The translations under genes and the position numbers were made by a program. A model generated the notes under the pieces. That model did no database searches and was not told where the DNA came from. It saw only the letters and a program-made list of their open reading frames with translations. DNA of 64,000 nt, taken from Rhodoferax sp. TS-BS-61-7. Its GTDB lineage: Bacteria; Pseudomonadota; Gammaproteobacteria; Burkholderiales; Burkholderiaceae_C. Positions 1 through 64,000 of the stretch are shown here, in pieces (the first letter of the stretch is position 1; each line of letters starts with the position of its first letter). The DNA lies in assembly GCF_002943465.1 (NCBI RefSeq), contig NZ_PTQY01000002.1, forward strand, positions 372,001 through 436,000, given 5' to 3'.

Positions 1-1
1 T

Positions 2-1213
2 GTGAACGTGGGGTATGGTCGCAAGGCACTGGCCGATGCCGCGCACCAACAGATGATGACGCTGCCCTACTACAACAGCTTCTTTCAGACCACCAATGTG
101 CCCGCGGTGCAACTGGCGGCCAAGCTGGCCAGCCTGGCGCCCACGGTGGGGGACCGCAGCTTCCAGCACGTGTTTTATTCCAGCAGCGGCAGCGAGAGCA
201 ACGACTCGAATGTGCGCATGGTGCGCCGTTACTGGGACTTGCTGGGCCAGCCGCAGCGCAAGGTCATCATCAGCCGCCACAACGCCTACCACGGCAGCAC
301 CATGGCCGGCGCGTCGCTGGGCGGCATGAGTGGCATGCACGCCCAGGGCGACCTGCCGATTCCCAACATCACCCACATAGAGCAACCCTACTTTTTTGAG
401 AACGGCAAGCCCGGCGAAACCGCCGACGAGTTTGGCGTGCGCGCCGCGGGCTGGCTGGAAGAAAAAATTCTGGCTGTGGGCCCGAACAAGGTGGCGGCCT
501 TTATCGCCGAACCGGTGCAGGGCGCGGGTGGGGTCATCATTCCGCCGGCCACCTATTGGCCCGAGATCCAGCGCATTGTCGACAAGTACGGCATCTTGCT
601 GATCAGCGACGAAGTGATTTGTGCCTTCGGCCGCCTGGGTCACTGGTTTGGTTACGAGAAGTTTGGCTACAAACCCGACTTGGTGACCTTTGCCAAGGCG
701 GTGACCAGTGGCTACATCCCCTTGGGTGGCGTGATGGTGGGCAACCGCGTGGCCAAGGTGCTGATTGAGCAGGGCGGCGAGTTCAACCACGGCTACACCT
801 ACAGCGGCCACCCGGTGGCCTGCGCCGTGGCCTTGGCCAACATAGGCATCATGGAGCAGGAGCAGCTCCCCCAAAAGGTGCATGGCGAGATCGGGTCCTA
901 CTTTGCCCAGCGTTATGCAGAGCTCAATGACCATCCGCTGGTTGGCCTGGCCGAAACCTGTGGTTTTGTCGGTGGCTTGGTGCTGGTCAAGAACAAGAAG
1001 ACCAAGGAACGCTTCAAGGACGACGACGGCGTGGGCATGGTGTGCCGCGGCCACTGTTTTGGCAACGGGCTGATCATGCGCGCCGTGGGTGACCGCATGA
1101 TCATTGCGCCGCCCCTGGTGATGACCCGCAGCGACATTGACGAAATGATGCGCCTTATTTACCTGGCCTTGGATCTGACCCAGCGGGACCTGAAAGCGCG
1201 TGGATTGCTGTAA
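2..1213 (+). CDS. Class III aminotransferase, putrescine/polyamine type (5' truncated)
   Basis: A PLP-dependent class III (omega) aminotransferase, probably moving the amino group of putrescine or a related diamine to pyruvate or 2-oxoglutarate. The visible 403 residues contain the SGSESND phosphate-binding segment (about 62-68), the SDEV motif with the PLP-pyridine Asp (about 203) and the Schiff-base lysine in FAKAVTSGY (Lys232). Family members are about 450-460 residues, so roughly 50 N-terminal residues lie before the window; the GTG at position 2 is an internal valine, not a start. The gene directly precedes a PotF-type binding protein and importer, which supports a polyamine substrate (SpuC-like). 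The exact substrate is inferred. Confidence 0.85.
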   Translation: MNVGYGRKALADAAHQQMMTLPYYNSFFQTTNVPAVQLAAKLASLAPTVGDRSFQHVFYSSSGSESNDSNVRMVRRYWDLLGQPQRKVIISRHNAYHGSTMAGASLGGMSGMHAQGDLPIPNITHIEQPYFFENGKPGETADEFGVRAAGWLEEKILAVGPNKVAAFIAEPVQGAGGVIIPPATYWPEIQRIVDKYGILLISDEVICAFGRLGHWFGYEKFGYKPDLVTFAKAVTSGYIPLGGVMVGNRVAKVLIEQGGEFNHGYTYSGHPVACAVALANIGIMEQEQLPQKVHGEIGSYFAQRYAELNDHPLVGLAETCGFVGGLVLVKNKKTKERFKDDDGVGMVCRGHCFGNGLIMRAVGDRMIIAPPLVMTRSDIDEMMRLIYLALDLTQRDLKARGLL

Positions 1214-1324
1214 AGCGACTGATTTGCACTTCTATAATCTTTTTTGGTCTGAAATTTGCTTATTCACACCAAGCCGTTTTGATTGTCCGTAACCCAACTC
1301 TCTTTTAGTGGAGACATATTCGCC

Positions 1325-2485
1325 ATGAAAAAATACCTCTGGTCTTTTGCACTGACAGCAATAGCCTTGGCTGCTTGCGGTAAAAAAGAAGAAGCTCCCG
1401 CTGCTGCGCCTGCTGCAGCCCCGGTGGCCAGCGCACCCGCCGAGCCAGTGAACACCGAAGAAAAGGTGCTCAACATCTACAACTGGCCCGACTACGTTCC
1501 AGAGGGCATGATTGCCGCGTTTGAAAAAGAATCCGGTATCAAGGTGAACTACGACACCTTTGAAACCAACGAAGCCCTGCAAGCCAAGCTGGTGGCCGGC
1601 AATACCGGCTACGACATCGTGGTCCCCGGCACCGTGTTTGCCAAGGGCCAGATCGAAGGTGGCTTGTTGCAGCCGCTGGACAAGGCCAAGATCAAGAACC
1701 TGGCCAACCTGGACCCGGCCATCATGGCGACCCTGACCAAGGCTGACCCCGAGAACAAACACCTGGTGCCATGGGCCTGGGGTTTCACCACCGTGGGCAT
1801 CAACAAGACCAAAGTGACCAAGGCCCTGGGCAGCCTGCCCATGCCCGAAAACGCCTGGGACCTGGTGTTTGACCCCAAGTACAGCTCCAAGCTCAAGTCT
1901 TGCGGCATTGCCTACCTGGATTCGCCCACCGAAATCATGCCCGTGGCGCTGCACTACGTGGGCAAAGACGCGTACTCCAACAACCCCGAAGACTACAAGG
2001 TGGCATCCGCCATGCTGGCCAAGGTGCGCAAGGACGTGCGCCTGTTCAGCTCCACCATGATCGACGACATCGCTGGCGGCAAAGCCTGCGTGGCCGTAGG
2101 CTGGTCTGGCGACATCAACATCGCTGCGGGCCGCGCCAAGGAAAATGGTTCCAAGGACGAAATCGAATCGCTGCTGCCCAGCACCGGTGCGCTGATCTTC
2201 TTTGACACCATGGCCATCACCAAAGATGCCAAGCACCCCAACAACGCCGCTGCGTTCATCGACTTCTACCTGCGTGCCGAAAACGCAGCTTTGATGTCGA
2301 ATGAAATGAGCTACCCCACCGGCAACAAGGCAGCCATCGACAAGATCAAGCCCGAAATCGCCGGTAACAAGACCATTTTTGTGGAGTCCGATTACTTCGC
2401 CAAGATGATTCCCCCCAGCAGCTTCAGCAACGAAGCGCGTGAAGCGTTGGCAACCGCCTACAACGCCTTCAAAAAAGGTAAGTAA
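1325..2485 (+). CDS. potF: Polyamine (putrescine) ABC transporter substrate-binding lipoprotein, PotF-like
   Basis: Periplasmic solute-binding protein that delivers putrescine/spermidine to the PotGHI-type importer downstream. The ATG at 1325 follows a GGAG at about 1309-1312 and gives a lipoprotein signal: basic MKKY, hydrophobic stretch, lipobox LAAC with Cys about residue 18. A Pro/Ala-rich tether follows, then the mature domain beginning VLNIYNWPDYVPEG, a PotD/PotF hallmark. At 386 residues it has normal length. An earlier in-frame TTG at 1283 would bury the signal sequence and is unlikely. The intrinsic terminator just after the gene may leave this transcript more abundant than the permease genes, as is usual for binding proteins. 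Confidence 0.93.
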   Translation: MKKYLWSFALTAIALAACGKKEEAPAAAPAAAPVASAPAEPVNTEEKVLNIYNWPDYVPEGMIAAFEKESGIKVNYDTFETNEALQAKLVAGNTGYDIVVPGTVFAKGQIEGGLLQPLDKAKIKNLANLDPAIMATLTKADPENKHLVPWAWGFTTVGINKTKVTKALGSLPMPENAWDLVFDPKYSSKLKSCGIAYLDSPTEIMPVALHYVGKDAYSNNPEDYKVASAMLAKVRKDVRLFSSTMIDDIAGGKACVAVGWSGDINIAAGRAKENGSKDEIESLLPSTGALIFFDTMAITKDAKHPNNAAAFIDFYLRAENAALMSNEMSYPTGNKAAIDKIKPEIAGNKTIFVESDYFAKMIPPSSFSNEAREALATAYNAFKKGK

Positions 2486-2507
2486 AAACTTGGCGTAATG
2501 CCAGCCG

Positions 2508-2543
2508 GGGCTGTTTGTACGCAGGTATAAACAGCCCTTTTTA
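2508..2543 (+). terminator. Intrinsic terminator/attenuator between potF and potG
   Basis: GGGCTGTTT (2508-2516) pairs perfectly with AAACAGCCC (2529-2537), and a run of five T follows. Since potG starts only 30 bases later with no obvious promoter, this probably causes partial termination that raises binding protein over ATPase and permeases. Confidence 0.8.
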
Positions 2544-2572
2544 TTGTGTGCGACAGATGCAAAGGCCCTGAG

Positions 2573-3673
2573 ATGACAGTGCAATCCGGAAAACCAGGCT
2601 ACCTGGTGACAGAGAAGCTGGTGAAACGCTTTGACGAAGCCACCGCCGTGGACGAGGTGTCCTTGTCCATCGCGCAGGGCGAGATTTTTGCGCTGTTGGG
2701 CAGCTCGGGGTGTGGCAAGTCCACGCTTCTGCGCATGCTGGCGGGGTTTGAATCGCCCACCTCCGGCCGGATTTTGCTGGGTGGGCAGGACGTGGCCAAG
2801 TTGGCGCCGTATGACCGCCCCATCAACATGATGTTCCAGAGTTATGCGCTGTTTCCACACCTGGACATCTGGGAGAACGTGGCCTTTGGCCTCAAACGCG
2901 AAGGCCTGCCCAAAGACGAAATCAAGCAGCGTGTGGGTGAGATGTTGGACCTGGTGCAACTCGGTACCTACGCCAAGCGCAAGCCGCACCAGCTCTCGGG
3001 CGGGCAACAGCAGCGCGTTGCGCTGGCCCGCAGCCTGGCCAAACGTCCCAAGCTGTTGCTGCTGGACGAACCATTGGGCGCGCTGGACAAAAAACTGCGT
3101 GAACAAACCCAGTTTGAACTGGTCAACATTATCGAAAAAGTGGGTGTGACCTGTGTGATGGTGACGCACGACCAGGAAGAGGCCATGACCATGGCCAACC
3201 GCATTGCCGTGATGAGCAAGGGCCGTGTGCAGCAAGTGGGTTCACCCGAAGAGGTGTACGAACACCCGGCCAACCGTTTTGTGGCCGACTTCATTGGCAA
3301 CGTGAATATTTTTGAAGGCCGCCTCAGTATTGATGAACACGACCGCTGCGCCGCTGTGACCGGTATTGGCGAAATCCAGGTAGGCCACGGCGTCAGTGGC
3401 ACGCTGAACATGCCCGTGGGCATTGCCGTGCGCCCCGAGAAGATCGAAATCAGCAAGGTGCGACCCGATGTGGCGGTGAACCTGTTCACCGGCCGGGTCA
3501 AGGAGATTGCCTACTTTGGCTCCTACAACACCTACATCGTGGTGGCCACCGACGGCACCAAGGTGAAGATCACCGAGGCCAACACCTCGCGCCAGGAGCT
3601 CAGCGACATCACCTGGGAAGACGATGTGTACTTCTGGTGGGGTGATCGCTCTGCCATCGTGTTGCGCGATTGA
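2573..3673 (+). CDS. potG: Polyamine ABC transporter ATP-binding protein, PotG/PotA-like
   Basis: ATPase subunit energising polyamine import at the inner membrane. It has Walker A GSSGCGKST (residues 43-51), Q-loop in NMMFQSYALFPH, signature LSGGQQQR, Walker B LLLLDEP and H-loop VTHDQEE, followed by a C-terminal TOBE-type regulatory domain (about 250-366). The 366-residue length fits the family. The start ATG at 2573 has only a weak upstream purine stretch; an in-frame start at 2546 would place the initiation region inside the terminator tail and is less likely. It is followed after 8 bases by the permease gene. PotG is preferred to PotA because the neighbouring binding protein is PotF-like. 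Confidence 0.93.
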   Translation: MTVQSGKPGYLVTEKLVKRFDEATAVDEVSLSIAQGEIFALLGSSGCGKSTLLRMLAGFESPTSGRILLGGQDVAKLAPYDRPINMMFQSYALFPHLDIWENVAFGLKREGLPKDEIKQRVGEMLDLVQLGTYAKRKPHQLSGGQQQRVALARSLAKRPKLLLLDEPLGALDKKLREQTQFELVNIIEKVGVTCVMVTHDQEEAMTMANRIAVMSKGRVQQVGSPEEVYEHPANRFVADFIGNVNIFEGRLSIDEHDRCAAVTGIGEIQVGHGVSGTLNMPVGIAVRPEKIEISKVRPDVAVNLFTGRVKEIAYFGSYNTYIVVATDGTKVKITEANTSRQELSDITWEDDVYFWWGDRSAIVLRD

Positions 3674-3681
3674 GGTACGCC

Positions 3682-4602
3682 ATGGCACAACTCTCCCTTT
3701 CCATGCCCGGCCGCCGCCTGGTTATAGGCGTGCCCTACGCCTGGCTGGTGGTGTTCTTCCTGCTGCCGTTCCTGATCCTGCTTTACATCAGCTTTGTGGA
3801 CATGGGTAGCGACATCCACCCCTTCAAGCCGATCTGGGACAGCACCACCGGGCTCTTGAAGCTCAAGTACGAGAACTACTGGTCCATCTTCCGCAACAGC
3901 GAAGACGGGGCCCTGTTCCAGACCATCTACATCGAAGCCTATTTGCGTTCCATCTGGTATGCACTCTGCACTGCGGTGTTGTGTCTGGCGATTGGTTACC
4001 CGTTTGCTTATTTCATCGCCCGCTCGGCCCCCAGTGCCCGCCCGGCGCTCTTGATGATGGTGATGCTGCCGTTCTGGACGTCGTTTTTGCTGCGCGTCTA
4101 TGCCTGGAAGGGCATTCTGGCGGACCAGGGCGTGGTCAACCAGGTGTTGATGGCACTGGGGCTGACCAGCGAGCCGATCCAGATGCTGTACACCAATGTG
4201 TCCATGTTGGTGGGCATGACCTATGTGTACCTGCCCTTTATGGTGCTGCCGCTGTACGCCAACCTGGTGAAGATGGACTTCCGCCTGCTGGAGGCCGCCT
4301 ACGACCTGGGCACCACGCCCTTCAAGGCCTTCTGGCTGGTCACGGTGCCGCTGTCCAAGGCGGGCATCGTGGCGGGTTTTATGCTGGTGTTTATTCCTGC
4401 GGTGGGTGAATTTGTGATCCCTTCGCTCCTGGGCGGGCCCGAGAACATCATGATCGGCCGTGTGGTCTGGGACGAAATGTTTACCAGCAACAACTGGCCC
4501 CGCGCCACGGCGCTGGCGGTGGTGATGATTGCGCTCATCATCGTGCCGTTGGCCGTTTATTACCACTACACCGGCGACAACGACACGTCCGGCAAGGCAT
4601 GA
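3682..4602 (+). CDS. potH: Polyamine ABC transporter permease, PotH-like
   Basis: Inner-membrane permease (306 residues) of the polyamine importer. The N-terminal membrane segment (YAWLVVFFLLPFLILLYISF) and several further helices are visible. The EAA loop, which docks on the ATPase, is present as EAAYDLGTTPFKAFWLVTVPLSKAGI. The ATG at 3682 follows GAGGT at 3672-3676, 8 bases after the ATPase stop. It pairs with PotI downstream to make the heterodimeric channel. Confidence 0.93.
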   Translation: MAQLSLSMPGRRLVIGVPYAWLVVFFLLPFLILLYISFVDMGSDIHPFKPIWDSTTGLLKLKYENYWSIFRNSEDGALFQTIYIEAYLRSIWYALCTAVLCLAIGYPFAYFIARSAPSARPALLMMVMLPFWTSFLLRVYAWKGILADQGVVNQVLMALGLTSEPIQMLYTNVSMLVGMTYVYLPFMVLPLYANLVKMDFRLLEAAYDLGTTPFKAFWLVTVPLSKAGIVAGFMLVFIPAVGEFVIPSLLGGPENIMIGRVVWDEMFTSNNWPRATALAVVMIALIIVPLAVYYHYTGDNDTSGKA

Positions 4603-4612
4603 GGGGCAGGCC

Positions 4613-5464
4613 ATGAAACCGTGGATTGAAAAACACTTTGGCAAGGGCTGGATGGCCCTGGTCTACCTGTTCCTGTACATGCCGCTGATTTTTATGGTGG
4701 TGTTCTCGTTCAACAGCACCCGCCAGGACGCGAACTTCACAGGTTTCTCGCTGCGCTGGTACGAGGCGCTGACACGCGACACCAAAATCGTGGAAGGCTT
4801 CTGGCTCTCCATCCAGGTGGCCACGGTCACCGGGGTGTTGTCGGCCGTGCTGGGCACCTTTGCGGCCTTTGTGCTGGTGCGTTACCGCCGTTTTCTGGGG
4901 CGCACGGTGTTCTCCGGCATGGTGAATGCGCCGCTGGTGATGCCCGAGGTGGTGATTGGCCTGTCGCTGTTGTTGCTGATGGTGGGGGCGCAAAACCTCA
5001 TGGGGTGGCCCGAGCGCGGCATGCTGACCATCATTCTGGGCCACACGCTATTGGGCATGGCCTACGGCATGGTGGTGGTGCAGTCACGCCTGCTGGAGGT
5101 GAACCGCTCGCTCGAAGAAGCCGCCATGGACCTGGGCGCCAAGCCCTACGAGGTGTTTTTCCTGGTCACGCTGCCCAATATTGCGCAGGGCATTCTGGCG
5201 GCGTTTTTGCTGTCGTTCACGCTGTCGTTTGACGATGTGGTGATTTCGGAATTCCTGTCTGGCCCTGGTGTGAGCACCTTGCCCCAGGTCATCTTCAGTT
5301 ACGCGCGTCGCGGCATCAACCCCACCATTTACGCGGCCGCCACGCTGCTCATCTTTACAGTGACGATTGTCATCATCAGTTACAGCGTGTGGGTAGCGCG
5401 GCAGACGCGCAAACGGGAGCGTGAAATTGCCGCAGCTACCCGGGCCGAAAGCGCCCCGCGCTGA
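4613..5464 (+). CDS. potI: Polyamine ABC transporter permease, PotI-like
   Basis: Second inner-membrane permease (283 residues). The N-terminal segment ALVYLFLYMPLIFMVVFSFN is characteristic of PotC/PotI, and the EAA loop reads EAAMDLGAKPYEVFFLVTLPNIAQGI. The ATG at 4613 has a strong AGGGGCAGG ribosome site that also overlaps the potH stop, so the two permeases are translationally coupled. A longer in-frame reading from 4529 lies inside potH and is not supported. Confidence 0.93.
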   Translation: MKPWIEKHFGKGWMALVYLFLYMPLIFMVVFSFNSTRQDANFTGFSLRWYEALTRDTKIVEGFWLSIQVATVTGVLSAVLGTFAAFVLVRYRRFLGRTVFSGMVNAPLVMPEVVIGLSLLLLMVGAQNLMGWPERGMLTIILGHTLLGMAYGMVVVQSRLLEVNRSLEEAAMDLGAKPYEVFFLVTLPNIAQGILAAFLLSFTLSFDDVVISEFLSGPGVSTLPQVIFSYARRGINPTIYAAATLLIFTVTIVIISYSVWVARQTRKREREIAAATRAESAPR

Positions 5465-5509
5465 AAAACCGCCGTCCCGCTGCGGGCGGCTTACAAGAAC
5501 GAGGACGAC

Positions 5510-6979
5510 ATGAGCCAATTGCAGTTTGATGGGCGCGCCGTGATTGGTGGCCAGCGTGTGGCCGCCCTGAGTGGTGCCACGTTCCCGTGCATATCGCCGG
5601 TGGACGGGCGGGTGTTGACCGAGGTGGCGCAGTGCGGCGCGGCCGACATTGACCGTGCGGTGGGCGTAGCGCGTGCCGCCTTTGACGACAAGCGCTGGCG
5701 TGGCCTGCCACCTGCGCAGCGCAAACGCATCATGGTCCGCTTTGCCGACCTGCTGCTGGAAAACGCCGATGCCCTGGCCCTGACCGAAACGATGGACATG
5801 GGCAAGCCCGTGAAGTACGCACGCGCCGTGGACGTGAACAGCGCATCCAACTGCATCCGCTGGTACGGCGAGGCGGTGGACAAGGTGTACGACGAAATCG
5901 CCCCCACGGCCGACACGGCGCTGGCCCTCATCACACGCGAACCCGTGGGTGTAGTGGGCGTGGTGGTGCCCTGGAACTACCCCATGATCATGGCCGCCTG
6001 GAAGATTTCGCCGGCGCTGGCCGTGGGCAACAGCGTGGTGCTCAAGCCCAGTGAAAAATCGCCCCTCACGGCGCTGCGCCTGGCGGACCTGGCGCTGGAG
6101 GCTGGTATTCCCGATGGTGTGTTCAACGTGGTGCCGGGTTTTGGCCCCGAGGCCGGCTCGCCGCTGGCGCTGCACATGGATGTGGACTGCATCGCCTTCA
6201 CCGGTTCCACCCGCGTGGGCAAACAAATCCACGTGATGGCCGGGCAAAGCAACCTCAAGCGCGCCTGGACCGAGCTGGGCGGTAAGTCGCCCAACATCGT
6301 GTTTGCCGATTGCCCCAACCTCGACCGCGCGGTGGAGGCTGCGGTGGGCAGCATCTTCTTCAACCAGGGCGAGAGCTGCAACGCGCCTTCGCGCCTGTAT
6401 GTGCAAGACAGCATCAAGGAGAAGTTTCTGGAGAAGGCGTTGGCGTTGGTGCCCGCCTATGCGCCGGCCAACCCTACCTTGCCCGACACGGTGATGGGTG
6501 CGTTGGTGGACACGCTGCAGATGAACACGGTGCTGCGCTACATCGAAAGCGGCAAGGCCGAAGGCGCCAAGCTGCTGGCCGGCGGCGAACAGGTGCTGCA
6601 GTCCACCGGCGGTTGCTACGTGCAGCCCACGGTGTTTGACGGGGTGCGTGGCGACATGACGATCGCACGTGAAGAAATCTTTGGCCCGGTGCTGTCGGTG
6701 CTGTCGTTCAGCGACACGGCCGAGGTGGTGCGCATGGCCAACGCCAGTGTCTATGGCTTGCAGGCCGGTGTGTGGACCAGCGACCTGAACAAGGCCCATG
6801 GTGTGGCGCGTGCGCTGCGCGCCGGCACGGTGCACGTGAACCAGTATGACGAAGACGACATCACCGTGCCGTTTGGCGGCTACAAACAAAGCGGGGTAGG
6901 GCGCGACAAGTCCCTGCACGCCTTCGACAAATACACCGAAACCAAGACCACCTGGATTCGCATCGACAGCCCGGTATGA
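5510..6979 (+). CDS. puuC: NAD(P)+-dependent aldehyde dehydrogenase, PuuC/KauB-like
   Basis: Oxidises an aminoaldehyde such as 4-aminobutanal or gamma-glutamyl-aminobutyraldehyde made by the aminotransferase/ligase branch, feeding GABA and succinate. The 489 residues carry PWNYP (Asn156), the Rossmann motif FTGSTRVGK (about 230-238), general base Glu255 in TELGGKSP and nucleophile Cys290 in NQGESCNA. A putative ribosome site (AACGAGGACGAC) precedes ATG 5510. It follows potI by 45 bases and probably belongs to the same operon. The family is certain; the aldehyde used is inferred from context. Confidence 0.88.
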   Translation: MSQLQFDGRAVIGGQRVAALSGATFPCISPVDGRVLTEVAQCGAADIDRAVGVARAAFDDKRWRGLPPAQRKRIMVRFADLLLENADALALTETMDMGKPVKYARAVDVNSASNCIRWYGEAVDKVYDEIAPTADTALALITREPVGVVGVVVPWNYPMIMAAWKISPALAVGNSVVLKPSEKSPLTALRLADLALEAGIPDGVFNVVPGFGPEAGSPLALHMDVDCIAFTGSTRVGKQIHVMAGQSNLKRAWTELGGKSPNIVFADCPNLDRAVEAAVGSIFFNQGESCNAPSRLYVQDSIKEKFLEKALALVPAYAPANPTLPDTVMGALVDTLQMNTVLRYIESGKAEGAKLLAGGEQVLQSTGGCYVQPTVFDGVRGDMTIAREEIFGPVLSVLSFSDTAEVVRMANASVYGLQAGVWTSDLNKAHGVARALRAGTVHVNQYDEDDITVPFGGYKQSGVGRDKSLHAFDKYTETKTTWIRIDSPV

Positions 6980-7025
6980 GCCCCGTCACCCGGGCCACAG
7001 TGATGGCTTGGGGACTTCGTTCACT

Positions 7026-7080
7026 CCTTTTTTGATAGCTGCTTGCGCATATTCCATAAGGGCTAGAGGCCAATTTCATG
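7026..7080 (-). repeat. Dispersed repeat family 1, copy a (supplies the glnT start region)
   Basis: Reads TTTTGATAGCTGCTTGCGC on the plus strand, the reverse of the copies at 25283 and 54490. Its end contains the AGAGG ribosome site (about 7065-7069) and the ATG (7078) of the next gene, so the initiation region of that gene lies within the repeat. Confidence 0.75.
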
Positions 7081-8406
7081 CATAACTACGCTGATACCAT
7101 CCGTACCCTGCAAGCCCAGGGTGTGCACTCCGTACTCACCCAGTTTTGTGATCTCCATGGTGTGGCCAAGGGCAAGCTGGTGCCGTTGGAGAAACTGCAG
7201 GAGTGGGTGGAGGTGGGCGCAGGTTTTGCCGGCCCCAGTATCTGGGGTACGGGCTTGCCGCGCATGGGGCCACGCAGCGAGTACTACGGGCGTGTGTTGC
7301 CCGAGTCCCTGCAGGCGCTGCCTTTTATGCCGGGTGTGGCGCGTGCCGTGTGTGATGGCTTTGCCGGCCGTGAGGCGCTGGACACCTGCTCGCGCCAAGT
7401 ACTGAAGGCAGCCGTTGCCCAACTGGAGGCGCGTGGCTGGCGCATGTGGGTGGGTATTGAGCCGGAGTTCTTTTTGCTGCGCCAGGTGAACGGCGCCTGG
7501 CAGGTGGCCGATGCGCAGGACCAACTGGACAAACCTTCCTACGACCTCAAGTCCATCCACCGCAATGCGGCCTACCTGGAGGACATGCGCAGCACGCTGG
7601 TGCAGCTGGGTTTTGAGCTGCAGCAGATCGACCACGAAGACGCCTGTGGCCAGTACGAAATTAACTACCGTTTTGACCACGCGCTGGCCGCGGCGGACCG
7701 CTACATGCTGTTCAAGCTGGCCGCCCACGCGGTGGCCGAGCGCCATGGCATGGTCTTCAGCGCCATGCCCAAACCCTTGGCGCATGCGCCAGGCAGCGGC
7801 TTGCACTTTCACATCAGCATCACCGACGCGCAGGGGTGCGCAGTGTTCGCTGAGCCCCAAGGTGACTTGGGGCTCAGCCCTGCGGGGCACCAGTTTGCCG
7901 CCGGCTTGCTGCGCCATGCTGATGCGCTGGCCGCGCTGTGTGCGCCCACCGTCAATAGCTACAAACGCCTGGCCTCCAGCGACAGTGCCTCGGGCACCAC
8001 CTGGTCTCCCGTCTGGAAGGCCTATGGCGCCAACAACCGAACCTGTTTGGTGCGCGTGGTGGATGGTCGGCTGGAGTGGCGCTTGCCCGACCCGTCGTGC
8101 AATGTCTACGCCGCCATTGCCGCCACCTTGGTGGCCGGTTTGCAAGGCATAGACCGGGCCCTGCAGCCGCCTGCACCGGTGGCCGACGATTTGTACCAGC
8201 GTGCCCAGGCGGGTGACGCGTTGCCACCAAGCTTGCCGGCCGATCTGAACGCGGCGCTAAGGGCGCTGGATCAGGACGCGGTGTTGCGCCAGGGCGTGGG
8301 AGAGGCGTTTTGTGCGCAGTTTCTGCAGCTCAAGCGGGCCGAATGGGCTGCGTTTTGCCAACACATCAGCCCCTGGGAGATGGCGCGGTACGCGCAGACC
8401 TTCTAA
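7078..8406 (+). CDS. Glutamine synthetase family protein (GlnT-like or gamma-glutamyl-polyamine ligase)
   Basis: A 442-residue glutamine-synthetase-fold ligase that would join glutamate to ammonia or an amine at ATP cost. Visible landmarks are the N-terminal beta-grasp segment FCDLHGVAKGKLVP, the metal-binding EPEFF (about 128-132), the GSGLHFHIS motif (about 240-248) and the C-terminal RLEWRLPDPSCNVYAAIA. It resembles the GlnT-type group rather than the GlnA nitrogen-assimilation enzyme. Its position after a putrescine importer and aldehyde dehydrogenase suggests gamma-glutamylation of polyamines, as PuuA does. Start codon and ribosome site are in repeat copy a. A 13-bp inverted repeat lies in the coding sequence at 7849-7878. 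Confidence 0.75.
   Translation: MHNYADTIRTLQAQGVHSVLTQFCDLHGVAKGKLVPLEKLQEWVEVGAGFAGPSIWGTGLPRMGPRSEYYGRVLPESLQALPFMPGVARAVCDGFAGREALDTCSRQVLKAAVAQLEARGWRMWVGIEPEFFLLRQVNGAWQVADAQDQLDKPSYDLKSIHRNAAYLEDMRSTLVQLGFELQQIDHEDACGQYEINYRFDHALAAADRYMLFKLAAHAVAERHGMVFSAMPKPLAHAPGSGLHFHISITDAQGCAVFAEPQGDLGLSPAGHQFAAGLLRHADALAALCAPTVNSYKRLASSDSASGTTWSPVWKAYGANNRTCLVRVVDGRLEWRLPDPSCNVYAAIAATLVAGLQGIDRALQPPAPVADDLYQRAQAGDALPPSLPADLNAALRALDQDAVLRQGVGEAFCAQFLQLKRAEWAAFCQHISPWEMARYAQTF
7849..7878 (+). repeat. Perfect 13-bp hairpin with GTGA tetraloop inside glnT-like gene
   Basis: GCTGAGCCCCAAG (7849-7861), GTGA, CTTGGGGCTCAGC (7866-7878). A perfect stem capped by a GNRA loop in the middle of a coding sequence is unusual; it encodes residues about 258-267 between conserved blocks. 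Confidence 0.85.
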
Positions 8407-8430
8407 CGTGTCCCGGCTTGGTGCATACCA

Positions 8431-8467
8431 GGGCTGCCGCATTTCGATATGCGTCAGCCCTTTTCTT
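8431..8467 (+). terminator. Intrinsic terminator after the polyamine operon
   Basis: GGGCTGCCGCAT (8431-8442) pairs with ATGCGTCAGCCC (8449-8460) with one mismatch, followed by TTTTCTT. It closes the operon 24 bases after the glutamine-synthetase-like gene. Confidence 0.85.
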
Positions 8468-8560
8468 ATTGTGAAATTGACAATGAGATTTTCCACGGCT
8501 TGTATTCCATATACATGTCTTTAATTTTGTATTGAGAAATGAGTCATCTAAGTTGTTGAT

Positions 8561-8625
8561 TTGTAATGAATAAATTTATGTCTTATATAAGACATAAGAT
8601 TAAAAATATGTCTTATATAAGACAT
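8561..8625 (+). promoter_or_regulatory. aceA promoter with two identical 18-bp palindromic operators
   Basis: ATGTCTTATATAAGACAT, a perfect 18-bp palindrome, occurs at 8578-8595 and again at 8608-8625, 30 bp centre to centre (about three helical turns, same DNA face). A plausible sigma-70 promoter overlaps the first copy: -35 TTGTAA (8561-8566), 17-bp spacer, -10 TATATA (8584-8589). This predicts a dimeric repressor that occludes the -10 box and binds cooperatively. The symmetry and AT-rich centre resemble GntR-type sites, but the regulator cannot be named from the window. The surrounding 8468-8680 stretch is AT-rich and holds no gene. Confidence 0.75.
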
Positions 8626-8698
8626 AGAATTCATCCATGGGCACCAGAATTGCAAGGCAAACGGTGCGCAGCCAATCAACCAACCTAGGAGTGTTCTC

Positions 8699-10030
8699 AT
8701 GCCGCAATCCATCAACGAACAATTGAGCCGCGAACAACAAATCGCTGCACTGGAAAAAGACTGGGCGACCAACCCCCGCTGGAAGGGTGTGAAGCGCGGT
8801 TACAGCGCTGCCGACGTGGTGCGCCTGCGCGGTTCGCTGCCTATCGAGCACACGCTGGCCAAGCGCGGTGCTGAAAAGCTGTGGGACAAGATCAACGGCG
8901 GCGCCAAGAAGGGCTACGTCAACGCGTTCGGCGCCATCTCCGCCGGCCAGGCCATGCAACAGGCCAAGGCTGGCCTGGAAGCCGTGTACCTGTCGGGCTG
9001 GCAAGTGGCCGCTGACGGCAACACCTCCGAAACCATGTACCCCGACCAGTCGTTGTACGCCTACGACTCGGTGCCCACCATGGTGCGCCGTATCAACAAC
9101 ACCTTCAAGCGCGCGGACGAAATCCAGTGGGGCCGTGGCATTAACCCCGGTGACAAGGAATTCATCGACTACTTCCTGCCCATCGTGGCCGATGCGGAAG
9201 CCGGTTTCGGCGGCGTGCTGAACGCGTTCGAACTGATGAAGAACATGATCCAGTCGGGCGCTGCTGGCGTTCACTTTGAAGACCAACTGGCTGCCGTGAA
9301 GAAGTGCGGCCACATGGGCGGCAAGGTGCTGGTTCCTACCCAAGAAGCCTGCGAAAAGTTGATCTCCGCACGTTTTGCGGCCGACGTGATGGGTGTGTCC
9401 ACCATCGTTCTGGCCCGTACCGATGCTGAAGCAGCCAACCTGATCACGTCGGACCACGATGCCAATGACAAGCCTTTCCTGACCGGCGAGCGCACGCAAG
9501 AAGGTTTCTACCGTGTCAAGAACGGTCTGGAACAAGCCATCAGCCGTGGCGTTGCTTACGCGCCCTACGCTGACTTGGTGTGGTGCGAAACCGGTGTGCC
9601 AGACATTGGTTTTGCCCGTGAATTTGCACAGGCTGTGCACGCTGCCTGCCCCGGCAAGCTGCTGTCGTACAACTGCTCGCCTTCCTTCAACTGGAAGAAG
9701 AACCTCAACGACACACAGATCGCGTCCTTCCAGGAAGACCTGTCTGCGCTGGGCTACAAGTACCAGTTCATCACACTGGCCGGTATCCACATTAACTGGT
9801 TCAACACCTTCCAGTTCGCCCATGCATACGCCAACGGCGAAGGCATGAAGCACTACGTCAACATGGTGCAAGAGCCTGAGTTCGCAGCCCGTGACAAGGG
9901 TTACACCTTCGTGTCGCACCAGCAAGAAGTTGGCGCTGGTTACTTTGACGACGTGACCACCGTGATCCAGGGCGGCTCTTCCTCTGTGAAGGCACTGACC
10001 GGTTCTACCGAAGAAGAGCAGTTCCACTAA
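8699..10030 (+). CDS. aceA: Isocitrate lyase
   Basis: Glyoxylate-shunt enzyme splitting isocitrate into succinate and glyoxylate, needed for growth on acetate, fatty acids or stored polyhydroxybutyrate. The 443-residue protein has the signature KKCGH (201-205) with catalytic Cys203, the PEP-mutase-like barrel, and conserved segments such as [13 protein letters not shown] [11 protein letters not shown] and [11 protein letters not shown]. An AGGAG site (8686-8690) precedes the ATG. It is a single gene with its own promoter and terminator, so it is probably controlled by carbon source through the upstream palindromes. No malate synthase gene is adjacent. Confidence 0.97.
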
Positions 10031-10049
10031 GCTGCCTGCTTGCAGCACT

Positions 10050-10086
10050 GGGCCGGACTTTCGTGAGGGGAGTCCGGCCCTTTTTA
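10050..10086 (+). terminator. Intrinsic terminator of aceA
   Basis: GGGCCGGACT (10050-10059) pairs perfectly with AGTCCGGCCC (10071-10080), followed by TTTTT. Confidence 0.93.
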
Positions 10087-10155
10087 CTGGGGCGCTTGAC
10101 TGGGGTTAAAATCTTCAGATCAACTTTGTATAAGAGCGAGAAAGGCAGTTTGGTT

Positions 10156-10197
10156 ATGACACCGCGAACTACACCGGCGACATTCATCAGCGAATAA
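10156..10197 (+). CDS. Threonine-rich leader peptide of the thrS attenuator
   Basis: A 13-codon open reading frame, [13 protein letters not shown], with Thr at positions 2, 5, 6 and 9, preceded by GAGAAAGG (10138-10145) at proper spacing. Four Thr codons of thirteen, just upstream of threonyl-tRNA synthetase and of alternative hairpins, is the signature of a ribosome-stalling leader peptide. The Arg4-Thr5-Thr6 codons lie in the first pairing segment of the attenuator. Too short to recognise by homology; the call rests on codon content and RNA architecture. Confidence 0.8.
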
Positions 10198-10277
10198 GGC
10201 CGTAGTCCGCGCGCCTTGTGCGCAAGCAGCTACCAAATTCATAGTAAAGCGCGGACCCTTCCGCGCTTTTTCTTTTT
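10156..10277 (+). promoter_or_regulatory. thrS transcription attenuator (1:2, 2:3, 3:4 hairpins)
   Basis: Segment 1 CGCGAACTAC (10163-10172, inside the leader ORF) can pair with segment 2 GTAGTCCGCG (10202-10211), 9 of 10 pairs. Segment 2 GTCCGCGC (10205-10212) can instead pair with segment 3 GCGCGGAC (10249-10256), a perfect antiterminator. Segment 3 AAAGCGCGG (10246-10254) pairs with segment 4 CCGCGCTTT (10261-10269), followed by a T-rich tract: the terminator. A ribosome stalled at the Thr codons masks segment 1, frees segment 2 for 2:3 pairing and allows thrS expression. A ribosome that reaches the stop (10195-10197) blocks segment 2 and permits termination. Confidence 0.85.
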
Positions 10278-10303
10278 GCTCTCGACGCTTTGTTAGGCAC
10301 ACC

Positions 10304-12217
<1,914 letters not shown>

Positions 12218-12305
12218 GGTTGTACCCAAGAAAACCCGGTTTGACGGCGTGTACTGTGCGGCAATCGCTACTATTTGTGTAGCAAAAATTGTGAAGGATT
12301 GAGCC

Positions 12306-12896
12306 ATCGCTACTGAATTTCGTGACCGCCGTCAGCGTGAAGAGCGCAAACACCGTCTAAACCGGGAAATCATGGCCCCAGAGGTTCGCCTCTCTGGCCC
12401 TGAAAATGAACCGCTTGGTGTCGTTAGCCTGATGGAAGCCCTGCGTATGGCAGGCGAGCTGGATGTTGATCTGGTTGAAATTGCCGCGACTGCTAACCCG
12501 CCTGTGTGCCGGTTGATGGACTATGGCAAGTTCAAATACCAGGAACAGAAAAAGGCAGCGGAAGCGAAAGCCAAGCAGACGGTCATTGAGATCAAGGAAA
12601 TCAAGTTCCGCCCGGGGACCGATGACGGCGACTACAACATCAAGATGCGCAATATCCGGCGTTTCTTGGCCGATGGCGACAAGTGCAAGATCACTTTGCG
12701 TTTTCGGGGTCGCGAAATCACCCACCAGGAAATTGGTTTGGCGATGTTGCAGCGCATGCGCGACGAACTGGGCGACACCATCCTCGTTGAGCAATTCCCG
12801 AAGCTGGAAGGCCGCCAGATGATCATGATGATCGCCCCCGGCCGTAAAAAGCCCGGTGGTGGCGCACCCAAGCCCGCAGCGGAACCTGCGGCCTAA
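12306..12896 (+). CDS. infC: Translation initiation factor IF-3 with an ATC start codon
   Basis: Binds the 30S subunit, prevents 50S joining and proofreads start codons. Homology extends upstream of the first ATG (12372): codons for [21 protein letters not shown] are IF-3 N-terminal sequence. In that frame the only codons between the TGA at 12300-12302 and this sequence are GCC and ATC, so translation must begin at ATC 12306, preceded by AAGGA (12294-12298). The product is 196 residues with the IF3-N ([15 protein letters not shown]) and IF3-C ([14 protein letters not shown]) domains. Non-AUG infC starts are known to give autoregulation, because IF-3 discriminates against its own start codon. 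Confidence 0.95.
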
Positions 12897-12905
12897 ATTC
12901 TCTCG

Positions 12906-13026
12906 GCAGGTCTGGTCACCTGCTGGGGTGAACGGCGAATCTTTGGATTCGCCACACCAGTGGAGCGGTCAAACGCTCCACTTTAAAAGTGGCTCGGGGC
13001 CAACAAGGCTGGAAGTAGTTTTCCAG
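12906..13026 (+). promoter_or_regulatory. Structured rpmI-rplT leader: four successive hairpins
   Basis: The 165-base gap after infC folds into four perfect stems: GCAGGT/ACCTGC (12906-12923), GGCGAATC/GATTCGCC with TTTG loop (12934-12953), GTGGAGCG/CGCTCCAC (12960-12981) and CTGGAA/TTCCAG (13009-13026). The CCAC of the third stem can alternatively pair with GTGG at about 12988-12992, giving mutually exclusive folds. In enterobacteria L20 represses this operon by binding a structured leader; a comparable L20 operator is the likely role here. Confidence 0.6.
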
Positions 13027-13061
13027 ACGCCTCACGAGCACAAACGAAAAGGAGCATTTAC

Positions 13062-13265
13062 ATGCCCAAAATGAAGACCAAGAGCGCGGCGAAGAAACGC
13101 TTCCGCGTCCGTCCAGGTGGCACCGTCAAGCGCGGTCAAGCCTTCAAACGTCACATCTTGACCAAGAAGACCACTAAAAATAAACGCCACTTGCGCGGCT
13201 CCACTGGAGTTCATGAGACCAATATGGGTCACATGGCACAGATGCTGCCCGGTCGTGGTATTTAA
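13062..13265 (+). CDS. rpmI: Ribosomal protein L35
   Basis: 50S subunit protein, 67 residues, highly basic. [20 protein letters not shown] is the canonical N-terminus. A strong AAAGGAG (13048-13054) precedes the ATG. It is followed by rplT, with which it is normally translationally coupled. Confidence 0.98.
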
Positions 13266-13290
13266 TTAACGACGAACAAGGAGTAATCTC

Positions 13291-13650
13291 ATGCCTCGCG
13301 TCAAACGTGGTGTAACGGCTCGCGCCCGCCATAAAAAAGTTCTGGCCCTTGCAAAAGGTTTCCGTGGTCGCCGCGGTAATGTCTTCCGTGTTGCCAAACA
13401 GGCAGTAATGAAGGCTGGGCAATATGCCTACCGTGACCGTCGTACCAAGAAACGTGTCTTCCGTCAGTTGTGGATCGCGCGTATCAACGCTGCGGCCCGC
13501 CAATGCGGTCTGACATACAGCCAGTTTGCCAATGGTCTGAAGAAAGCAAACATCGAGATCGACCGCAAGGTTCTGTCCGATATCGCAATCCATGACATGG
13601 CTGCTTTTGCTGGCATCGTGGAACAAGTGAAAGCCAAACTGGCTGCTTGA
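13291..13650 (+). CDS. rplT: Ribosomal protein L20
   Basis: Early 23S rRNA-binding assembly protein of the 50S subunit, 119 residues, beginning [18 protein letters not shown]. In other bacteria it represses its own operon by binding the leader mRNA. The ribosome site AAGGAG (about 13278-13283) is strong; the gap to rpmI is 25 bases. Confidence 0.98.
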
Positions 13651-13660
13651 GTTCGCGGCT

Positions 13661-13740
13661 GAATGCTACTGATTTTGTAGCGTTCTGCGCACCAGAAACA
13701 AGGGCTAGCGCTTGAAAAAGCACTAGCCCTTTTTCTTGAA
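13661..13740 (+). terminator. Intrinsic terminator between rplT and pheS, in a repeat-like segment
   Basis: GGGCTAG-C-GCTT pairs with AAGC-A-CTAGCCC (about 13703-13728), followed by TTTTTC. The preceding stretch (GCTACTGATTTTGTAGC, TTCTGCGC, AAGGGCTAG) resembles a degenerate reverse-oriented family 1 repeat. It probably lowers transcription of pheST relative to the ribosomal protein genes. Confidence 0.75.
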
Positions 13741-13786
13741 ATGGCTTCCGCCATTTCCAATGACATACACAGTCACACAAGAATTT

Positions 13787-14857
13787 ATGACCGAGTTGAA
13801 CGCCATCGTTGACACCGCCAAAGCCGCCTTCGCGCAGGCCGTGACGCCCGCTGATCTGGAAAATGCCAAGGCCCTGTTTTTGGGCAAGTCCGGTCGCATG
13901 ACCGAACTCATGAAAGGCATGGCTGCGCTCAGCGTGGAAGAGAAAAAGTCAACCGGTGCTGCGATCAACGTAGCCAAACAGGCGATTGAAGCCGCGCTGA
14001 CCGAGCGCCGCCAGGCGCTGGCCGATGCTGAGCTGCAAGCGCAGCTGCAAGCAGAAGCCCTGGACGTGACGCTGCCAGGCCGCCAGCGCGGGCAGGGCGG
14101 TTTGCACCCTGTGTCGCTGACGCTGGAACGCATCGAGGCCATCTTCGGCTCCATGGGTTTTGAAGTGGCCCAGGGCCCCGAGATCGAGTCCGACTGGTTC
14201 AACTTCACCGCGCTCAACACGCCTGAAGACCACCCCGCGCGCTCCATGCACGACACCTTCTATGTCGAAGGTGGCTCGGAGACTGCGCCTAACTTGCTGC
14301 GCACCCATACCAGCCCCATGCAGATACGTTATGCGGTGCAACACGTCAAGAAGCATCGCGCTGCCGCAGGTGCCTCCGCCGACGGTTTGTTTTCTGGCGA
14401 CATGCCCGAGATTCGCGTGATCGCCCCAGGCCGCACTTACCGTGTGGACAGCGACGCTACCCATTCCCCCATGTTCCACCAGTGCGAAGGCCTGTGGGTG
14501 GGCGGGAACGTGAGCTTCAAAGACTTGAAGTTCGTCTTCACCGATTTTTGCCGCACCTTCTTTGAATCGGATGACTTGGTGCTGCGTTTCCGCCCCAGCT
14601 TTTTCCCGTTCACCGAGCCGAGTGCCGAGATCGACATCCAGTTCCAGACTGGCCCGCTGGCCGGCCGGTGGCTGGAAGTGGCTGGCTCGGGCCAAGTGCA
14701 CCCCAATGTGATCCGCAACATGGGCCTGGACCCCGAGAAATACATTGGTTTCGCCTTTGGCATGGGCCCGGACCGCCTGACCATGTTGCGTTACGGCGTG
14801 AACGACCTGCGCCTGTTCTTTGACGGTGACATCCGTTTCTTGTCCCAGTTCCAGTAA
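13787..14857 (+). CDS. pheS: Phenylalanyl-tRNA synthetase alpha subunit
   Basis: Catalytic subunit of the alpha2beta2 enzyme. ATG 13787 gives [15 protein letters not shown], which aligns with the family N-terminal coiled coil; an upstream ATG at 13760 would add nine unconserved residues. Class II core motifs are present: motif 2 [16 protein letters not shown] and motif 3 [14 protein letters not shown]. At 356 residues it is slightly longer than the E. coli protein because of an insertion ([16 protein letters not shown], about residues 188-205). Confidence 0.96.
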
Positions 14858-14908
14858 ACCGACAAGCCTTCGCCATCGTCCACCGCCAAATACCTCGCCT
14901 GACTGACC

Positions 14909-17344
14909 ATGCAATTTTCTGAATCCTGGCTGCGTACTTTCTGCAACCCCTCCATCTCCACCGCCGAGCTTGCGGAGACGCTCACCATGGCGGGTCTGGA
15001 GGTTGAGGAACTCAAGCCCGTCGCTCCTCCGTTTACCAAGATCGTAGTGGGTGAGATCAAAGAGGCTGAACAACACCTCAATGCCGACCGCCTGCGTGTC
15101 TGCAAGGTGGATGTAGGTCAGCCCGAAATGCTGAACATCGTCTGTGGCGCGCCCAATGCCCGCGTGGGCATTCGCATTCCCTGCGCCTTGGTTGGCGCCG
15201 AACTGCCGCCCGGTGAGGATGGCAAACCTTTTCTCATCAAGGTGGGCAAGCTGCGCGGTGTGGAAAGCCAAGGCATGTTGTGCTCGGCGCGCGAACTCAA
15301 GCTGTCCGAAGACCATGGTGGTCTGCTGGAACTGCCGCTGGACGCGCCTTTGGGCCAGGACATTCGCCAGTACCTGGATCTGGACGACACCCTGTTCACC
15401 CTGAAGCTCACGCCTAACCTGGCGCATTGCCTGAGCGTGTACGGCGTGGCGCGTGAAGTGGCTGCCCTGACCGGAGCACCGCTGTTCACCTCGCCTATCG
15501 CCCCCGTGGCGGTGACAAATCAAGACAAGGTAGCGGTGAAGATTAGCGCCCCCGATCTGTGTGGCCGTTTTTCGGGTCGCGTGGTGCGCAACGTCAACAC
15601 CCAGGCCAAGACACCCCAGTGGATGGTGGACCGTCTAGCCCGTTGCGGCCAGCGCAGTGTGACCGCGCTGGTGGACATTTCCAACTATGTGATGTTCGAG
15701 CTGGGCCGCCCGTCACACATTTTCGATCTGGACAAAATCCATGGCGGTCTGGATGTGCGCTGGGGCAAGCCTGGTGAACAGCTCAAGCTGCTCAATGGCA
15801 ACACTGTCACCGTGGACGACAAGGTTGGCGTGATTGCCGACGACGCCCAGGTGGAGTCGCTGGCCGGCATCATGGGCGGCGACGCCACTGCCGTGTCCGA
15901 CGACACGCAGCACATCTATGTGGAGGCCGCATTCTGGTGGCCCAAGTCGATTGCCGGGCGTTCGCGCCGTTTCAACTTCTCCACCGACGCCGGCCACCGC
16001 TTCGAGCGCGGTGTGGACCCCGCGCAGACCGTGGAGCACATCGAGCGCATCACACAGCTGATCATCGACATCTGCGGCACGCCAGCCAGCACCTGCGGTC
16101 CTGTGGACGACCAAAAAGCGAACGTGCCCACACCTGCGCCCGTCACCCTGCGTGTGGTACGTGCCGTCAAAGTCATTGGCATGCCGCTGACCCAGGCGCA
16201 GTGTGTGGACGCCTTGAAACGTCTGGGCTTGCCCGTGACAGAAGGCGAGGGCACGGTGACGGTGACGCCACCCAGCTACCGCTTCGACCTGCAGATCGAG
16301 GAAGACCTGATCGAGGAAGTGGCGCGCATGGTGGGCTACAACAACCTGCCGCATACGCCGCCGCTGGCGCCCATCACGGCCAAGATCCGCGCCGAGGCGC
16401 AGCGCAGCCCATTTGCCGTGCGCCGTGCGCTGGCTGCCCTGGGTTACCAGGAAACCATCAACTTCAGCTTTGTGGAAGAGCGCTGGGAGCATGAGCTGGC
16501 CGGCAACCCCAACCCCATCAAGCTGCTGAACCCGATTGCCAGCCAAATGAGCGTGATGCGCTCTTCGCTGATCGGTTCGCTGGTGCAGGTGCTGCGCTTC
16601 AATGCGGCCCGCAAGGCACCGCGTGTGCGTGTGTTTGAGCTGGGCCGCGTGTTCTTGCGTGACGCATCCGTCAAGAGCACCGACAGCACCGTCGAAGGAT
16701 TTGACCAGCCCATGCGTATCGCCGGTTTGGTAGGCGGTAGCGCCGACGCACTGCAGTGGGGCCGTAAAGAGCAGGGCGTGGACTTTTTCGACGCCAAAGG
16801 TGATGTGGAAGCCTTGTTGGCGCCTCTGAAGCCCGAGTTTGCGCCTGGCACCCATCCAGCCATGCACCCCGGCCGCTGCGCCCAGGTGGTGCTGGATGGC
16901 AAGGTGATTGGCCATGTGGGCGAGCTGCATCCCAAGTGGCGCCAATCCTACGAATTGGCGACCGCACCGGTCGTGTTTGAGCTGGTGCTGGACGCCGTGT
17001 TGGCCCGCCCCGTGCCCGAGTTCAAGCCGGTAGCCAAGTTCCAGGCCGTGCAGCGCGACATCGCCGTGGTGGTGGCTGACAGCGTGACCCACGCTGCGCT
17101 CATGGCCGCCGTGTGGGCCGTGCCTACATCGGGCCTGCTGCGCGACGCCCAACTGTTTGATGTCTACCGACCCAAGCTGGCCAAGGACGCGCTGGCGGCA
17201 GACGGTGCGACCGACCGCAGCCTGGCCGTGCGCCTGACGCTTAACAGCGACGAGGCGACGCTGACCGAAGAGCAAATTGAAACTGCGGTGAAAGCTGTGG
17301 TGGACCAACTGGTTGCAGCCGTTGCTGCCCGCCAGCGCGTTTGA
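14909..17344 (+). CDS. pheT: Phenylalanyl-tRNA synthetase beta subunit
   Basis: Structural, editing and tRNA-binding subunit, 811 residues, full length. It starts with the B1 domain MQFSESWLRTFCNPSIS, contains an EMAP-like tRNA-binding domain (about 40-150), B3/B4 editing domain (about 210-390), B5 and pseudo-catalytic domains, and ends in a ferredoxin-like anticodon-binding domain (about 715-805). It lies 51 bases after pheS with a weak ribosome site. Confidence 0.97.
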   Translation: MQFSESWLRTFCNPSISTAELAETLTMAGLEVEELKPVAPPFTKIVVGEIKEAEQHLNADRLRVCKVDVGQPEMLNIVCGAPNARVGIRIPCALVGAELPPGEDGKPFLIKVGKLRGVESQGMLCSARELKLSEDHGGLLELPLDAPLGQDIRQYLDLDDTLFTLKLTPNLAHCLSVYGVAREVAALTGAPLFTSPIAPVAVTNQDKVAVKISAPDLCGRFSGRVVRNVNTQAKTPQWMVDRLARCGQRSVTALVDISNYVMFELGRPSHIFDLDKIHGGLDVRWGKPGEQLKLLNGNTVTVDDKVGVIADDAQVESLAGIMGGDATAVSDDTQHIYVEAAFWWPKSIAGRSRRFNFSTDAGHRFERGVDPAQTVEHIERITQLIIDICGTPASTCGPVDDQKANVPTPAPVTLRVVRAVKVIGMPLTQAQCVDALKRLGLPVTEGEGTVTVTPPSYRFDLQIEEDLIEEVARMVGYNNLPHTPPLAPITAKIRAEAQRSPFAVRRALAALGYQETINFSFVEERWEHELAGNPNPIKLLNPIASQMSVMRSSLIGSLVQVLRFNAARKAPRVRVFELGRVFLRDASVKSTDSTVEGFDQPMRIAGLVGGSADALQWGRKEQGVDFFDAKGDVEALLAPLKPEFAPGTHPAMHPGRCAQVVLDGKVIGHVGELHPKWRQSYELATAPVVFELVLDAVLARPVPEFKPVAKFQAVQRDIAVVVADSVTHAALMAAVWAVPTSGLLRDAQLFDVYRPKLAKDALAADGATDRSLAVRLTLNSDEATLTEEQIETAVKAVVDQLVAAVAARQRV

Positions 17345-17378
17345 CCTGACCCATTCCCCAGAAAAGGTTCTAGCCACC

Positions 17379-17714
17379 ATGGATTTTTCTGTTGAAAGCC
17401 TGGAAACGCCGGCGCTGACCAAAGCCCAGTTGGCCGACATGCTGTTTGAGCAAATCGGGTTGAACAAACGCGAGTCCAAGGACATGATCGACGCGTTCTT
17501 CGACCTGATCGCGGCCAGTCTGGTGGACGGCACCGACGTGAAAATCTCCGGCTTTGGCAACTTCCAGATCCGCACCAAGGCGCCGCGGCCGGGCCGCAAT
17601 CCGCGTACGGGGGAGGCGATTCCGATTCAGGCGCGCCGCGTGGTGACCTTCCACGCCAGCCACAAGCTCAAAGAGCAAATTCAGGACGAAGGCAAGACGG
17701 CCAGCGCCGTTTAG
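17379..17714 (+). CDS. ihfA: Integration host factor alpha subunit
   Basis: Nucleoid DNA-bending protein that works as a heterodimer with IHF-beta. The 111 residues include the HU/IHF fold, TKAQLADMLFEQIGLNKRESK, and the DNA-intercalating beta arm with RPGRNPRTGEAIPI. The ATG at 17379 lies behind GAAAAGG. The N-terminal extension (about 12 residues before TKAQL) is longer than in E. coli. Its location after pheT is the same as in many proteobacteria. Confidence 0.96.
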   Translation: MDFSVESLETPALTKAQLADMLFEQIGLNKRESKDMIDAFFDLIAASLVDGTDVKISGFGNFQIRTKAPRPGRNPRTGEAIPIQARRVVTFHASHKLKEQIQDEGKTASAV

Positions 17715-17816
17715 CAACACCAGGCCGCCATTTGGCGCCTCTCCGCAAAATGGTCTTTGCATGCGGGCAAAACTTAGAGTAACCTCTGCGCTTTGCCTCG
17801 TACAGCATTGATTTCA

Positions 17817-18266
17817 ATGGAGAAAACGCTCCCTCCCATTCCCGCCAAACGCTATTTCACCATCGGTGAGGTGGGGGATTTGTGCGGCGTCAAACCTCAC
17901 GTGCTACGGTATTGGGAGCAGGAATTCACGCAGCTGCGCCCTATGAAGCGCCGTGGCAACCGCCGTTACTACCAGCACCACGAGGTGCTGATGATCCGCC
18001 GGATCCGTGATTTGTTGTACGACCAGGGCTTCACCATCAGCGGTGCGCGCAACAAGATGCAGGAGCTGTTGCAAAACGAGCGCGACAAAAAGCGCAATGG
18101 CGAGGTCATGCTCGATGGTTTGGAAGTGGTTGAAGTCGACGACATGGACCTGGACGACTTTGAAGACAGCCAGTTGGTCGATGCCCCGGACCTGCCTGCG
18201 ATGGAGCTGGTGCAACTCAAGCGTGAATTGTTTGAGATTCGCGAACTTCTTGCGGAAGCTGCCTGA
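17817..18266 (+). CDS. MerR-family transcriptional regulator
   Basis: A 149-residue protein with an N-terminal MerR winged helix-turn-helix (YFTIGEVGDLCGVKPHVLRYWEQEF, about 14-39), then an acidic tail rich in Asp/Glu (VVEVDDMDLDDFED). There are no conserved cysteines, so it is not a metal-sensing MerR. It belongs to the small MerR-like protein regularly found downstream of ihfA in betaproteobacteria; its target is unknown. ATG 17817 is chosen over the upstream TTG at 17793 because the homologous part begins shortly after. Confidence 0.88.
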   Translation: MEKTLPPIPAKRYFTIGEVGDLCGVKPHVLRYWEQEFTQLRPMKRRGNRRYYQHHEVLMIRRIRDLLYDQGFTISGARNKMQELLQNERDKKRNGEVMLDGLEVVEVDDMDLDDFEDSQLVDAPDLPAMELVQLKRELFEIRELLAEAA

Positions 18267-18303
18267 AAGCGCTAAAAACAGAGGTTATAATTCGAGGCTC
18301 GAT

Positions 18304-18380
18304 CGGTGTGTGGCGCAGCCTGGTAGCGCACTTGCATGGGGTGCAAGGGGTCGAAGGTTCGAATCCTTTCACACCGACCA
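18304..18380 (+). tRNA. tRNA-Pro (anticodon GGG), CCA encoded
   Basis: Acceptor stem CGGTGTG (18304-18310) pairs with CACACCG (18370-18376), followed by A and encoded CCA. The anticodon stem CTTGC/GCAAG encloses the loop ATGGGGT, giving anticodon GGG. The T arm has the GGTTCGAATCC consensus. It reads CCC/CCU codons. Confidence 0.97.
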
Positions 18381-18391
18381 CGATAAATGTG

Positions 18392-18427
18392 AAAAGCCTT
18401 CAAGCAGTGATGCTTGGAGGCTTTTTT
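18392..18427 (+). terminator. Intrinsic terminator after tRNA-Pro
   Basis: AAAAGCCTTCAAGCA, GTGA, TGCTTGGAGGC with TTTTTT: a 15-bp stem with a single G-T wobble and a U tract. Confidence 0.93.
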
Positions 18428-18512
18428 CATTGGAGAATCGTGGGCGCTTGGTTGCAATCAAATGCCAAGGTACTTCATTGATGGACATTCTTTCAGGACT
18501 GGTATCTTCCCC

Positions 18513-18938
18513 ATGAGCTCATTGATCAATTCCCTCAAGTCCGAGATCGCCCGCGTGGCCCGCAAGGAGCTCAAGGATGAGTTGCTGGCCTTGCGCAAGG
18601 CCGTGACAGCCCATCGCTCCGAGATTGCGGCACTCAAGCGCGAGGTCAAGGCGCTGGCCTCTGCGGTCAAGGCGGGCACACGGGCTTCCAAGGCCCGTGG
18701 GCAAGAGGTTCCCGCCGCTGCGGCACCCGGCATTCGCTTTAGTGCAGCGCGTTTTGCGGCACTGCGCGCCAAGCTGGGGCTGTCCCAGGCCCAATTGGCC
18801 ACGCTGCTGGGCGTGTCCTACCTTTCGGTCCACAAATGGGAAGGCGGCAAGGCCCAGCCCAGGGCCGCCCAGTTGCAGAAGATTGCCGCGGTGATGAAGA
18901 TGGGCAAACGCGAAGCCGCTAAACAGCTAGAGGCCTGA
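18513..18938 (+). CDS. XRE-type helix-turn-helix protein with N-terminal coiled coil
   Basis: 141 residues. The N-terminal 55 residues are charged and heptad-like (KSEIARVARKELKDELLALRK, then SEIAALKREVKAL), suggesting a dimerising coiled coil. An Ala-rich linker follows, then an XRE HTH (LRAKLGLSQAQLATLLGVSYLSVHKWE, about 87-113). Probably a small DNA-binding regulator of unknown target. ATG 18513 is chosen because the upstream in-frame sequence reads through the tRNA terminator. Confidence 0.75.
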   Translation: MSSLINSLKSEIARVARKELKDELLALRKAVTAHRSEIAALKREVKALASAVKAGTRASKARGQEVPAAAAPGIRFSAARFAALRAKLGLSQAQLATLLGVSYLSVHKWEGGKAQPRAAQLQKIAAVMKMGKREAAKQLEA

Positions 18939-18961
18939 GCGCAGGCGAGCGCTGGCCCGAA

Positions 18962-19291
18962 CTAGACCAGTGCGATGGCGGTCACGAACAGGGCTTTGAC
19001 GACTGCCCAGGTCAACAACACCAAGAGCCAGGTTTTCCACCAGACACGCACGGTGTTGAAGGTGTTCTCCGCCATGGTGAACAGGATTGCGGCCACCACG
19101 CCAAAGGACGCGCCCAGCGCCAGCCGAAGCGACATGCGTTGCCACAGCTCGCCCACGCCGTCGTCCACCGGCTGGAAGAGGCCCACCACGATGCCAAACA
19201 CCAGCCACCTGGCCAGGTAGCCCCACCACCGGGTCCACAGGCCCGCGCCCACCTGGGGCCAGGGCGGAGGGGAGATGTCAGATTTGTCCAT
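18962..19291 (-). CDS. Small integral membrane protein of unknown function
   Basis: 109 residues with about three hydrophobic segments (YLARWLVFGIVVGLF, LALGASFGVVAAILFTM, TWLLVLLTWAVVKALFVTAIAL). The start ATG at 19291 lies within the last bases of tdk, so the two are translationally coupled. No catalytic motif is recognisable. Confidence 0.65.
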   Translation of the reverse strand: MDKSDISPPPWPQVGAGLWTRWWGYLARWLVFGIVVGLFQPVDDGVGELWQRMSLRLALGASFGVVAAILFTMAENTFNTVRVWWKTWLLVLLTWAVVKALFVTAIALV

Positions 19292-19856
19292 CGCCAGGCT
19301 CCCGGTAAAAGCAGCGAGCGCAGGCCTGCTGGTAGCGTTCATTGCCACCTATCTCCACCTGTTCACCCTCGCGCACTCGCCGGCCCTGGGCATCGATGCG
19401 GATGTTCATGGTGGCCTTGCGGCCGCAGGCGCAAATGGTCTTGATTTCTTCGATGTCGTCCGCCAGCGTCAGCAGGTAGGCGGCACCGGGGAAGGGGTTG
19501 CCCTGAAAGTCGGAGCGCAGGCCAAAGCATATGGTGGGGATATCTACCGTGTGGGCGATCTGGTGCAGCTGGCGCACCTGGGCAGGCGTCAGAAATTGCG
19601 ATTCGTCGATCAGCACACAGGCTAGCTGTGTCTGTGGTGTGAGCAGCGCCAAAAAATCGGTAGTCGCATCAAACACCTGGGCTTGGCGTTGGATGCCCAG
19701 GCGCGAGGCAATGCTGCCGTGGCCGCTGCGGTCGTCAATGCCAGCCGTGAAGAGCTGCACAGTCTGCCCTTGCTCCTCGTAGTTGTAGGCAATTTGCAGC
19801 AGCGAGGTGGATTTGCCGGCATTCATGGCCGAGTAGCGGAAAAACAGTTTGGCCAT
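19278..19856 (-). CDS. tdk: Thymidine kinase
   Basis: Type II thymidine kinase (192 residues) phosphorylating thymidine for dTTP salvage. It has the P-loop SAMNAGKSTSL (about 9-19), the DESQF Walker B with catalytic Glu (about 86-90), the lasso/thymidine-binding loop and a structural zinc site made of CACG (about 143-146) and CARC (about 180-183). Full length. Confidence 0.96.
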   Translation of the reverse strand: MAKLFFRYSAMNAGKSTSLLQIAYNYEEQGQTVQLFTAGIDDRSGHGSIASRLGIQRQAQVFDATTDFLALLTPQTQLACVLIDESQFLTPAQVRQLHQIAHTVDIPTICFGLRSDFQGNPFPGAAYLLTLADDIEEIKTICACGRKATMNIRIDAQGRRVREGEQVEIGGNERYQQACARCFYREPGDGQI

Positions 19857-19896
19857 GGTGCGCAGGAAAGCAGTACGGAAATGGGGTAATCAGGTT

Positions 19897-20787
19897 TCAG
19901 AGTCGAGCCTGTGTGCTGCGGGCAGGGGCAAGCCGCACCGTGCGCAGCACCCAGGGAACCAGGAGGGCCACAAACGCGCCGCTTGCCAGGCCCTTGGTCG
20001 CAGACCACAGTGTAGGTTCCCACTGCAGCTGCAGGCCCAGCGTTTTGAGCAATTTTTGTTCACCCCAAAACAGCAGCGCCCCCAGCAGGGCCGCAGCGAC
20101 GATGCGCGCGGGGCCGCTGGGCGCCGCAAACTGCGTATGCCGCCGATCCCAGTGCAGGCCCGCGGTGGCGGTAGCCAGCCAGGCCGCCAGCATGGGCACG
20201 TAGTCCGGTGGCTGACCACCCGGCCAGCTAAGCAGTGCTGCAATAGCCACGCCCACGATGGCAGCCAGCTGCCAGACCAGGGAGCGGTGCAACGGACTGG
20301 ACTGGCGCAGTGCCCAGGCAAACACCAACAGGCTGGCAACGCCCAGCAACGCACCTGCCAGCACATCCTCCAGGTCGTGCACGCCCAAGTACAGGCGGCT
20401 GAACATCACGCCCAGTGCAATTGCGCTGCAGGCCCACCAGACCCAGGTGCGGCGCACCTCCCAGGCCAGCCACATCCAGAGCGACACGGCCATTTGGGCG
20501 TGGCCGCTGGGCAGGCCGTAGCTGGCGCCGACCAGGTCGTCCAGGCGAATCTCTAGCGGCGGGCGCGGGTCCCGGAACAGGTCTTTGGCATAGGCGTTGA
20601 GCAGTGCGTTGCAGGCCACGACCACCAGCAGGCGAAAGAAGCGCTCCTTGTTCCATACCCAGTAGCCGATCGACATGAAGAACATCAAAAAAGTGGCGTA
20701 ACCCAGCCACGAAAACGCCATAGCCAGCTGCGTTCCAGCGGCTGAGCGCAGCGGCAGCACCCACTGCAAGTCATGCAGAATGTTCAT
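19897..20787 (-). CDS. PAP2-family membrane phosphatase
   Basis: 296-residue inner-membrane protein with the three PAP2 phosphatase motifs: KDLFRDPRP (about 68-76), PSGH (about 93-96) and SRLYLGVHDLEDV (about 129-141), so it probably dephosphorylates a lipid phosphate such as undecaprenyl diphosphate or phosphatidate at the periplasmic face. About eight hydrophobic segments, including an extended C-terminal half with several Trp-rich helices beyond the core domain. The substrate is not determined by the sequence. Confidence 0.87.
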   Translation of the reverse strand: MNILHDLQWVLPLRSAAGTQLAMAFSWLGYATFLMFFMSIGYWVWNKERFFRLLVVVACNALLNAYAKDLFRDPRPPLEIRLDDLVGASYGLPSGHAQMAVSLWMWLAWEVRRTWVWWACSAIALGVMFSRLYLGVHDLEDVLAGALLGVASLLVFAWALRQSSPLHRSLVWQLAAIVGVAIAALLSWPGGQPPDYVPMLAAWLATATAGLHWDRRHTQFAAPSGPARIVAAALLGALLFWGEQKLLKTLGLQLQWEPTLWSATKGLASGAFVALLVPWVLRTVRLAPARSTQARL

Positions 20788-20795
20788 CGTTTGCT

Positions 20796-20848
20796 CCTGT
20801 TTTTATAGCTGCTTGTGCAATATCCACGGGGGCTAGGCCCCTGTTTTA
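20796..20848 (-). repeat. Dispersed repeat family 1, copy b
   Basis: TTTTTATAGCTGCTTGTGC then AATATCCACGGGGGCTAGG. It fills the gap between the PAP2 gene and the EcsC-like gene and supplies the stop codon and last residues of the latter. Confidence 0.8.
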
Positions 20849-21411
20849 TCCTCAAACAAGGCGACAGCGTTGTGGGCAACCTGCAGCGTGTCGTAGTAGG
20901 CATAGGCGCCCACGCTGACCGCACCCAGCAGTGGTACGAAGCGCGATGCGCCCTTGCGCAGCGCCGCCACGGCCAGCATGCCACCCAGCTTTTGCGCCAG
21001 CGTCTGCAGCACCTTGACGGTGGTGGGCCGCACCACCACGCGCTCACCCATGCGCACGGCGATGTCGCGGAACAGCTGGGCGGACAGTTGCTTGAACAGG
21101 CAGTACAGCAGGTGCTCGCGCGTCAGCGTGGTGTGTTGGCCGTAAATCGCCGCGATGTCCGACACCATCTGCGTCTGCAGCTTCCACACGCCCACCATTT
21201 CCGGCAGCACGGTGACCCAGCCCAGCCAGCCGGGCGGCAGCGAGAGCGAGCCCGCCAGCAGGCTGGCCTTGCGCGCGGTGGTTCGCGCAATGGCGTGGGC
21301 ACGCTCGGCGGGGTGTGCCTGTGGAAGCTCAGCGCTGGCCGGCACCTGCACCACTAGCTCCAGAATCGCGTCGGCCATCTGCGCACGCAACGGCCGGCTG
21401 CGTTTAGTCAT
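20833..21411 (-). CDS. EcsC-like protein (tentative)
   Basis: 192 residues starting at ATG 21411, which overlaps the end of the exonuclease gene by 8 bases. The central LPPGWLGWVTVLPEMVGVWKLQ then SDIAAIYGQ recalls the EcsC family pattern (Leu-Pro..., then Ile-Ala..-Tyr-Gly), with a hydrophobic C-terminal third (GASRFVPLLGAVSVGAYAYYDT). The function of EcsC-like proteins outside Firmicutes is unknown. The last residues (FEDKTGA and stop) are encoded by repeat copy b, so the C-terminus has been replaced or extended by the repeat. Confidence 0.6.
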   Translation of the reverse strand: MTKRSRPLRAQMADAILELVVQVPASAELPQAHPAERAHAIARTTARKASLLAGSLSLPPGWLGWVTVLPEMVGVWKLQTQMVSDIAAIYGQHTTLTREHLLYCLFKQLSAQLFRDIAVRMGERVVVRPTTVKVLQTLAQKLGGMLAVAALRKGASRFVPLLGAVSVGAYAYYDTLQVAHNAVALFEDKTGA

Positions 21412-22531
21412 GGGTTTTCTCCAGGGGGAAGACCGCGCTGTCGCGGCCCATGGGGGCTGCCAAGCGTTTGGCCAGCACTCGGTAGGTTTCCAGGTCAAAG
21501 ACCAGCGTTTGCCGGCTCTGGTGCACATCGTCCAGGTCTTCGGCAGAGTGCACCGTGGCCACATGGCACCACTGGTCGAATACATGGACATCGGTGCGGC
21601 CGGTGCGCGCGTGGTGCTCGCGGATGCCAATGCGGCCAGCGTGCGGCCAGCCTTGCAGGGTTTGCTGCACCAGCTCCACCTGGGACTTTTTGCTGGACTT
21701 GCGGTTGTGCAGCGGCTTGAGTTCCTTGACCAAGCGCGTCTGCAACAACAGAGCACCCAGCTCGCCGGCCGTCTCACGCCATTCGACGCGGCGAATTTCT
21801 TGCGCAATGCGCGCCTCGCGTGCCACCTTCTCCGCGCTCTGGAAGTGGGCCAACACGCGGGTGCGCATGTTCACACTTTTGCCGATGTAAAGCGGTGTGG
21901 GGCCTTCGCCGTAGAACAGGTAGACGCCGGGTGTGTCGGGGATGTCGTCCACCGGAGTTTCGAGTTGGGCTGGTGCGCTGCTGCCGCCACGCAAGAGGGC
22001 CGCCGCTTCGCGTTGCACGACCTCGGCACCCAAGTCGGCCTGGGCGAGCTGCAGCCACTGCAGCACCACCTCCACATCGCCCATGGCGCGGTGGCGCGCC
22101 TGGGTGTGCAGGCCGTGGCGCTGCATGATGGCGTCCAGCCCATGGCCCTTGTGTTGCGGGTACAGCTTGCGCGACAGGCGCACGGTGCACAGGGTTTGGG
22201 TTTTCAGTGGCTTTTCCAGCCGTGCCAGCTCGTGCACCACAAAGCCATGGTCAAAGCCCACGTTGTGTGCCACAAACACGGCACCGTCCAACAGCGCCAG
22301 CAGCCGGGGCGCCACCTGGGCAAACATGGGCGCGTCTTCCACCATGGCATCGGTGATGCCGGTCAGGCTCTGGATGAACGATGGGATAGGCATACCGGGG
22401 TTCACCAGCGTGCTCCAGCGTGCCACCTCGACGCCGTTTTCAACACGCACTGCGGCAATCTCGGTGATGCGGTCGTGCACTGCGCTGCCTCCGGTGGTTT
22501 CCAGATCCAGCAAAACAAAACAGGGCAGCAT
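21404..22531 (-). CDS. DEDDh 3'-5' exonuclease fused to a GIY-YIG nuclease domain
   Basis: 375 residues with two nuclease modules. The N-terminal DnaQ-like domain has ExoI DLETTG (about 9-14), ExoII VAHNVGFDHGF (about 87-97) and ExoIII HRAMGDVEV (about 145-153). Residues about 200-280 are a UvrC/Cho-type GIY-YIG domain: DTPGVYLFYGEG, PLYIGKSVNMRTRV and the Arg/Glu pattern after it. The C-terminal 95 residues are less conserved. Such fusions (as in DnaQ/Cho-like proteins) are thought to act in DNA repair. Lies 6 bases from the Nudix gene. Confidence 0.88.
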   Translation of the reverse strand: MLPCFVLLDLETTGGSAVHDRITEIAAVRVENGVEVARWSTLVNPGMPIPSFIQSLTGITDAMVEDAPMFAQVAPRLLALLDGAVFVAHNVGFDHGFVVHELARLEKPLKTQTLCTVRLSRKLYPQHKGHGLDAIMQRHGLHTQARHRAMGDVEVVLQWLQLAQADLGAEVVQREAAALLRGGSSAPAQLETPVDDIPDTPGVYLFYGEGPTPLYIGKSVNMRTRVLAHFQSAEKVAREARIAQEIRRVEWRETAGELGALLLQTRLVKELKPLHNRKSSKKSQVELVQQTLQGWPHAGRIGIREHHARTGRTDVHVFDQWCHVATVHSAEDLDDVHQSRQTLVFDLETYRVLAKRLAAPMGRDSAVFPLEKTHD

Positions 22532-22537
22532 GGGAAG

Positions 22538-23083
22538 CTAGACGATGTCTATGGTGTGGATGCCGTACTGGCCCGTGCGTCGGTCGGCAAAGTAGCGCTC
22601 CAGGGTTTCCTTGACGGTGCGAAACGCGATCTCGTCCCAAGGGATTTCGTCCTCGCGGAACAGGCGGGCTTCGATGGTCTCGGTGCCGGGGTTGAACTGG
22701 TCGCTGGTCAGGCGGGCGCGGTAGAAGATGTGCACCTGGCCCACGCGCGCCACGTTCAGCAGGGTGAACAGCCCTTCCATTTCAAACTGCGCGCCGGCCT
22801 CTTCATCGGTCTCGCGCGCGGCACCTTCGGCCGTGGTCTCGTTGAGTTCCATAAAGCCCGCGGGCAGTGTCCACTTGCCAAAGCGCGGCTCGATATTGCG
22901 CTTGCACAGCAGCACTTGATCGCCCCAGTGCGGCACGGTGCCCACCACGTTCAGCGGGTTCTCGTAATGGATGGTGCCGCAGGCCGTGCAGATGGCGCGC
23001 TCTTTGGTGTCGCCATCGTCGGGCACGCGGTAAACCACCGCGGTGCCGCATTGTTTGCAATGTTGGATCGGGGTGCGCAGCAT
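22538..23083 (-). CDS. Nudix hydrolase with N-terminal zinc ribbon
   Basis: 181 residues: zinc ribbon CKQC...CTAC (about 9-35), then a Nudix domain with the full box GFMELNETTAEGAARETDEEAG (GX5EX7REUXEEXG with T in place of the U). Hydrolyses a nucleoside diphosphate linked to another moiety; the zinc ribbon resembles the NudC/NADH-pyrophosphatase group, but substrate is not defined. Confidence 0.87.
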   Translation of the reverse strand: MLRTPIQHCKQCGTAVVYRVPDDGDTKERAICTACGTIHYENPLNVVGTVPHWGDQVLLCKRNIEPRFGKWTLPAGFMELNETTAEGAARETDEEAGAQFEMEGLFTLLNVARVGQVHIFYRARLTSDQFNPGTETIEARLFREDEIPWDEIAFRTVKETLERYFADRRTGQYGIHTIDIV

Positions 23084-23091
23084 GAGGGGGC

Positions 23092-23787
23092 TCAGACCAG
23101 CTGCACGTGCAGGGGCTGCAACCCCTCCACACTGGCCAGCAACACGTCGCCACGCACCACGGCGCCCACGCCTTCGGGCGTGCCGGTAAAGATCAGGTCG
23201 CCGGGCTGCAGCGTCCAGGCTGCGGACAGCTGCTCGATGGTCTCGGCAATGTTCCAGATCAGTTTGGCGATGGTGCTGCGCTGGCGTTCCTGGCCATTCA
23301 CCTGCAGCGCAATGGCCGCGCTGTGGATGGCGGGTACCTGGGCCGCAGGGGTGATGGGGCCGATGGGCGCCGAGAAGTCAAAGCCCTTTCCAATGCACCA
23401 GGGGCGGCCCTGTTTCTTCATCTCGTTTTGCAGGTCACGGCGTGTCATGTCCAGGCCCACGGCGTAGCCGTAGATGTGCTGGAGGGCATTGGCTGCTGCA
23501 ATGTTGGCGCCGCCCTTGCCAATGGCCACCACCAGCTCCACCTCGTGGTGCAGGTTGCTGGTTAGCGTGGGGTAGGGCATGGCCACGGTCTGGCCGGCCT
23601 CGGCCACCAGGGCCGCGTCGGCGGGCTTCATGAAGAAGAAGGGCGCCTCGCGGCCGGTGTGACCCATTTCCTTGGCATGCTCTTCGTAGTTGCGGCCCAC
23701 GCAGTACATGCGGTGGATGGGGAAGCGTGCCGACTCGCCCACCACGGGGATGGAGGGAATGGCAGGAGGCGTGACAACAAAGCTCAT
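23092..23787 (-). CDS. Fumarylacetoacetate hydrolase family protein
   Basis: 231 residues of the FAH C-terminal fold. Visible signatures are YCVGRNYEEHAKEMG, the metal-binding HHEVELVVAIGKGG (Glu pair), GLDMTRRDLQ and GDLIFTGTPEGVGAV. Members act as fumarylpyruvate or acylpyruvate hydrolases or oxaloacetate decarboxylases. The divergent neighbour maiA makes an aromatic ring-cleavage (gentisate/homogentisate) role plausible. Confidence 0.87.
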   Translation of the reverse strand: MSFVVTPPAIPSIPVVGESARFPIHRMYCVGRNYEEHAKEMGHTGREAPFFFMKPADAALVAEAGQTVAMPYPTLTSNLHHEVELVVAIGKGGANIAAANALQHIYGYAVGLDMTRRDLQNEMKKQGRPWCIGKGFDFSAPIGPITPAAQVPAIHSAAIALQVNGQERQRSTIAKLIWNIAETIEQLSAAWTLQPGDLIFTGTPEGVGAVVRGDVLLASVEGLQPLHVQLV

Positions 23788-23800
23788 GGCGCGTTCCCTT

Positions 23801-24103
23801 TCAGGCCGACTTCACCACCAGGTCAAAGTGCTCCACCACGGGGGGCGATGCGAAGAAGGGGCCCACGATGGCGCGCCATTGGGGAAACAGCGCGCCTTCG
23901 CGGAAGCCCACGGTGTGGTCTTCCAGCGTGTCCCAGAAGATTTGCAGGATGTAGCGCTCCGGGCTCTCGATCCCCTTGTTCACCTTGTAGCCCTGGAAAC
24001 CTTTGGCCTGGGAGATGACGTCGCGCAGGCCGCGGGCGATGGCTTCGTCAAAGGCGGCGTTTTGGCCGGGGTGGATGCGGATGTCGGCAAGTTCCAGAAT
24101 CAT
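23801..24103 (-). CDS. Antibiotic biosynthesis monooxygenase (ABM)-like small protein
   Basis: 100 residues from ATG 24103: MILELADIRIHPGQNAAFDEAIA, then YKVNKGIESPERYILQIFWDTLEDHTVGFR, the ferredoxin-like ABM pattern. Stop lies 13 bases before the FAH-family gene on the same strand, so they are probably co-transcribed. A longer reading upstream would run antisense through maiA and is rejected. Confidence 0.8.
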   Translation of the reverse strand: MILELADIRIHPGQNAAFDEAIARGLRDVISQAKGFQGYKVNKGIESPERYILQIFWDTLEDHTVGFREGALFPQWRAIVGPFFASPPVVEHFDLVVKSA

Positions 24104-24175
24104 GGGGGCTCCAGGCGGGGGAATGTCGGTAATGGGGTCTCCAATGGTAACGGCTTCGGGTTTATCCTCGCGGGC

Positions 24176-24829
24176 ATGAAGCTGTACAACTACTGCCGAT
24201 CGTCCGCCTCGTTTCGCGTGCGCATTGCGCTCAACCTCAAGGGCCTGCCGTTTGATTACATCCCTGTGCACTTGGTGCGCGGTGAGCAGCTGCAGGAGGC
24301 CCACCGCGCACGCTCGCCCGACGCGCTGGTACCCGTGCTGGAGGTGGATGGCCACACGCTCAGCCAGTCCATGGCCATCATCGACTACCTGGAAGAAACC
24401 CGGCCCACGCCGCCCCTGCTGCCCGCCAGCGCGCTGGGCCGCGCCCAGGTGCGGGCGCTGGCGCAAACCATTGCCTGCGAGATCCACCCGCTCAACAACC
24501 TGCGCGTGCTCAAGTACCTGAGCGGCACCCTGCAGTGCGATGAAGAGGAAAAAGCCACCTGGTACCGCTACTGGGTGCGCCAGGGCCTGCTGGCGTTCGA
24601 GCGCCAGCTGGATGCGCTGAGCGCCCTGGGCCTGCGCCCCACGGCGTTTTGTTATGGTGACGCGCCCACGCTGGCCGACTGCCTGCTGGCGCCGCAAATC
24701 TTCAACGCCCGCCGCTTTGACACCGACCTTAGCGGCCTGCCCAAAACCCTGGCCGCGTTTGACGCCTGTATGGCCTTGCCCGCGTTTGACGCGGCCCAGC
24801 CCAGCCGCTGCCCGGATTTCACGCCATGA
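24176..24829 (+). CDS. maiA: Maleylacetoacetate (maleylpyruvate) isomerase, zeta-class GST
   Basis: 217 residues. The zeta-class active-site motif SSASFRVRIALNLKG (about 9-23, SSxxxR) is intact, with thioredoxin-fold N-terminus LYNYCRSSAS and an all-helical C-terminal domain. Isomerises cis-enediones from homogentisate or gentisate breakdown using glutathione; it is divergent from the FAH-like/ABM pair, consistent with one catabolic step series. It overlaps the next gene by ATGA. Confidence 0.9.
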   Translation: MKLYNYCRSSASFRVRIALNLKGLPFDYIPVHLVRGEQLQEAHRARSPDALVPVLEVDGHTLSQSMAIIDYLEETRPTPPLLPASALGRAQVRALAQTIACEIHPLNNLRVLKYLSGTLQCDEEEKATWYRYWVRQGLLAFERQLDALSALGLRPTAFCYGDAPTLADCLLAPQIFNARRFDTDLSGLPKTLAAFDACMALPAFDAAQPSRCPDFTP

Positions 24830-25638
24830 GCGCGCCTGCCCCAGGCGCGCCCGCGGACTGGCTGGTGCCCGACTGGCCCGCGCCCGCCGGGGTCCATGCC
24901 CTGTTCACCACGCGCCGCGGCGGCCAGTCCCGCCCGCCCTATGACGGCCTGAACCTGGGCACGCATGTGGGCGACGACGCAGCCGATGTGCAGGCCAACC
25001 GCGCCGTGCTGCAGCAGGCCTTGGGCGTGCGGCCCGTGTTTCTGGCGCAGGTGCATGGCACGCAGGTGCAACCCCTGGCGCTTGACACGCCCGATGGCAC
25101 GGTGGCGGACGCCTGCTTGGCCACCCAGCCCGGCGTGGCCTGCACCATCATGGTGGCGGACTGCCTGCCCATTTTGCTGTGCGACAGCACGGGCACCTGG
25201 GTGGCTGCGGCCCATGCGGGCTGGCGCGGTTTGGCCGGGCAGGGCGGTGTGGGTGTGGTGGAGAGCACGCTGGCGGCCATTTATGCATCAAATAAGGCTC
25301 TAGCCCCCGTGGATATTGCGCAAGCAGCTCCTGAAACAATAGCGTGGCTCGGCCCTTGCATTGGTCCCACGGCGTTTGAGGTGGGGGACGAGGTGCGCCA
25401 AGCCTTTGTGGATGGCATGCCTGAAGCGGCAGCCTGCTTTGTGCCCGCCGGCCCCGGTAAGTGGTGGGCCAACCTGCAAGCCTTGGCACGCCAGCGGCTG
25501 CAGGCGGCGGGGGTTAAAGCGGTCTACGGCAACGACGGCAGCACGCCTTGGTGCACCGTCGGCAACCCCTCACGTTTCTTTTCCCACCGGCGCGACCGGG
25601 TCAGCGGGCGGCTGGCTGGCTGCATCTGGCTGGACTGA
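24826..25638 (+). CDS. pgeF: PgeF/YfiH-family laccase-domain protein (purine nucleoside phosphorylase family)
   Basis: 270 residues. The zinc-binding residues are visible in QVHG, ADCLPI and HAGWRG, and WLGPCIGPTAFEVG is characteristic. The family (once called polyphenol oxidase) includes purine nucleoside phosphorylase/adenosine deaminase-like enzymes and cell-wall cytoplasmic editing factors. Residues about 153-174 (YASNKALAPVDIAQAAPETI) are encoded by a family 1 repeat inserted in frame just before WLGP, so the protein has a repeat-derived loop. Starts by ATGA overlap with maiA. Confidence 0.9.
   Translation: MSAPAPGAPADWLVPDWPAPAGVHALFTTRRGGQSRPPYDGLNLGTHVGDDAADVQANRAVLQQALGVRPVFLAQVHGTQVQPLALDTPDGTVADACLATQPGVACTIMVADCLPILLCDSTGTWVAAAHAGWRGLAGQGGVGVVESTLAAIYASNKALAPVDIAQAAPETIAWLGPCIGPTAFEVGDEVRQAFVDGMPEAAACFVPAGPGKWWANLQALARQRLQAAGVKAVYGNDGSTPWCTVGNPSRFFSHRRDRVSGRLAGCIWLD
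25283..25343 (+). repeat. Dispersed repeat family 1, copy c, inside pgeF
   Basis: ATGCATCAAATAAGGCTC, TAGCCCCCGTGGATATTGC, GCAAGCAGCTCCTGAAAC, AATAGC. All stop codons fall out of frame, so it is translated as part of PgeF. Nearly the same 60 bases occur in cobU (40112) and, more divergently, in cbiB and cobS. Confidence 0.88.
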
Positions 25639-25893
25639 AGCTGTAGCGGCTTCATTGGAAGCAGCCGCAGCCGCATGGGCCGCAATGGCGGCCTCACGCT
25701 CCGCCATCTCCTGCGCCCGAATTTTCCGTTTGCGCCCCGGCGTGCCCATGAAATACACCATCAGTGCGATGGGCAGCAGGCCGTACAGGACAAAAGTGAC
25801 GATGGCGCCCAACACGGTGCCGTTGGAGTTGGTGGCTTCGGCCACGCTCATCATGAGGGCGACGTAGAGCCAGGCGATGGGAATGATGTACAT
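25570..25893 (-). CDS. Small membrane protein of unknown function
   Basis: 107 residues with two hydrophobic segments (IIPIAWLYVALMMSV and IVTFVLYGLLPIALMVYFMG) and a charged Ala-rich cytoplasmic tail (RKRKIRAQEMAEREAA). Its 3' end overlaps the convergent pgeF by 69 bases. The segment GTPGRKRKIRAQE after the second helix looks conserved in Burkholderiales from memory; no function can be assigned. Confidence 0.7.
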   Translation of the reverse strand: MYIIPIAWLYVALMMSVAEATNSNGTVLGAIVTFVLYGLLPIALMVYFMGTPGRKRKIRAQEMAEREAAIAAHAAAAASNEAATASVQPDAASQPPADPVAPVGKET

Positions 25894-25985
25894 AGGGTTT
25901 CTCTTAGCGCATGTCAGGATAGCGCAGGTCCAAGATTGCCATACTTGGGCGTTAGACTAGAGACACTAATTCCGAAGGTGATGGC

Positions 25986-27719
25986 GTGACCCAACCCAAT
26001 TCCGACTTTTTGGCCCAGGCAACGCAACAGTTTCAGCAGGCATTCACCCAGAGCTGGTCCAAGGCGCTGGAGTCCTTCCAGGGTTTGGACCTGGGGTCTG
26101 CCGGCGCGGGCTTCCCCGCGATGTCTGAAAAACCACCCGAAATCCATTTCGCCCCCGAGAAACTGCAGGCCCTGCAGCAGCAGTACCTGCAAGAGGCCAT
26201 GGGCCTGTTCAGCGAAGGCCTGAGCCACCCGACGCAAGCCCCCGCCAGCACCGACCGCCGCTTTGCCGCGCCCGCCTGGGGCGACAACCCCGTCGCTGCT
26301 TACGCCGCCGCGGTCTACCTGCTGAACGCCCGCACGCTCATGGGCCTGGCCGAGGCCGTGGACGCCGATGCCAAGACCAAGAGCCGCATCCGCTTTGCCG
26401 TTGAACAGTGGATGGCCGCCGCCGCGCCCAGCAACTTTTTGGCCTTCAACGCCGAAGCGCAGAAGAAAGCCGTTGAGACCAAGGGCGAGAGCATTGCCAA
26501 AGGCATGAAGAACCTGGTGCACGACATCCAGCAGGGCCACGTGTCCATGACGGACGAGAGCCTGTTCGAGGTTGGCAAGAACGTGGCCACCACAGAGGGC
26601 GCCGTGGTGTTCGAGAACGAACTCTTCCAGCTCATCGAATACAAGCCGCTCACGGCCAAGGTCTACGAGAAACCGTTTTTGCTGGTGCCCCCGTGCATCA
26701 ACAAGTTCTATATCCTCGATTTGCAGCCCGAGAACTCGCTGATCCGTTACGCGGTGGAGCAGGGCCACCGCACCTTTGTGGTCAGCTGGCGCAACCCCGA
26801 CGCCACGCTGGCCCACAAGACCTGGGACGACTACATCGAGCACGCCGTGATCCGCGCCATTGGTGTGGCCCAAGACATCAGCGGCTCGCCCACCATCAAC
26901 GCACTGGGCTTTTGCGTGGGTGGCACCATGCTGGGCACCGCGCTGGGCGTGCTGGCTGCGCGGGGTGAAAAACCCGTGGACAGCGCCACCTTCCTCACCA
27001 CCTTCCTCGACTTTTCGGACACCGGCATCCTGGACGTGTTCATCGATGAGAGCTTCGTCAAATACCGCGAAGGCGAGCTGGGCAAGGGCGGCCTCATGAA
27101 GGGTCAGGACCTGGCCAGCACCTTCAGCTTTTTGCGGCCCAATGACCTGGTGTGGAACTACGTGGTGGGCAACTACCTCAAGGGCGAAACCCCGCCGCCG
27201 TTTGACCTGCTGTACTGGAACAGCGACAGCACCAACCTGCCTGGCCCGTACTACGCCTGGTACCTGCGCAACACTTACCTTGAAAACAACCTGGTCAAGC
27301 CCGGCAAGCTCACCGTCTGTGGTGAAAAGCTGGACCTGCGCGCCTTGGACATCCCGGTCTACATCTATGGTTCGCGCGAGGACCACATCGTGCCGATTGG
27401 CGGTGCCTACGCCTCCACCCAGGTGCTGCCGGGTAAGAAACGCTTTGTGCAGGGCGCATCGGGCCACATTGCCGGTGTGATCAACCCACCGGCCAAGAAC
27501 AAACGCAGCCACTGGATCCGTGCGGACGGCAAATTGCCCAAGACGCACGCACAGTGGCTGGAGGGCGCGACCGAGCATGCCGGCAGCTGGTGGACCGACT
27601 GGTCCCAGTGGCTCAAGGGCCATGCTGGCAAGCAAATTGCTGCGCCCAAGAGCTATGGCAAAGGCAAGTACAAAGCCATAGAGGCGGCTCCTGGGCGTTA
27701 TGTTCAAGCCAAAGCTTGA
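25986..27719 (+). CDS. phaC: Class I poly(3-hydroxyalkanoate) synthase
   Basis: Polymerises 3-hydroxybutyryl-CoA into storage granules. 577 residues from a GTG start; the ATG five bases earlier runs into a stop, and GAAGG lies about 9 bases upstream. The lipase-like box GFCVGGTML holds nucleophile Cys310; the catalytic Asp (about 466, SREDHIVP) and His (about 495, GASGHIAGV) follow. The length and N-terminal domain mark class I, no PhaE partner needed. First gene of phaCAB. Confidence 0.97.
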   Translation: MTQPNSDFLAQATQQFQQAFTQSWSKALESFQGLDLGSAGAGFPAMSEKPPEIHFAPEKLQALQQQYLQEAMGLFSEGLSHPTQAPASTDRRFAAPAWGDNPVAAYAAAVYLLNARTLMGLAEAVDADAKTKSRIRFAVEQWMAAAAPSNFLAFNAEAQKKAVETKGESIAKGMKNLVHDIQQGHVSMTDESLFEVGKNVATTEGAVVFENELFQLIEYKPLTAKVYEKPFLLVPPCINKFYILDLQPENSLIRYAVEQGHRTFVVSWRNPDATLAHKTWDDYIEHAVIRAIGVAQDISGSPTINALGFCVGGTMLGTALGVLAARGEKPVDSATFLTTFLDFSDTGILDVFIDESFVKYREGELGKGGLMKGQDLASTFSFLRPNDLVWNYVVGNYLKGETPPPFDLLYWNSDSTNLPGPYYAWYLRNTYLENNLVKPGKLTVCGEKLDLRALDIPVYIYGSREDHIVPIGGAYASTQVLPGKKRFVQGASGHIAGVINPPAKNKRSHWIRADGKLPKTHAQWLEGATEHAGSWWTDWSQWLKGHAGKQIAAPKSYGKGKYKAIEAAPGRYVQAKA

Positions 27720-27749
27720 GTTTTTGATTCACTAAGAAGGAGACACCTG

Positions 27750-28928
27750 ATGGAAGACATCGTTATCGTTGCTGCAGCCCGTACTGCAGTTGGAAAGTTT
27801 GGTGGCTCACTCGCCAAGACCCCCGCCACCGAGCTGGGCAGCATCGTCATCAAAAGCCTGCTGGAGCGCAGCGGCCTGCCCGTGGACGCCGTGGGCGAAC
27901 TGATCCTGGGCCAGGTGCTGGCGGCCGGTGTGGGCCAGAACCCCGCACGCCAGGCGGGCATCAAGTCTGGCCTGGCCAAAGAGACGCCCGCACTCACCAT
28001 CAACGCCGTCTGCGGCTCCGGCCTCAAGGCCGTGATGCTGGCGGCCCAGGCGGTGGCTTGGGGTGACAGCGAGATCGTGATCGCCGGTGGCCAGGAAAAC
28101 ATGAGCGCATCGCCCCACGTGCTGCTGGGCAGCCGCGACGGCCAACGCATGGGTGACTGGAAGATGGTCGATACCATGATCACCGACGGCCTGTGGGACG
28201 TGTACAACCAGTACCACATGGGCATCACCGCCGAAAACGTGGCCAAGGCCAACGGCATCACCCGCGAACAGCAGGATGCGCTGGCGCTGGGTAGCCAGCA
28301 AAAGGCCGCTGCGGCGCAAGAGGCCGGCAAGTTCAAGGACGAAATCGTGCCGGTGAGCATCCCCCAGCGCAAGGGCGACCCCATCGTCTTTGATGCTGAC
28401 GAGTTCATCAACAAGAAAACCAATGCCGAAGCCCTGGCCGGCCTGCGCCCCGCGTTTGACAAGGCCGGCAGCGTGACTGCGGGCAACGCCTCTGGCATCA
28501 ACGACGGCGCGGCCGGCGTGGTGGTCATGACCGCCAAGAAGGCGGCGGCTCTGGGCCTGACACCTTTGGCCCGCATCGCCAGCTTTGGCACCACCGGTCT
28601 GGACCCCGCCCTCATGGGCTTGGGCCCCGTGTCCGCCACCCAGCGTGCCCTGGCCCGCGCGGGCTGGAAGGCGCAGGACGTGGACCTGTTTGAGCTGAAC
28701 GAAGCCTTTGCCGCACAAGCCTGCGCGGTGAACAAGCTGCTGGACATCGACCCCGCCAAGGTGAACGTGAACGGTGGTGCCATCGCCATCGGCCACCCCA
28801 TCGGCGCGTCTGGCGCCCGTATCTTGGTAACGCTGTTGCACGAAATGCAGCGCAGCGGCGCCAAGAAGGGCGTGGCCTCGCTGTGCATCGGCGGCGGCAT
28901 GGGCGTGGCTTTGGCGGTGGAGCGATAG
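27750..28928 (+). CDS. phaA: Acetyl-CoA acetyltransferase (beta-ketothiolase)
   Basis: Condenses two acetyl-CoA to acetoacetyl-CoA, the first step of polyhydroxybutyrate synthesis. 392 residues with active-site Cys88 in NAVCGSGLKAV, His in NGGAIAIGHPIGASG (about 348) and C-terminal Cys in CIGGGMG (about 378). AGAAGGAGA ribosome site before ATG. Lies 30 bases after phaC. Confidence 0.96.
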   Translation: MEDIVIVAAARTAVGKFGGSLAKTPATELGSIVIKSLLERSGLPVDAVGELILGQVLAAGVGQNPARQAGIKSGLAKETPALTINAVCGSGLKAVMLAAQAVAWGDSEIVIAGGQENMSASPHVLLGSRDGQRMGDWKMVDTMITDGLWDVYNQYHMGITAENVAKANGITREQQDALALGSQQKAAAAQEAGKFKDEIVPVSIPQRKGDPIVFDADEFINKKTNAEALAGLRPAFDKAGSVTAGNASGINDGAAGVVVMTAKKAAALGLTPLARIASFGTTGLDPALMGLGPVSATQRALARAGWKAQDVDLFELNEAFAAQACAVNKLLDIDPAKVNVNGGAIAIGHPIGASGARILVTLLHEMQRSGAKKGVASLCIGGGMGVALAVER

Positions 28929-28939
28929 TTCGCCAAAAA

Positions 28940-29000
28940 ATTATGAAATGGGCTGCTAGCCCACGTAGAGTAATCGCTAGCAGCTCCTGTTTTTATAGCA
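28940..29000 (+). repeat. Dispersed repeat family 1, copy d (divergent), between phaA and phaB
   Basis: TTATGAAATGGGCTGCTAGCCC...CGCTAGCAGCTCCTG...TTTTTATAGC. Same end motifs as the coding copies but with a changed middle; GCTGCTAGC and GCTAGCAGC form an inverted repeat that may fold in the phaA-phaB intercistronic RNA. Confidence 0.65.
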
Positions 29001-29024
29001 AGTAAAACTAGACAAGGAGTCAAC

Positions 29025-29762
29025 ATGACACAAAAAGTAGCGTACGTCACCGGCGGCATGGGCGGCATCGGGACCGCCATCTGCCAGCGCCTGCACAAAG
29101 ATGGCTTCAAGGTCATCGCCGGCTGCGGCCCCACGCGTGACTTCACCAAGTGGCTGGATGAACAAAAGGCGCTGGGTTACACCTTCTACGCCTCGGTTGG
29201 CAATGTGGGCGATTGGGATTCCACCGTGGAGGCCTTTGGCAAGACCAAGGCCGAGCACGGCACCATCGACGTGCTGGTGAACAACGCCGGTATCACCAAA
29301 GACCGCATGTTCCTGAAGATGACGCGCGAAGATTGGGACTCGGTGATCGAGACCAACCTGAACTCCATGTTCAACGTGACCAAACAAGTGGTCGCCGACA
29401 TGGTGGAAAAGGGCTGGGGCCGCATCATCAACATCTCGTCGGTCAACGGCGAAAAAGGCCAGGCCGGCCAGACCAACTACTCGGCTGCCAAGGCCGGCAT
29501 GCACGGTTTCTCCATGGCCTTGGCGCAAGAGCTGGCGACCAAGGGCGTGACTGTGAACACCGTGAGCCCAGGTTACATCGGCACCGACATGGTCAAGGCC
29601 ATCCGCGAAGACGTGTTGGCCAAAATCGTGGCCACCGTGCCCGTCAAGCGTTTGGGTGAGCCGTCCGAAATCGCCTCCATCATTGCCTGGCTGGCGTCTG
29701 ATGAAGGTGGCTACGCCACGGGCGCCGACTTCTCGGTCAACGGTGGTTTGCACATGGGCTGA
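29025..29762 (+). CDS. phaB: Acetoacetyl-CoA reductase
   Basis: NADPH-dependent short-chain dehydrogenase (245 residues) that makes (R)-3-hydroxybutyryl-CoA for PhaC. TGGMGGIG cofactor motif (9-16), NNAG (about 86-89), catalytic Ser about 138-139, Tyr152 and Lys156 in NYSAAKAG. AAGGAG before ATG. Last gene of phaCAB; an intrinsic terminator follows. Confidence 0.96.
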   Translation: MTQKVAYVTGGMGGIGTAICQRLHKDGFKVIAGCGPTRDFTKWLDEQKALGYTFYASVGNVGDWDSTVEAFGKTKAEHGTIDVLVNNAGITKDRMFLKMTREDWDSVIETNLNSMFNVTKQVVADMVEKGWGRIINISSVNGEKGQAGQTNYSAAKAGMHGFSMALAQELATKGVTVNTVSPGYIGTDMVKAIREDVLAKIVATVPVKRLGEPSEIASIIAWLASDEGGYATGADFSVNGGLHMG

Positions 29763-29802
29763 TGCCCGCCATGCCCCGGCATCGACCGGGGCTGCGCCTG
29801 AG

Positions 29803-29825
29803 GGCCCGCTTCGGCGGGCCTTTTG
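29803..29825 (+). terminator. Intrinsic terminator of phaCAB
   Basis: GGCCCGC (29803-29809), TTCG loop, GCGGGCC (29814-29820), TTTT. A second GC hairpin, CCCCGG/CCGGGG, lies just upstream at about 29773-29792. Confidence 0.9.
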
Positions 29826-29954
29826 CATGGTGTGCCTTCGCCACCGCTGTTACACATATACAAAAACTGCAGTCCTAACTGGGTTTTTTCCCTCTGTACG
29901 TGGGGTATGCTCAGCACACTTGACAGACGCAAGGCGCATCGCAAGCAACTGAAT

Positions 29955-31247
29955 ATGACTATTGAAGATTCCGTTTGGGTAGATATAAAGCTGCTGCGCG
30001 TCGGGCTTTATATTGAATTGGATGTGGGCTGGATGTCCCATCCCTTCCCCACGGGAAGCTTCAAGATCAGCTCGCACAAGCAGATCGAGACCCTGCAGAG
30101 CCTGGGTCAGCCCCGCATCCGCTGTATTCCCTCCAAGAGTGACCCCGATCCCGCTGCAGAGCAGGAAGCCGCGCGCGCGCGCGCACAAACGGCCGCACTG
30201 GACGAACGCCAGCTCGCGGCCCTGCGTGAGAAAGAACAGCGCCGCCTACGCGCAGCCGCCTTGGCAGCACAGGACCGCAGTCTGGTGGTGTGCGAGCGCC
30301 GTTTCGGCGAATCGGTGCGCCTGTACCGTAAGGCACTGGACCAGGTGCAGACCCAGCCCAAAGTAGTGGCCGAGCAATGCCAGGCCATGGTGGGCACCTA
30401 TGTGTCTGAGTTGTTGGACCATGGGGAGGCCTCCATTCGCCTGCTCTCCGAGGCGGCGGGCGACAAGTCCTCCATGCACCCGGTGAACGTGACCATTGTC
30501 TCGCTGCTGCTGGGCAAGGCCATGGGCTTGCAATCGGGCGAGCTGCAGGACCTGGGAATGGCCGCCTTTTTGCATGACATTGGCAAAGTCAATGTGCCCG
30601 ACCGCGTGCGCTGGGTGGAAGAAAACTTTTCTACTGCCGAGTACCGCATGTACCAGGAGCACGTGGCCCAGGGCGTCAACCTGGCCCGGGCCATGGAGCT
30701 GCGCCCTGGTGCGCAACTAGCCATAGCCCAGCACCACGAGCTGGCCGATGGCAGTGGTTTTCCGGCCCGCATCAAGGGCGATGCCATGTCGGTGGCCGGC
30801 CGCATTTTGGCGCTGGTGAATCGCTACGACAACCTGTGCAACCCCAGCCGCCCGGCCACGGCGCTCACGCCGCATGAGGCGCTGTCGCTGATCTTTGCGC
30901 AACTCAAGACCCGTTTTGATGCTGCCGCCCTGAGCGCCTTCATCCGCATGATGGGGGTGTACCCACCGGGTTCGGTGGTGCAGCTCATCGACGACCGTTA
31001 CGCCATCGTGGTGTCGGTTAATTCGGCGCGTCCGCTCAAGCCCCGCGTGATCGTGCACGAACCCAGCGTGCCCAAGCACGAGGCCTTGATCCTGGACTTG
31101 GAATACGCACCGCAGCTGGGTATCCGGCGCAGCCTCAAACCCGCCAATCTGCCTCCGTCGGCGCTCGATTACCTGGCACCGCGCCAGCGTATCTGCTATT
31201 TCTTCGAACAGGCTCCAGACCCCGAGTCGCCTGAACCTGTGGCATGA
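29955..31247 (+). CDS. HD-GYP domain protein, cyclic-di-GMP phosphodiesterase
   Basis: 430 residues from ATG 29955. An N-terminal DUF3391-type segment (VDIKLLRVGLYIEL...WMSHPF), a long charged helix (about 65-115), then the HD-GYP domain: HDIGK (about 207-211) and HHELADGSGFP (about 269-279). The metal-binding HD and the HHExxDGxGFP loop are intact, so it probably hydrolyses c-di-GMP. It overlaps the next gene by ATGA, so it is coupled to a GGDEF-EAL protein. An upstream in-frame region (from 29823) has no homology signal. Confidence 0.88.
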   Translation: MTIEDSVWVDIKLLRVGLYIELDVGWMSHPFPTGSFKISSHKQIETLQSLGQPRIRCIPSKSDPDPAAEQEAARARAQTAALDERQLAALREKEQRRLRAAALAAQDRSLVVCERRFGESVRLYRKALDQVQTQPKVVAEQCQAMVGTYVSELLDHGEASIRLLSEAAGDKSSMHPVNVTIVSLLLGKAMGLQSGELQDLGMAAFLHDIGKVNVPDRVRWVEENFSTAEYRMYQEHVAQGVNLARAMELRPGAQLAIAQHHELADGSGFPARIKGDAMSVAGRILALVNRYDNLCNPSRPATALTPHEALSLIFAQLKTRFDAAALSAFIRMMGVYPPGSVVQLIDDRYAIVVSVNSARPLKPRVIVHEPSVPKHEALILDLEYAPQLGIRRSLKPANLPPSALDYLAPRQRICYFFEQAPDPESPEPVA

Positions 31248-33673
31248 CCGAAGAGGGCCTGGCGGGGCTGCTCGACGGCACGCTGGACGCCATCTGGCTC
31301 GTAGACCCCAAGAGCCTGCGCATCACCGCAGTCAACCCCGCAGCAGCCACCTTGGTGGGCATGGCTGCAGAGGCGCTGGTGGGCATGCCGGCCATTGCGC
31401 TGGCGGTCACCCCTGAGGACATGTTTTTCTGGGAAGACGTGGCCGCGGGGCTGGCCCATGGAATCCACTCCAACGCCTTGCTGCGTGGTGGGGATGGGGA
31501 TGCGATTGCCGTAGAGCGCAAGGTCAGCCGGATCTGGCTCAGCCCGGATATACCTTGCTACTTGGTGGCCCTGCGTGACTTGCGCGCTGAAAAGGCCGCC
31601 GAAGACACGCTGGAGCACCGTGTGTCCGAACTGAGCGCCACGCTCGAATCCACCGGCGACGGCATTTTGGTGACCGATTTGCAGGGGCAGGTGCGCAACT
31701 TCAACCGGCGTTTTACCGAACTCTGGTCACTGCCCGGGGACGCACAGCAACCCCCAGCCCGGGATCAATTGCCTGGCTATTTGCAGACCCAGGTGCTGGA
31801 CCTGGATGCCTACCTGGCGGCTGAGGGCTTGTTGCTAGCCGACGAAACCCTGGAGCGCGTGGACGTGTTGAGGCTGCGCAATGGCAAAACCCTGGAGCGC
31901 CGCAGCGTGCCCCAGCGCAGCCGCCACCGCGTGCGCGGACGCGTTTTTTCGTTTCGGGACATTACGGCCCAGGTGTTGTCCGAGAACCAGTTGCGCCTGG
32001 CGGCCAAGGTCTTCGAGTCCAGCCCTGAGGCGGTGTTCATCACCAACGCCGCGTTCGAGGTCGTACAGGCCAACCCCCGCTGCACCGCCCTGGCGGGCCA
32101 TTTGCCTGGGCGTTTGTTGGGTACCTCCGCCAAGCAGTTCTTCCACGACCCTGCACGCCCCCAGCTGTTCACCCACATTGAGTTGGCGCTGCTGGCCAAC
32201 GGTTTTTGGGCCGGTGAGGTGTGGCGCACGCGTGATGACGGCGCAGTGGCCGTGGAGGTGTCTTGGGTGGCCTTGCACGATGTGCAGGGCCAGATGACCC
32301 ACACGGTCGGTTTTTTCAAGGACATGACCGAGCGCCTGGAAGCGCAGCGCCGCATCGAGAAGCTGGCCTACCGCGACGTACTCACCGGCCTGCCCAACCG
32401 CCTGTTGCTGGGGCAGCGTGTGGAGTTTGCGCTGCGCCTGGCGGAGCGCGGTGGTGGCCACTTTGCCATCCTGTTCATTGATCTGGACCGCTTCAAGAAC
32501 ATCAATGACTCGCTGGGCCACGCCTTTGGCGACCGCGTGCTGATGGAGGTGGCGGACCGCATCCTGCACTGCATGCGCGATGTGGACACGCTGAGTCGCA
32601 TGGGCGGCGACGAGTTCGTGGTGTTTTTGCAGGACGCCGATGCCATGGGCGCCGAGGTGGCTGCGCGGCGCATTCTGGAGGCACTGAATCAGCCGTTTCT
32701 GGTAGATGCCATGAACTTCTCTTTGAGCTGCAGCATCGGTGTGGCCATGTACCCGGCCGATGGTCGCACGCTGGACGATCTGATCAAGTGTGCCGACACG
32801 GCCATGTACCGCGTCAAAGAGCGCGGCCGGGGCAACTTCCGCTTCTACCAGCCGCAGATGAATGTGGACCTGCTCTCGCGCATGAAGCTGGACCACGCCA
32901 TGCGCCGCGCCATGGAGTCGGGCCTGTACCGCCTGCACTACCAGCCCCAGGTCGCCCTGGACGATGGCCGCCTGCTGGGCGCAGAGGCGTTGGTGCGCTG
33001 GACTGACCCCGAGCTGGGCATGGTGTCACCCGCCACCTTCATTCCGCTGGCCGAGGAGTCGGGCTTCATCATCACGATTGGCAGCTGGGTGATGCAGGAG
33101 GCGGTGCGCCAAGCTGCCGTCTGGCAGCGTGCCGGGCGGCCGCTGGTGGTGTCGGTCAACGTGTCGGCCCTGCAGTTTCAGCAGCCCGATTTTGTGGAGC
33201 GCGTGGCGGCTTGTATTGCCGATGCCGAACTGACCCCCGCGCTGCTGGAGTTGGAGCTCACCGAGTCCATCCTCGTGCAGGATGCCAATGAGGCGTTGGC
33301 CCGCCTGCATGCGCTGGCAGGGCTGGGCGTGAGCCTGGCGATTGACGACTTTGGCACCGGCTACTCCAGCCTGGCCTACCTGAAGAAATTTCCCATCTCC
33401 AAGCTCAAGATCGACCGTACCTTTGTGATGGGCCTGCCTGAGGACGAGAGTGACCGCGCCATTGTGGGTGCCACCGTGGCCATGGCACGGGCGCTGAAGC
33501 TGTCGGTGGTGGCCGAGGGGGTGGAAACCCAGGCGCAGTGCGACTACCTGCGGGAGCTGCAGTGTGCGTCGTTTCAGGGATTCTTGTGTTCGCCCGGGCT
33601 GCCGGCGGCCGAGTTTGAGGCGCTGGCCGCGCGATTGTTGCCACCACCGCTGCCAGGGGCCTTGGGCTTTTAG
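31244..33673 (+). CDS. PAS-GGDEF-EAL cyclic-di-GMP turnover protein
   Basis: 809-residue sensor with PAS modules (about 5-120, 130-240 and 250-365), GGDEF domain with intact GGDEF at about 453, and EAL domain with EAL (about 578-580) and the DDFGTGYSSL loop. No membrane segment is visible, so it is probably cytosolic. Both active-site motifs are intact; net activity cannot be told. The 3' end overlaps the convergent permease gene by four bases. Confidence 0.92.
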   Translation: MTEEGLAGLLDGTLDAIWLVDPKSLRITAVNPAAATLVGMAAEALVGMPAIALAVTPEDMFFWEDVAAGLAHGIHSNALLRGGDGDAIAVERKVSRIWLSPDIPCYLVALRDLRAEKAAEDTLEHRVSELSATLESTGDGILVTDLQGQVRNFNRRFTELWSLPGDAQQPPARDQLPGYLQTQVLDLDAYLAAEGLLLADETLERVDVLRLRNGKTLERRSVPQRSRHRVRGRVFSFRDITAQVLSENQLRLAAKVFESSPEAVFITNAAFEVVQANPRCTALAGHLPGRLLGTSAKQFFHDPARPQLFTHIELALLANGFWAGEVWRTRDDGAVAVEVSWVALHDVQGQMTHTVGFFKDMTERLEAQRRIEKLAYRDVLTGLPNRLLLGQRVEFALRLAERGGGHFAILFIDLDRFKNINDSLGHAFGDRVLMEVADRILHCMRDVDTLSRMGGDEFVVFLQDADAMGAEVAARRILEALNQPFLVDAMNFSLSCSIGVAMYPADGRTLDDLIKCADTAMYRVKERGRGNFRFYQPQMNVDLLSRMKLDHAMRRAMESGLYRLHYQPQVALDDGRLLGAEALVRWTDPELGMVSPATFIPLAEESGFIITIGSWVMQEAVRQAAVWQRAGRPLVVSVNVSALQFQQPDFVERVAACIADAELTPALLELELTESILVQDANEALARLHALAGLGVSLAIDDFGTGYSSLAYLKKFPISKLKIDRTFVMGLPEDESDRAIVGATVAMARALKLSVVAEGVETQAQCDYLRELQCASFQGFLCSPGLPAAEFEALAARLLPPPLPGALGF

Positions 33674-34485
33674 CCGCTCAGGCCCTTGTAGAGCATGTAG
33701 GCGGCCAGCAGGTAGAGCACCATGGCAAAGGTGCGCTTGAGTTTGGCAATCGGCAGGCGGTGTGCGGTGCGGGCGCCCAGCGGCGCGGTGAACACACTGC
33801 AGCTGGCAATCAACAGCAGGCCCGGCAACCACACATAGCCCAGCGACCAGTCTGGCAGCCCCGGCACCTGCAAGCCGCCCAGCACATAGCCCGTGGTGTT
33901 GGCCAGCGCAATCGGAAATCCCAGCGCCGCGCTGGTGGCTACGGCGTTGAGGATGGGCACGTTAAACGCCACCATAAAGGGCACGCTGACAAAACCACCG
34001 CCCGCGCCCACCAGGCCCGACAGGAAGCCGATCACGCTGCCCGTGGCGGTGAGCCCCACCACGCCCGGCATCTGCCGGCTGGGCTTGGGCTTCTTGTCCA
34101 GAAACATCTGCGTGGCGGAGTAGCTCACAAATGCGGCAAACAGCAGGGCCAGCGTGGTGCCCTTCAGCAGGGCAAACACGCCGAGGCTGGCCAGCGCACC
34201 ACCCATGACGATGCCGGGCGCCAAGCCCTTGACCAGGTTCCAGCGCACGGCGCCACGCTGGTGGTGGGCGCGCACGCTGGAAATGCTGGTGAACATGATG
34301 CTGGCCATGGAGGTGGCAATCGCCATCTTGACCGCCAGATCCGCCGGGACGCCGCGGGCCGAGAGGATCAGCGTCAGAAATGGGCCGATCAGCATGCCGC
34401 CGCCTATGCCCAGCAGCCCCGCCATGAAACCGGTGGCCAAACCCAGGGTGACCAGTTCGGCAATCAACAAAGGTTCCAGGGTCAT
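33670..34485 (-). CDS. Sulfite exporter TauE/SafE-family permease
   Basis: 271-residue membrane protein with two TauE repeats: GFMAGLLGIGGGMLIGPFL (about 17-35) and GFLSGLVGAGGGFVSVPFM (about 140-160), about eight helices. Probably exports a small anion such as sulfite or sulfoacetate; the substrate is unknown. ATG 34485 chosen because upstream in-frame codons run into the 6S RNA. Confidence 0.88.
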   Translation of the reverse strand: MTLEPLLIAELVTLGLATGFMAGLLGIGGGMLIGPFLTLILSARGVPADLAVKMAIATSMASIMFTSISSVRAHHQRGAVRWNLVKGLAPGIVMGGALASLGVFALLKGTTLALLFAAFVSYSATQMFLDKKPKPSRQMPGVVGLTATGSVIGFLSGLVGAGGGFVSVPFMVAFNVPILNAVATSAALGFPIALANTTGYVLGGLQVPGLPDWSLGYVWLPGLLLIASCSVFTAPLGARTAHRLPIAKLKRTFAMVLYLLAAYMLYKGLSG

Positions 34486-34521
34486 GGTGGGTGCGCGAGG
34501 GAAGCGTGGAGCGAGAGATAA

Positions 34522-34700
34522 GGTGTCTGCGGTGTGATCCACCGGACCGTCACCCTAAACCGAAGTTTAGGTGGGCGAGGTCAGCGCTGGCTTTGGGTTC
34601 ATCTAACGCGAGATGATCACGCTAGCTAGGCAATGTTCCAAGCCCGGGCTCAATGAGCATTGGTTCAGGAAATATAAAGCCCGGCAGCACCGCAGACAGT
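34522..34700 (-). ncRNA. ssrS: 6S RNA
   Basis: On the minus strand, TGTCTGCGGTG near the 5' end (34698-34688) pairs perfectly with CACCGCAGACA at the 3' end (34534-34524), closing a long imperfect rod of about 175 nt as in 6S RNA. A -10-like TACAAT lies at 34710-34705, placing the start near 34698. Internal stems include CCGGGCT/AGCCCGG and CCTAAAC-TTCG-GTTTAGG. The position just downstream of zapA is the conserved proteobacterial location. 6S RNA sequesters sigma-70 RNA polymerase in stationary phase. Confidence 0.8.
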
Positions 34701-34727
34701 TGCAATTGTAGGCCTTGGTGGCCGACT

Positions 34728-35072
34728 TCAGAGCAAACGACCGTCTTCTCCGAGTGCGGCGTCCAGGCGTTCCAGCAGGGAGTTCAGCAGCAGGCTGCCG
34801 TCGCCCGCGGGGTTGCTGGCTGCGCTGGCGGCTGCAGGGGCCGTTTCGCTGGGGGTGGGGGCCACCGCAGCGGGGCGTTCGGACAGGTCAAAGGCCAGGT
34901 TCAGTGCGGCCAGCACGGCAATGCGGTCGCGTGCCCGCACCTTGCCGGCGTCGCGGATCTTGCACATGGCGGTGTCCACACGTTCCACGGCTTCCAGCAG
35001 TCGAGCGTCGCCGCCTTCGGGGCAGCCCAGCAGGTAGCTCTGCCCCATGATTTGAACTTCAAGCTGTTTCAT
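34728..35072 (-). CDS. zapA: Cell division protein ZapA
   Basis: 114 residues; binds and bundles FtsZ at the Z ring. N-terminal MKQLEVQIMGQSYLLGCPEGG and the coiled-coil helix ARLLEAVERVDTAMCKIRDAGKV are typical. A low-complexity Ala/Pro linker (about 72-92) is longer than usual. Overlaps the upstream coiled-coil gene by ATGA. Confidence 0.93.
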   Translation of the reverse strand: MKQLEVQIMGQSYLLGCPEGGDARLLEAVERVDTAMCKIRDAGKVRARDRIAVLAALNLAFDLSERPAAVAPTPSETAPAAASAASNPAGDGSLLLNSLLERLDAALGEDGRLL

Positions 35073-35293
35073 GTTGCGTCTTTTTGCGTGGCCAGGGCGT
35101 CGGGCAAACGTTCCAGCAGCGCATCGACCCGGGCCCGTGCGGCGTTGAGTCGCGACTTAAGGGCGTCGCGCTCATGGGTCAATGTCTCCACCTGCGAAGC
35201 GAGCAGGGCATTGGTGCGCTGCAGCTCCTCGTAGCGCACCAGCAGGCGCTCCACGCGTTCGGCAATTTGGTCGATGGGGGTCTGGTTCGACAT
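35069..35293 (-). CDS. ZapB-like small coiled-coil protein
   Basis: 74 residues, almost entirely heptad helix (RVERLLVRYEELQRTNALL, then QVETLTHERDALKSRLNAA). Small proteins of this kind precede zapA in many beta- and gammaproteobacteria and are thought to be division-associated. Start ATG 35293. Confidence 0.82.
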   Translation of the reverse strand: MSNQTPIDQIAERVERLLVRYEELQRTNALLASQVETLTHERDALKSRLNAARARVDALLERLPDALATQKDAT

Positions 35294-35339
35294 AGAAGCC
35301 GCATTGTAGGGTGCGTGCAAGCTGGGGCAGCGTAAAATG

Positions 35340-35562
35340 CGCGGGTTGGTGCTCGCGGTGTGGTTCACACGCCGCAGTTCAACGGGAAGCAGGAGGGTGT
35401 TGCTGTGCAACAGCGAACCTAACCTGCGCTGCCCCCGCAACGGTAAGTGGACGAGCCCGCGAGCTCCGCTTCCATCACGGCCACTGAGCGTTTTCGAACA
35501 CGCGCTTGGGAAGGCGATGGAGGTTGCATCCACCAGCCCGGATACCGGCCAACACGGTGTAG
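35340..35562 (+). promoter_or_regulatory. Cobalamin (AdoCbl) riboswitch
   Basis: All hallmark elements are present in order: GGGAAGCAGG (about 35384), the B12 box GCTGCCCCCGCAACGGTAAG (35428-35447), GCCACTG (about 35480), TTGGGAAGGCG (about 35507) and GCCCGGATACCGGCC (35536-35550). It precedes btuB and probably shuts down the entire uptake/biosynthesis operon when B12 is plentiful. After the aptamer a hairpin GAAGCC/GGCTTC (35604-35621) overlaps a GGAGGG purine tract, so control may act on translation, though a weak terminator cannot be excluded. Confidence 0.95.
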
Positions 35563-35639
35563 GTGCGCCTGGCGCGCCTGCGTGACGCCCATGCCCTGGC
35601 GGGGAAGCCGGGGAGGGCTTCTGTTCGGATTCTTGTTCC

Positions 35640-37490
35640 ATGAAATTGTGTGTGTCTTGGGTGCGCCTTGCCGTGCTTGCTGCCGCGTGGCCGCTGTGCC
35701 TGCTTGTGCAAGCGCAAGAGGCCGCGCCGCGCGTGCTCAAAGAGGTGGTGGTCACCGCCACCCGGGTAGTGCAGCCCCTGACCGATGTATTGGCGGATGT
35801 GTCCATCGTGGACCGTGAGGCGATTGAACGCAGCGGTGCCGCGGCCCTGCCTGATGTGTTGCGCGGCCTGCCCGGTGTGGAGATGGTGCGCAACGGCGGT
35901 GCCGGCGCCGCCACCTCGGTCTACCTGCGTGGCGCCGAATCGCGCTTTACCGCGGTGTATGTGAACGGCGTACGCATGGATTCGCAGGCCACCGGCGGCG
36001 TGTCCTGGGAGGCGATTCCGCTGGCCCAGATCGAGCGGGTTGAGGTGCTGCGCGGACCGGCTGCTGCCGTGTACGGTTCTGACGCGTTGGGCGGTGTAAT
36101 TCAGATCTTCACGCGCCAAGGGGATGGAGGCTTCTCACCCTCGGTCAGCATGGGGATGGGCAGCTACGGTACGTCCAAACTGGACCTGTCGCTCAGTGGT
36201 GGTGATGCGCAGTGGGACTACGCCCTGGGCTTGGGCACCGAGAGCAGCAAAGGCTTCAACGCGCGCGTGCTGGCCAGCCAAAACCCCGACGACGACGGCT
36301 ACAAGAACGACTCCGCCAGCCTGCGCTTGGGCGCTGCCTTGATTGCCGGGCACCGTCTGGAGGCCAGTTTTCTGGGCAATGACCAAAATTCCCAGTACGA
36401 CAGCACCGGTGTGGTGGACAACCGCAACCTGCGTCGGCTGCAGGCCACCGGGTTGAACTGGGCCGGGCAATGGAGTGAGGCCTACCGCACCACGGTGAGT
36501 GTCAACGAGTCCCTGGAGCGTTACGAAACGATTCCCAGCCCGTACGCGACCACAACCCATCTGCGGGGTTACCTGCTGCAAAACGAATGGCGCAAGGGAG
36601 CCAACCTGCTCACCGCCACGCTGGAGCGCCGCGAGGACCAGCTCAATAACGCCAGTACCACGCCGCGCGACACCAGCCGCTTTCAGAATGCGCTGGCCCT
36701 GGGTTATGGCATGGCGGGCGAGGTGCATTCGGTGCAAGCCAATATCCGCCAGGACCAGGACAGTGAGTTTGGCCCGCAAAACACCGGCAGCTTGGCCTAT
36801 GGTTATGCCATCACACCCCAATGGCGCGTCACGGTGGCAGGCAGCACGGCATTTCGGGCGCCCACGCTGTACCAGCGCTTCAGCGTATACGGCACCGCCG
36901 ATGTGTTGCCCGAAACCAGTCGCAACCAGGAGCTGGCATTGCGCTACCGCCATGGCGTCACAGAATTCGGCGCCACGGTGTACCTCAACGAGGTAACCAA
37001 TTTGATCACCTACACCTCGCGCACGGGCAACTGCATCAACAACAAGCCCCCCGTGGCACTGGCTTCACGGGGGTGTTACCTGAATACGGCGCAGGCACGT
37101 TATCGGGGGGTGACTCTGTCCGCCAAGTCCGTGGTGGCCGATGTGCATTGGCATGCGTCCCTCGATCTGCAGGACCCCCGCGATGGGGTCACTGGCGACC
37201 TGTTGGCCCGCCGTGCCACGCACCATGCCGTTGTGGGGGGGCACACCCGTTGGGGCGCCTGGTCCTTCGGGGCAGACGCACAGTTGTCCTCGTCGCGTTA
37301 TGACAAGGTTCCCAACGCGACCGTGCTGCCCGCCTATGCGCTGCTCAACCTGTCGGCCACGCGCCCGTTGTCGCCCCAGTGGAGTGGGCTGCTGCGCGTG
37401 GACAATGTGACCGATGCAACGTACCAATTGGCAGACACCTACGCCACTGCAGGCCGCACGCTGTATGTCGGTCTGAAGTGGGCACCCTGA
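35640..37490 (+). CDS. btuB: TonB-dependent vitamin B12 (cobalamin) outer-membrane receptor
   Basis: 616 residues. Signal peptide to about residue 22 (LAAAWPLCLLVQAQ), TonB box EVVVTATR (about 35-42), plug domain with LPDVLRGLPGVEM and LRGPAAAVYGSDALGGVI (about 135-153), then a 22-strand barrel ending in an aromatic-type C-terminus (LYVGLKWAP). Imports corrinoids with TonB energy. First gene after the riboswitch, start of the cobalamin operon. Confidence 0.95.
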   Translation: MKLCVSWVRLAVLAAAWPLCLLVQAQEAAPRVLKEVVVTATRVVQPLTDVLADVSIVDREAIERSGAAALPDVLRGLPGVEMVRNGGAGAATSVYLRGAESRFTAVYVNGVRMDSQATGGVSWEAIPLAQIERVEVLRGPAAAVYGSDALGGVIQIFTRQGDGGFSPSVSMGMGSYGTSKLDLSLSGGDAQWDYALGLGTESSKGFNARVLASQNPDDDGYKNDSASLRLGAALIAGHRLEASFLGNDQNSQYDSTGVVDNRNLRRLQATGLNWAGQWSEAYRTTVSVNESLERYETIPSPYATTTHLRGYLLQNEWRKGANLLTATLERREDQLNNASTTPRDTSRFQNALALGYGMAGEVHSVQANIRQDQDSEFGPQNTGSLAYGYAITPQWRVTVAGSTAFRAPTLYQRFSVYGTADVLPETSRNQELALRYRHGVTEFGATVYLNEVTNLITYTSRTGNCINNKPPVALASRGCYLNTAQARYRGVTLSAKSVVADVHWHASLDLQDPRDGVTGDLLARRATHHAVVGGHTRWGAWSFGADAQLSSSRYDKVPNATVLPAYALLNLSATRPLSPQWSGLLRVDNVTDATYQLADTYATAGRTLYVGLKWAP

Positions 37491-37495
37491 ACACC

Positions 37496-38938
37496 ATGCA
37501 CACCACCGCCACCTGCCCCGCCATCCTGATTGCCGCGCCCGCCTCCGGGCAGGGCAAGACGACGGTTACGTCGGCATTGGCGCGCCTGCACACGCGCCAG
37601 GGGCGGCGGGTGCGGGTGTTCAAGTGCGGGCCGGATTTTCTGGACCCCTGCTGGCACGCGCTGGCCAGCGGTGCGCCGGTCTACCAGATGGACTTGTGGA
37701 TGACGGGCGAGGCCGATTGCCGTGCACGCCTGCATGCCGCGGCGCTGGAGGCGGACCTGATCATTGTGGAAGGCGTGATGGGCCTGTTTGACGGCGAGCC
37801 CAGTGCGGCCGATTTGGCGCAGCGTTTTGGCCTGCCGGTGTTGGCGGTGGTGGATGCCTCCGGCATGGTGGGCACCTTTGGCGCGTTGGCCTTTGGCCTG
37901 CAGCATTACCGGCCCGATATGCCATGGGCTGGTGTGCTGGCTAACCGCGTGGCCAATGCGCGCCATGCGGGCATGTTGCAGGCCAGCGTGGCAGAAGACC
38001 AGTGGTTGGGTGCGGTGTTGCGCAATGCGACCATGGCCTTGCCCAAGCGTCACCTGGGCCTGACGGTGGCTACCGAGGTGGTGGACGCCATGGAGCGGCT
38101 GGACGCGGCGGCTGATGCGTTGGCTGCTACGCGGCTGGGGCAGATGACGTTGGAGGATTTGCAGCGCTGGGCCGTTGACTTCGCTGCTGCTGAAGTTCCC
38201 CTTCCTATTACGCCAGGCGGCTGGGTGGCTGAGCGTTCTGCTGCGTGTCCCCCGCCCGCTTTGCGGTCTCCTCCTTTACCTCCACAAAACGCTCTGCCGT
38301 CCAGCCGCCTTCCCTTGCTTGGCAAGACGGTTGCCGTCGCGCGTGATGCGGCCTTCTGTTTTATCTACGCGGCCAATCTCGACACGCTGCGCGCGCTGGG
38401 TGCCGACCTCGTGTTCTGCTCGCCGCTGGTCGATACGGCTTTGCCCGATTGCGACGCGCTGTGGATTCCCGGCGGCTACCCCGAGTTGCATGCCGAAACG
38501 ATTGCTGTGAACACCGGCTTCAAGAACAGCCTGGCTGCCCACGTGGCCGCCGGCAAACCGGTGTGGGCCGAGTGCGGCGGCATGATGGCCTTGTTTGACA
38601 CGCTGGTGACCCTGGACGGCCAGCGCTACGCGCAGTGGGGTGTGTTGCCGGGTGAAGTGACCATGCAAAAGTTGTTGGCCGGTTTGGGGCCGCAGCAACT
38701 GTCACTGGAGCGCGGCACCTTGCGTGGCCATACCTTCCACTACTCGACCACGGCCACACCTTTGGAGCCGGTGGCCCGGACTTCTCGCCCCGCTACGGCA
38801 CCCACGCCTACACCGGATGCTGGCGAGGCAGTGTGGCAAGTGGGCAGCGTGCGCGCCAGTTACTTCCATGCTTGGTTTCCATCCTGCCCCGAGGCGGTGG
38901 TGGAGTTATTCACTGCGCCGGTTGAGGTAACTGCATGA
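37496..38938 (+). CDS. cobB: Cobyrinate/hydrogenobyrinate a,c-diamide synthase
   Basis: 480 residues: N-terminal ATP domain with P-loop ASGQGKTT (about 16-23), C-terminal class I amidotransferase domain with Cys about 360 in WAECGGMMAL. It amidates the a and c carboxylates with glutamine before or after cobalt insertion, the substrate depending on the route; with CobN present, the hydrogenobyrinate substrate of the aerobic route is likely. Residues about 247-266 (RSAACPPPALRS PPLPPQNAL) between the domains are encoded by repeat family 2. Starts 6 bases after btuB; ends by ATGA overlap. Confidence 0.94.
   Translation: MHTTATCPAILIAAPASGQGKTTVTSALARLHTRQGRRVRVFKCGPDFLDPCWHALASGAPVYQMDLWMTGEADCRARLHAAALEADLIIVEGVMGLFDGEPSAADLAQRFGLPVLAVVDASGMVGTFGALAFGLQHYRPDMPWAGVLANRVANARHAGMLQASVAEDQWLGAVLRNATMALPKRHLGLTVATEVVDAMERLDAAADALAATRLGQMTLEDLQRWAVDFAAAEVPLPITPGGWVAERSAACPPPALRSPPLPPQNALPSSRLPLLGKTVAVARDAAFCFIYAANLDTLRALGADLVFCSPLVDTALPDCDALWIPGGYPELHAETIAVNTGFKNSLAAHVAAGKPVWAECGGMMALFDTLVTLDGQRYAQWGVLPGEVTMQKLLAGLGPQQLSLERGTLRGHTFHYSTTATPLEPVARTSRPATAPTPTPDAGEAVWQVGSVRASYFHAWFPSCPEAVVELFTAPVEVTA
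38234..38292 (-). repeat. Dispersed repeat family 2, copy 1 (inside cobB)
   Basis: Reverse orientation; read on the minus strand it contains GGTAAAGGAGGAG and GCAAAGCGGGCGGGGGACAC. 53 of 59 bases match the copy at 40426-40484. It is translated as the Pro-rich interdomain linker of CobB. Confidence 0.85.
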
Positions 38939-39783
38939 CGGATCTGCTGCACTTCAGCCCCGGCCCGCAGCGCATCGTCTGCCTGACCGAGGAGACCACT
39001 GAATGGTTGTACCTGCTGGGCCAGGAGGCGCGCATTGTCGGCATATCGGGCTACACCGTGCGGCCCAAACGTGCGCGGGACGAGAAACCGCGGGTCAGCG
39101 CGTTCCTGAGCGCCAAGCTCGACAAGATCATGGAGTTGCAGCCCGACTGCGTACTGGGTTTTTCTGACCTGCAGGCTGACATTGCGGCGGAGCTGGTCAA
39201 GCGCGGCGTACAGGTCACCATCTTCAACCAGCGCAGCGTGGCCGAAATTTTCTCTATGCTGTTTCAGCTGGCCGCCATGGTGGGCGAGGCGGAGCAGGGC
39301 GCGCAGCGCATAACGCAGATGCAGGCCGATTTGCGTGCCATGCAGGCGGCCGTTGCCGCCAAGGTGGCAGCAGGTGCGCGCCGGCCCAAAGTGTTTTTTG
39401 AAGAGTGGGACACGCCCCGCATCAGCGCGATCCGCTGGGTGTCGGAGCTGATCGGCATTGCCGGGGGCGACGATTGCTTTCCTGAGCTGGCGGCTGAGTC
39501 GCTGGGCAAGAACCGCATCATTGCGGACGGCGCCGAGATCGTACGCCGCAACCCAGACATCATTTTGGGCTCTTGGTGTGGCAAGAAATTCCGGCCCGAG
39601 AACGTGGTGGCGCGTGAGGGATGGGGCGCGGTGAATGCGGTGCGCCACCAGCAATTGTTTGAAATCAAGTCGCCCGACATCCTGCAACCCGGCCCTGCGG
39701 CGCTGACCGATGGCGTGGCCAAGATGCACCAGATCATCCTGCAGTGGATGGACGCAGACCAAGCCGGAGCATTCCAGCCATGA
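38935..39783 (+). CDS. Cobalamin-binding protein of the BtuF fold, without signal peptide
   Basis: 282 residues of the periplasmic-binding-protein-like fold (ERIVCLTEETTEW-like start QRIVCLTEETTEWLYLLGQE, LQPDCVLGFSDLQADIAAEL, NPDIILGSWCG). Unlike the two other BtuF-like proteins in this operon it has no signal sequence, so as predicted it stays in the cytoplasm, or uses a non-Sec route. Related proteins are annotated as cobalamin-binding or iron-complex binding. ATGA overlap with cobB and cobU. Role unknown: a cytosolic corrinoid carrier is possible. Confidence 0.78.
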   Translation: MTDLLHFSPGPQRIVCLTEETTEWLYLLGQEARIVGISGYTVRPKRARDEKPRVSAFLSAKLDKIMELQPDCVLGFSDLQADIAAELVKRGVQVTIFNQRSVAEIFSMLFQLAAMVGEAEQGAQRITQMQADLRAMQAAVAAKVAAGARRPKVFFEEWDTPRISAIRWVSELIGIAGGDDCFPELAAESLGKNRIIADGAEIVRRNPDIILGSWCGKKFRPENVVAREGWGAVNAVRHQQLFEIKSPDILQPGPAALTDGVAKMHQIILQWMDADQAGAFQP

Positions 39784-40364
39784 GTGCCATGACGATTGCC
39801 AAAAGCGAACTGATTCTGGGCGGCCAGAAGAGCGGCAAGTCGCGCCGCGCCGAGCTGCTGGCGCGCCAGTGGCTGGACCAAAGGTTGGGCCACCGCGCCG
39901 TGCTGATTGCCACCGCCCAGCCCTGGGACGACGAGATGCGTCAGCGCATCACTCGTCACCAGGTCGACCGTGCCGAGCGTGTGCCCGGCATGGCAACCGT
40001 GGAAGAACCGTTGGCACTGGCCGAGGCGATTCAAAAGCACAGCCAGCCCGACACGCTGGTGGTGGTGGACTGCCTGACGTTGTGGTTGACCAATCGGTTG
40101 ATGCCTGCGGAATATGAGTCAAATCAGCCTCTGGACCTCGTGGATATTGCGCAAACAGCTCCTCTTTTGATAGCAATTTCCCAAGCCCCCGGCCCTGTGG
40201 TGTTGGTGGGCAACGAGATTGGCTTGGGCGTGATCCCCATGGGGCGCGAGGTGCGCGCCTTTGTGGACGCGTTGGGTCGCCTGAATCAGGACGTGGCCGC
40301 CACCTGCCAGCGCGTGACGCTGATGGCCGCTGGCCTCCCATTGACGTTGAAGGATGCGGCATGA
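39780..40364 (+). CDS. cobU: Adenosylcobinamide kinase / adenosylcobinamide-phosphate guanylyltransferase
   Basis: 194 residues: P-loop GGQKSGKS (about 14-21), PWDDEMRQRITRHQVDRAE with the guanylylated His region, and CLTLWLTN. Makes AdoCbi-GDP for CobS. Residues about 112-132 (EYESNQPLDLVDIAQTAPLLI) are encoded by family 1 repeat copy e and fall in the linker before the conserved VLVGNEIGLGVIP. Overlaps neighbours by ATGA on both sides. Confidence 0.94.
   Translation: MSAMTIAKSELILGGQKSGKSRRAELLARQWLDQRLGHRAVLIATAQPWDDEMRQRITRHQVDRAERVPGMATVEEPLALAEAIQKHSQPDTLVVVDCLTLWLTNRLMPAEYESNQPLDLVDIAQTAPLLIAISQAPGPVVLVGNEIGLGVIPMGREVRAFVDALGRLNQDVAATCQRVTLMAAGLPLTLKDAA
40112..40174 (+). repeat. Dispersed repeat family 1, copy e, inside cobU
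   Basis: Contains ATGAGTCAAATCAGCCTC, GTGGATATTGCGCAAACAGC and TTGATAGC; close relative of the pgeF copy, read in the same frame (VDIAQ-AP). Confidence 0.85.
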
Positions 40365-41365
40365 CGCAGTACCAACTTGCCAGTCTTTTGCGACTCTGTG
40401 CGCTGCGAAGCGGCGGAGCGCTGGGGCGTTTTGCGCAGGTAAAGGAGGAGCCTGCAAAGCGGGCGGGGGACACGGAGCAAAACGTCCCGGTGCTCCGCCG
40501 CCTGGCCGGGTTGGCCATCGCGTTGGCGTGCCTGTTTGCCGGAGCCGCCCACGCCTTGCAGGTCACAGACGACCGCGGCGTCACCGTCACGTTGCACGCC
40601 GCGCCCCTACGCATCGTGAGCCTCTTGCCCTCGCTGACCGAGACCGTGTGCGAACTCGGCCAGTGCCATCGCCTGGTCGGTGTGGACCGGTATTCCAACT
40701 TCCCGGCCAGTGTGCAAAAGCTGCCCCAGGTGGGCGGCGGGCTGGATCCGAATATCGAGATGATCGTGTCGCTGAAGCCTGATGTGGTGCTGATGGCCAC
40801 CTCGTCGCGCGCGGGCGAGCGTTTGCAGGCGCTGGGCATCAAGGTGGTGGCACTCGAACCCAAACGCCATGCCGATGTGCAGCGCGTGATGTTGAAGCTG
40901 GGCCAGTTGCTGGAAGTCCAAGATGCCGCCCGCATCTGGCGAGCGATTGACGCCGGTGTCTCTGCCGCGGCCCAGTCGCTGCCAGACCATGTGCGCGGCA
41001 CGCGGGTGTACTTTGAAGTCAACCAGGGGCCATATGCGGCGGGCGAGTCGTCCTTCATCGGCGAAACGCTCACGCGCCTAGGCGTCAAAAACATCGTGCC
41101 CGCCAACCTCGGCCCCTTCCCCAAACTCAACCCCGAGTACATAGTCCGTGCCAACCCCGACCTGATCATGATCGGCCAGCGCAGCGCCGATGGTCTGACG
41201 GCGCGGCCCGGCTGGCAAAACATTCGCGCGCTGCGCGAGCAGCGGGTCTGCATCTTTCCACCCGACGAAGCCGACATGCTGGTGCGGCCCGGCCCGCGCA
41301 TGGCGGAGGGCGCACGCCTCATGGCCAAGTGCCTGAGCACCAAAGCCCCGGGAGCCAAACCATGA
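40361..41365 (+). CDS. btuF: Corrinoid ABC transporter substrate-binding protein, BtuF-like (copy 1)
   Basis: Periplasmic binding protein for B12/cobinamide delivering to BtuCD. From ATG 40361 (ATGA overlap with cobU) it has 334 residues with a 43-residue N-terminal extension of which about 20 residues (ALGRFAQVKEEPAKRAGDTE) come from repeat family 2. A GTG at 40490 (GGAG at 40474) would give an ordinary signal peptide LRRLAGLAIALACLFAGAAHA with cleavage before LQV. The real start may be that GTG. The mature part has LRIVSLLPSLTETVCELG and the SFIGETLTRLG...FPKLNPE segment. Confidence 0.9.
   Translation: MTQYQLASLLRLCALRSGGALGRFAQVKEEPAKRAGDTEQNVPVLRRLAGLAIALACLFAGAAHALQVTDDRGVTVTLHAAPLRIVSLLPSLTETVCELGQCHRLVGVDRYSNFPASVQKLPQVGGGLDPNIEMIVSLKPDVVLMATSSRAGERLQALGIKVVALEPKRHADVQRVMLKLGQLLEVQDAARIWRAIDAGVSAAAQSLPDHVRGTRVYFEVNQGPYAAGESSFIGETLTRLGVKNIVPANLGPFPKLNPEYIVRANPDLIMIGQRSADGLTARPGWQNIRALREQRVCIFPPDEADMLVRPGPRMAEGARLMAKCLSTKAPGAKP
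40426..40484 (+). repeat. Dispersed repeat family 2, copy 2 (at the 5' end of btuF)
   Basis: Plus orientation; GCGTTTTG, AGGTAAAGGAGGAG, GCAAAGCGGGCGGGGGACACG, AGCAAAACG. 53/59 identity to the inverted copy in cobB. It adds an AAAGGAGGAG purine run upstream of the likely GTG start. Confidence 0.85.
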
Positions 41366-42441
41366 TGCCCGCGCGCGTTTTCTGGCTGGTCTGGGCTGGT
41401 GTGCTGGGCGCATTTGCGCTCACAGCGCTGGGCATCTGTGTGGGCAGCGCCGGGCTGGAAAACCTGATTGGGCCGCTACTCAACCCCGCGCAAGACCCGC
41501 AGCAGACCGCCATGGCGCAGCAAATCGTCTGGCAGATCCGCCTGCCGCGCACGCTGGGAGCCTGGGCCGCGGGGGCCTTGCTGGGGCTGGCCGGTGCGGT
41601 AGCACAAGGCCTGTTTCGCAATCCGTTGGCTGACCCGTATCTCCTGGGCAGTGCTTCCGGTGCCTCGCTGGGCGTCGCGCTCGCGCTGGCCGCTCTGGGC
41701 GGCGGTGCGGGCATGTTGGGTGGCAGCATGATGAGCGGTGGTGTGGCGGTCAGCGTGTTCTCCAGCAGCCTGTGGGTGCGCGTGGGGTTGACCGGTGCCG
41801 CGTTTCTGGGCGCCGTGTTTGCGGTGATGCTGACGCTGGTGCTCTCACGCGGCGTGGGTCACACCTTGCGCCTGCTGCTGGCCGGTGTGGTGGTGGGTGT
41901 GGTGCTGGGCGCCATGACGCACCTGGTGCTGCTGTTCTCGCCCGAATCGCTGCAAGCCATGCAGGCCTTCATGCTGGGCTCCACGGCCTTTGTGGGCTGG
42001 ACGTCGTGCGTGCTGATGGCCAGCGTGTGGGCCGTGTGTGTGTTGGCAGCGTGGTTGCTGGCGCATGTGCTCGACGGGCTGAGCCTGGGCGACGCCACCG
42101 CCGTCAGCCTGGGCCTGCCCGTAGCGCCCATGCGTGCCGCGCTGGTGGCGGTGCTGGCGCTGGCCACGGGCACTGCCGTGGCGCAAACCGGTTTGATTGC
42201 TTTTGTCGGCCTGGCCGCACCGCACCTGGTGCGCTCGGTGGTGAAGACCACGCACGCGCACCTGATGCTGCTCTCCAGCCTGATGGGTGGCGTGCTGCTG
42301 ATGGCGGCAGACACGCTGGCGCGCGGGCTGATTGCACCGCAGGAGTTGCCCGTGGGCATGCTCACTGCAGTGCTGGGCGGTGGCTACCTCTTGTGGCTGA
42401 TGCACCGCAGCAGCAGCCTGGGTGGAGGGCGTGCAGCATGA
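41362..42441 (+). CDS. btuC: Corrinoid ABC transporter permease, BtuC/FecCD family
   Basis: 359-residue membrane protein with about ten helices. FecCD hallmarks RLPRTLGAWAAGALLGLAGAVAQGLFRNPLADPYLLG and the ATPase-docking GLIAFVGLAAPHLVR are present. ATGA overlap with btuF and btuD-cobO genes, so BtuF, BtuC and BtuD form a coupled module. Confidence 0.94.
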   Translation: MMPARVFWLVWAGVLGAFALTALGICVGSAGLENLIGPLLNPAQDPQQTAMAQQIVWQIRLPRTLGAWAAGALLGLAGAVAQGLFRNPLADPYLLGSASGASLGVALALAALGGGAGMLGGSMMSGGVAVSVFSSSLWVRVGLTGAAFLGAVFAVMLTLVLSRGVGHTLRLLLAGVVVGVVLGAMTHLVLLFSPESLQAMQAFMLGSTAFVGWTSCVLMASVWAVCVLAAWLLAHVLDGLSLGDATAVSLGLPVAPMRAALVAVLALATGTAVAQTGLIAFVGLAAPHLVRSVVKTTHAHLMLLSSLMGGVLLMAADTLARGLIAPQELPVGMLTAVLGGGYLLWLMHRSSSLGGGRAA

Positions 42442-43832
42442 CAGGCGCTACCAAAAACATAGCTATCTGCGCACAATCCATCGAGGTTAGCCTCGGGAAT
42501 GGTTTGCAAGGGGGCTTGCAAAAACAACCCATCCTGCATGGCATCAGCCTGGACATTGCAGCCGGAAAGTGGACCAGCATCGTCGGTCCCAACGGTGCTG
42601 GCAAATCCACTTTGCTCAAGTGCCTGGCCGGCGTGTTGCCGCATAGCGGCAGCGTCAGCCTGCTGGGTCAGCCGCTGCAAAGCCTGCCGCACCGCGAGCG
42701 CGCCCGCCAACTGGCCTGGCTGGGCCAGAACGAAACTTCGGCCGACGATTTGACCGTTTGGGACGTGGCCATGCTGGGCCGCTTGCCGCACCAGGCCTGG
42801 CTGGCACCGCCCAGTGCCGCCGACCACGCCGCCGTAGAACAAGCCCTGCGCGCCACCCGCGCGTGGGATTGGCGCCAACGCGCGCTGGGCCAACTGTCCG
42901 GCGGCGAGCGCCAACGCGTGCTGCTGGCGCGTGCGCTGGCGGTGCAGGCCCAGGTGTTGCTGATGGACGAACCGCTGGCCAATCTAGACCCGCCCCACCA
43001 GGCCGACTGGCTGGACGTGGTGCGCGCGCTGGTGGCCCAGGGCAAGACTGTGGTCAGCGTGCTGCACGAGATCACCATGGCACTGCAGGCCGACACGATG
43101 GTGGTCATGGCCGCTGGCCGCGTGACCCACCAGGGCGCGTGTGCCGACCTGGCTACGCACCGCGCCATGGAAGACGTATTCGACGGACGTATTGCCGTTC
43201 ACCCCGTACAGGGGCAGTGGATTGCGCTGCCCAAAGTGTCCCAACCCCCCAAGAGGGCTCCCATGCAAATCGAAACTCCACCGGTCGACTACGAACGTGT
43301 CATCCCCACAGCCGAGCGCCGCGGCCTCATCATGGTCAATACGGGCCATGGCAAGGGCAAAAGCACGGCCGCGTTTGGCATTGCTCTGCGCGCGCATGGC
43401 CGCGGCAAAGCTGTCAAGGTCTACCAGTTCATGAAGGTGCCGACCGCGCGTTTTGGCGAACACCGCTTGTTCGAGCAGCTGGGCATTCCCATCGTAGGCC
43501 TGGGCGACGGTTTTAGCTGGAAAAGCAAGGACCTGGACCACTCGGCCCAGTTGGCGCTGGATGGCTGGGCCAAAGCCGAGGCGACGATCCGTGCGGGTGA
43601 ACACTTCATGGTGGTGCTGGACGAAATCATGTACCCGCTGCGCTACGGCTGGATTCCGCTGGAAACCATCGTGACCTGCCTGCGCGAGCGCCCGCCGCAT
43701 GTGCACGTGGTGTTGACGGGCCGCAATGCGCCGGGCGAGCTGGTGGACTTGGCGGATACGGTGACGGAGATGACCTTGGTCAAGCACCACTTCAAAGCCG
43801 GTGTGCCCGCGCAGCGTGGCATTGAGGATTGA
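42438..43832 (+). CDS. btuD-cobO: BtuD-CobO fusion: corrinoid ABC ATPase joined to cob(I)yrinate a,c-diamide adenosyltransferase
   Basis: One open frame of 464 residues. Residues 1-275 are a BtuD/FepC-type ATPase: Walker A GPNGAGKST (50-58), signature LSGGERQR, Walker B LLMDEPLANLD, H-loop VLHEITMAL. Residues 276-464 are a CobO/BtuR adenosyltransferase beginning at Met276 (ATG 43263) MQIETPP, with P-loop GHGKGKST, QFMKVPTARFGEHR and the C-terminal HHFKAGVPAQRGIED. No stop or indel lies between. The AAGAGGG at 43251 before ATG 43263 could also start a free CobO. The first codons (42447-42500) resemble a degenerate reverse family 1 repeat. Confidence 0.85.
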   Translation: MTGATKNIAICAQSIEVSLGNGLQGGLQKQPILHGISLDIAAGKWTSIVGPNGAGKSTLLKCLAGVLPHSGSVSLLGQPLQSLPHRERARQLAWLGQNETSADDLTVWDVAMLGRLPHQAWLAPPSAADHAAVEQALRATRAWDWRQRALGQLSGGERQRVLLARALAVQAQVLLMDEPLANLDPPHQADWLDVVRALVAQGKTVVSVLHEITMALQADTMVVMAAGRVTHQGACADLATHRAMEDVFDGRIAVHPVQGQWIALPKVSQPPKRAPMQIETPPVDYERVIPTAERRGLIMVNTGHGKGKSTAAFGIALRAHGRGKAVKVYQFMKVPTARFGEHRLFEQLGIPIVGLGDGFSWKSKDLDHSAQLALDGWAKAEATIRAGEHFMVVLDEIMYPLRYGWIPLETIVTCLRERPPHVHVVLTGRNAPGELVDLADTVTEMTLVKHHFKAGVPAQRGIED

Positions 43833-43836
43833 CGTT

Positions 43837-44691
43837 TTGTTGATTTCGCTTGTATCCCGCTGGCGCCTTGTGCTGCTGCTCCTGGCACTGGGTGGTCTGG
43901 CCCATGCGCAGCAGCCATTGCGCATCGTCACACTCGCCCCCTCATTGACCGAGGCCGTGTGTGCGCTGGGGCGTTGTGCGCAGCTGGTGGGGACGGACCG
44001 CCACTCCACTTGGCCCGCGTCGGTGCAGGCACTGCCCAAGGTGGGCGGACTGGAAGACGCGCAGATCGAGCGCATTGTCACGCTGCGGCCCAACCTCGTA
44101 TTGCTAGGGCCGCGCAGCCGCGCGGGCGAACGCCTGCAGGCGCTGGGCGTACCGGTGCTCATGCTGGACGCGCGCACCCATGCCGATTTGAAACGCATGC
44201 TGGTCAAGTTGGGCGACACGCTGGGCGAGCCCGCCCGTGCTACCGAGTTGATCGCCCGTCTCGATGGCGAGTTGGACACGGCTGCCGGCCGCATGCCCAC
44301 CGCTTTGCGTGGGCGCACCGTGTATGTGGAGGTGGGCGCAGGATCGTCCGCAGCCAGCGAGAAAAGTTTTATTGGCGAAACCGTGGCCAAGCTGGGCCTG
44401 GTCAATGTGGTGAGCAGCGAGCTGGGCCTGTTCCCCAAGATCAACCCCGAGCTGCTGCTGCGCCGCCCGCCAGACATCATCATCGGCCCGCGTGCCACAC
44501 TGGCCAACTTGACCGATCGCCCCGGCTGGAGTGCATTGCCGGCCGTGCGCCAGCAGCAGCTGTGCCTGCTGGACACCGAACGTATGGACCTGCTGTCACG
44601 CCCCGGCCCGCGCCTGGCCGAGGCCGCACAAATGTTGGTGGAGTGTCTGAAGGCACTGCCGCCGCGTGAATCAACCCGTTCATTTTCTTGA
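43837..44691 (+). CDS. Corrinoid ABC transporter substrate-binding protein, BtuF-like (copy 2)
   Basis: 284 residues from TTG 43837, preceded by GAGG at 43824-43827. An upstream GTG (43801) inside cobO would lengthen it by 12 residues. Signal peptide (LVSRWRLVLLLLALGGLAHAQ) and mature LRIVTLAPSLTEAVCALG. Close relative of the BtuF at 40361 (SFIGET, LGL..V, FPKINPE shared), so the two flank BtuC and BtuD-CobO as paralogues. Confidence 0.9.
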   Translation: MLISLVSRWRLVLLLLALGGLAHAQQPLRIVTLAPSLTEAVCALGRCAQLVGTDRHSTWPASVQALPKVGGLEDAQIERIVTLRPNLVLLGPRSRAGERLQALGVPVLMLDARTHADLKRMLVKLGDTLGEPARATELIARLDGELDTAAGRMPTALRGRTVYVEVGAGSSAASEKSFIGETVAKLGLVNVVSSELGLFPKINPELLLRRPPDIIIGPRATLANLTDRPGWSALPAVRQQQLCLLDTERMDLLSRPGPRLAEAAQMLVECLKALPPRESTRSFS

Positions 44692-44705
44692 CCCGAAAGA
44701 CGCTT

Positions 44706-45776
44706 ATGCAAACCCGAAAAATCCCCGCCACCATCGTCACCGGCTTTCTGGGCAGCGGCAAGACCACGCTCTTGCGCCACCTGCTGGCCAACGCGCAAGG
44801 CCGTCGCATCGCCGTCATCGTCAATGAGTTTGGCGAGCTCGGCATTGACGGCGAGCTGCTGCGCGGCTGCGGCATTGGCTGCGACGAGAACGGTGAAGAA
44901 AACGGCCAGCTGTACGAACTGGCCAACGGCTGCCTGTGCTGCACCGTGCAGGAAGAGTTTGCCCCGGTGATGGAAAAGCTGGCCGCACGCCGCGACCAGA
45001 TCGACCACCTGATCATCGAAACCTCGGGCCTGGCGCTGCCCAAGCCGCTGGTGCAGGCCTTCCAGTGGCCCGCGCTGCGCAACACCTTTACCGTGGACGC
45101 CGTGGTGACCGTGGTAGACGCGCCAGCCGTGGCCGCCGGTGACTTTGCCGACGACCCCGTGGCCGTGGACGCTCAACGCCGTGCCGACGACAACCTGGAT
45201 CACGACTCGCCGTTGCACGAGCTGTTTGAAGACCAACTGGCCACGGCCGACCTGGTGGTGGTGCACAAGACCGATGGCGTGACGCCCGCGCAACTGGTGG
45301 ACGTGGAAGCCGCTATCCGCGCCGAAACCATGCCCGGCGTGAAGCTGGTGCATGCCCAACATGGCCGCATTGACATTGACGTGCTGCTGGGCCTGCAGCG
45401 CGCGGTCGAAGACCAGATCGATGCGCGCAAGACCCACCACGACGAGGAAGAAGACCATGACCACGATGCCTTTGATTCGGTGCAGGTGGCGCTGGACGTG
45501 ACCAACCGTGATGCATTGCTGGCTGCGTTGCGCGATGTGGTGGGGCGCCATGAGATTTACCGTGCCAAGGGTTTTGTGGCCTTGCCCGGAGTGGCCATGC
45601 GCCTGGTGGTGCAGGGCGTGGGCACACGGTTTGACAGCTACTTTGACCGCCCCTGGCGTCCCGATGAAGCGCGCCAATCGCGTCTGGTACTGATTGGTTC
45701 TGAACTCAATGCAGCGGTGTTGCAGGCGGAGTTGAGCGCGGCACTGTCCGCATCGTCGACACCCGTCGCCGCCTAA
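44706..45776 (+). CDS. cobW: CobW-family metal-chaperone GTPase
   Basis: 356 residues of the G3E P-loop family. GTPase motif GFLGSGKTT (13-21), the metal-binding CLCC (76-79) in ANGCLCCT, and a His/Asp/Glu-rich stretch (HHDEEEDHDHD, about 253-263). Thought to bind and deliver cobalt to CobN. Located directly before cobN, the expected place. Confidence 0.94.
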   Translation: MQTRKIPATIVTGFLGSGKTTLLRHLLANAQGRRIAVIVNEFGELGIDGELLRGCGIGCDENGEENGQLYELANGCLCCTVQEEFAPVMEKLAARRDQIDHLIIETSGLALPKPLVQAFQWPALRNTFTVDAVVTVVDAPAVAAGDFADDPVAVDAQRRADDNLDHDSPLHELFEDQLATADLVVVHKTDGVTPAQLVDVEAAIRAETMPGVKLVHAQHGRIDIDVLLGLQRAVEDQIDARKTHHDEEEDHDHDAFDSVQVALDVTNRDALLAALRDVVGRHEIYRAKGFVALPGVAMRLVVQGVGTRFDSYFDRPWRPDEARQSRLVLIGSELNAAVLQAELSAALSASSTPVAA

Positions 45777-45794
45777 CGTACTGAGAAGCTCAAC

Positions 45795-48700
45795 ATGCAT
45801 TTGCTCTCCACCCGCCCCGGCGGCCACGTGGAAGACGGAGGCCAGGGCGTGGTGCGCGTGGAGCAAACGCGGGGTGACATCGTGGTGCTCAGCGCGGCCG
45901 ACACCACGCTGTCGCTTCTGGCCGATGCAGCGCAGCAGTTGCCCGAGGGCTTTCCTTCCGTGCGTTTGGCCAACCTGATGTGGTTGCGCCAGCCCGCGTC
46001 AGCCGATATGTATGTGGACGACGTGCTGCAGCATGCGCGCGTGGTGGTCATCGACCATCTGGGCGCGGCCAGCGACTGGGCCTATGTAGTGGAGCGCGTG
46101 CGCGATCTGGCCCGCGCGCGCGGCCAGTGGCTGGCGCTGTTTTCGGGCGACGCCTTTGAAGACATGCAACTGCTGCTGCGCAGCACCGCCGCGCAGGAAG
46201 ACTGCCGCCAGCTCTGGCGCTGCCTGCGCGAGGGTGGCCGCGACAATGCGCGCGGCTTTTATGAGCTCATCGGCCATTCCGCTTTTGGCCTGGGCGAGCG
46301 TCCCGCGCCGCCCGTAGTGCTGCCGCCGGCCATGGTCTACGCATCCCCGGGTTCCCCGGCGTGGCAGGTCGGCGCGCCCGTGGCGCTGCTGGTGTTCTAC
46401 CGTGCCCATGTGCAGGCCGGCAACACCGCCGTGTTTGACGCCATGCTGGCCGCGCTGCACGACCAGGGCCTTAACACCGTGGCCGTGGCGGTGGATTCGC
46501 TGAAGAATCCCACCAGTTTGGCGCTGCTGCAGTCGCTGGCCGCGCAGCACGGTGTGGGCGTGGTGCTCAACGCCACAAGTTTTGCCATCACCGCACTCGA
46601 TGGCGACGACGTAGACAGCGTAGACGGTGCGCAGATGGAGCCGCTGGCGGGCGATGTCCCGGTGCTGCAGCTCATCACCGCCGGCTGTGCGCAAGAGCAG
46701 TGGTTGGCCGACCCGCATGGCCTGGCGCCGCGCGACTTGGCCATGCAAGTGGTGCTGCCCGAGGTGGATGGCCGCATCGGCACGCGCGCTATCAGCTTCA
46801 AGGGCCTGGCCTGGCGCTGCGAGCGCACTGAGGTGGACGTCGTGCGCTACCAGCCCGAGCCTGAGCGCATGGCCTTTGTGGCCGAACTGGCGCGCCGCTG
46901 GTGCACGCTGCGCAACAAGCCGAATGCCGACAAGCGCGTAGCGCTGATTTTGGCCAATTACCCCAATGACGACTCCCGCCTGGCCAATGGCGTAGGGCTG
47001 GACACGCCGGCCTCTACCGTGGCCTTGCTGCGTGCCATGCAGGATGCGGGTTACGCCACGGGCGCTTTGCCCGAAAGTAGCGATGCGCTGATGGCTGCGT
47101 TGGTGGCCGGTGTGACCAACAACCTGGACGCCAACGATATGCGTCCTGCCAGCCAAAGCCTGGCGATGGACGACTACCTGGCAGACTTCAACCGTCTGGA
47201 TGCCGCCAACCGCGATGCGGTGAACGCGCTGTGGGGATTGCCGGAGCAGGACCCCATGGTGCGCAGTGGCCGTTTTATGGTGTCGGGCCAGCGTTATGGC
47301 AACGTGTTCGTCGGCAACCAGCCCGCGCGTGGGCGTGACCTCGATTTGGTGGCGACCTATCACGATGCCGACCTGGTGCCCACGCACAACTACCTGGCCT
47401 TTTACTTTTGGCTGCGCCGCCAGTTTGCGGTGGACGCCGTGGTGCATGTGGGCAAACACGGCAATCTGGAGTGGCTGCCCGGCAAAAGCGTGGCGCTGGG
47501 CGCCAACTGCTGGCCCGATGCCATCCTGGGCCCGTTACCGCACCTGTACCCTTTTATCGTCAACGACCCCGGCGAAGGCAGCCAGGCCAAGCGCCGCACG
47601 CAGGCTGTGATCATCGACCACCTGATGCCGGCCCTGACGCGTGCCGAGACCTACGGCCCGCTGCAAAAGCTGGAGCGGCAGATGGACGAGTACTACGAGG
47701 CCCTCTCCTTGGACCCGCGCCGCGCGCAGCGCTTGCGCGGTGACATTCTGGACCGCGTGCTGACGGAGAACCTGCACATCGACTTAGGGTTTGCCAAACC
47801 CGCCGATGACGCGGGCCGTGAGGCGCTGCTGCAACGGTTGGACGCGTACTTGTGCGAAATCAAGGAATCGCAGATCCGCGATGGGCTGCATATTCTGGGC
47901 AGTTCCCCGCAGGGTCGCCAGCAGATCGATACGCTGGTGGCGTTGGCGCGTTTTCCCGGTGGCACGGCGGCCGGACAGCGTAGCTTGCTGGTGGCGCTGG
48001 CGAAAGATTTGCAGCTGGAGGGTGTGGATGGATTTAGTGCGCTGAGTCCGGAGTGGGCGGCACCGTGGAGTGGCCCATTCCCAGCTGTACTGCAAAGTGT
48101 GAGTGCGGAAGCCTGGCGCCATGCGGGCCATACACGCGAACGGCTGGAGCTGTTGGCGCGTCGGTGGGTGATGGACCACGTGGTGGGCGACCAAGCATTC
48201 GATGCCGCGGTCTGGCCTCACACCGCCCCCGTGCTGCAGCGCATGCACGCCGTGCTGCGCCCGCGCCTGGACGCCTGCGGCCCGCAAGAAATTTTGCAGT
48301 GCCTGCGTGGCCTGTCGGGCCAGTTTGTGCCTGCTGGCCCCAGTGGTGCGCCATCGCGCGGCCGCCCCGATGTGTTGCCTACGGGCCGCAACTTCTACTC
48401 GGTGGACACACGCGCCGTGCCCACACAAACCGCCTATGCCATGGGTGCCGCGGCCGCCGAGCGCGTGATTGAGCGGCATCTGCAGGACCATGGCTGCATG
48501 CCAGGCCAAGTGGGCTTGTCGGTCTGGGGCACCAGCACCATGCGCACGGGGGGCGAGGACATTGCCCAGGCCTTTGCGCTGCTGGGCGTGCGACCCAAGT
48601 GGGCCGACGGCAGCAGCCGGGTAGTCGACATCGAGGTGTTGCCCATGAGCCTGAAAGGCCGGCCACGCGTGGATGTGACGCTGCGCGTGTCGGGCTTCTT

Positions 48701-49613
48701 CCGCGATGCCTTCCCCAATGTGATCGACCTGTTTGACACGGCGGTGCGCACCGTGGCTGCGATCAGCGAAGAAGATGAACCCGATGAGGTGAACCCAATC
48801 CGCGCCCGCGTGCGGCGCGAGGCGGCCGATGCACAGGCCAAGGGCCTGAGCGCCGAGGCGGCGGAACGCGAAGCCACCTGGCGCGTGTTTGGCCCGCGCC
48901 CCGGTGGTTATGGTGCCGGCCTGCAGGAACTCATGGCCAGCGGCCGCTGGAACGATGGTGCGGACCTGGCCCAGGCCTATCTGCGCGCCGGCGCCTTTGC
49001 CTACGGCCAAGGCGAGCACGGTGTGGCTGCGCGCGGCAGTTTTGAGCAACGCATCGCCGGGCTGGACGCGGTGCTGCACAACCAGGACAACCGCGAGCAC
49101 GATGTGCTCGATTCGGACGACTACTACCAGTTCCAGGGCGGTATGGCGGTGGCCGTGCAAGCCCTGACCGGCGAAGCGGCTGCGCTGTACCACGGCGACT
49201 TCAGCGTGCCCGGTGCACCGCGCATCCGCACGCTGGGCGAAGAAGTGGCGCGCGTGGTGCGTTCGCGCGCCGTCAACCCCAAGTGGCTGGAGGGCGTGCG
49301 CCGCCACGGCTACAAGGGCGCGTTTGAGATGGCTGCCACGGTGGATTATTTGTTTGCGTTTGACGCCACCACGGGTGTGGTGGGCGACCACCAGTACGCG
49401 CTGGTGGCCGACGCGTATCTGCACGACGACATCAACCGCGCGTTCCTGCAACAACACAACCCCGGCGCGCTGCGTAGCATTGGCGAGCGCCTGCTCGAAG
49501 CCATGCAGCGCGGTCTGTGGGAAGCGCCGGGCGACCAGCGTGAACGCATTGAAGACCATTTGCTGGCGCTGGAGCGCCGCGTGGAAGAACACGGAGAAGG
49601 ACCTTTGGTATGA
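45795..49613 (+). CDS. cobN: Cobaltochelatase large subunit CobN
   Basis: 1272 residues; inserts Co2+ into hydrogenobyrinic acid a,c-diamide together with an AAA+ subunit and a VWA subunit. Contains the CobN/BchH core with VGKHGNLEWLPGKSVAL, TGRNFYSVDTRAVPT and GGEDIAQAFALLGVRP segments. Ends by ATGA overlap with the ChlI/D-type gene. No CobS/CobT-type AAA+/VWA genes are in the window; the next gene evidently supplies these. Confidence 0.96.
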   Translation: MHLLSTRPGGHVEDGGQGVVRVEQTRGDIVVLSAADTTLSLLADAAQQLPEGFPSVRLANLMWLRQPASADMYVDDVLQHARVVVIDHLGAASDWAYVVERVRDLARARGQWLALFSGDAFEDMQLLLRSTAAQEDCRQLWRCLREGGRDNARGFYELIGHSAFGLGERPAPPVVLPPAMVYASPGSPAWQVGAPVALLVFYRAHVQAGNTAVFDAMLAALHDQGLNTVAVAVDSLKNPTSLALLQSLAAQHGVGVVLNATSFAITALDGDDVDSVDGAQMEPLAGDVPVLQLITAGCAQEQWLADPHGLAPRDLAMQVVLPEVDGRIGTRAISFKGLAWRCERTEVDVVRYQPEPERMAFVAELARRWCTLRNKPNADKRVALILANYPNDDSRLANGVGLDTPASTVALLRAMQDAGYATGALPESSDALMAALVAGVTNNLDANDMRPASQSLAMDDYLADFNRLDAANRDAVNALWGLPEQDPMVRSGRFMVSGQRYGNVFVGNQPARGRDLDLVATYHDADLVPTHNYLAFYFWLRRQFAVDAVVHVGKHGNLEWLPGKSVALGANCWPDAILGPLPHLYPFIVNDPGEGSQAKRRTQAVIIDHLMPALTRAETYGPLQKLERQMDEYYEALSLDPRRAQRLRGDILDRVLTENLHIDLGFAKPADDAGREALLQRLDAYLCEIKESQIRDGLHILGSSPQGRQQIDTLVALARFPGGTAAGQRSLLVALAKDLQLEGVDGFSALSPEWAAPWSGPFPAVLQSVSAEAWRHAGHTRERLELLARRWVMDHVVGDQAFDAAVWPHTAPVLQRMHAVLRPRLDACGPQEILQCLRGLSGQFVPAGPSGAPSRGRPDVLPTGRNFYSVDTRAVPTQTAYAMGAAAAERVIERHLQDHGCMPGQVGLSVWGTSTMRTGGEDIAQAFALLGVRPKWADGSSRVVDIEVLPMSLKGRPRVDVTLRVSGFFRDAFPNVIDLFDTAVRTVAAISEEDEPDEVNPIRARVRREAADAQAKGLSAEAAEREATWRVFGPRPGGYGAGLQELMASGRWNDGADLAQAYLRAGAFAYGQGEHGVAARGSFEQRIAGLDAVLHNQDNREHDVLDSDDYYQFQGGMAVAVQALTGEAAALYHGDFSVPGAPRIRTLGEEVARVVRSRAVNPKWLEGVRRHGYKGAFEMAATVDYLFAFDATTGVVGDHQYALVADAYLHDDINRAFLQQHNPGALRSIGERLLEAMQRGLWEAPGDQRERIEDHLLALERRVEEHGEGPLV

Positions 49614-50677
49614 GTACTCCCGCATTGAACATTTCCCTGGAGCCCGCCACGCGCGCGGCTTTTCCGTTCACCGCGCTGGTGGGCCAGCCGCAGTTGCAGC
49701 GTGCGTTGCAGCTCGCAGCCATCGACCCCGGCATTGGCGGTGTGCTGATCAGCGGCCCGCGCGGCACTGCCAAATCCACCGCGGCGCGTGCGCTGGCGGC
49801 GCTGCTGCCCGGCGCGCCCTTTGTCACGCTGCCACTGGCTGCCAGCCTGGAGCAACTGGTGGGCACGCTGAATGTGGAAGACGTGCTGCGCGATGGCCAG
49901 GTGCGCCTGGCGCCCAGTCTGGTGGCGCGTGCGCATGGCGGTGTGCTCTATGTGGACGAAGTGAACTTGCTGCCCGATGCGCTGGTGGATGCGCTGCTGG
50001 ATGTGGCGGCCAGTGGCGTGAACACGGTGGAACGCGACGGCATTTCGCAGCAGCACGCCGCGCGTTTTGTGCTGGTGGGCACCATGAACCCGGAGGAGGG
50101 CGCATTGCGCCCGCAACTGTTGGACCGCTTTGGCCTGTCGGTGGCGCTGGCCAACCCGACCGATGCTGCGCAGCGCACGGCCATCTTGCGTGCGCGGCTG
50201 GACTTTGATGAAAACCCTGCTGCGCTAGGCGAGCAACACGCTGAGGAACAACGTGTCTTGAGCGCCGCGCTGGTGGCCGCACGCACCGCATTGCCGCGCC
50301 TGAGCTGGTCTGACGACGTGCTGCACCATGCAGCCGCCTGCGCAATTGCCGCCGGTGTAGACGGCATGCGCGCCGACCTGGTGATGCTGCGTGCCGCACG
50401 CGCATTGACAGCTTTGGAAGGGCGCAGCGAAGTGACCGTGGCCGACGTGGATGCCGTGGCTGAACTCGCGCTGGCGCACCGCCGCCCCGAAGGCAGTGCG
50501 GCGCAAGCGCCAAGCAACGCGAGCGCGCCCCAGCAGCCACAACAAAACCCGCAGCGCCTGCAAGACCAGCAAGCTGCCGCTCCCTCGCCCCAGGGTGACT
50601 GGGGCGCGCTGCCGGCCCAGCCCGAAGGCACGACCAAGGTGCAAAAAATCGCCGGGTGGCCGCCAAAAAAAGCCTAG
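49610..50677 (+). CDS. ChlI/BchI-type AAA+ subunit (zero-frame product of the chelatase gene)
   Basis: 355 residues read without frameshift. AAA+ ATPase: Walker A GPRGTAKST (49-57), Walker B GVLYVDEVNLL (about 108-118), sensor and Arg-finger region GTMNPEEGALRPQLLDRFGL. The domain is followed by a Pro/Gln-rich linker (about 300-340) and ends at a TAG (50675-50677) immediately after an A7 run. It is a small-subunit-like protein; the VWA domain lies in the -1 frame directly downstream. ATGA overlap with cobN suggests cobaltochelatase rather than Mg-chelatase service. Confidence 0.9.
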   Translation: MSTPALNISLEPATRAAFPFTALVGQPQLQRALQLAAIDPGIGGVLISGPRGTAKSTAARALAALLPGAPFVTLPLAASLEQLVGTLNVEDVLRDGQVRLAPSLVARAHGGVLYVDEVNLLPDALVDALLDVAASGVNTVERDGISQQHAARFVLVGTMNPEEGALRPQLLDRFGLSVALANPTDAAQRTAILRARLDFDENPAALGEQHAEEQRVLSAALVAARTALPRLSWSDDVLHHAAACAIAAGVDGMRADLVMLRAARALTALEGRSEVTVADVDAVAELALAHRRPEGSAAQAPSNASAPQQPQQNPQRLQDQQAAAPSPQGDWGALPAQPEGTTKVQKIAGWPPKKA

Positions 50678-50726
50678 GCCACCCCAGCCGCCGCCCGCGC
50701 AACGGGCCTGGCAGCTGGCGGTGGCC
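50665..50726 (+). promoter_or_regulatory. -1 programmed ribosomal frameshift signal
   Basis: Slippery run A AAA AAA (50665-50671) followed by G, read in frame CCA-AAA-AAA-GCC-TAG. A spacer of five bases (50672-50676) precedes a strong three-part hairpin: GGCCACC (50677-50683) pairs with GGTGGCC (50720-50726), CCAGC (50684-50688) with GCTGG (50714-50718), and GCCCG (50693-50697) with CGGGC (50703-50707). A -1 shift continues AGC-CTA-GGC into the VWA reading frame. Spacer and structure are of the standard stimulatory type. Confidence 0.88.
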
Positions 50727-51345
50727 TCCACCCCAAACTCCTTCTACAAGTTCAGCTGCGCCTGGCGCACGGCAGCGCAGCAGCGCTATTGCCTGGTTGC
50801 CCACCGTGGTGGCCAAGGGCCCGGCACCGCTACAGCGCGCGCATCTGCGCCACCAGCCCGTGGCGCTGCGCGCAGGTCGCCTGCACTGCATCGTGCTCGA
50901 TACCTCGGGTTCCATGCGCCAGCGCGGCCGGCTGGCCTTGGCCAAGGGCCATGCAGCATTGATGATCGAGCAGGCTGCGCGCCAGGGCGACGATGTGGCG
51001 TTGTTGCGTTTTGGCGGGCAGGGCGTGGAGCTGCTGCTGCCACCGGGCCGCGCGCGTGCCTCTGGCAGCCTGCGCCTGCGCCCCGTGGGCGGTGGTGGTG
51101 GCACACCGCTGGCTGAAGCCCTGGCCCAGGCCGACCGCCTGTTGCAGCGCACCTTACGCATCAGTGGCCCCACCGAATGCTGGCTCTGGCTGCTGACCGA
51201 TGGCCGCACGCTAGAGCAACCACAGGCACCGCTGACGCCGCAACACCTGGTGATCGTGGACTTTGACGACCCGAAGAAGACCCTGGGCCGCTGTGCCGTC
51301 TGGGCCACGCGCTGGGGCGCGGAGCACCGGCTGGCACAGGCCTGA
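50671..51345 (+). CDS. ChlD/BchD-type VWA domain, expressed by -1 frameshifting
   Basis: 224 residues appended to the ~354-residue AAA+ portion by -1 frameshift, giving a 578-residue medium subunit. After a Pro/Arg/Ser linker, IAWLPTVVAKGPAPLQRAHLR and the VWA domain with the MIDAS DTSGSM (about residue 431 of the full product), then GGGGTPLAEAL and a DFDDP C-terminus. A free start at GTG 50656 is formally possible but lacks a ribosome site. Gives the AAA+-VWA partner of CobN. Confidence 0.88.
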   Translation, partial: SLGHPSRRPRNGPGSWRWPPPQTPSTSSAAPGARQRSSAIAWLPTVVAKGPAPLQRAHLRHQPVALRAGRLHCIVLDTSGSMRQRGRLALAKGHAALMIEQAARQGDDVALLRFGGQGVELLLPPGRARASGSLRLRPVGGGGGTPLAEALAQADRLLQRTLRISGPTECWLWLLTDGRTLEQPQAPLTPQHLVIVDFDDPKKTLGRCAVWATRWGAEHRLAQA

Positions 51346-51440
51346 GCCATCTACCCTGGAGCCTGCCCATGTCCCATCCCGCCACCATTGTTTAATGTCA
51401 CCAGATTTGTTTTTTAACCCGCAACCCCAAGGAGACCGCT

Positions 51441-51632
51441 ATGACTGAACCGACAACGCTGACCCACACCCCCTCTGCCACCCAGAACCCCGGCCTGGCC
51501 GTGTTGCGCCCGCTGCTGGCCGCCGCCGCACTGGGCCTGGTGGTGCTCTACGGCGTGGCCTTTGCCGAGAGCCCGCTGGCGCACAACGCAGCACATGACG
51601 TGCGCCACGTGACCGTCAAACCCTGCCATTGA
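51441..51632 (+). CDS. cbtB: Cobalt transporter subunit CbtB
   Basis: 63 residues: N-terminal Thr-rich stretch, one membrane helix (LLAAAALGLVVLYGVAFA), and the His motif SPLAHNAAHDVRHVT...PCH typical of CbtB. Forms a putative cobalt transporter with CbtA. Often under B12 riboswitch control; here inside the same operon. AAGGAG before ATG (51430). Confidence 0.9.
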   Translation: MTEPTTLTHTPSATQNPGLAVLRPLLAAAALGLVVLYGVAFAESPLAHNAAHDVRHVTVKPCH

Positions 51633-51660
51633 GCCACGCGCACTTCACAAGGAGATCGCC

Positions 51661-52491
51661 ATGATGTTTCAACGATTGATCTTTGCCGCTTTGGCCGTTG
51701 CGCTGCTGGTGGGCAGCGTGCAGTCGGGCGTACAGCAGTTGCAAGCGGTGCCCATCATCCTGGCTGCCGAGGTGTTTGAGAGCCAGAAGGTGGAAGCGCC
51801 TGAACCGGTGGCCGCGCCCGCCATGGCCGCAGCCCATGCACATGCCGACGCGGCTGCACACAGCCACGCCGATGCGGCCGCGGAAGAGTGGGCCCCGGCC
51901 GATGGCGCAGAGCGCGCCTTCTGGACCTGGGTGGCCAACGTGTTGCACGCCTTCAGCATGGCATTGCTGGTGTTTGCGGTGATGGGCGTGAGCCTGTACC
52001 GCGGCAGCAGCCTGCGTTCGCTGGCGCTGGCCGCCTGGGTGGCTGCAGCCGGCTGGTTGACTTTCCATTTCTGGCCCTCGCTGGGCTTGCACGCCGAAAT
52101 TCCCGGCATGGACGCCGCCCGCCTGGGCTCGCGCCAGGGCTGGTGGGTGCTGGCGGCCGGCAGTGCGGCACTGGCCTGTGCGTCGCTGGCAGTGTTGCGC
52201 AGCCATTTGCGCTGGGTGGCAGCGGCGGCCTGGTTGGCTTTGCCCTATGTCATCGGTGCGCCGCAGATCACGGCCGACCCATTGGCCGGTTTTAGCGGCG
52301 AAGCCCAAGCCACCTTGCGCCACCTAGGTAGCCAGTTCATCTGGGCCACGACCTGGGTGTCGCTGTCGTTTTGGGTAAGCATGGGCTTGGCCGGTGGGCT
52401 GGCGTTTCAGCGTTGGGTGCGCCCCGCCTTGCTGACGCTGCTCCAGCGCACAGAGGGCCCGGCCGTGGGCACGGCACAAGCGCCACAGTAA
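51661..52491 (+). CDS. cbtA: Cobalt transporter subunit CbtA
   Basis: 276-residue membrane protein with about five helices. A His/Ala loop (AAHAHADAAAHSHADAAAEEW, about residues 59-80) after the first helix probably gathers metal. LLTFHFWPSLGLHAEIPGMD-like and GAPQI are family signatures. AAGGAG before ATG; the ATGATG start leaves the exact Met open. Follows cbtB by 28 bases. Confidence 0.92.
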   Translation: MMFQRLIFAALAVALLVGSVQSGVQQLQAVPIILAAEVFESQKVEAPEPVAAPAMAAAHAHADAAAHSHADAAAEEWAPADGAERAFWTWVANVLHAFSMALLVFAVMGVSLYRGSSLRSLALAAWVAAAGWLTFHFWPSLGLHAEIPGMDAARLGSRQGWWVLAAGSAALACASLAVLRSHLRWVAAAAWLALPYVIGAPQITADPLAGFSGEAQATLRHLGSQFIWATTWVSLSFWVSMGLAGGLAFQRWVRPALLTLLQRTEGPAVGTAQAPQ

Positions 52492-52497
52492 GTGATA

Positions 52498-52543
52498 CAG
52501 GCTGCACTTAGGTGCAGCGCTGTATGGATGAGACAACTGCATA
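52498..52543 (+). promoter_or_regulatory. Long hairpin between cbtA and bioB
   Basis: ATACAG-GCTGCAC-TTAG-GTGCAGC-G-CTGTAT (about 52495-52525): 13 bp with a single bulged G. No U tract follows, so it is not a standard terminator; it may be an operator or RNA processing/stability element separating the metal genes from bioB. Confidence 0.6.
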
Positions 52544-52561
52544 ACGATAAGGAAGACCCGT

Positions 52562-53593
52562 ATGGAAACCATATTGATGGCCCCCCAACCCCTGCATTTC
52601 CACGCCCCCCACAAAACGCCTGCGCCGCGCCCCGATGCCGGCCAGCGCGTGTGGACGGTGGCCGAGGTGCAAGCGCTGCTGGAGCTGCCGTTCAACGACC
52701 TGATGTTCCAGGCGCAAACCGTGCACCGCCAGCATTTCGACCCCAATATGGTCGAGCTGGCGACGCTGCTGTCGGTCAAGACCGGCGGCTGCCCCGAAGA
52801 CTGCGGCTACTGCCCGCAAAGTGTGCACTTTGACACTGGCGTAGAGGCCGGCAAGCTGATGGGCGTCGACGCCGTACGCGAAGCCGCCGAGCGCGCCAAG
52901 GCCGCGGGCGCCACGCGGTTCTGCATGGGGGCTGCCTGGCGCGCGCCCAAAGACCGCGATGTGGAAGCCGTGGCCGAGCTGGTCAAAGCCGTCAAGGCCA
53001 CCGGCCTGGAGGCCTGCGCCACGCTGGGCATGCTGAACGACGGCCATGCCGAAACCCTGCGCGATGCCGGGCTGGACTACTACAACCACAACCTGGACAG
53101 CGCGCCCGATTTCTACGGCGACATCATCACCACGCGCGACTACCAGGACCGCCTGGACACCCTGGCCCGTGTGCGCAACGCCGGCGTCAGCGTCTGCTGT
53201 GGCGGCATTGTGGGCCTGGGGGAGTCGCGCCTGCAGCGCGCCGGCCTGATTGCGGAGCTGGCCAATTTGTCGCCATATCCCGAGTCCGTGCCCATCAACC
53301 ATTTGGTGAAAGTGGAAGGTACACCGCTGGCGGACCAGCCGGACCTAGACCCGCTGGAATTTGTGCGCACCATTGCGGTGGCGCGTATCACCATGCCGCT
53401 GGCGCGTGTGCGTTTGTCGGCCGGGCGCCAAAGCATGGGCGACGCGGTGCAGGCCCTGTGTTTTGTGGCCGGTGCCAACTCCATCTTTTATGGCGACAAG
53501 CTGCTCACCACCGGCAACCCCGATGTGGACGCCGACGGCGCGCTGCTGCAGCGCCTGGGCCTGCGCACCGGCAAGCCCATGCCCAAGTCCTGA
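52562..53593 (+). CDS. bioB: Biotin synthase
   Basis: 343-residue radical-SAM enzyme inserting sulfur into dethiobiotin. SAM cluster CPEDCGYC (CxxxCxxC, about residues 79-86), [2Fe-2S] ligands and the GGIVGLGES motif are present. Ordinary length. No other bio gene is nearby; it is embedded in the cobalamin operon between cbtA and cbiB. Confidence 0.95.
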
Positions 53594-53607
53594 AGCACGG
53601 TCCACCC

Positions 53608-54570
53608 ATGATGGCGTTGGCCTTGGCATTGCTCGTTGCACTGGCGGTAGACCGCTGGTGGGGCGAACCGCGCCTGCGCTTTCACCCCGTGGTGTGGATG
53701 GGGAACTACCTGGGCGCTGTGGGCGCCTGGGTGCAGCGCCATGCTGTGCAGCAGCCCGAACGCTGCGATTGGAAGGCTTTTTGGCTTGCAGCCCTTGTGT
53801 GGATTGCGGGAGCAGCTATGGTTTCAGGAGCGGCCTGGGCGCTGCAGGCGGCCTTGCTCACGCTGCCTTGGTGGGCTGCCGGCCTGGGCCTGGGCCTGGC
53901 GCTCAAACCCTTGTTGGCCTGGGCCATGCTGCAGAGTGAAGTGCTGGCCGTGGAGGCTGCGCTGGGTCAGTCGTTGGACGCCGGCCGCGAGCGCCTGCGC
54001 TGGCTGGTGAGCCGCGAGGTGGCCCAGCTCAGTGACACCCAAGTGCGCGAAAGCGCCATCGAGACGCTGGCTGAGAACCTCAACGACTCCGTGGTCGCGC
54101 CCCTCTTCTGGTTTGTGTTGCTGGGCCTGCCCGGTGCCGCGCTGTACCGCTTTGCCAACACGGCCGACGCCATGTGGGGCTACCCTGGCGTCTACAAAGG
54201 ACAGAACTGGGCCTGGGCTGGCAAATGGGCCGCGCGGGTGGACGATGCCTTGAGCTGGCTGCCCGCGCGTATCACCGCAGCGCTGCTGCTGTTGGTGGCC
54301 GGACTCCGTGGTGCCGTTCTGGCGCGGCAGTTGCCCGCCCAGGCGCGCCAGACCCCATCGCCCAACAGCGGCTGGCCCATGGCCGCCATGGCGCTGAACC
54401 TGGACGTGGCGCTGCGCAAACCGGGTGTCTATGTGCTCAACCCCCAGGGCCGCGCGGCCGTGGCTGCGGATACGGCGGGGGCGCTGGTTTATGCATCAAA
54501 AGCACTGCTAGCCCTTGTGGTGATTGCGCAAGCAGCTATGGTTTTGATAGTGCTGGGGGCAGGGCGATGA
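53608..54570 (+). CDS. cbiB: Adenosylcobinamide-phosphate synthase CbiB
   Basis: 320-residue integral membrane enzyme joining cobyric acid and (R)-1-aminopropan-2-ol phosphate. N-terminal VDRWWGEPRLRFHPVVWMGN and the conserved SREVAQLSDTQVRESAIETLAENLNDSVVAPLFW are diagnostic. The C-terminus (YASKALLALVVIAQAAMVLIVLGAGR) is encoded by family 1 repeat copy f; a second, degenerate copy encodes LAALVWIAGAAMV near residue 60. ATGATG start at 53608 lacks a good ribosome site. Overlaps next gene by ATGA. Confidence 0.93.
   Translation: MMALALALLVALAVDRWWGEPRLRFHPVVWMGNYLGAVGAWVQRHAVQQPERCDWKAFWLAALVWIAGAAMVSGAAWALQAALLTLPWWAAGLGLGLALKPLLAWAMLQSEVLAVEAALGQSLDAGRERLRWLVSREVAQLSDTQVRESAIETLAENLNDSVVAPLFWFVLLGLPGAALYRFANTADAMWGYPGVYKGQNWAWAGKWAARVDDALSWLPARITAALLLLVAGLRGAVLARQLPAQARQTPSPNSGWPMAAMALNLDVALRKPGVYVLNPQGRAAVAADTAGALVYASKALLALVVIAQAAMVLIVLGAGR
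53779..53828 (+). repeat. Dispersed repeat family 1, degenerate copy i, inside cbiB
   Basis: TGCAGCCCTTGTGTGGATTG then GGAGCAGCTATGGTTTCAGG; a divergent match to copy f (54490), in the same orientation. Confidence 0.55.
54490..54550 (+). repeat. Dispersed repeat family 1, copy f, at the 3' end of cbiB
   Basis: ATGCATCAAAAGCACTG then CTAGCCCTTGTGGTGATTGC and GCAAGCAGCTATGG. 33 consecutive bases are identical with copy g in cobS (59834-59866). It provides the last transmembrane-like residues of CbiB. Confidence 0.85.
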
Positions 54571-55553
54571 GCCAGGCTCCCCGCATCCACGGTGGGCCCG
54601 ATGCCTTGGGTGCACCGCGGTACGACTTTTCTACCAACAGCAACGCCACTGGCCCCTGCCCACAGGCGCTGGCTGCGGTGCAGGCAGCCGACGCCACGCG
54701 TTACCCCGATGCCGCCTACACCGCGCTGCGCGCTGCACTGGCTGACTTTTATGCGGTCGCGCCCTGGCGCATCGTGTTGGCCGGCAGCGCCAGCGAGTTC
54801 ATTTTTCGCATCACGGCCTGGTCGCGGCAGCACGGCGCCCGCACGGTCAGTCTGCCCACCCACGCCTATGGCGACTACGCCCACGCCGCGCAAGCCTGGG
54901 GTTTGGCCGTGGCGGAAGAGGACGTATTGGCCGATCTGGTTTGGGCCTGTGAGCCGTCCAGCCCGCTGGGCCAGGCGCACAGCCCCATGCTCACCCGTGT
55001 GCGTGGCACCGTGGTGCTGGACAGTGCCTACGCACCGCTGCGCCTGGCGGGTCAGCCCACGCTGGGTGACAGTCAGCGCCAGCAGCTATGGCAGCTGTTT
55101 TCGCCCAATAAGGCGCTGGGCCTGACCGGCGTGCGCGCGGCATTCGCCATTGCGCCGCTGGGGGCCGAGGCGGCAGTGCAGCAGCTGGAAACCCTGGCGC
55201 CGTCCTGGGTGCTGGGTGCCCATGGCGCTGCCATGCTGATGGCCTGGACGGAGCCAGATACACAGGCTTGGCTGCAAAGCAGTTTGGACATCTTGGCGGG
55301 CTGGAAGCAGCGCCAGGTTGACCTGCTGCACGCCGCTGGCTGGACCCTGCAGACCAGCGACACCCCCTTTTTCTGCGCCCGCCCGCCAACCGGTGTGGAC
55401 GCCGTGGCCCTGTGCGCCACGCTGCGTACCCAAGGCATCAAGCTGCGCGACGCTACCTCGTTTGGCCTGCCGGGTTGGGTGCGGCTGGGCGTGTTGCCGC
55501 CCGCCGCGCAAGACGCGCTTGCCCGTGCCCTGACTCTGAAAGTGGCTGTATGA
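54567..55553 (+). CDS. cobD: Threonine-phosphate decarboxylase-like aminotransferase class I/II
   Basis: 328 residues, PLP-dependent; makes (R)-1-aminopropan-2-ol phosphate for the f side chain. Begins IHGGPDALGAPRYDFSTNSNATGPCP, with the Schiff-base Lys in LFSPNKALGLTGVRAAF (about residue 184). The usual family motif is SKALGL. Overlaps neighbours by ATGA. It is called CobD (Salmonella) or CobC (Pseudomonas); CbiB/CobD naming differs between pathways. Confidence 0.88.
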   Translation: MSQAPRIHGGPDALGAPRYDFSTNSNATGPCPQALAAVQAADATRYPDAAYTALRAALADFYAVAPWRIVLAGSASEFIFRITAWSRQHGARTVSLPTHAYGDYAHAAQAWGLAVAEEDVLADLVWACEPSSPLGQAHSPMLTRVRGTVVLDSAYAPLRLAGQPTLGDSQRQQLWQLFSPNKALGLTGVRAAFAIAPLGAEAAVQQLETLAPSWVLGAHGAAMLMAWTEPDTQAWLQSSLDILAGWKQRQVDLLHAAGWTLQTSDTPFFCARPPTGVDAVALCATLRTQGIKLRDATSFGLPGWVRLGVLPPAAQDALARALTLKVAV

Positions 55554-57157
55554 CCGCCAAATGCATCATGGTGCTAGGTACCACCAGCGGCGCTGGCAAA
55601 AGCTGGCTCACCACCGCGCTGTGCCGCTACTACGCGCGCCAGGGGCTCAAGGTGGCCCCGTTCAAGGCGCAGAACATGAGCAATAACGCAAGGGTGGTTG
55701 CCTCCGACAACGGCCAAGGCGAGATTGGCAGCGCCCAATACTTTCAGGCCCTGGCCGCCAATGCCGTGCCTGATGTGCGCATGAACCCGCTGCTGCTCAA
55801 GCCCGAGCGCGACACGCACAGTCAGGTGGTGCTGATGGGGCAGGTGAGCGCAGAGCTGAGCGCCATGCCCTGGCGCGGCCGCAGCCTCAAGGTCTGGCCG
55901 CAGATTGCGCAGGCGCTGGACGATTTACGCGCCGAGAACGATGTGGTGGTGATTGAAGGCGCCGGCTCACCCGCCGAGATCAACCTGGCCGCCAGCGATG
56001 TGGTGAACATGCGCGTGGCCCAGCATGGCGATGCGGCCTGCCTGCTGGTGACGGACATTGACCGCGGCGGCGCTTTCGCCCACCTGTATGGCACCTGGGC
56101 GTTGTTGCCGGAAGACCAGCGCCATCTCATCAAGGGGTTTGTGCTCAACAAGTTCCGTGGCGACGCCGCGCTGCTGGCCCCCGCGCCGCAGATGTTGCAG
56201 GACCTGACCGGCATCCCCACCGTGGCGACCCTGCCCATGTGGTGGCACCACGGTCTGCCGGAAGAAGATGGTGTGTTTGACGACCGGAGCGTGGCCAAGG
56301 GCGTGGTAAACATGACGGTGGCCGTGATCGCTTATCCGCGCATCAGCAACCTCGACGAGTTCCAGCCGCTGAAGAACATTCCGGGTCTGCGTTTGCAGTG
56401 GGTGCGCAGTCCTTCTGAGTTGGCGGGGCTGGCCCCCACTGACTGGATCATCCTGCCGGGCTCCAAACACACCAGTGGGGATCTGGCTTGGCTGCGTTCG
56501 CAAGGGCTGGACGCTGCCATTGCGCGGCATGCGGAGCAGGGTGGGGCGGTGCTGGGGGTGTGTGGCGGGCTGCAGATGCTGGGCGAGGCGCTGATTGATC
56601 CGCATGGGATTGATGGCAATGCACCGGGCCTGGGCTTGTTACCGCTGGTGACGGTGTTTGATCCTGACAAGACGGTGCGGCATACGCAGACTGCGTTTGT
56701 TGCGGATTTCCATTCGCCCGCGCAGGAAGGCGAAGCCGGGGGGCTCATACTGCCAAACGCGCAGAAATCGCCCCCCGACTTTGCCTCCCCGCGCTCGGAA
56801 CCTGGCGTGGGTGCCGGTTCAGCCTCCGCTTCGCCTTGGTCCGTTTTGGCTGGCGTATCCGTCGCTGGTTACGAGATTCACCACGGCCAAACCCAGCAAC
56901 ACGCAGCCATGGCCACCGCGGGTGACGTGGCCCATGCCGTGCTGCCTGACGGCCTCGGCTGGTGCAACGCCCGCGGCAATGTGATGGGCCTGTACCTGCA
57001 TGGCATGTTTGAAGACGCCGCCGTGTTGCAAGCGCTGTTTGGCGCGCAACTGGGAGGCACTGTGCCCACGCTGGAGACCGTGTTTGACGGGCTGGCGGAC
57101 TACATAGGCCAGCACTTTGCGGCAGAGTATCTGGAGCAACTGATTGAGCGCGCGTAA
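55550..57157 (+). CDS. cobQ: Adenosylcobyric acid synthase
   Basis: 535 residues; amidates positions b, d, e and g of adenosylcobyrinic acid a,c-diamide. N-terminal P-loop GTTSGAGKS (10-18) and FKAQNMSNNARV, GATase Cys about 338 in GVCGGLQMLG, C-terminal GYEIHHGQT. Residues about 388-432 (after TQTAFVADF) contain an extra ~40-residue Gly/Pro/Ser-rich segment not typical of the family. ATGA overlap at the start. Confidence 0.93.
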   Translation: MTAKCIMVLGTTSGAGKSWLTTALCRYYARQGLKVAPFKAQNMSNNARVVASDNGQGEIGSAQYFQALAANAVPDVRMNPLLLKPERDTHSQVVLMGQVSAELSAMPWRGRSLKVWPQIAQALDDLRAENDVVVIEGAGSPAEINLAASDVVNMRVAQHGDAACLLVTDIDRGGAFAHLYGTWALLPEDQRHLIKGFVLNKFRGDAALLAPAPQMLQDLTGIPTVATLPMWWHHGLPEEDGVFDDRSVAKGVVNMTVAVIAYPRISNLDEFQPLKNIPGLRLQWVRSPSELAGLAPTDWIILPGSKHTSGDLAWLRSQGLDAAIARHAEQGGAVLGVCGGLQMLGEALIDPHGIDGNAPGLGLLPLVTVFDPDKTVRHTQTAFVADFHSPAQEGEAGGLILPNAQKSPPDFASPRSEPGVGAGSASASPWSVLAGVSVAGYEIHHGQTQQHAAMATAGDVAHAVLPDGLGWCNARGNVMGLYLHGMFEDAAVLQALFGAQLGGTVPTLETVFDGLADYIGQHFAAEYLEQLIERA

Positions 57158-57169
57158 AAAAGGGAGAGC

Positions 57170-58084
57170 ATGAAGAACCGTCCGAACAAATGGTTGGCAG
57201 CTTTATTGGGGTTTGTCATGCCTCCGCTGGGCATGTTGTACGTAGTGCGCTGGAAGTGGGCGATAGCCAGCGGGTTGGGCTTATTAGTCCTTGCCTGTCT
57301 AGAGCTTTTATCTCTCCATCGGGTCGAAGGACTGACCACTTTATTGAGTTTGGGTTTTGCGGTCTTTATTTGCCGCGTGGCATATGTTCAGGCGAATCGC
57401 TTTGATCCCGAACGCACCCGTCCGGCTTACAGCCAATGGTCGGGGATCCTACTCTCTAGCGTTGCCTTGGTCGTGTGTGTCGTGACCTTCCGTTCGTTTT
57501 TCTACGAACCGTTTCGTGCTGCAGCTGGCTCCATGCAGCCCACCATTCCGGTCGGGGCACATATGGTTGTTCAAAAGTGGGGCTTTGGTAACTACGGTAC
57601 TTATGGACTGAGTTTTTTTCGCTTCGGTGTTACTGAGCCCGTTGCGCGCGGGGACATTCTGGTGTTTGAGGCGCCGCCTCTGAGGAAATATCAGTATGTG
57701 AAGAGAGTTGTCGCTCTGCCGGGTGATCAAGTCAAGGTCCAAAACGGAAAACTCACCGTGAATGGACGTGTCCTGGTTCTCTCCCCCTTGCCCGACTACC
57801 TGGATGAATTTTCAATGCGCTACTACAAGCGGTTTCTAGAAAACTCAGGTGCGCAGGAGTACGAGGTTGTGTTTGATGAGCAAGTTCGCTCAGTTCCCTT
57901 GCCGACGGAGAAATTCGCCCACATGGAGAGTTGCCGATATGAAGCCGATGAAGTGATTTGCACCGTACCTCCAGACCACTACTACTTTCTGGGTGACAAC
58001 CGTGACAACAGTCTGGACAGCCGTTATTTGGGCTTCGTTCCGCAAGACCACCTCGTGGGCAAAGTGATTTACGTATCACCGTAG
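57170..58084 (+). CDS. Signal peptidase I (extra copy)
   Basis: 304 residues, serine-lysine S26 signal peptidase: catalytic Ser121 in GSMQPTIPVG, Lys178 in YVKRVVALPGD, and GDNRDNSLDSRY near the C-terminus. Three or four N-terminal hydrophobic segments are more than usual for LepB. Base composition is visibly lower in GC and codon use less biased than in cobQ and cobT. Good AGGGAGAGC site. It interrupts the cobalamin genes; it has no known role in B12 synthesis and may be a recent insertion. Confidence 0.87.
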   Translation: MKNRPNKWLAALLGFVMPPLGMLYVVRWKWAIASGLGLLVLACLELLSLHRVEGLTTLLSLGFAVFICRVAYVQANRFDPERTRPAYSQWSGILLSSVALVVCVVTFRSFFYEPFRAAAGSMQPTIPVGAHMVVQKWGFGNYGTYGLSFFRFGVTEPVARGDILVFEAPPLRKYQYVKRVVALPGDQVKVQNGKLTVNGRVLVLSPLPDYLDEFSMRYYKRFLENSGAQEYEVVFDEQVRSVPLPTEKFAHMESCRYEADEVICTVPPDHYYFLGDNRDNSLDSRYLGFVPQDHLVGKVIYVSP

Positions 58085-58120
58085 CCAAATTTTTAGTGTT
58101 GATTTTTGAAAGCGATTCCC

Positions 58121-59209
58121 ATGACCACTTCTTTGCCCATCCTGGCCGATATTTCCAACGTCGCCCTCACCAACGCGTTGCAGGCCACGATCAACAACAA
58201 GACCAAGCCCCTGGGTTCGCTGGGCCGTCTGGAGGATGTGGCCCTGAAGATCGGTCAGATCCTGGGCAGCACCGCACCGGTGTTGGACCAGCCGCAGATG
58301 GTGGTGTTCGCTGGCGACCACGGTCTCACGGCGCGCGGCATCTCGGCCTTTCCTAGCGATGTGACCTGGCAGATGGTGGAGAACTTTCTGGCCGGCGGCG
58401 CGGCGGTGAGTGTGTTGGCCAAGCAGAACGGCATTGCACTGACGGTGGTGGACTGCGGCGTGAAGCGCGACTTTTTGGCGGGCTTGCCTGCGGGCAGCAC
58501 GCGCCCAGGTTTGCAGGTGCGCAAGGCCCAAGGAGCAGAACTGGGCGCCGCAGATTCGTCGGCCCAAACTGCCATGACCCCCGCACAGCGCGACGAGGCA
58601 CTGCAACACGGCATAGACCTGGTGAAGGGCCTGCCGGGCAACGCCTTGCTGCTGGGCGAGATGGGCATTGGCAATACATCTGCCGCATCGCTGCTGTTGT
58701 CACGTCTGGCCGGACTGGACATTGCGGTATGCACCGGTGCTGGCACTGGTTTGGACGCCCCTGCGGTGCAACGCAAGACCGAGGTCCTGCGTGAGGTGCT
58801 GGCCCTGCATGCCCACGCCACGGCGCCGCTGGACGCCTTGGCAGCCTTCGGTGGCTTTGAGATTGCGACCATGGTGGGCGCGGTGCTGCAGGCTGCAGAG
58901 GAGCGCCGCGTGATTGTGGTGGACGGCTTTATTGCCACCAGCGCGGTGGTGGTGGCGCATGCGCTGCAGCCACTGGTGTTGCAGCGCTGCGTGTTTGCCC
59001 ACCGTTCGGGCGAGCGTGGCCATGAGTTCATGCTGCAGCACCTGGGCGTGCAGGCGCTGCTGGACCTGGGCCTGCGCCTGGGCGAGGGTTCGGGCGCAGC
59101 ACTCGCCTGGCCGCTGCTGCAGTCGGCCTGCACCATCTTGCGAGATATGGCGAGTTTTGCCTCGGCTGGAGTGTCCGAAAAATCGGCCGACCCAGTCGCC
59201 GCGCACTAA
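58121..59209 (+). CDS. cobT: Nicotinate-nucleotide-dimethylbenzimidazole phosphoribosyltransferase
   Basis: 362 residues; activates the lower ligand as alpha-ribazole phosphate. N-terminal KTKPLGSLGRLEDVALKIGQ, FAGDHGLTARGISAFPSDVTWQMVENFL, GEMGIGNTS and the C-terminal GEGSGAALAWPLLQSA with the catalytic Glu. ATG 58121 is preferred to an upstream TTG at 58106. After the signal peptidase; 11 bases from cobS. Confidence 0.95.
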   Translation: MTTSLPILADISNVALTNALQATINNKTKPLGSLGRLEDVALKIGQILGSTAPVLDQPQMVVFAGDHGLTARGISAFPSDVTWQMVENFLAGGAAVSVLAKQNGIALTVVDCGVKRDFLAGLPAGSTRPGLQVRKAQGAELGAADSSAQTAMTPAQRDEALQHGIDLVKGLPGNALLLGEMGIGNTSAASLLLSRLAGLDIAVCTGAGTGLDAPAVQRKTEVLREVLALHAHATAPLDALAAFGGFEIATMVGAVLQAAEERRVIVVDGFIATSAVVVAHALQPLVLQRCVFAHRSGERGHEFMLQHLGVQALLDLGLRLGEGSGAALAWPLLQSACTILRDMASFASAGVSEKSADPVAAH

Positions 59210-59220
59210 GCCCTGGCGCC

Positions 59221-60090
59221 ATGGCCCAGTTCCTTCGTCACTACCTGCTGTCGCTGCAGTTCTTCACGCGCGTGCCGGTGACCGGCCGACTGGCGGACTG
59301 GGTGGGCTTCAGCCCGGCCATGCTGCGCGCCAGTGCCGCGCACCTGCCGGGCGTAGGCTGGCTGGTGGGGGGCGTGGTGGCGCTGGGAACGTGGCTGCTG
59401 CTGGCACTGTTGCCCGCCAGCCCGTTTGCACCGCTGGTGACCGCGGTGCTGGGCACCGTGCTCAGCGTGCTGATGACCGGCGCCTTCCACGAAGACGGCC
59501 TGGCCGATGTGGCCGATGGCCTGGGTGGCACACTGAGCCGCGAGCGCGCGCTGGAGATCATGAAGGACTCGCGTGTGGGGGCCTTTGGTGCCATTGCCGT
59601 GGTGCTGGCATTGCTGGCCAAAGTGAGCCTGTTGGCGCTGCTGGGCTCGCTGCACGGCGCCGTGTTGTGCGTGGCGCTGTTCACGGGCCATGTGCTGTCG
59701 CGCTTCTGGCCCCTGCTCACCATCCGGCTGCTGCCGCATGTGGGCGATGTGGCCGGTTCCAAGTCCAAACCGCTGGCGGACCAGATCAGCCTGGGCAGCC
59801 TGTGGGTGGCAGTTTTATGGTCTTTTGTTGCTCTAGCCCTTGTGGTGATTGCGCAAGCAGCTATGTTTTTTGTAGTGCCGGGGCTGGCTTGGCCGACCTT
59901 GCTGCAATGGTTGGGTGCCGGGGTGCTGGCCAGTGGCCTGGTTTGGCTGGGCATGCTGCGCTGGTTTGCACGCCGCCTGCAGGGCTTTACCGGTGACTGC
60001 TTGGGTGCCACGCAGCAGGTTTGCGAGCTGGCCTTCTACCTGGGCCTGGCGCTGGCCTGGGGCGCGGTGGCACACGGCGGGCTGGCATGA
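59221..60090 (+). CDS. cobS: Adenosylcobinamide-GDP ribazoletransferase (cobalamin synthase)
   Basis: 289-residue integral membrane protein; joins AdoCbi-GDP with alpha-ribazole (phosphate). QFFTRVPV near the N-terminus, HEDGLADVADGLGG (Asp motif, about 91-104) and MKDSRVGAFGA are diagnostic. Residues about 200-218 (FVALALVVIAQAAMFFVV) are encoded by family 1 repeat copy g and read as membrane helix. ATGA overlap with cobC. Confidence 0.95.
   Translation: MAQFLRHYLLSLQFFTRVPVTGRLADWVGFSPAMLRASAAHLPGVGWLVGGVVALGTWLLLALLPASPFAPLVTAVLGTVLSVLMTGAFHEDGLADVADGLGGTLSRERALEIMKDSRVGAFGAIAVVLALLAKVSLLALLGSLHGAVLCVALFTGHVLSRFWPLLTIRLLPHVGDVAGSKSKPLADQISLGSLWVAVLWSFVALALVVIAQAAMFFVVPGLAWPTLLQWLGAGVLASGLVWLGMLRWFARRLQGFTGDCLGATQQVCELAFYLGLALAWGAVAHGGLA
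59813..59874 (+). repeat. Dispersed repeat family 1, copy g, inside cobS
   Basis: TCTAGCCCTTGTGGTGATTG then CGCAAGCAGCTATG, 33 bases identical to copy f. Translated as a hydrophobic stretch of CobS. Confidence 0.85.
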
Positions 60091-60641
60091 CACTGTGGGT
60101 GGTGCGCCATGCGCAACCGCGGGTGGCGCCCGGCATTTGTTATGGCGCGCTGGACCTGCCGGCCGAACCCGAGGCCACGGCGCGTGCCGCCCAGGCGTTG
60201 GCTGATGAACTGCCACAGGGCGCCGAAGTGCACGTCTCGGTGCTACAAAGATGTGAGCTGTTGGCGCAATATCTACGGGGGCTGCGGCCCGATTTGACCT
60301 TTAAGCCCGAGCCACGGCTGGTGGAAATGCACTTTGGCGTGTACGAGGGGGTGGCCTGGGCCGACATCGACAAGGACGCCATGGATGCCTGGACCGACGA
60401 CTTCTGGGCCCACCGTTTTGGCGGGCAGGAGTCGGTGGCGGAATTCATGGGCCGTGTGGCCCAGGTGTGGGATGCCTGCCAGCCGGCGCGTGCTGCGGGT
60501 CAGGTGCAGGTCTGGATCACGCATGCCGGGGTGGCGCGGGCGGTCAGTCTGCTGGCGCAGGGCGTGCGCCGCGTGCAGCAGGCCGACCAGTGGCCGGCTG
60601 AGGCCCCGGCCTTTGGCCAGTGGTTGCGCGTGTTGCCCTGA
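60087..60641 (+). CDS. cobC: Alpha-ribazole phosphatase (histidine phosphatase family)
   Basis: 184 residues; removes the 5' phosphate from alpha-ribazole phosphate or adenosylcobalamin 5'-phosphate. Catalytic VRHAQP (residues 6-11), second Arg in SVLQRCELLA, His in ITHAGVARAV. The segment 60242-60290 (ELLAQYLRGLR) resembles a degenerate reverse family 1 repeat. Last gene of the operon; the convergent gene ends 23 bases on. Confidence 0.9.
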   Translation: MTLWVVRHAQPRVAPGICYGALDLPAEPEATARAAQALADELPQGAEVHVSVLQRCELLAQYLRGLRPDLTFKPEPRLVEMHFGVYEGVAWADIDKDAMDAWTDDFWAHRFGGQESVAEFMGRVAQVWDACQPARAAGQVQVWITHAGVARAVSLLAQGVRRVQQADQWPAEAPAFGQWLRVLP

Positions 60642-60663
60642 CCAGCGCAGTGACCGCCGCGCC

Positions 60664-61467
60664 TCAGTCGGGCATCAACTCCATGGCTTGTCGCTCCTGC
60701 TTTTTGTACGCGGCGCTGGTGCGTACGGCCTCAATCGCTTTCCAGATACGCTGGGCCAGTTCGGGCTGGGTGGCCAGCAACTGGTGCGAGAGCAGCAGGT
60801 AGTAGGGCTTCTCCGTCAGCGGCACGGGCAGCTCTTCGAGCTGGTTGGCTACCTCGGGCTGGGCCATGAGCATGGTGGCGTCGCTGCCGCCCATGGCAAT
60901 GGCGCCCGCCCGGCCCAGCATGAGGCGGCGCGCCAGCGCCAGCGCGCCCTGGTTGCCTTCTTCCACCGCCACGCCCCAGCCGCGCAGTTGCGCGCCGATG
61001 GAGTACCCCAGCTGCACGCCCACGGTGCCGTCCAGGTTGCTGATCTGTTTGCCGTCCCATTGCACGGCCGTGCCTTTGCGCTTGAGCAACACGTAGCGGT
61101 CGGTGTGCATGCGTTTGGCCGGGTCGGCCACTTTGCCACCGGGGTAGGCGCCAATCTCCAGCCGATCGGGGCTGAAGCTGGCGGCAAAGGCGCCGTCCAC
61201 TTCGTTGGCCTGCAGGCTGGCCAGGCAGCGTTTCCAGGGCAGGGCCTGGTAGGTAAAAGGCTGACCGACCTGCTGGCCCACCTGCTGCAGCAGCTCGAAG
61301 TTCAGGCCCCGTCCCTCGGCGGTGCGCCAGGGCTGGATGGTGGCGCTCTCAAAACACAGGCGCAGCGGTGCGGGGGCTTGTGGGGCCTTGGCGGGGTCTG
61401 CGGCCCAGGCCATGCTTGTGGACAGCCAGCCGGCCACCAGAAGCAGGAGCCAGGGCCGCGAGTTCAT
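60664..61467 (-). CDS. Periplasmic solute-binding-like protein (SBP_bac_3 type)
   Basis: 267 residues. Signal peptide (WLLLLVAGWLSTSMAWA), then LRLCFESATIQPWRTAEGRGLNFELLQQVGQQVG, an extracellular solute-binding family 3 pattern. It overlaps the upstream diguanylate cyclase by ATGA, which suggests a periplasmic ligand sensor partnered with that cyclase rather than a transport component: no permease is nearby. The ligand is unknown. Confidence 0.8.
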   Translation of the reverse strand: MNSRPWLLLLVAGWLSTSMAWAADPAKAPQAPAPLRLCFESATIQPWRTAEGRGLNFELLQQVGQQVGQPFTYQALPWKRCLASLQANEVDGAFAASFSPDRLEIGAYPGGKVADPAKRMHTDRYVLLKRKGTAVQWDGKQISNLDGTVGVQLGYSIGAQLRGWGVAVEEGNQGALALARRLMLGRAGAIAMGGSDATMLMAQPEVANQLEELPVPLTEKPYYLLLSHQLLATQPELAQRIWKAIEAVRTSAAYKKQERQAMELMPD

Positions 61468-62609
61468 GCAAACTCGATGCGGTTACGCCCATTGGCCTTG
61501 GCACGGTAGAGCGCTTCGTCGGCCCGGCCCAGCAGGGCTTGCAAAGAGTGGTCTTGTGTCTGCAGAGTCGCAATGCCCATGCTCACGGTGTAGCGTGTCT
61601 CGTTCTCGGCCAGTTCCGAGGAGTGCCGTATCCGCTCGGCCACCACCCACGCGTCTTGGGCCGAAGTTTCGGGTAGCAGAAGCACAAACTCCTCACCGCC
61701 CAGGCGCCCCATCTGGTCCTGGCTGCGCAAATGGGTGCTCGCTCGGTCCACAAAATCCATCAAGGCCTTGTCACCCGCCTGGTGGCCAAAGGTGTCGTTG
61801 ATGCGTTTGAAATAGTCCAGGTCCATGGCCACCAGCGACAGGTCGCGGCCATGCCGGCGGTGGCGGTCCATTTCCAGCTGTGCGGCGGCGTTCCAGGCCC
61901 GGCGCATCAGCGCACCGGTCAGGGAGTCGCGCGTGGCCAGGCGCTCAAACTCGTCGCGCACCCGCTCGCTGGCCAGCAGCACAAAACCAATCAGGGTCAA
62001 GAGGGTGGTCACCGTCAGTGCGGCGTTGCAGGCCACGTTGAAACTGGTGGGGGCAAACACGCTGCCACCGGTATACCCAATCACGGCTCCGGTGGCGTGC
62101 ACCAGCCAGGCGCAGGCACTGGCCATCAGCGCCAGCACCAGAAAGCGGCAGGCAAACTCGAAGCGGCTGTGCAGCACCAGGCGGTGGCTGTGCAGCAGGG
62201 CAATAGCGATCATGCTGCCATTGATAACCAGCACCCGGAGCACATAGTCGGGCCAGACCAACAGCAGCGCCGCCACGGCCAGGCTGACCAGGGCCAGCAG
62301 AGGCAGCCAGATTCGCATGCTGGAGGGGCGGCCCAGAAATTTTTCGGTACCGGCCACCCACATCAGGCTGCCGGCCATCATGAGCACATTGCCCAGCAAA
62401 ATGGAAAACACGGTAGGCAACACATCGCGGGTGGCGATCAGCACAATGCCGACAAATTGCACCAGCGCCCCGCCGGCCCACCAGCCCAGGCCGCGCACGC
62501 TGACCGGGTAGTTGCGCCGCATGGAGTACAGCACCACCGCCATGAGCGGGCCCATCATGGCCGTCATGACCAGGATGGTGCGTGCGTCCAGCTTCAGAAT
62601 GGCCCCCAC
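61464..62609 (-). CDS. Membrane-bound diguanylate cyclase (GGDEF)
   Basis: 381 residues: about six to seven N-terminal hydrophobic segments (residues 10-215), then a GGDEF domain with GGEEF in RLGGEEFVLLL (about 303-307) and RDSLTGALMRRAW. GGEEF is a fully active variant; makes c-di-GMP. The coupled binding protein gene downstream may give its input. Confidence 0.9.
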   Translation of the reverse strand: MGAILKLDARTILVMTAMMGPLMAVVLYSMRRNYPVSVRGLGWWAGGALVQFVGIVLIATRDVLPTVFSILLGNVLMMAGSLMWVAGTEKFLGRPSSMRIWLPLLALVSLAVAALLLVWPDYVLRVLVINGSMIAIALLHSHRLVLHSRFEFACRFLVLALMASACAWLVHATGAVIGYTGGSVFAPTSFNVACNAALTVTTLLTLIGFVLLASERVRDEFERLATRDSLTGALMRRAWNAAAQLEMDRHRRHGRDLSLVAMDLDYFKRINDTFGHQAGDKALMDFVDRASTHLRSQDQMGRLGGEEFVLLLPETSAQDAWVVAERIRHSSELAENETRYTVSMGIATLQTQDHSLQALLGRADEALYRAKANGRNRIEFA

Positions 62610-62618
62610 AGCCCTCCC

Positions 62619-63440
62619 TCAGGCCAACAGGGTGGAGACATCGCTGAAAGTGTCTGGGTCGGGCAGGCCACCTTGCAGGTCGTCGGCCGAAAGCTGGAGG
62701 TAATGCTGCAGCGCGGTGGATATGTGCGGTACGGCCTGCAGTACCGTGGCGTGGCTGCTGGCCTGGTCGGCCAGCCAGCCGGCCAGGTGCACCACCGCAC
62801 ACAGCTTGGACTGTTGCACTGCGGCCTGCGCGTCGCCGCAGAAGGTCAGGGCTTGCACCACCTCACCGGGAAAGTCCCAGCGTTTGGCAATTTCGGCCGT
62901 CACCCGGCCTTCGTCAAACCCCAGCAGCTCGCGTTCGCGCTGCCAGCGCTGCCCGGGGGCACAGGGCTGTTGTTGCAGCGCATCGAGCAGGGCGGGCTGG
63001 TGCTGCACGATCAGCATCTCGCCCAGGCGCAGCATCATGGCGGTGAGCCAAGCCTGCTGTTCATCAATATGCACTTCGTTGGCCAAAAACTTGGCGTAGC
63101 CCGCACACACCATGCTGTAGCGCCAAAACTCCAGCCGGTTGACCCCGGCCGGCAGGCTGAACACCTGTGCCACGCAAATGCCCAAGGCGCGGGCCCGGAT
63201 TTGCGACATGCCGACCACGCTGACCGCGCTGTCCAGCGTGGTGACCGAGCGGGACAGGCCAAACAGCGCACTGTTGGCCATGCGCAGCAGGGTGGCGGTA
63301 AGGGCCGGATCTTTGGCAATCACGTCCCGCACCGTCACCACATCGGCATCCTCGTCGTTGAGCGTGCGGATCAGCGCATGCGCAACCTCTGGCATGACCG
63401 GCAGCTTGACCGTTTGGATAAAGGCGCTGATGTCCGCCAT
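62619..63440 (-). CDS. HDOD domain protein
   Basis: 273 residues. HDOD domain (about 8-205): LPVMPEVAHALIRTLNDEDADV, IAKDPALTATLLRMANSALFG, TLDSAVSVVGMSQIRALGI-like. HDOD proteins are non-catalytic relatives of HD domains used in signalling/regulation. Next to the c-di-GMP gene; 9 bases from its ATG. Confidence 0.88.
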   Translation of the reverse strand: MADISAFIQTVKLPVMPEVAHALIRTLNDEDADVVTVRDVIAKDPALTATLLRMANSALFGLSRSVTTLDSAVSVVGMSQIRARALGICVAQVFSLPAGVNRLEFWRYSMVCAGYAKFLANEVHIDEQQAWLTAMMLRLGEMLIVQHQPALLDALQQQPCAPGQRWQRERELLGFDEGRVTAEIAKRWDFPGEVVQALTFCGDAQAAVQQSKLCAVVHLAGWLADQASSHATVLQAVPHISTALQHYLQLSADDLQGGLPDPDTFSDVSTLLA

Positions 63441-63455
63441 GGGGTGGTACTGTGG

Positions 63456-64000
63456 TTATCGGTTGGGGGTAGGGGTCTTGAGTGTATAGCCACAGACCCT
63501 GGCCACACCACATTGCCAGCACATTGGCTTGCGCGCCTGGCAGACGTAGCGGCCATGCAGGATCAGCCAGTGGTGGGCGTCCACCATGTACACGGGCGGA
63601 ATGCGCTGGAGCAGCTTGCGCTCCACCTCCAGCGGGGTTTTGCCCGGTGCCAGGCCGGTACGGTTGCCCAGCCGGAAGAGGTGGGTGTCCACTGCCATGG
63701 TGGGTTCACCAAAAGCAACGTTGAGCACCACATTGGCCGTCTTGCGGCCCACGCCTGGCAATGCTTCCAGGGCTTCCCGCGTGCGGGGCACCTGGCCGCC
63801 GTGCAGGTCCACCAGCATCTGGCAGGTCTGCATCAGGTGTTTGGCCTTGCTGCGGTACAGACCGATGGTTTTGATGTATTGCTCCAACCCCTCCTGGCCT
63901 AGGGCCAGGATTTTTTGCGGGGTGTTGGCCGCCACAAACAGCCGACGGGTGGCCTTGTTGACGCCTACATCGGTTGCCTGTGCCGATAGCAGCACGGCTG
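63456..64000 (-). CDS. nth: Endonuclease III (start beyond the window)
   Basis: DNA glycosylase/AP lyase for oxidised pyrimidines; about 181 C-terminal residues are seen. HhH motif ALPGVGRKTANVV with catalytic Lys, AVDTHLFR with catalytic Asp, and the [4Fe-4S] ligands C-X6-C-X2-C-X5-C in CQARKPMCWQCGVARVC. The visible VLLSAQATD is internal in the family, so about 25-30 N-terminal residues are outside the window. Confidence 0.95.
   Translation of the reverse strand, partial: AVLLSAQATDVGVNKATRRLFVAANTPQKILALGQEGLEQYIKTIGLYRSKAKHLMQTCQMLVDLHGGQVPRTREALEALPGVGRKTANVVLNVAFGEPTMAVDTHLFRLGNRTGLAPGKTPLEVERKLLQRIPPVYMVDAHHWLILHGRYVCQARKPMCWQCGVARVCGYTLKTPTPNR

Follow-up and report, generated by a model that had tools for sequence, protein, structure and literature searches.

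Can one gene furnish two subunits of an aerobic cobaltochelatase, and by what signal would it do so? The question is posed by a locus of Rhodoferax sp. TS-BS-61-7, whose genome of 4.19 Mb includes the 64,000-nucleotide stretch of DNA analysed here as a whole and called the window throughout; in it an open frame for an AAA+ protein ends shortly after a run of seven adenines (A7), and a VWA domain is encoded in the -1 frame that opens at the same run. A preliminary description of this DNA had proposed -1 programmed frameshifting, and comparison among genomes strongly supports that proposal, since the heptamer, the position of the stop and a stem that covaries and keeps a nearly fixed distance recur over 116 sites. 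We consider it very probable, arguing from sequence, that this is an fs-chlD gene which, by a -1 slip, would provide the AAA+ and the AAA+/VWA subunits of aerobic cobaltochelatase, with the adjacent CobN as partner.

The zero frame (49610-50677, forward strand) encodes a small-subunit-like AAA+ protein of 355 aa, with matches to Pfam AAA_5, AAA_lid_2 and Mg_chelatase, and ends at TAG 50675-50677. Its junction codons read CCA AAA AAA GCC TAG and contain the slip heptamer A_AAA_AAA at 50665-50671 (forward strand); the A7 lies where the preliminary description had put it, but the TAG does not follow it directly, as had been stated, for one GCC (Ala) codon separates the two. The -1 frame (50665-51345, forward strand) comprises a linker and then a VWA domain (Pfam VWA_2) carrying a DTSGS motif, which we take to be of the MIDAS type. 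This frame is open to TGA 51343-51345, so a -1 slip does enter the VWA frame, and the resulting AAA+-VWA product has 578 aa; the computed masses of the short and long products, 36.9 and 60.9 kDa, agree with the ~37 and ~61 kDa that had been foreseen. By sequence search the nearest solved relatives of the 355-aa protein are the ChlI/BchI structures 8osf and 1g8p. The NCBIfam models nearest to the AAA+ protein are TIGR02442 (putative cobaltochelatase, fused form), which the halves, scored as such, match at 375.5 and 83.2 against a curated cut-off of 779.45, and TIGR02030 (BchI/ChlI), at 313.1 against 466.95, both below the cut-off; the CobS model TIGR01650 gives no match to the window gene.

Immediately upstream, cobN for the large subunit (45795-49613, forward strand) overlaps the start of the frameshifted gene by 4 bases, and is preceded by a gene for a cobW-type GTPase (44688-45776, forward strand). 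Downstream on the same strand lie genes for a cbtB-like (51441-51632; 50.1 bits, below the curated cut-off of 64.4) and a cbtA-like (51661-52491; over the Pfam but below the NCBIfam cut-off) cobalt transporter subunit; a CbtA match occurs in only 3 of the best 80 named related loci. Within the cobalamin gene cluster there is also a biotin synthase gene, BioB (52562-53593, forward strand), and a Cobalamin riboswitch (RF00174, 74.9 bits) is found at 35331-35567 on the forward strand, ~9 kb upstream of cobW-cobN-chlD.

Genes of this kind are already known as fs-chlD, and the window gene belongs among them; Antonov 2020 (MBE) reportedly treats fs-chlD, or "magnesium chelatase", fs-genes. That programmed frameshifting in chlD had been described was part of the preliminary description, and the portions of the fs-chlD literature at hand (PMC3711429, PMC9227772) bear this out. 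In those portions, Antonov 2013 (PMC3711429) groups 23 magnesium-chelatase fs-genes in one cluster, those of Pseudomonas, Burkholderia and Delftia among them, with frameshifting in E. coli reporters of 63, 40 and 10% for 11, 9 and 7 As, and Kuznetsov 2022 (PMC9227772) proposes that fs-chlD may supply the small and medium CobNST subunits. Common to these genes and that of the window are an AAA+ open frame followed by a VWA open frame in the -1 frame, a conserved A_AAA_AAR at the frame transition, a downstream structure (here present and covarying, a putative stimulator), a CobN partner and the lack of a separate small-subunit gene, none having been found in the window's own genome; a difference is that the window's genus is not named in the same portions of the two texts. 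Within this literature, with Antonov 2020 outside the comparison, we found no mention of an SD-like element, lineage-wide covariation or a lysine-tRNA correlation, nor of stop-independent stem spacing or counter-examples to strict need. These are what the present analysis adds: a three-part anatomy with covariation, a stem spacing independent of the stop, a synonymous SD-like signature, an agreement so far between heptamer and tRNA, and the counter-examples.

An A7 run alone is not rare (the window has 2, and 83 of 100 shuffles hold at least 2), and the case therefore rests on conservation. In a genus sample of 103 genomes, long matches (E <= 1e-70) were found in 14, and all 14 keep CCGCC-A7-GCC-stop-GCCACC, with both the zero and the -1 frame conserved. 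An evenly sampled set of 299 genomes of the family, 32 of them with a match at E <= 1e-84, contributed 28 new loci, two more (L176, L177) being read besides; the best 80 named loci of a contig search comprised 77 frameshifted and 3 fused genes, and 300 genomes of the order added 4 further loci. From 126 loci collected, 122 were parsed (L114 and the three fused loci being left out), and removal of 6 duplicates gave 116 distinct sites from Burkholderiales, Pseudomonas and one Steroidobacter MAG. The arrangement A_AAA_AAR, one sense codon, stop is present in 113 of these; the exceptions are L054 (CCCAAAA), L067 (A7, with the stop further on) and L119 (A9, with the stop two codons on). An A7 is also found in L114, outside the parsed set, and in L175-L177, all three outside the site counts. 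Counts over 114 sites omit L067 and L119 and cover 86 Burkholderiales and 28 Pseudomonas sites: the former have A_AAA_AAA in 84/86, with one CCCAAAA and one A_AAA_AAG (L082), and the latter A_AAA_AAG in 28/28. The A7, whose comparison among related genomes had been put forward as a check, proved conserved, together with its frame and the stop, within the genus and beyond it.

Downstream of the slip heptamer lies a hairpin, whose outer stem pairs AGGCCACC (50676-50683) with GGTGGCCT (50720-50727) and encloses inner stems at 50684-50718, all on the forward strand. The fold (-41.3 kcal/mol), with an outer stem of 8 bp, then 5 bp and an inner 3+5 bp, is much like the 7+5+5 bp described earlier; its z-score against dinucleotide shuffles is -4.07, one of the 200 shuffles folding as well. 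No Rfam model matched the frameshift site at its gathering score. The structure is not a new element of the gene, as had been suggested, for the Pseudomonas hairpin of chlD is printed in PMC5009743, where, in the part available, its sequence is said not to be strongly conserved. The P. protegens mg-chelatase hairpin given there occupies the same stem position in the same gene as that of the window; the Pseudomonas stems are longer (mean 13.1 bp, against a mean of 8.7 bp), with a short loop, and accompany A_AAA_AAG and no strong SD-like element, whereas the window has an interrupted stem, A_AAA_AAA and an SD-like element.

When the best uninterrupted stem just after the stop (the anchored stem) was scored at the 116 sites and at 3480 positions drawn at random from the same genes, the mean was 9.4 against 5.65, with scores of >=6 in 110/116 against 43% and of >=7 in 85/116 against 19%. 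These stems, which comprise 69 distinct arm pairs, start at offset 1-4 from the first base of the stop, which puts them 4-7 nt downstream of the heptamer at sites with the usual one codon in between. Six sites score <6 (L048, L061, L067, L096, L119, L137), and the stem of L067 lies further on. In a MAFFT alignment of 86 sites, tested against 500 shuffles that ignore relatedness, 77.7% of stem cells are paired (67.2% when shuffled, 32-46% when the stem is slid), double-change cells number 98 (38.3 when shuffled) and the covariation score is 0.279 (0.113 when shuffled), the last two values being reached by 0/500 shuffles; further pair types (21 against 16.9) were reached by 2/500, and pairs changed on both sides (7 against 5.4), reached by 37/500, do not go beyond chance. 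Some of the signal survives a slide of -1 (covariation falls from 0.279 to 0.194, and double-change cells from 98 to 86), but the share of paired cells drops steeply, from 78% to 42%. Since fold z-scores are weak in some of the 7 sites folded (L005, -1.09; L085, -1.56), the argument is carried by covariation and anchoring. In L067 and L176, which resemble each other and may go back to a single event, the stop of the zero frame has moved to +24 nt from the heptamer, yet a 10-bp stem starts 6 nt after the heptamer, and this retained spacing indicates that the stem keeps to the slip site and not to the stop. Among the exceptional sites, L054 (2733, in gene orientation) has its CCCAAAA run followed, at the usual spacing, by a stem of 17 bp if GU pairs are counted, and L119 (Steroidobacter, about 3200) has nine As, a stop two codons beyond the heptamer and no anchored stem that we could find; here the long A-run may replace the stem.

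A third element, absent from the earlier sequence-only reading of the gene, precedes the heptamer. In the window it is CGGGTGG (50653-50659, forward strand), 5 nt before the heptamer, and its pairing with the chosen anti-SD string amounts to -7.0 kcal/mol; codons -8 and -7 counted from the stop are GCC and GGG, a variant of the GGA at -8 of many relatives. The element of L036, a relative of the window, reaches only -3.4. When 7-mers of the 86 Burkholderiales sites are paired with the 3' end of 16S rRNA, those whose last base lies 7-10 nt upstream of the heptamer pair most strongly, and at 6-10 nt the pairing exceeds a synonymous-codon null by z of about -10 to -14, in sites that are related rather than independent; position 2 of this null was spoiled by an unpaired-energy value, and energies were capped at 0 in later scoring. 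A site of <= -5 kcal/mol is present in 59/86 (69%), against 20% elsewhere in the genes. Of the 35 Burkholderiales sites with Gly at codon -8, 31 use GGA and 0 use GGC, and elsewhere in the genes GGA accounts for 102/2301 Gly codons (4%). With the sites collapsed to 36 lineages, GGA is used in 15 of the 18 that have Gly at codon -8, and an element of <= -5 is retained in 24/36. The 28 Pseudomonas sites have no strong element (4/28, or 14%, at -5 kcal/mol or better); pairing there is mildly enriched at 7 nt (z -4.2, the mean energy being just -0.84) and depleted at 11-13 nt (z about +3). In the raw data the SD seemed weaker where the stem was longer (Spearman 0.46, or 0.43 with the other scoring), but such a trade-off was rejected when phylogenetic contrasts gave r -0.04 (p 0.72).

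In E. coli dnaX, an SD-like element stands about 10 nt upstream of the slip site. An element upstream of the heptamer, as in dnaX, is likewise found here, in the window in a variant form. According to the parts of PMC3711429 and PMC5009743 consulted, dnaX also shares with chlD an AAA+ protein in a long and a short version, A_AAA_AAR, the upstream SD-like element and a downstream stem, and differs in that its shift leads to the short product, whereas that of chlD leads to the long one. On this model, most ribosomes would pass A_AAA_AAA in the window gene, add Ala and halt at TAG, releasing the 355-aa AAA+ small subunit, and a fraction would slip back one base on A7 and go on to make the 578-aa AAA+-VWA medium subunit. 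The slip would be aided by the hairpin, whose first pairs would meet the leading edge of the ribosome, and by pairing of the upstream SD-like sequence with 16S rRNA. We infer both the slippage in Rhodoferax sp. TS-BS-61-7 and its efficiency from sequence comparison, and likewise that both products may enter one AAA+ ring, of a composition set by the efficiency of the slip.

The same long protein could arise by ordinary translation if RNA polymerase added an A on A7. Runs of A do slip in transcription, and one locus, L119, combines A9 with the lack of an anchored stem; the runs named for transcriptional slippage in the available parts of PMC3711429 and PMC5009743 are longer. The Pseudomonas heptamer is AAAAAAG (28/28) and that of L054 is CCCAAAA, with its 17-bp stem, which argues against transcriptional slippage as a general mechanism, and an SD-like element, like a covarying stem whose spacing is nearly fixed, fits ribosomes; we regard this explanation as improbable. 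Comparably improbable is a pair of overlapping, translationally coupled genes, in which the VWA frame would have a start of its own at GTG 50656. Such a codon (GTG, TTG or ATG), in the -1 frame and nine bases upstream of the heptamer, occurs in 11/114 sites, the window (GTG) included, whose sequence by itself would allow internal initiation, but 78/114 have no ATG, GTG or TTG in that frame within 60 nt on either side, so that internal initiation seems unlikely as a general mechanism; moreover, L069 and L076 have a -1-frame stop immediately before the heptamer, and an internal start would leave the heptamer itself unexplained. A sequencing error or a decaying gene, suggested by the homopolymer at the frame break, has next to no probability, given the same run, frame and stop in 14/14 genus matches, the same arrangement in 113/116 sites and the conservation of both frames.

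That the window has cobN and no separate small chelatase subunit had been pointed out at the outset, and a search of the whole genome extends this, finding one CobN and no separate BchI/ChlI- or CobS-type gene. The own-genome matches to PF01078 are the window gene, a 524-aa open frame over the full model, presumably YifB/ComM-like, and one 25-position fragment; in a protein search the next match listed after the window gene has E 1e-12 and 31% identity, and the CobS model has no match at E <= 0.01. Among the frameshifted loci of the best 80 named, 76/77 have CobN in the same locus, the exception (L114) being a contig of 3.6 kb, and the end of the CobN match lies <=276 nt from the AAA match in 75/76 and 1777 nt from it in one. 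In the 32 frameshifted genomes of the family, with 6 candidates scored per genome, there is no second match at E <= 1e-40. One genome, G251, has a BchI-like gene as well as a frameshifted chlD, the latter lying close to the end of its contig. The CobS model, applied to nine frameshifted genomes, matches in four, all below its cut-off of 558.55 bits (G698, Cupriavidus, 527.5; G697, 131.6; G693, 39.3; G692, 22.4), and G698 may carry a genuine CobS in addition to its frameshifted gene.

The three fused genes (L129, L130 and L138, from two Oceanospirillaceae records and one unplaced MAG) have one unbroken AAA+-VWA frame, and no second ChlI-like gene was found in their genomes at E <= 1e-15. CobN, outside the 13-kb loci in all three, gives a full-length match in two; in G689, the genome of L129, it is present in two pieces, which lie on opposite strands some 14 kb from each other. 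No CobS exceeds the cut-off in these genomes, one of which has a match of 21.8 bits only. Since they have CobN matches and no small-subunit gene that we could find, frameshifting, or two products, may not be strictly required. The earlier argument that a missing small subunit is expected if the gene makes both is weakened by these three genomes. In the AAA+ tree, rooted at the midpoint with no BchI outgroup, long branches leave the place of the fused rows unsure. Two chlD groups of the window's own genus (L004, L034, L035 and L036; L005-L010 and L037-L040) are not neighbours in this tree, which hints at horizontal exchange.

In regard to the heptamer itself, the available part of PMC5009743 argues, in the case of dnaX, that the slip at A_AAA_AAG would be impaired by a further lysine tRNA if this paired tightly with AAG; tRNALys(CUU) should hold AAG firmly. 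The window's own genome has adjacent genes for tRNALys(UUU) and tRNALys(CUU) (L203). An exact tRNALys pattern detects CUU in 17 of 19 Burkholderiales genomes tried, a set that excludes L082, the sole A_AAA_AAG site of that order, and all 17 have an A_AAA_AAA site; the other two gave UUU only (G700, also A_AAA_AAA) and nothing (G701). ARAGORN confirmed tRNALys(CUU) in 15/17, reporting no tRNA at the G366 and G699 loci, and found none at L214 of the Steroidobacter MAG. The pattern is silent for both anticodons in 11/11 Pseudomonas genomes and thus uninformative there; in one Pseudomonas genome of 6.05 Mb, tiles covering 2.4 Mb (about 40%) contained 31 tRNAs, among them one tRNALys (UUU) and no CUU, and Pseudomonas probably has tRNALys(UUU) only. 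Its A_AAA_AAG is accompanied by a long near-perfect hairpin and no strong SD-like booster. These data, from two large lineages and a partial Pseudomonas tRNA inventory, fit a tentative idea, which we consider rather less likely than not, that the slip signal is tuned to the lysine tRNAs of the cell, lineages with CUU using A_AAA_AAA, often with an SD-like booster, and Pseudomonas A_AAA_AAG.

Overall, these findings indicate that the chlD signal of many Burkholderiales has the full three-part architecture of dnaX, and the fused-gene genomes call into question the view that cobaltochelatase needs a separate small subunit. The ratio of the subunits becomes open to probing by three independent synonymous or compensatory changes, and the pattern of heptamers and lysine tRNAs suggests a rule that can be tested directly within one gene family. 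If that rule is true, one orthologous gene would represent a natural experiment in which tRNA supply has shaped frameshift sites, and tRNA supply would determine the proportions in which AAA+ and AAA+/VWA subunits enter the ring of the chelatase.
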